A stretch of DNA of 5,805 nucleotides, from positions 1 to 5,805 of the forward strand of contig SLIC01000032.1 in assembly GCA_007135845.1 (NCBI GenBank), read 5' to 3'. The first letter of the stretch is position 1. Every line of letters begins with the position of its first letter. The notes under the pieces are model-generated. The model was not told the DNA's origin, did no database searches, and saw only the letters and a list, made by a program, of their open reading frames with translations. The stretch comes from Candidatus Brevefilum sp. Lineage in GTDB: Bacteria > Chloroflexota > Anaerolineae > Anaerolineales > Anaerolineaceae. Both the position numbers and the translations under genes were made by a program. Of the stretch, positions 1 through 5,805 are shown in pieces.

Positions 1-525
1 CCAGCAGATGCTCCTTCAACCAATGCAGCCACACATGCCATGTTCGCTATGGAAGGGCCTGTCTACCTGAGGACTGGACGTCCTAAAGTTCCAGTGCTTT
101 ATTATGAAAATATGGATTTTGAAATCGGAAATGCGATCCAAGTCAGGGATGGGAATGATATCACCATCATCGCCTGTGGTTTAATGGTCGCCTGCGCCTT
201 AGAGGCTGCTGAAGAATTGAAGAATGAAGGAACCAATGCCCGGGTGATTGATATGCATACAATCAAACCCATCGATACATATACCATTGTTAAAGCAGCA
301 ACAGAAACAGGTGCGGTTGTCACCGCTGAAGAGCATGTTTTGCATGGAGGTTTAGGTGCAGCAGTTGCACAGGTGGTTGGCCAACACCAACCCGTTCCGA
401 TGGGTTTTGTAGGTATTAATAATACTTATGCCGAATCTGGAAAATCGGAAGCGTTACTGGCAAAATACGGCTTGATGCCTTCAGATATCGCACAAAAGGT
501 TAGGGAGACTGTCGAAAGAAAATGA
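1..525 (+). CDS. Transketolase family protein, C-terminal part (5' truncated by window edge)
   Basis: The reading frame is open from base 1 and ends at TGA 523-525, so 174 C-terminal residues are visible and the start lies to the left of the window. The first residues (PADAPSTNAATHAMF, then GPVYLRTGRPKVPVLY) match the end of the pyrimidine-binding domain of transketolases. From about residue 43 follows the transketolase C-terminal domain, with the blocks ITIIACG, ARVIDMHTIKPID, VVTAEEHVLHGGLGAAVAQ and a late ESGKSEALLAKYGL. Members of this family transfer two-carbon ketol units between sugar phosphates using thiamine diphosphate, in the cytoplasm, as part of the non-oxidative pentose phosphate pathway. 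The style of the sequence fits the C-terminal subunit of the split two-gene transketolase found in many anaerobes and archaea, but a full-length enzyme cannot be excluded because the upstream part is not visible. It converges on glmS. DXP synthase is less likely because the GPVYLRTGRPKVPVLY block is transketolase-like. Confidence 0.9.
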   Translation, partial: PADAPSTNAATHAMFAMEGPVYLRTGRPKVPVLYYENMDFEIGNAIQVRDGNDITIIACGLMVACALEAAEELKNEGTNARVIDMHTIKPIDTYTIVKAATETGAVVTAEEHVLHGGLGAAVAQVVGQHQPVPMGFVGINNTYAESGKSEALLAKYGLMPSDIAQKVRETVERK

Positions 526-554
526 AGAGGTGTTGAAGTCGATCGCAACACTCT
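511..554 (-). terminator. Possible intrinsic terminator of glmS (hairpin plus T-rich tract)
   Basis: GTGTTG at 530-535 is complementary to CAACAC at 546-551. The stem extends by AGA/TCT (526-528 with 552-554) around a one-base bulge, giving about 9 bp with a 10-nt loop. Read on the minus strand, downstream of the glmS stop at 596, the hairpin is followed by the T-rich stretch TCATTTTCTTTC inside the 3' end of the transketolase gene. Read on the plus strand no T-tract follows, so it better suits glmS. The stem is only moderately GC-rich and the tract is interrupted by C and A, so this is tentative. Confidence 0.35.
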
Positions 555-595
555 ACAGGAACTTATCCTTGATCGATAACAACAGTCAGCTCAAA

Positions 596-2437
596 TCACT
601 CCACCTTCACTGATTTTGCCAGGTTGCGCGGCTGGTCCACGTCCAATCCCAGCAGTGAAGCAATGTGATATGCAAACAACTGCAGCGGGATGCTGGTGAT
701 CACCGGACTGAGCAGCCAGGGCGTCTCTGGCACCCACAGGATGTTGTTCGTCAAACCTGGGATCAATTCATCACCGTCGGTGGCCACCGCGATCACCTCC
801 CCGCCGCGGGCCATGGCCTGCTCGATCTGGCTGATCATCTTGTCGTACCAGGGGTCCTTGGGTGCCAGCGCTACCACCGGCATGGATTTATCGATCAGGG
901 CAATCGGGCCGTGTTTCATCTCGCCTGCCGGGTAGCCTTCTGCATGGATATACGAAATTTCTTTGAGCTTCAAAGCACCCTCGTAAGCAATCGGCATGTT
1001 GATGCCGCGCCCCAAGTAGAGCATGTGACTGGTGTTCTTGAATTTTCGCGCTAAGGCCAAAACATCATCTTCACGATTAAGGCACTCCCCAACCAGGGAT
1101 GGAATCGCCATCAGGTCGCTGACCAGGTTGAAACGCTGTTCCCGGTCAATCACACCGCGTAGATCGGCTAAATAGATCGCCAGCAGGTACAGGTCCAGCA
1201 GCGGCGCGGTGAATGCCTTGGTGGAGGCCACCCCAATTTCAGGTCCCACCTGCATCGAGATGCAGCCGTCCGCTATCCGCATGGCCTGTGAGCCAATTGC
1301 ATTCACATTCGACCACAGCTTGGCACCCTTCGTACGACCCTCCTCCATCGCAGCGAGGGTATCCGCCGTTTCACCGGATTGGCTGATAGCCAACACAACA
1401 GTCTGCGCATCCACCAGTGGATCTGCATAGCGAAACTCCGAAGCTATGGCCACTTCCACCGGCACCCGGGCAATCTTTTCCAGCAATATCTTCCCGACCA
1501 TGCCCGCATGGGCAGCGGTGCCGCACGCAGTGATAATGATTTTGTTAATATCCCGAGCGGTTGCCTCATCCAGGTTCAGCTCGTGAAGCATGACACGTCC
1601 CTCTTCAAAGTCCACCCGGCCCGCCAGGGTGTCGGTTAGGGAGCGCACCTGCTCGTGGATTTCCTTCTGCATGAAGTGCCGGTAAGCCCCTTTTTCCGCC
1701 GCCACCGGGTCCCAAGATATATTCTGAACCTGGGGTTTCACAACCTGGCCGTCCACTGTATAGATTTCGTAACCTGTGCTAGTGACCACTGCCATCTGGT
1801 GCGATTCCAGGAACACTGCCCGCCGGGTATGCTCAAGGATGGCTGGCAGGTCTGAAGCGATAAAGTTCTCGCCCTCTCCCAACCCGATCACAACACCCCC
1901 AGCATTGCCAATACGGGCGGCAACAATCTTATCCGGTTCCCGCGAAGACATCACCACAATCCCATGTGCGCCTTTCAACTGGCGCAAGGTCTGCTGGACA
2001 GCAGACACCAACGAGGAATCCCTGGTATAAAACCTTTCTACCAGGTGCACAATCGTCTCAGTATCCGTATCCGACCTGAATTGTGCGCCTTCTGCGCTGA
2101 GCTCTTCACGTAAAGTGAGGTAGTTTTCAACAATGCCGTTATGCACCACAACAAATTCTCCCGTGCTGCCCAGGTGGGGATGCGCATTTCGTTCGTTTGG
2201 TTCACCGTGGGTCGCCCAGCGTGTGTGTCCAATGCCAATCTTGCCATGGATGGGCGTATCGCACACCAGCGCTTCCAGCCGGCTCAACTTACCAGCATCC
2301 CGCCGGATTTCGATACTGCCATTGTCTAAAACTGCCAAACCTGCCGAATCATACCCCCGGTATTCCAATCGCTTCAGTCCACTTAAGATGATCGGTGTCG
2401 CATCACGTTCACCAATATAGCCAACAATACCGCACAT
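596..2437 (-). CDS. glmS: Glutamine--fructose-6-phosphate aminotransferase (isomerizing), glucosamine-6-phosphate synthase
   Basis: This is a complete 613-residue enzyme of usual family length. It makes glucosamine-6-phosphate from fructose-6-phosphate and glutamine, the first committed step towards UDP-GlcNAc, peptidoglycan and other amino sugars, in the cytoplasm. The N-terminal class II glutaminase domain (about 1-240) starts MCGIVGYIG, so Cys2 becomes the N-terminal nucleophile. It also shows RLEYRGYDSAG (23-33), HTRWATHGEP (71-80) and HNGIVENY (99-106). Two SIS sugar-isomerase domains follow: the first with ACGTAAHAG (304-312), SQSGETADTL (352-361) and ASTKAFT (404-410), the second from about 460. 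The isomerase residues corresponding to E. coli Lys485, Glu488, His504 and Lys603 are Lys490, Glu493, His509 and Lys608. The C-terminus DQPRNLAKSVKVE is the canonical tail. The ATG at 2437 is firm because Cys must be residue 2, and GGAGG lies 9 nt upstream. The gene stands alone between a convergent and a divergent neighbour and is controlled by the ribozyme in its leader. No key residue is missing. Confidence 0.98.
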   Translation of the reverse strand: MCGIVGYIGERDATPIILSGLKRLEYRGYDSAGLAVLDNGSIEIRRDAGKLSRLEALVCDTPIHGKIGIGHTRWATHGEPNERNAHPHLGSTGEFVVVHNGIVENYLTLREELSAEGAQFRSDTDTETIVHLVERFYTRDSSLVSAVQQTLRQLKGAHGIVVMSSREPDKIVAARIGNAGGVVIGLGEGENFIASDLPAILEHTRRAVFLESHQMAVVTSTGYEIYTVDGQVVKPQVQNISWDPVAAEKGAYRHFMQKEIHEQVRSLTDTLAGRVDFEEGRVMLHELNLDEATARDINKIIITACGTAAHAGMVGKILLEKIARVPVEVAIASEFRYADPLVDAQTVVLAISQSGETADTLAAMEEGRTKGAKLWSNVNAIGSQAMRIADGCISMQVGPEIGVASTKAFTAPLLDLYLLAIYLADLRGVIDREQRFNLVSDLMAIPSLVGECLNREDDVLALARKFKNTSHMLYLGRGINMPIAYEGALKLKEISYIHAEGYPAGEMKHGPIALIDKSMPVVALAPKDPWYDKMISQIEQAMARGGEVIAVATDGDELIPGLTNNILWVPETPWLLSPVITSIPLQLFAYHIASLLGLDVDQPRNLAKSVKVE

Positions 2438-2517
2438 AAGCTTAATCCTCCAAGATGATGGTTCACACAGGCATCCACGAGTAAAACCGTCCTGCAGGTC
2501 TCAATGGAAACAAGGTA
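2438..2517 (-). other. glmS leader between ribozyme and start codon
   Basis: About 80 nt separate the last plausible ribozyme helix from the glmS ATG. Apart from the Shine-Dalgarno at 2447-2451 and a short palindrome CCTGCAGG at 2491-2498, I see no clear structure, open frame or regulatory site in it. Confidence 0.5.
2447..2451 (-). promoter_or_regulatory. Strong Shine-Dalgarno of glmS
   Basis: Read on the minus strand, GGAGG precedes the glmS ATG (2437-2435) with a 9-nt spacer. It lies well downstream of the ribozyme core, so ribozyme self-cleavage would leave the ribosome binding site and the reading frame intact on the downstream fragment. This fits the known mode of action, in which the cleaved 3' product is degraded rather than masked. 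Confidence 0.8.
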
Positions 2518-2682
2518 TGAATTGTGTCTGTTGTGGGAACTCACTACGGTTGTAGCGGGAGGCATCCGCCGATCTCTCGATTTTCCTGATCTAATTCAGT
2601 TAGCCCTGGTCTGCACCAGGGAACCTCCATCCTCGTCACCAACCCGAGCGTTGCAACTATCAAGGGGCTGGCCAGGCGCTTT
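2518..2682 (-). ncRNA. glmS ribozyme (GlcN6P-activated self-cleaving riboswitch) in the glmS leader
   Basis: On the minus strand, upstream of glmS, the conserved blocks of the glmS ribozyme occur in order. AAGCGCC carries the expected cleavage site between A2680 and G2679. A P1 helix forms between CCAGCCC (2671-2665) and GGGTTGG (2645-2639), 7 bp with one G-U. TGACGAGGATGGAGGTT (2638-2622) follows, then CGGCGGATGCCTCCCG (2571-2556). GGAGG (2628-2624) can pair with CCTCC (2562-2558), and CGCC after the cleavage site with GGCG (2570-2567). Downstream, CGCTAC/GTAGTG (2557-2552 with 2547-2542) and alternatively TGAGTT/AATTCA (2543-2538 with 2523-2518) could form the variable 3' helices, so the 3' boundary is approximate. 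In characterised examples GlcN6P acts as the catalytic cofactor, and cleavage leaves a 5'-hydroxyl mRNA that is degraded, which lowers GlmS synthesis. The position directly upstream of glmS confirms the call. Between 2621 and 2572 there is an unusually long variable insertion, listed separately. Confidence 0.95.
2572..2621 (-). other. Peripheral insertion within the glmS ribozyme, with extra hairpins
   Basis: Between GGAGGTT and CGGCGGATG lie 50 nt, where the B. subtilis ribozyme, as I recall it, has about 10. The segment contains a perfect 7-bp hairpin CCCTGGT-GCAG-ACCAGGG (2621-2604) and directly after it a weaker hairpin CTAA-CTGAA-TTAG (2603-2591). A third, short stem-loop CGA-GAGA-TCG (2579-2570) with a GNRA-type loop adjoins the conserved block, and its last base belongs to that block. 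The conserved nucleotides on both sides are intact, so it reads as a peripheral expansion, not a disruption. Confidence 0.7.
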
Positions 2683-2705
2683 GATTCCCAAGCCGATATT
2701 CACTT

Positions 2706-2734
2706 TTTCCATTATACTGCTGCATCAGTATAAT
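2706..2734 (+). promoter_or_regulatory. Candidate sigma-70-type promoter of the S41 protease gene
   Basis: TTTCCA (2706-2711, 4 of 6 matches to TTGACA) and a perfect TATAAT (2729-2734) are separated by 17 bp. Transcription would start near 2741, giving a leader of about 40 nt before ATG 2782. The -10 lies in the right arm of the dyad at 2710-2735. This is a consensus match only. Confidence 0.5.
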
Positions 2735-2735
2735 G
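2710..2735. repeat. Perfect inverted repeat in the divergent promoter region (operator-like dyad)
   Basis: CATTATACTG (2710-2719) and CAGTATAATG (2726-2735) are perfect 10-bp inverted copies with a 6-bp spacer CTGCAT. Each arm contains TATAAT, one reading towards the plus-strand protease gene (2729-2734) and one towards glmS (2716-2711). The dyad is therefore either two face-to-face -10 elements, or an operator covering both, or both. A third copy of the arm core (CATTATAC) lies at 2745-2752. As an RNA terminator it is unlikely because it lies upstream of both genes. Confidence 0.6.
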
Positions 2736-2742
2736 AAGTGAA
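2711..2742 (-). promoter_or_regulatory. Candidate glmS promoter proximal to the ribozyme
   Basis: On the minus strand a perfect TATAAT (2716-2711) would place the transcript start near 2704, about 25 nt before the ribozyme cleavage site at 2680/2679, a sensible geometry for a glmS ribozyme mRNA. The -35 is poor: TTCACT (2742-2737, 4 of 6) stands at a long 20-bp spacing. Confidence 0.45.
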
Positions 2743-2745
2743 ACC

Positions 2746-2776
2746 ATTATACCTTAATCGGAAAAATGTGAGTGAA
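2746..2776 (-). promoter_or_regulatory. Second candidate glmS promoter, distal
   Basis: A second minus-strand TATAAT (2751-2746) is preceded by TTCACT (2776-2771, 4 of 6) with a 19-bp spacer. It repeats the architecture of the proximal candidate about 35 bp away. It overlaps the protease leader, so the two transcription units would overlap if it is used. Confidence 0.3.
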
Positions 2777-2781
2777 TATCA

Positions 2782-3939
2782 ATGTCAGAGCATAAAACAC
2801 AACAATCCTTCCCCACGTGGGTATTGATCGTCTTTCAAATTGGTATTGTGATCCTATCGATCGCAATTGGCTACTTCGGCCGGGGTATTATCGCCGGTTA
2901 CCAGGGCGATTTCCCGCTGCTAAGTGAAGCACGCGATGTCCTCGTTCAGAATACCATCCTGGAGATCCCTCCCGAACCTGCCCTGGAATACGGGATGATT
3001 CGGGGGATGCTGACGGTGATGGAAGATCCATACACCCATTTCATTGAACCTGCCGTCCACGAAATCCGCACAAATGAGTTAGCGGGGCGTTTTGGCGGCG
3101 TGGGCGTACGCGCAGAAAGGGACACCCAGGCGAATTGGCGCCTTTATCCCCTACCAGACTCACCCGCCCAGGCTGCCGGCATTGTGGACGGCGACATGCT
3201 CATAGCCGTTGATGACCAGGAGATCACCCCAGATACCGACGAACTGGATTTGATTGCCACCATCCGCGGGCCAGAAGGTGAAAATGTCCAGCTCACCGTC
3301 CAACGAGCGCTTGAGACTCTCACCTTCACAATTGAACGCCAGTGGGTTCCTCTGCCCTCAATCACCTGGCATCTCTTGCCTGAAGCACCCCAGATTGGCG
3401 TCATCAGGGTTCACCGGATCGCGGATACTACCGCCGATGAAATCCAGGAAGGCATTGAAGACCTGCTGGTGCAGGATGCCCAGGCGTTGATTCTCGACCT
3501 CAGGGATAATGGCGGTGGTTTGGTTGAAGCAGGGGTAAGGATTGCACGTCTATTCCTCGAATCCGGCGAAGTCATCAGCCAATCGTTTAAAGGCGAAGCT
3601 GTCAAAACTTTCGAAGTTGAGCAGCCCGGACCATTTGTTGACCTGCCAATGGTGTTATTGATCAATAACCACACCGCCAGCTCAGCGGAAATCGTTGCAG
3701 GTGCACTTGCTGCGCAGCAACGTGCCACACTGATCGGTACCGCCACCCACGGCAAAACCAGCATTCAATTCATATTCGAGCTGCAGGACGGCTCCAGTGT
3801 GAACATCACCAGCGGGCGCTGGTGGGTCACTGGTGTCGATTTTCCCCTGGAGCCTGATCTTGTCGTGTCTGATGACCCAGAGGGCGTCGTCTTGATGCAA
3901 ACAGCAATCGTAGTTTTAGAACCCTACATCCAACCATAG
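2782..3939 (+). CDS. S41 family (C-terminal processing) serine peptidase, membrane anchored
   Basis: This is a complete 385-residue protein of the Ctp/Tsp type, which cleaves proteins near their C-termini outside the cytoplasmic membrane. A short N-terminal tail is followed by one hydrophobic segment (about 12-31, WVLIVFQIGIVILSIAIG), a signal anchor without an obvious cleavage site. The region at 65-90 (GMIRGMLTVMEDPYTHFIEP) is typical of the family. A PDZ domain spans about 99-180, with GRFGGVGV and AAGIVDGDMLIAVDD. The S41 protease core (about 203-365) shows LILDLRDNGGGLVEAG (236-251), NNHTASSAEIVAGAL (295-309) and THGKTSIQF (322-330). Ser300 and Lys325 are 25 residues apart, as are Ser430 and Lys455 in E. 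coli Tsp, and Gln329 stands at the expected +4 from Lys, so it should be active. ATG 2782 is the first possible start after the in-frame TGA at 2773. The Shine-Dalgarno is weak (GTGAG at 2768-2772). It is divergent from glmS and convergent with the acetyltransferase gene, so probably monocistronic. The substrate is unknown. Confidence 0.93.
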   Translation: MSEHKTQQSFPTWVLIVFQIGIVILSIAIGYFGRGIIAGYQGDFPLLSEARDVLVQNTILEIPPEPALEYGMIRGMLTVMEDPYTHFIEPAVHEIRTNELAGRFGGVGVRAERDTQANWRLYPLPDSPAQAAGIVDGDMLIAVDDQEITPDTDELDLIATIRGPEGENVQLTVQRALETLTFTIERQWVPLPSITWHLLPEAPQIGVIRVHRIADTTADEIQEGIEDLLVQDAQALILDLRDNGGGLVEAGVRIARLFLESGEVISQSFKGEAVKTFEVEQPGPFVDLPMVLLINNHTASSAEIVAGALAAQQRATLIGTATHGKTSIQFIFELQDGSSVNITSGRWWVTGVDFPLEPDLVVSDDPEGVVLMQTAIVVLEPYIQP

Positions 3940-4001
3940 CCGCATTCGACCAAGTCCAACGGACTGCACCCAACTATCGGAAATTTTTTCGGTGAACCAG
4001 A
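3940..4001. terminator. Convergent gap with small hairpin and T-tract, weak terminator candidate
   Basis: Between two convergent genes lies the hairpin AGTCC-AAC-GGACT (3953-3965, 5 bp). A run of six T (3984-3989) follows 18 nt later, too far for a classical intrinsic terminator on the plus strand. On the minus strand the A-run precedes the hairpin, so it does not fit there either. Some termination function is expected from the gene arrangement, but the sequence supports it only weakly. Confidence 0.2.
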
Positions 4002-4478
4002 TCAAACAACCCTTTTCTTTAACTTGATCTCCTCCGGGCACCCCGGGTTATCTGTTTGGGAGCGTTGGTAAATTGTGAAGCCGTGCTTTTGGTAGAAAGC
4101 CCGGGTGGATTCATACGGCGGGTACTCAACCCCATCACCCAATGTATAGGTGGCCAGCTCATCAACCCCAATCGAACGGCAGTAGTCCTCAGCTACCTGG
4201 ATCAACAAGCCGCCGATGCCCTGCCGGTGGTAATCGGGATGGACCCCCATCCAACCAATGTTTACCCGTCCCTCAGCAATAAACAGGGCAATAAAGCCCT
4301 GTAAGGCATGATCAACAGAATTGTCATCGTCTTCGCAGACAAACACCTCTTGGAATTTTAGGTCGATGGGGATCGCCCGAACCCGGGCATCCTCATCAAA
4401 CCACTCAGGCAGCAGCTCGGCTATTTTAATGACCTGCTCAAGGTCTTCCAATGTAAACCGTCTTATTCTTCTCTCCAT
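4002..4478 (-). CDS. GNAT family N-acetyltransferase
   Basis: This 158-residue single-domain protein of the Gcn5-related acetyltransferase superfamily transfers the acetyl group of acetyl-CoA to an amine of unknown identity. Strand b4 and motif A are clear: NIGWMGVHPDYHRQGIGGLLIQ (73-94), with the pyrophosphate-binding R-Q-G-I-G-G loop at 85-90. A motif B-like segment follows, YESTRAFYQKHGFTIYQR (122-139). The N-terminus ERRIRRFTLEDLEQVIKIA is typical of the family (ligand-sensing helix after the first strand). I chose ATG at 4478. A TTG two codons upstream (4484) is possible, but the only Shine-Dalgarno-like stretch (AGCGAG) is spaced better for the ATG. It lies 62 bp downstream of the YqeC-MocA gene on the same strand, with no convincing terminator between them, so the two may be cotranscribed. 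The substrate cannot be predicted, and a link to molybdenum or selenium metabolism would rest on position only. Confidence 0.88.
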   Translation of the reverse strand: MERRIRRFTLEDLEQVIKIAELLPEWFDEDARVRAIPIDLKFQEVFVCEDDDNSVDHALQGFIALFIAEGRVNIGWMGVHPDYHRQGIGGLLIQVAEDYCRSIGVDELATYTLGDGVEYPPYESTRAFYQKHGFTIYQRSQTDNPGCPEEIKLKKRVV

Positions 4479-4540
4479 TAACAAATCTCGCTTTGCACAT
4501 CATAGATTATTTTCAGGTCTGTTTATTTCACAACTGAGTT

Positions 4541-5805
4541 TCAATCCGAACTGAAAAAAGCATCTCTAAGTTTGGCAATGTCTGCTTCCTGGTCAACATC
4601 AAACGCGTCTCGGCGGTCCACCCAGGTCAGGTAATCAAGCTTATACTTGCTGAAGACCGCCCGTCCACCCTGGTCACCCGCGATCGTCATCAAAGCATCA
4701 AATGCTTCCCGCCCAAACAAGACCGGGTTGCCCCGCTGCCCTCCCACCAGGGGCGCAGTGATTACCGACCGCTGCACATTGTGCCGTTCGATCAGTTGAC
4801 GGATCATGAAGGGTGAAACCTGGGGTTGATCACTTAGCAAGAACATCACCCGATCACAGGAAGGGGGCAGGGCTGCCAGCCCAATTTTCATCGAGGTGGA
4901 CTGTCCTTTTACCCAATCCGGGTTGTAGACACATGTCACAGGTAAGTTGGACAAAACCGCTTCGATCTGCTCACGGTCTGAACCTGTGACCACATAAACC
5001 GGGTTCAACCCGGCTGTGATGGCATTTTGCACCACCTGCACAATGAAGGGCTTGCCACACCAGTCTAAGAGCTGTTTGGGTTGTCCCAAGCGTTCACTGC
5101 CGCCAGCAGCCAGGATAATGCCTGCTGTCTGGCTGTGCGCGCAAAAAACCGGTCCATCCGGTTGGGGGTGGTGTAAGGAGCCAATCAGCACCCGGTTGTA
5201 AACGCTGCACATTTCATCAGCAAGCCTGGCACCCTGTGCCATACGAATCTCACCTTCAGCCTGGTTCAGGAACAACGCCTTATTAGCCCCTTCAGGGATG
5301 CCTTTGAGTCCACCTGCAGTTGATCCCAATACCTTCGCCAGGTGTTCCACCTGGATGATTTCTCCGGGTTGCATCTCTGCCAGTGTTCCAAAGATCTCAG
5401 GGCGGTGTACGGTTTCTGCGTCCAATGGCTTACCAATACCACCCAACCCTGACACAACCAACACATGGTTGATCCAGGACGGGATCACCGGTTCGTAACT
5501 GGCTGGTGCTTTAAGCGGCTTTGAGCCAGCACCATCCGCTTCAATCAGCAATGAATAGCCATTTTCAGCACAGAAATCGTGCACGGCTTGCAAAGACCGG
5601 TCATCCAGACTCGATAATCGCTCCCCTTCAACCTCTGTTCCGGTGAGCAACACAGTATTCATGCCTTCATCAATCACCTTTTTAAGCGCTTCGGGTGATG
5701 TGAACAAATCATGGCGATCGGCAAATGCTGCTTGCCAGGTACCCAAGTGGGTGGTTGTGGTCAGGACAACTGGCGGAGGCAATTCCCTCGCCAGGGTAAA
5801 CATGG
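4541..5805 (-). CDS. YqeC-MocA fusion: selenium-dependent hydroxylase accessory domain plus molybdenum cofactor cytidylyltransferase-like domain (5' truncated)
   Basis: 421 codons are at least partly visible, the outermost one incomplete, and the frame runs off the right edge. Numbering here starts at the Met at 5803. Residues 1-212 match YqeC, the accessory protein of selenium-dependent molybdenum hydroxylases: VVLTTTTHL (12-20), LLIEADGAGSKPLKAP (85-100) and VVSGLGGIGKPL (116-127). YqeC proteins normally begin with a P-loop just before an ALARELR-like helix, so MFTLAREL is almost certainly internal and the P-loop lies outside the window. Residues 226-420 form a MobA-like nucleotidyltransferase: LAAGGSERLGQPKQLL (231-246) is the NTP-binding loop, SDQP (324-327) the metal-binding motif, and NPDWVKGQSTSM (294-305), GQRGNP (355-360), GDQGGR (376-381) and DVDQEADI (402-409) complete the family set. 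LAAG rather than LAGG favours MocA (CTP) over MobA (GTP). The protein is inferred to activate molybdopterin and deliver a selenium-containing cofactor to xanthine dehydrogenase-like enzymes, in the cytoplasm. Which nucleotide is used is inference. Confidence 0.88.
   Translation of the reverse strand, partial: MFTLARELPPPVVLTTTTHLGTWQAAFADRHDLFTSPEALKKVIDEGMNTVLLTGTEVEGERLSSLDDRSLQAVHDFCAENGYSLLIEADGAGSKPLKAPASYEPVIPSWINHVLVVSGLGGIGKPLDAETVHRPEIFGTLAEMQPGEIIQVEHLAKVLGSTAGGLKGIPEGANKALFLNQAEGEIRMAQGARLADEMCSVYNRVLIGSLHHPQPDGPVFCAHSQTAGIILAAGGSERLGQPKQLLDWCGKPFIVQVVQNAITAGLNPVYVVTGSDREQIEAVLSNLPVTCVYNPDWVKGQSTSMKIGLAALPPSCDRVMFLLSDQPQVSPFMIRQLIERHNVQRSVITAPLVGGQRGNPVLFGREAFDALMTIAGDQGGRAVFSKYKLDYLTWVDRRDAFDVDQEADIAKLRDAFFSSD

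Follow-up and report, generated by a model that had tools for sequence, protein, structure and literature searches.

A structural variant of the glmS ribozyme class before glmS in a contig assigned to Chloroflexota, with relatives before glutamine synthetase operons

The glmS locus and its leader

The window, that is the whole stretch of 5,805 nt analysed here, carries glmS on its minus strand, an S41/PDZ carboxy-terminal-processing-type protease gene in divergent orientation (2782-3939, +) and a single minus-strand ORF (4541-5803) which joins a YqeC domain to a MobA/MocA-like nucleotidyltransferase. In the gap that separates glmS from the divergent protease gene, a perfect inverted repeat at 2710-2735, CATTATACTG-n6-CAGTATAATG, provides TATAAT on both strands; it is overlapped by a plus-strand promoter-like match from a pattern scan (2706-2734). 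The glmS leader harbours an RNA whose predicted cut lies about 240 nt upstream of the glmS start. Its parts, and the gene that follows, are listed below; CM hits are the 100 aligned hits of a covariance model, and nucleotides are numbered after PMC7125110.

2711..2716 (-): -10-like TATAAT, candidate promoter by sequence reading; weak, as the pattern scan gave no minus-strand promoter here
2684..2690 (-): P0 5' strand UGGGAAU, formed by leader sequence 5' of the cut; swap tests, and in the minimum-energy fold
2679..2680 (-): predicted cut, A(-1)/G1; 96 of 100 CM hits have A(-1) and 99 have G1
2673..2678 (-): P2.2 5' strand CGCC, bulged U6, G7
2665..2672 (-): P1 5' strand; changes on both sides in 7 of the 8 pairs
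2638..2645 (-): P1 3' strand; same covariation set as the 5' strand (16 leaders)
2633..2635 (-): P2.1 5' strand CGA, core C28 G29 A30; all three in 100 of 100 CM hits
2624..2628 (-): P2 5' strand GGAGG; both covariation sets
2604..2621 (-): inserted hairpin P2b, 7 bp, GCAG loop; pairs changed on both sides 6/7 (16 leaders) and 7/7 (CM hits)
2586..2599 (-): inserted hairpin P2c, 4 bp; 4/4 pairs changed on both sides in both sets
2578..2581 (-): A42 U43 C44 G45, cofactor-pocket side of P2.1; 100, 99, 100 and 100 of 100
2566..2571 (-): P2.2 3' strand CGGCG and G57; C52, the G at position 54, C55, G56 and G57 in 100 of 100
2558..2562 (-): P2 3' strand CCUCC; both covariation sets
2544..2555 (-): P3 hairpin; minimum-energy fold, pairing kept in the closest relatives
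2534..2540 (-): P0 3' strand GUUCCCA; swap tests, and in the minimum-energy fold
2447..2451 (-): Shine-Dalgarno GGAGG of glmS, by sequence reading
596..2437 (-): glmS, glutamine--fructose-6-phosphate transaminase (isomerizing), 613 aa; TIGR01135 774.8 bits (cut-off 418), SIS and GATase domains

A glmS-class ribozyme below the Rfam cut-off

An earlier note on this DNA had proposed a glmS ribozyme at 2518-2682 on the minus strand, with all conserved blocks, a covarying P1 helix and glmS directly downstream. This reading holds: RF00234 matches at 2522-2691 (-), A(-1) lies at 2680 and G1 at 2679, the sequence has the helices P1, P2, P2.1 and P2.2 along with the core blocks AU and CGG, P1 covaries among the 16 leaders, and glmS is the next gene, with its GGAGG in place. 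The score, for which that note had named a value well above the gathering cut-off as support, is below it (31.7 bits, obtained at a permissive threshold, against 37), so that a default Rfam scan misses this RNA and indeed reported nothing in the window. The match itself is significant (E 7.5e-6 in 401 bases and 1.1e-4 over the whole window), and a second covariance model, R2, trained on eight glnA leaders alone with neither the window nor any glmS leader among them, reaches 59.2 bits with an E-value of 5.6e-22, a rough figure given the short calibration (the tool itself calls such E-values rough). Model R1, whose training set (A2) contains the window, is not independent of it. What the note had missed are the structural variation, that is P2b, P2c and P0, and the placement of relatives before other genes.

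Judged on its sequence, the segment 2534-2690 (-) is confirmed as a structural variant of the glmS class of ribozymes, predicted to be GlcN6P-activated. It has the core fold of the class, P1 and P2 with pseudoknots P2.1 and P2.2, retains each of the catalytic and cofactor nucleotides A-1, G1, C2, G29, A42, U43, G56 and G57, and lies in the 5' leader of glmS. Since the gathering score is a database cut-off, membership is claimed for the ribozyme class and not as a curated RF00234 hit of at least 37 bits; the closest relatives score 37.6 (L172) and 35.9 (L161). The RNA resembles RF00234 in its double-pseudoknot core, A/GCG cut site, CGA/UCG P2.1, pocket AU, G57 and position before glmS. Besides its lower score, it differs by a 43-nt insert with two hairpins, and leader positions left unpaired in the RF00234 structure line are paired in P0. 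The minimum-energy fold of the core has P0, P1, P2, P2b, P2c and P3. Its folding energy is not unusual, either for the 166-nt core (z -1.09, 32 of 200 shuffles as good) or for the 263-nt leader (z 0.01 against shuffles).

Inserted hairpins and core residues

In the window, the 43 nt holding P2b and P2c separate P2 from the pocket strand of P2.1. In relatives, with whose leaders the window aligns over the ribozyme core, this joint runs in the order P2b, YUAA, P2c, GRAAAAUCGA and replaces a joint of about 4 nt; the window thus lacks the short joint (about 4 nt, P2 to P2.1) of the Firmicutes type, which 22 of 22 Firmicutes leaders have. Among 16 leaders, a 36-pair structure has 94.4% of its cells paired and 25 pairs changed on both sides, and none of 500 shuffles was as high on any of five measures. 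P1 and P2 covary in this set; P2.1 and the P2.2 pairs C2-G56, G3-C55 and G7-C52 are present but never vary and so contribute no covariation. A 30-pair structure over the 100 CM hits (98 distinct), aligned by fitting to R1 (A5), gave a covariation of 0.811 against 0.228 when shuffled; the 27 pairs changed on both sides in A5 are not exceptional, 43 of 500 shuffles reaching that number. Between the window and its closest relatives, the sequences of P2b, P2c, P3 and P0 have changed with pairing retained. Comparison with relatives strongly supports P2b and P2c as helices inserted beside the cofactor pocket. McCown, Roth and Breaker (2011, RNA 17:728) reportedly described Deinococcus-Thermus variants with extra core stems and a changed supporting architecture, so there may be precedents for the additional stems seen here.

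Core position G29 corresponds to G2634 in the window, where it would serve as the general base. Across the CM hits the core is near-invariant (A-1 96, G1 99, C2 99, G29 100, A42 100, U43 99, G56 100 and G57 100 of 100). G29 is taken as the general-base position after PMC11602151. P2.2, for its part, occurs in coupled forms. The window's form, CCTG/CGGCG, with C5-G53 and a bulged U6, is found in 20 of 100 rows, and the commonest, CATG/CAGCG, with U6-A53 and a bulged A5, in 47. A third, GCTG/CAGCG, in which C5-G54 and U6-A53 form and position 4 is bulged, accounts for 11 rows, all 11 from glnA operons; CACG/CAGCG, with a C-A mismatch, accounts for 9, and rarer forms make up the other 13. The two commonest forms and the glnA form each have five pairs and one bulge. 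PMC7125110 reports little conservation of the 5-53 pair among natural ribozymes and interprets several in vitro rescues as bulge shifts, which makes it plausible that the P2.2 forms seen here are active states.

Host assignment

The best GlmS matches in the class sample (genomes of the class of G001, Anaerolinea sp. Tomsk_49_42, locus L001) are 82.1% (L172, G271) and 81.9% (L161, G251) identical over about 500 residues. Since the nearest GlmS proteins thus belong to the class that includes an Anaerolinea MAG, the host is placed in Chloroflexota, in line with what the earlier note had surmised. Among the 80 GlmS matches listed, 27 are 60-75% identical, 26 of them labelled Anaerolinea, Anaerolineae or Chloroflexi and one Spirochaetaceae, and the other 53, from other groups, do not exceed 52%. 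The glmS ribozyme class is best known from Firmicutes, which could point to a contaminating Firmicutes contig or to recent acquisition from that phylum. We regard this as exceedingly improbable, given a GlmS 82% identical to those of the Anaerolinea class and at most 52% identical to those from outside Chloroflexota among the matches listed, and given that no P2b/P2c insertion occurs in the 22 Firmicutes leaders. No report of a glmS ribozyme in Anaerolineae or Chloroflexota was found in the literature searched, and the glmS passages of PMC2258182 and PMC3766115 report none from Chloroflexi.

A helix between the leader and the 3' side of the ribozyme

P0 pairs the leader just 5' of the cut (2684-2690) with the segment after P3 (2534-2540). 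In a regex set of 131 leaders, which mixes glmS and glnA leaders, includes two Firmicutes rows and has some mis-set starts (e.g., L010, L110 and the second row of L210), native partners scored 18.0 against 14.65 for swapped partners (sd 0.24). The excess recurs in 74 leaders (17.1 against 13.5) and in 30 leaders of which any two differ at no fewer than 6 of 12 positions (16.3 against 12.3, sd 0.45; 0 of 200 swaps as high). Firmicutes rows were excluded from these dissimilar-leader tests and from the 47-SD, 105-leader and accessibility tests below. The 22 Firmicutes leaders, which are the regex matches among 32 Firmicutes loci and four earlier ones, gave 11.1 against 10.4 (sd 0.33), a far smaller excess of two sd. 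A yes/no count of helices of at least 5 bp is a weak measure here: 104 of 105 leaders natively, 85-93 with swapped leaders, and 17 of 22 in Firmicutes. These comparisons strongly support P0 as a predicted helix of the relatives' ribozymes, with little or no signal in Firmicutes.

Occurrence before glmS and other genes

RF00234 matches were found in 140 of 298 class genomes, over the cut-off in 88, and matches to the lineage model R1 (E 0.001 or better) in 184 and to R2 in 168, the class-wide searches having used stricter filters at which weak matches are lost. The Rfam threshold would thus hide many such RNAs, 88 genomes being over the cut-off against 184 with the lineage model. In eight Anaerolineae-type genomes, hand-picked from the list of GlmS loci, RF00234 matched in 8 of 8, and six had a second match before a glutamine synthetase gene (identified at L089 by TIGR00653, 520.7 bits). 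We classed 129 distinct ribozyme places in 118 Anaerolineae genomes by tblastn or first ORF; these come mostly from the top of each match list rather than from a random draw, other R1 and R2 matches being left out, and Pfam or NCBIfam was applied to one protein per kind, to which the rest were assigned by tblastn. Of these places, 108 precede glmS and 20 precede other genes:

glnA directly downstream: 5 places
Ada-type gene, then EamA, then glnA: 8 places, 8/8 in this order
FAD-oxidase, glutamate-synthase-like, glnA operon: 1 place
glutamate-synthase-like genes: 2 places
DegT/DnrJ aminotransferase: 3 places, with a glmS remnant following in one locus
YvcK/CofD-phosphosugar mutase fusion: 1 place
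contig end: 1 of the 129 places

A further place, L288 (G069), where the contig ends after Ada, stands outside the counts, and L101, at a contig end, is unclassed. At fourteen of the 20 places without glmS, the RNA heads a glnA operon. The Ada-type gene was considered as a new target and set aside, since in larger regions all eight such places continued through EamA to glnA. Both G251 and G271, the window's closest relatives, carry the glnA type, and in G001 a glnA leader lies at 193332-193497 of contig C10. On nine glnA-leader places, RF00234 scored over its cut-off in five and below in three, and gave no match at E 0.01 in L232. The glnA and Downstream-peptide glutamine riboswitches likewise occupy leaders of glutamine-metabolism genes; unlike these, the glnA leaders of the relatives share the glmS-type core, and most match RF00234. 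Nearly all members of the class reportedly lie in glmS mRNAs (McCown, Roth and Breaker 2011), and titles and abstract openings yielded no report linking a glmS ribozyme with glutamine synthetase or glnA.

Among genomes of the class that includes Thermobrachium celere (Clostridia), RF00234 matched in 75 of 196, twice in one. Among Firmicutes loci glmS was the gene in 32 of 32 (30 from that class, one Marinithermofilum and one Selenomonas). R1 found nothing in 60 Bacteroidia genomes, taken as a negative control, a set without a known positive. At L215, a 50-residue C-terminal remnant of glmS (4824-4973) follows ribozyme-led DegT and Gfo/Idh genes, which look as though they had taken the place of glmS downstream of the ribozyme. 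At L217 (G253), a CofD/YvcK domain is fused to a phosphosugar mutase behind the ribozyme, and glmS with further matches lies on the same contig.

Predicted mechanism and alternatives

We propose that GlcN6P, on accumulating, would bind beside the A2680/G2679 bond and serve as cofactor for self-cleavage, which would leave a glmS mRNA minus its leader and lower glmS expression in a feedback loop. In the window, an RNase J-type nuclease would most likely then degrade the 5'-OH mRNA. This decay route is described for the glmS ribozyme in PMC7125110 and PMC11476745, and since 55 of 60 class genomes encode RNase J family proteins (TIGR00649) it is available to the lineage. Through P0, the leader would be tied to the ribozyme's 3' side. 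We consider it highly probable that the glmS leader works in this way, with cofactor-dependent cutting, feedback on glmS and probably RNase J-type decay.

Were the RNA instead an inactive relic, which folds but no longer cuts, or a non-cleaving GlcN6P aptamer, the sub-threshold Rfam score and the large insertions beside the pocket would fit. This is nevertheless very unlikely, since the catalytic positions hardly vary among the 100 CM hits and are intact in the window, and P2.2 retains five pairs and a single bulge in its glnA form as well as in its two commonest forms. A different output deserves more weight. P0 occupies the segment after P3; on cutting it might fall apart, and the segment could then pair with the glmS Shine-Dalgarno (SD) and turn the gene off without a nuclease or, in some glnA operons, pair with sequence beside a terminator. 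In 107 glmS leaders (105 of a Chloroflexota-like set and two Firmicutes), SD pairing of the P0 3' region scored 16.86 against 15.05 with swapped SDs (sd 0.22, maximum of 50 swaps 15.51), other leader regions scoring 12.7 and 13.0, and with 47 dissimilar SDs it scored 15.71 against 13.99, none of 200 swaps being as high. Relatives with strong SD pairing include L009, L131 and L150. In 64 of 105 leaders, the best P0 helix and the best SD helix overlap by 2 nt or more within one segment, which suggests that cutting may release the leader and free an anti-Shine-Dalgarno in many relatives. The 22 Firmicutes leaders had no SD-pairing excess (11.84 against 11.69, sd 0.36), and after the cut predicted SD accessibility drops by over 0.1 for 27 of 93 leaders, with a rise of that size for 3 (1 and 1 of 21 in Firmicutes). 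Against this, SD pairing scored simply as present or absent does not exceed chance (78 of 105, 63-80 in SD swaps), for which reason the score test was relied on; the mean change in predicted accessibility is small (0.23 to 0.16); and the long-range pairing in glnA leaders is mostly sequence-conserved and not significant (native 21.8, swapped 20.1, sd 0.56, maximum 22.1). The window itself has no CCUCC-like partner, and its SD has a predicted accessibility of 0.42 both cut and uncut. Gating of expression by cleavage is thus a real possibility, if somewhat short of an even prospect, and, as a translation switch, could be tested against decay through RNase J. RNase J-type decay is the output we prefer for the window.

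The glnA-leader subtype of the relatives might sense another ligand, such as glutamine or UDP-GlcNAc, as it precedes glutamine synthetase operons and has its own P2.2 bulge, the GCTG/CAGCG form confined to glnA operons in the 100 rows. We deem this unlikely, for the pocket residues A42, U43 and G57 are retained in glnA rows and the shifted bulge resembles the rearrangement inferred for the rescue of in vitro mutants (PMC7125110). With GlcN6P kept as the ligand, a broader role can be envisaged, tentatively and with rather more doubt than belief: the Anaerolineae glmS ribozyme may sense GlcN6P for a regulon that comprises glmS, separately the glnA and glutamate-synthase-like operons, and amino-sugar genes, cleavage acting as a strand-release switch through P0 to free an anti-Shine-Dalgarno or anti-antiterminator. 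The window would carry the P0 half of such a switch. If true, the reach of the glmS ribozyme would widen from one gene to nitrogen assimilation together with amino-sugar supply. The variant adds to the class two core helices at the cofactor pocket and a helix made with the 5' product.

Two further observations concern glnA-operon leaders. A terminator-like hairpin lies at 4464-4493 of L291, shuffles giving 0.8 by chance, and a 6S RNA (75.4 bits) is found at 1245-1421 of L232, just upstream of the glnA-operon ribozyme-like RNA.
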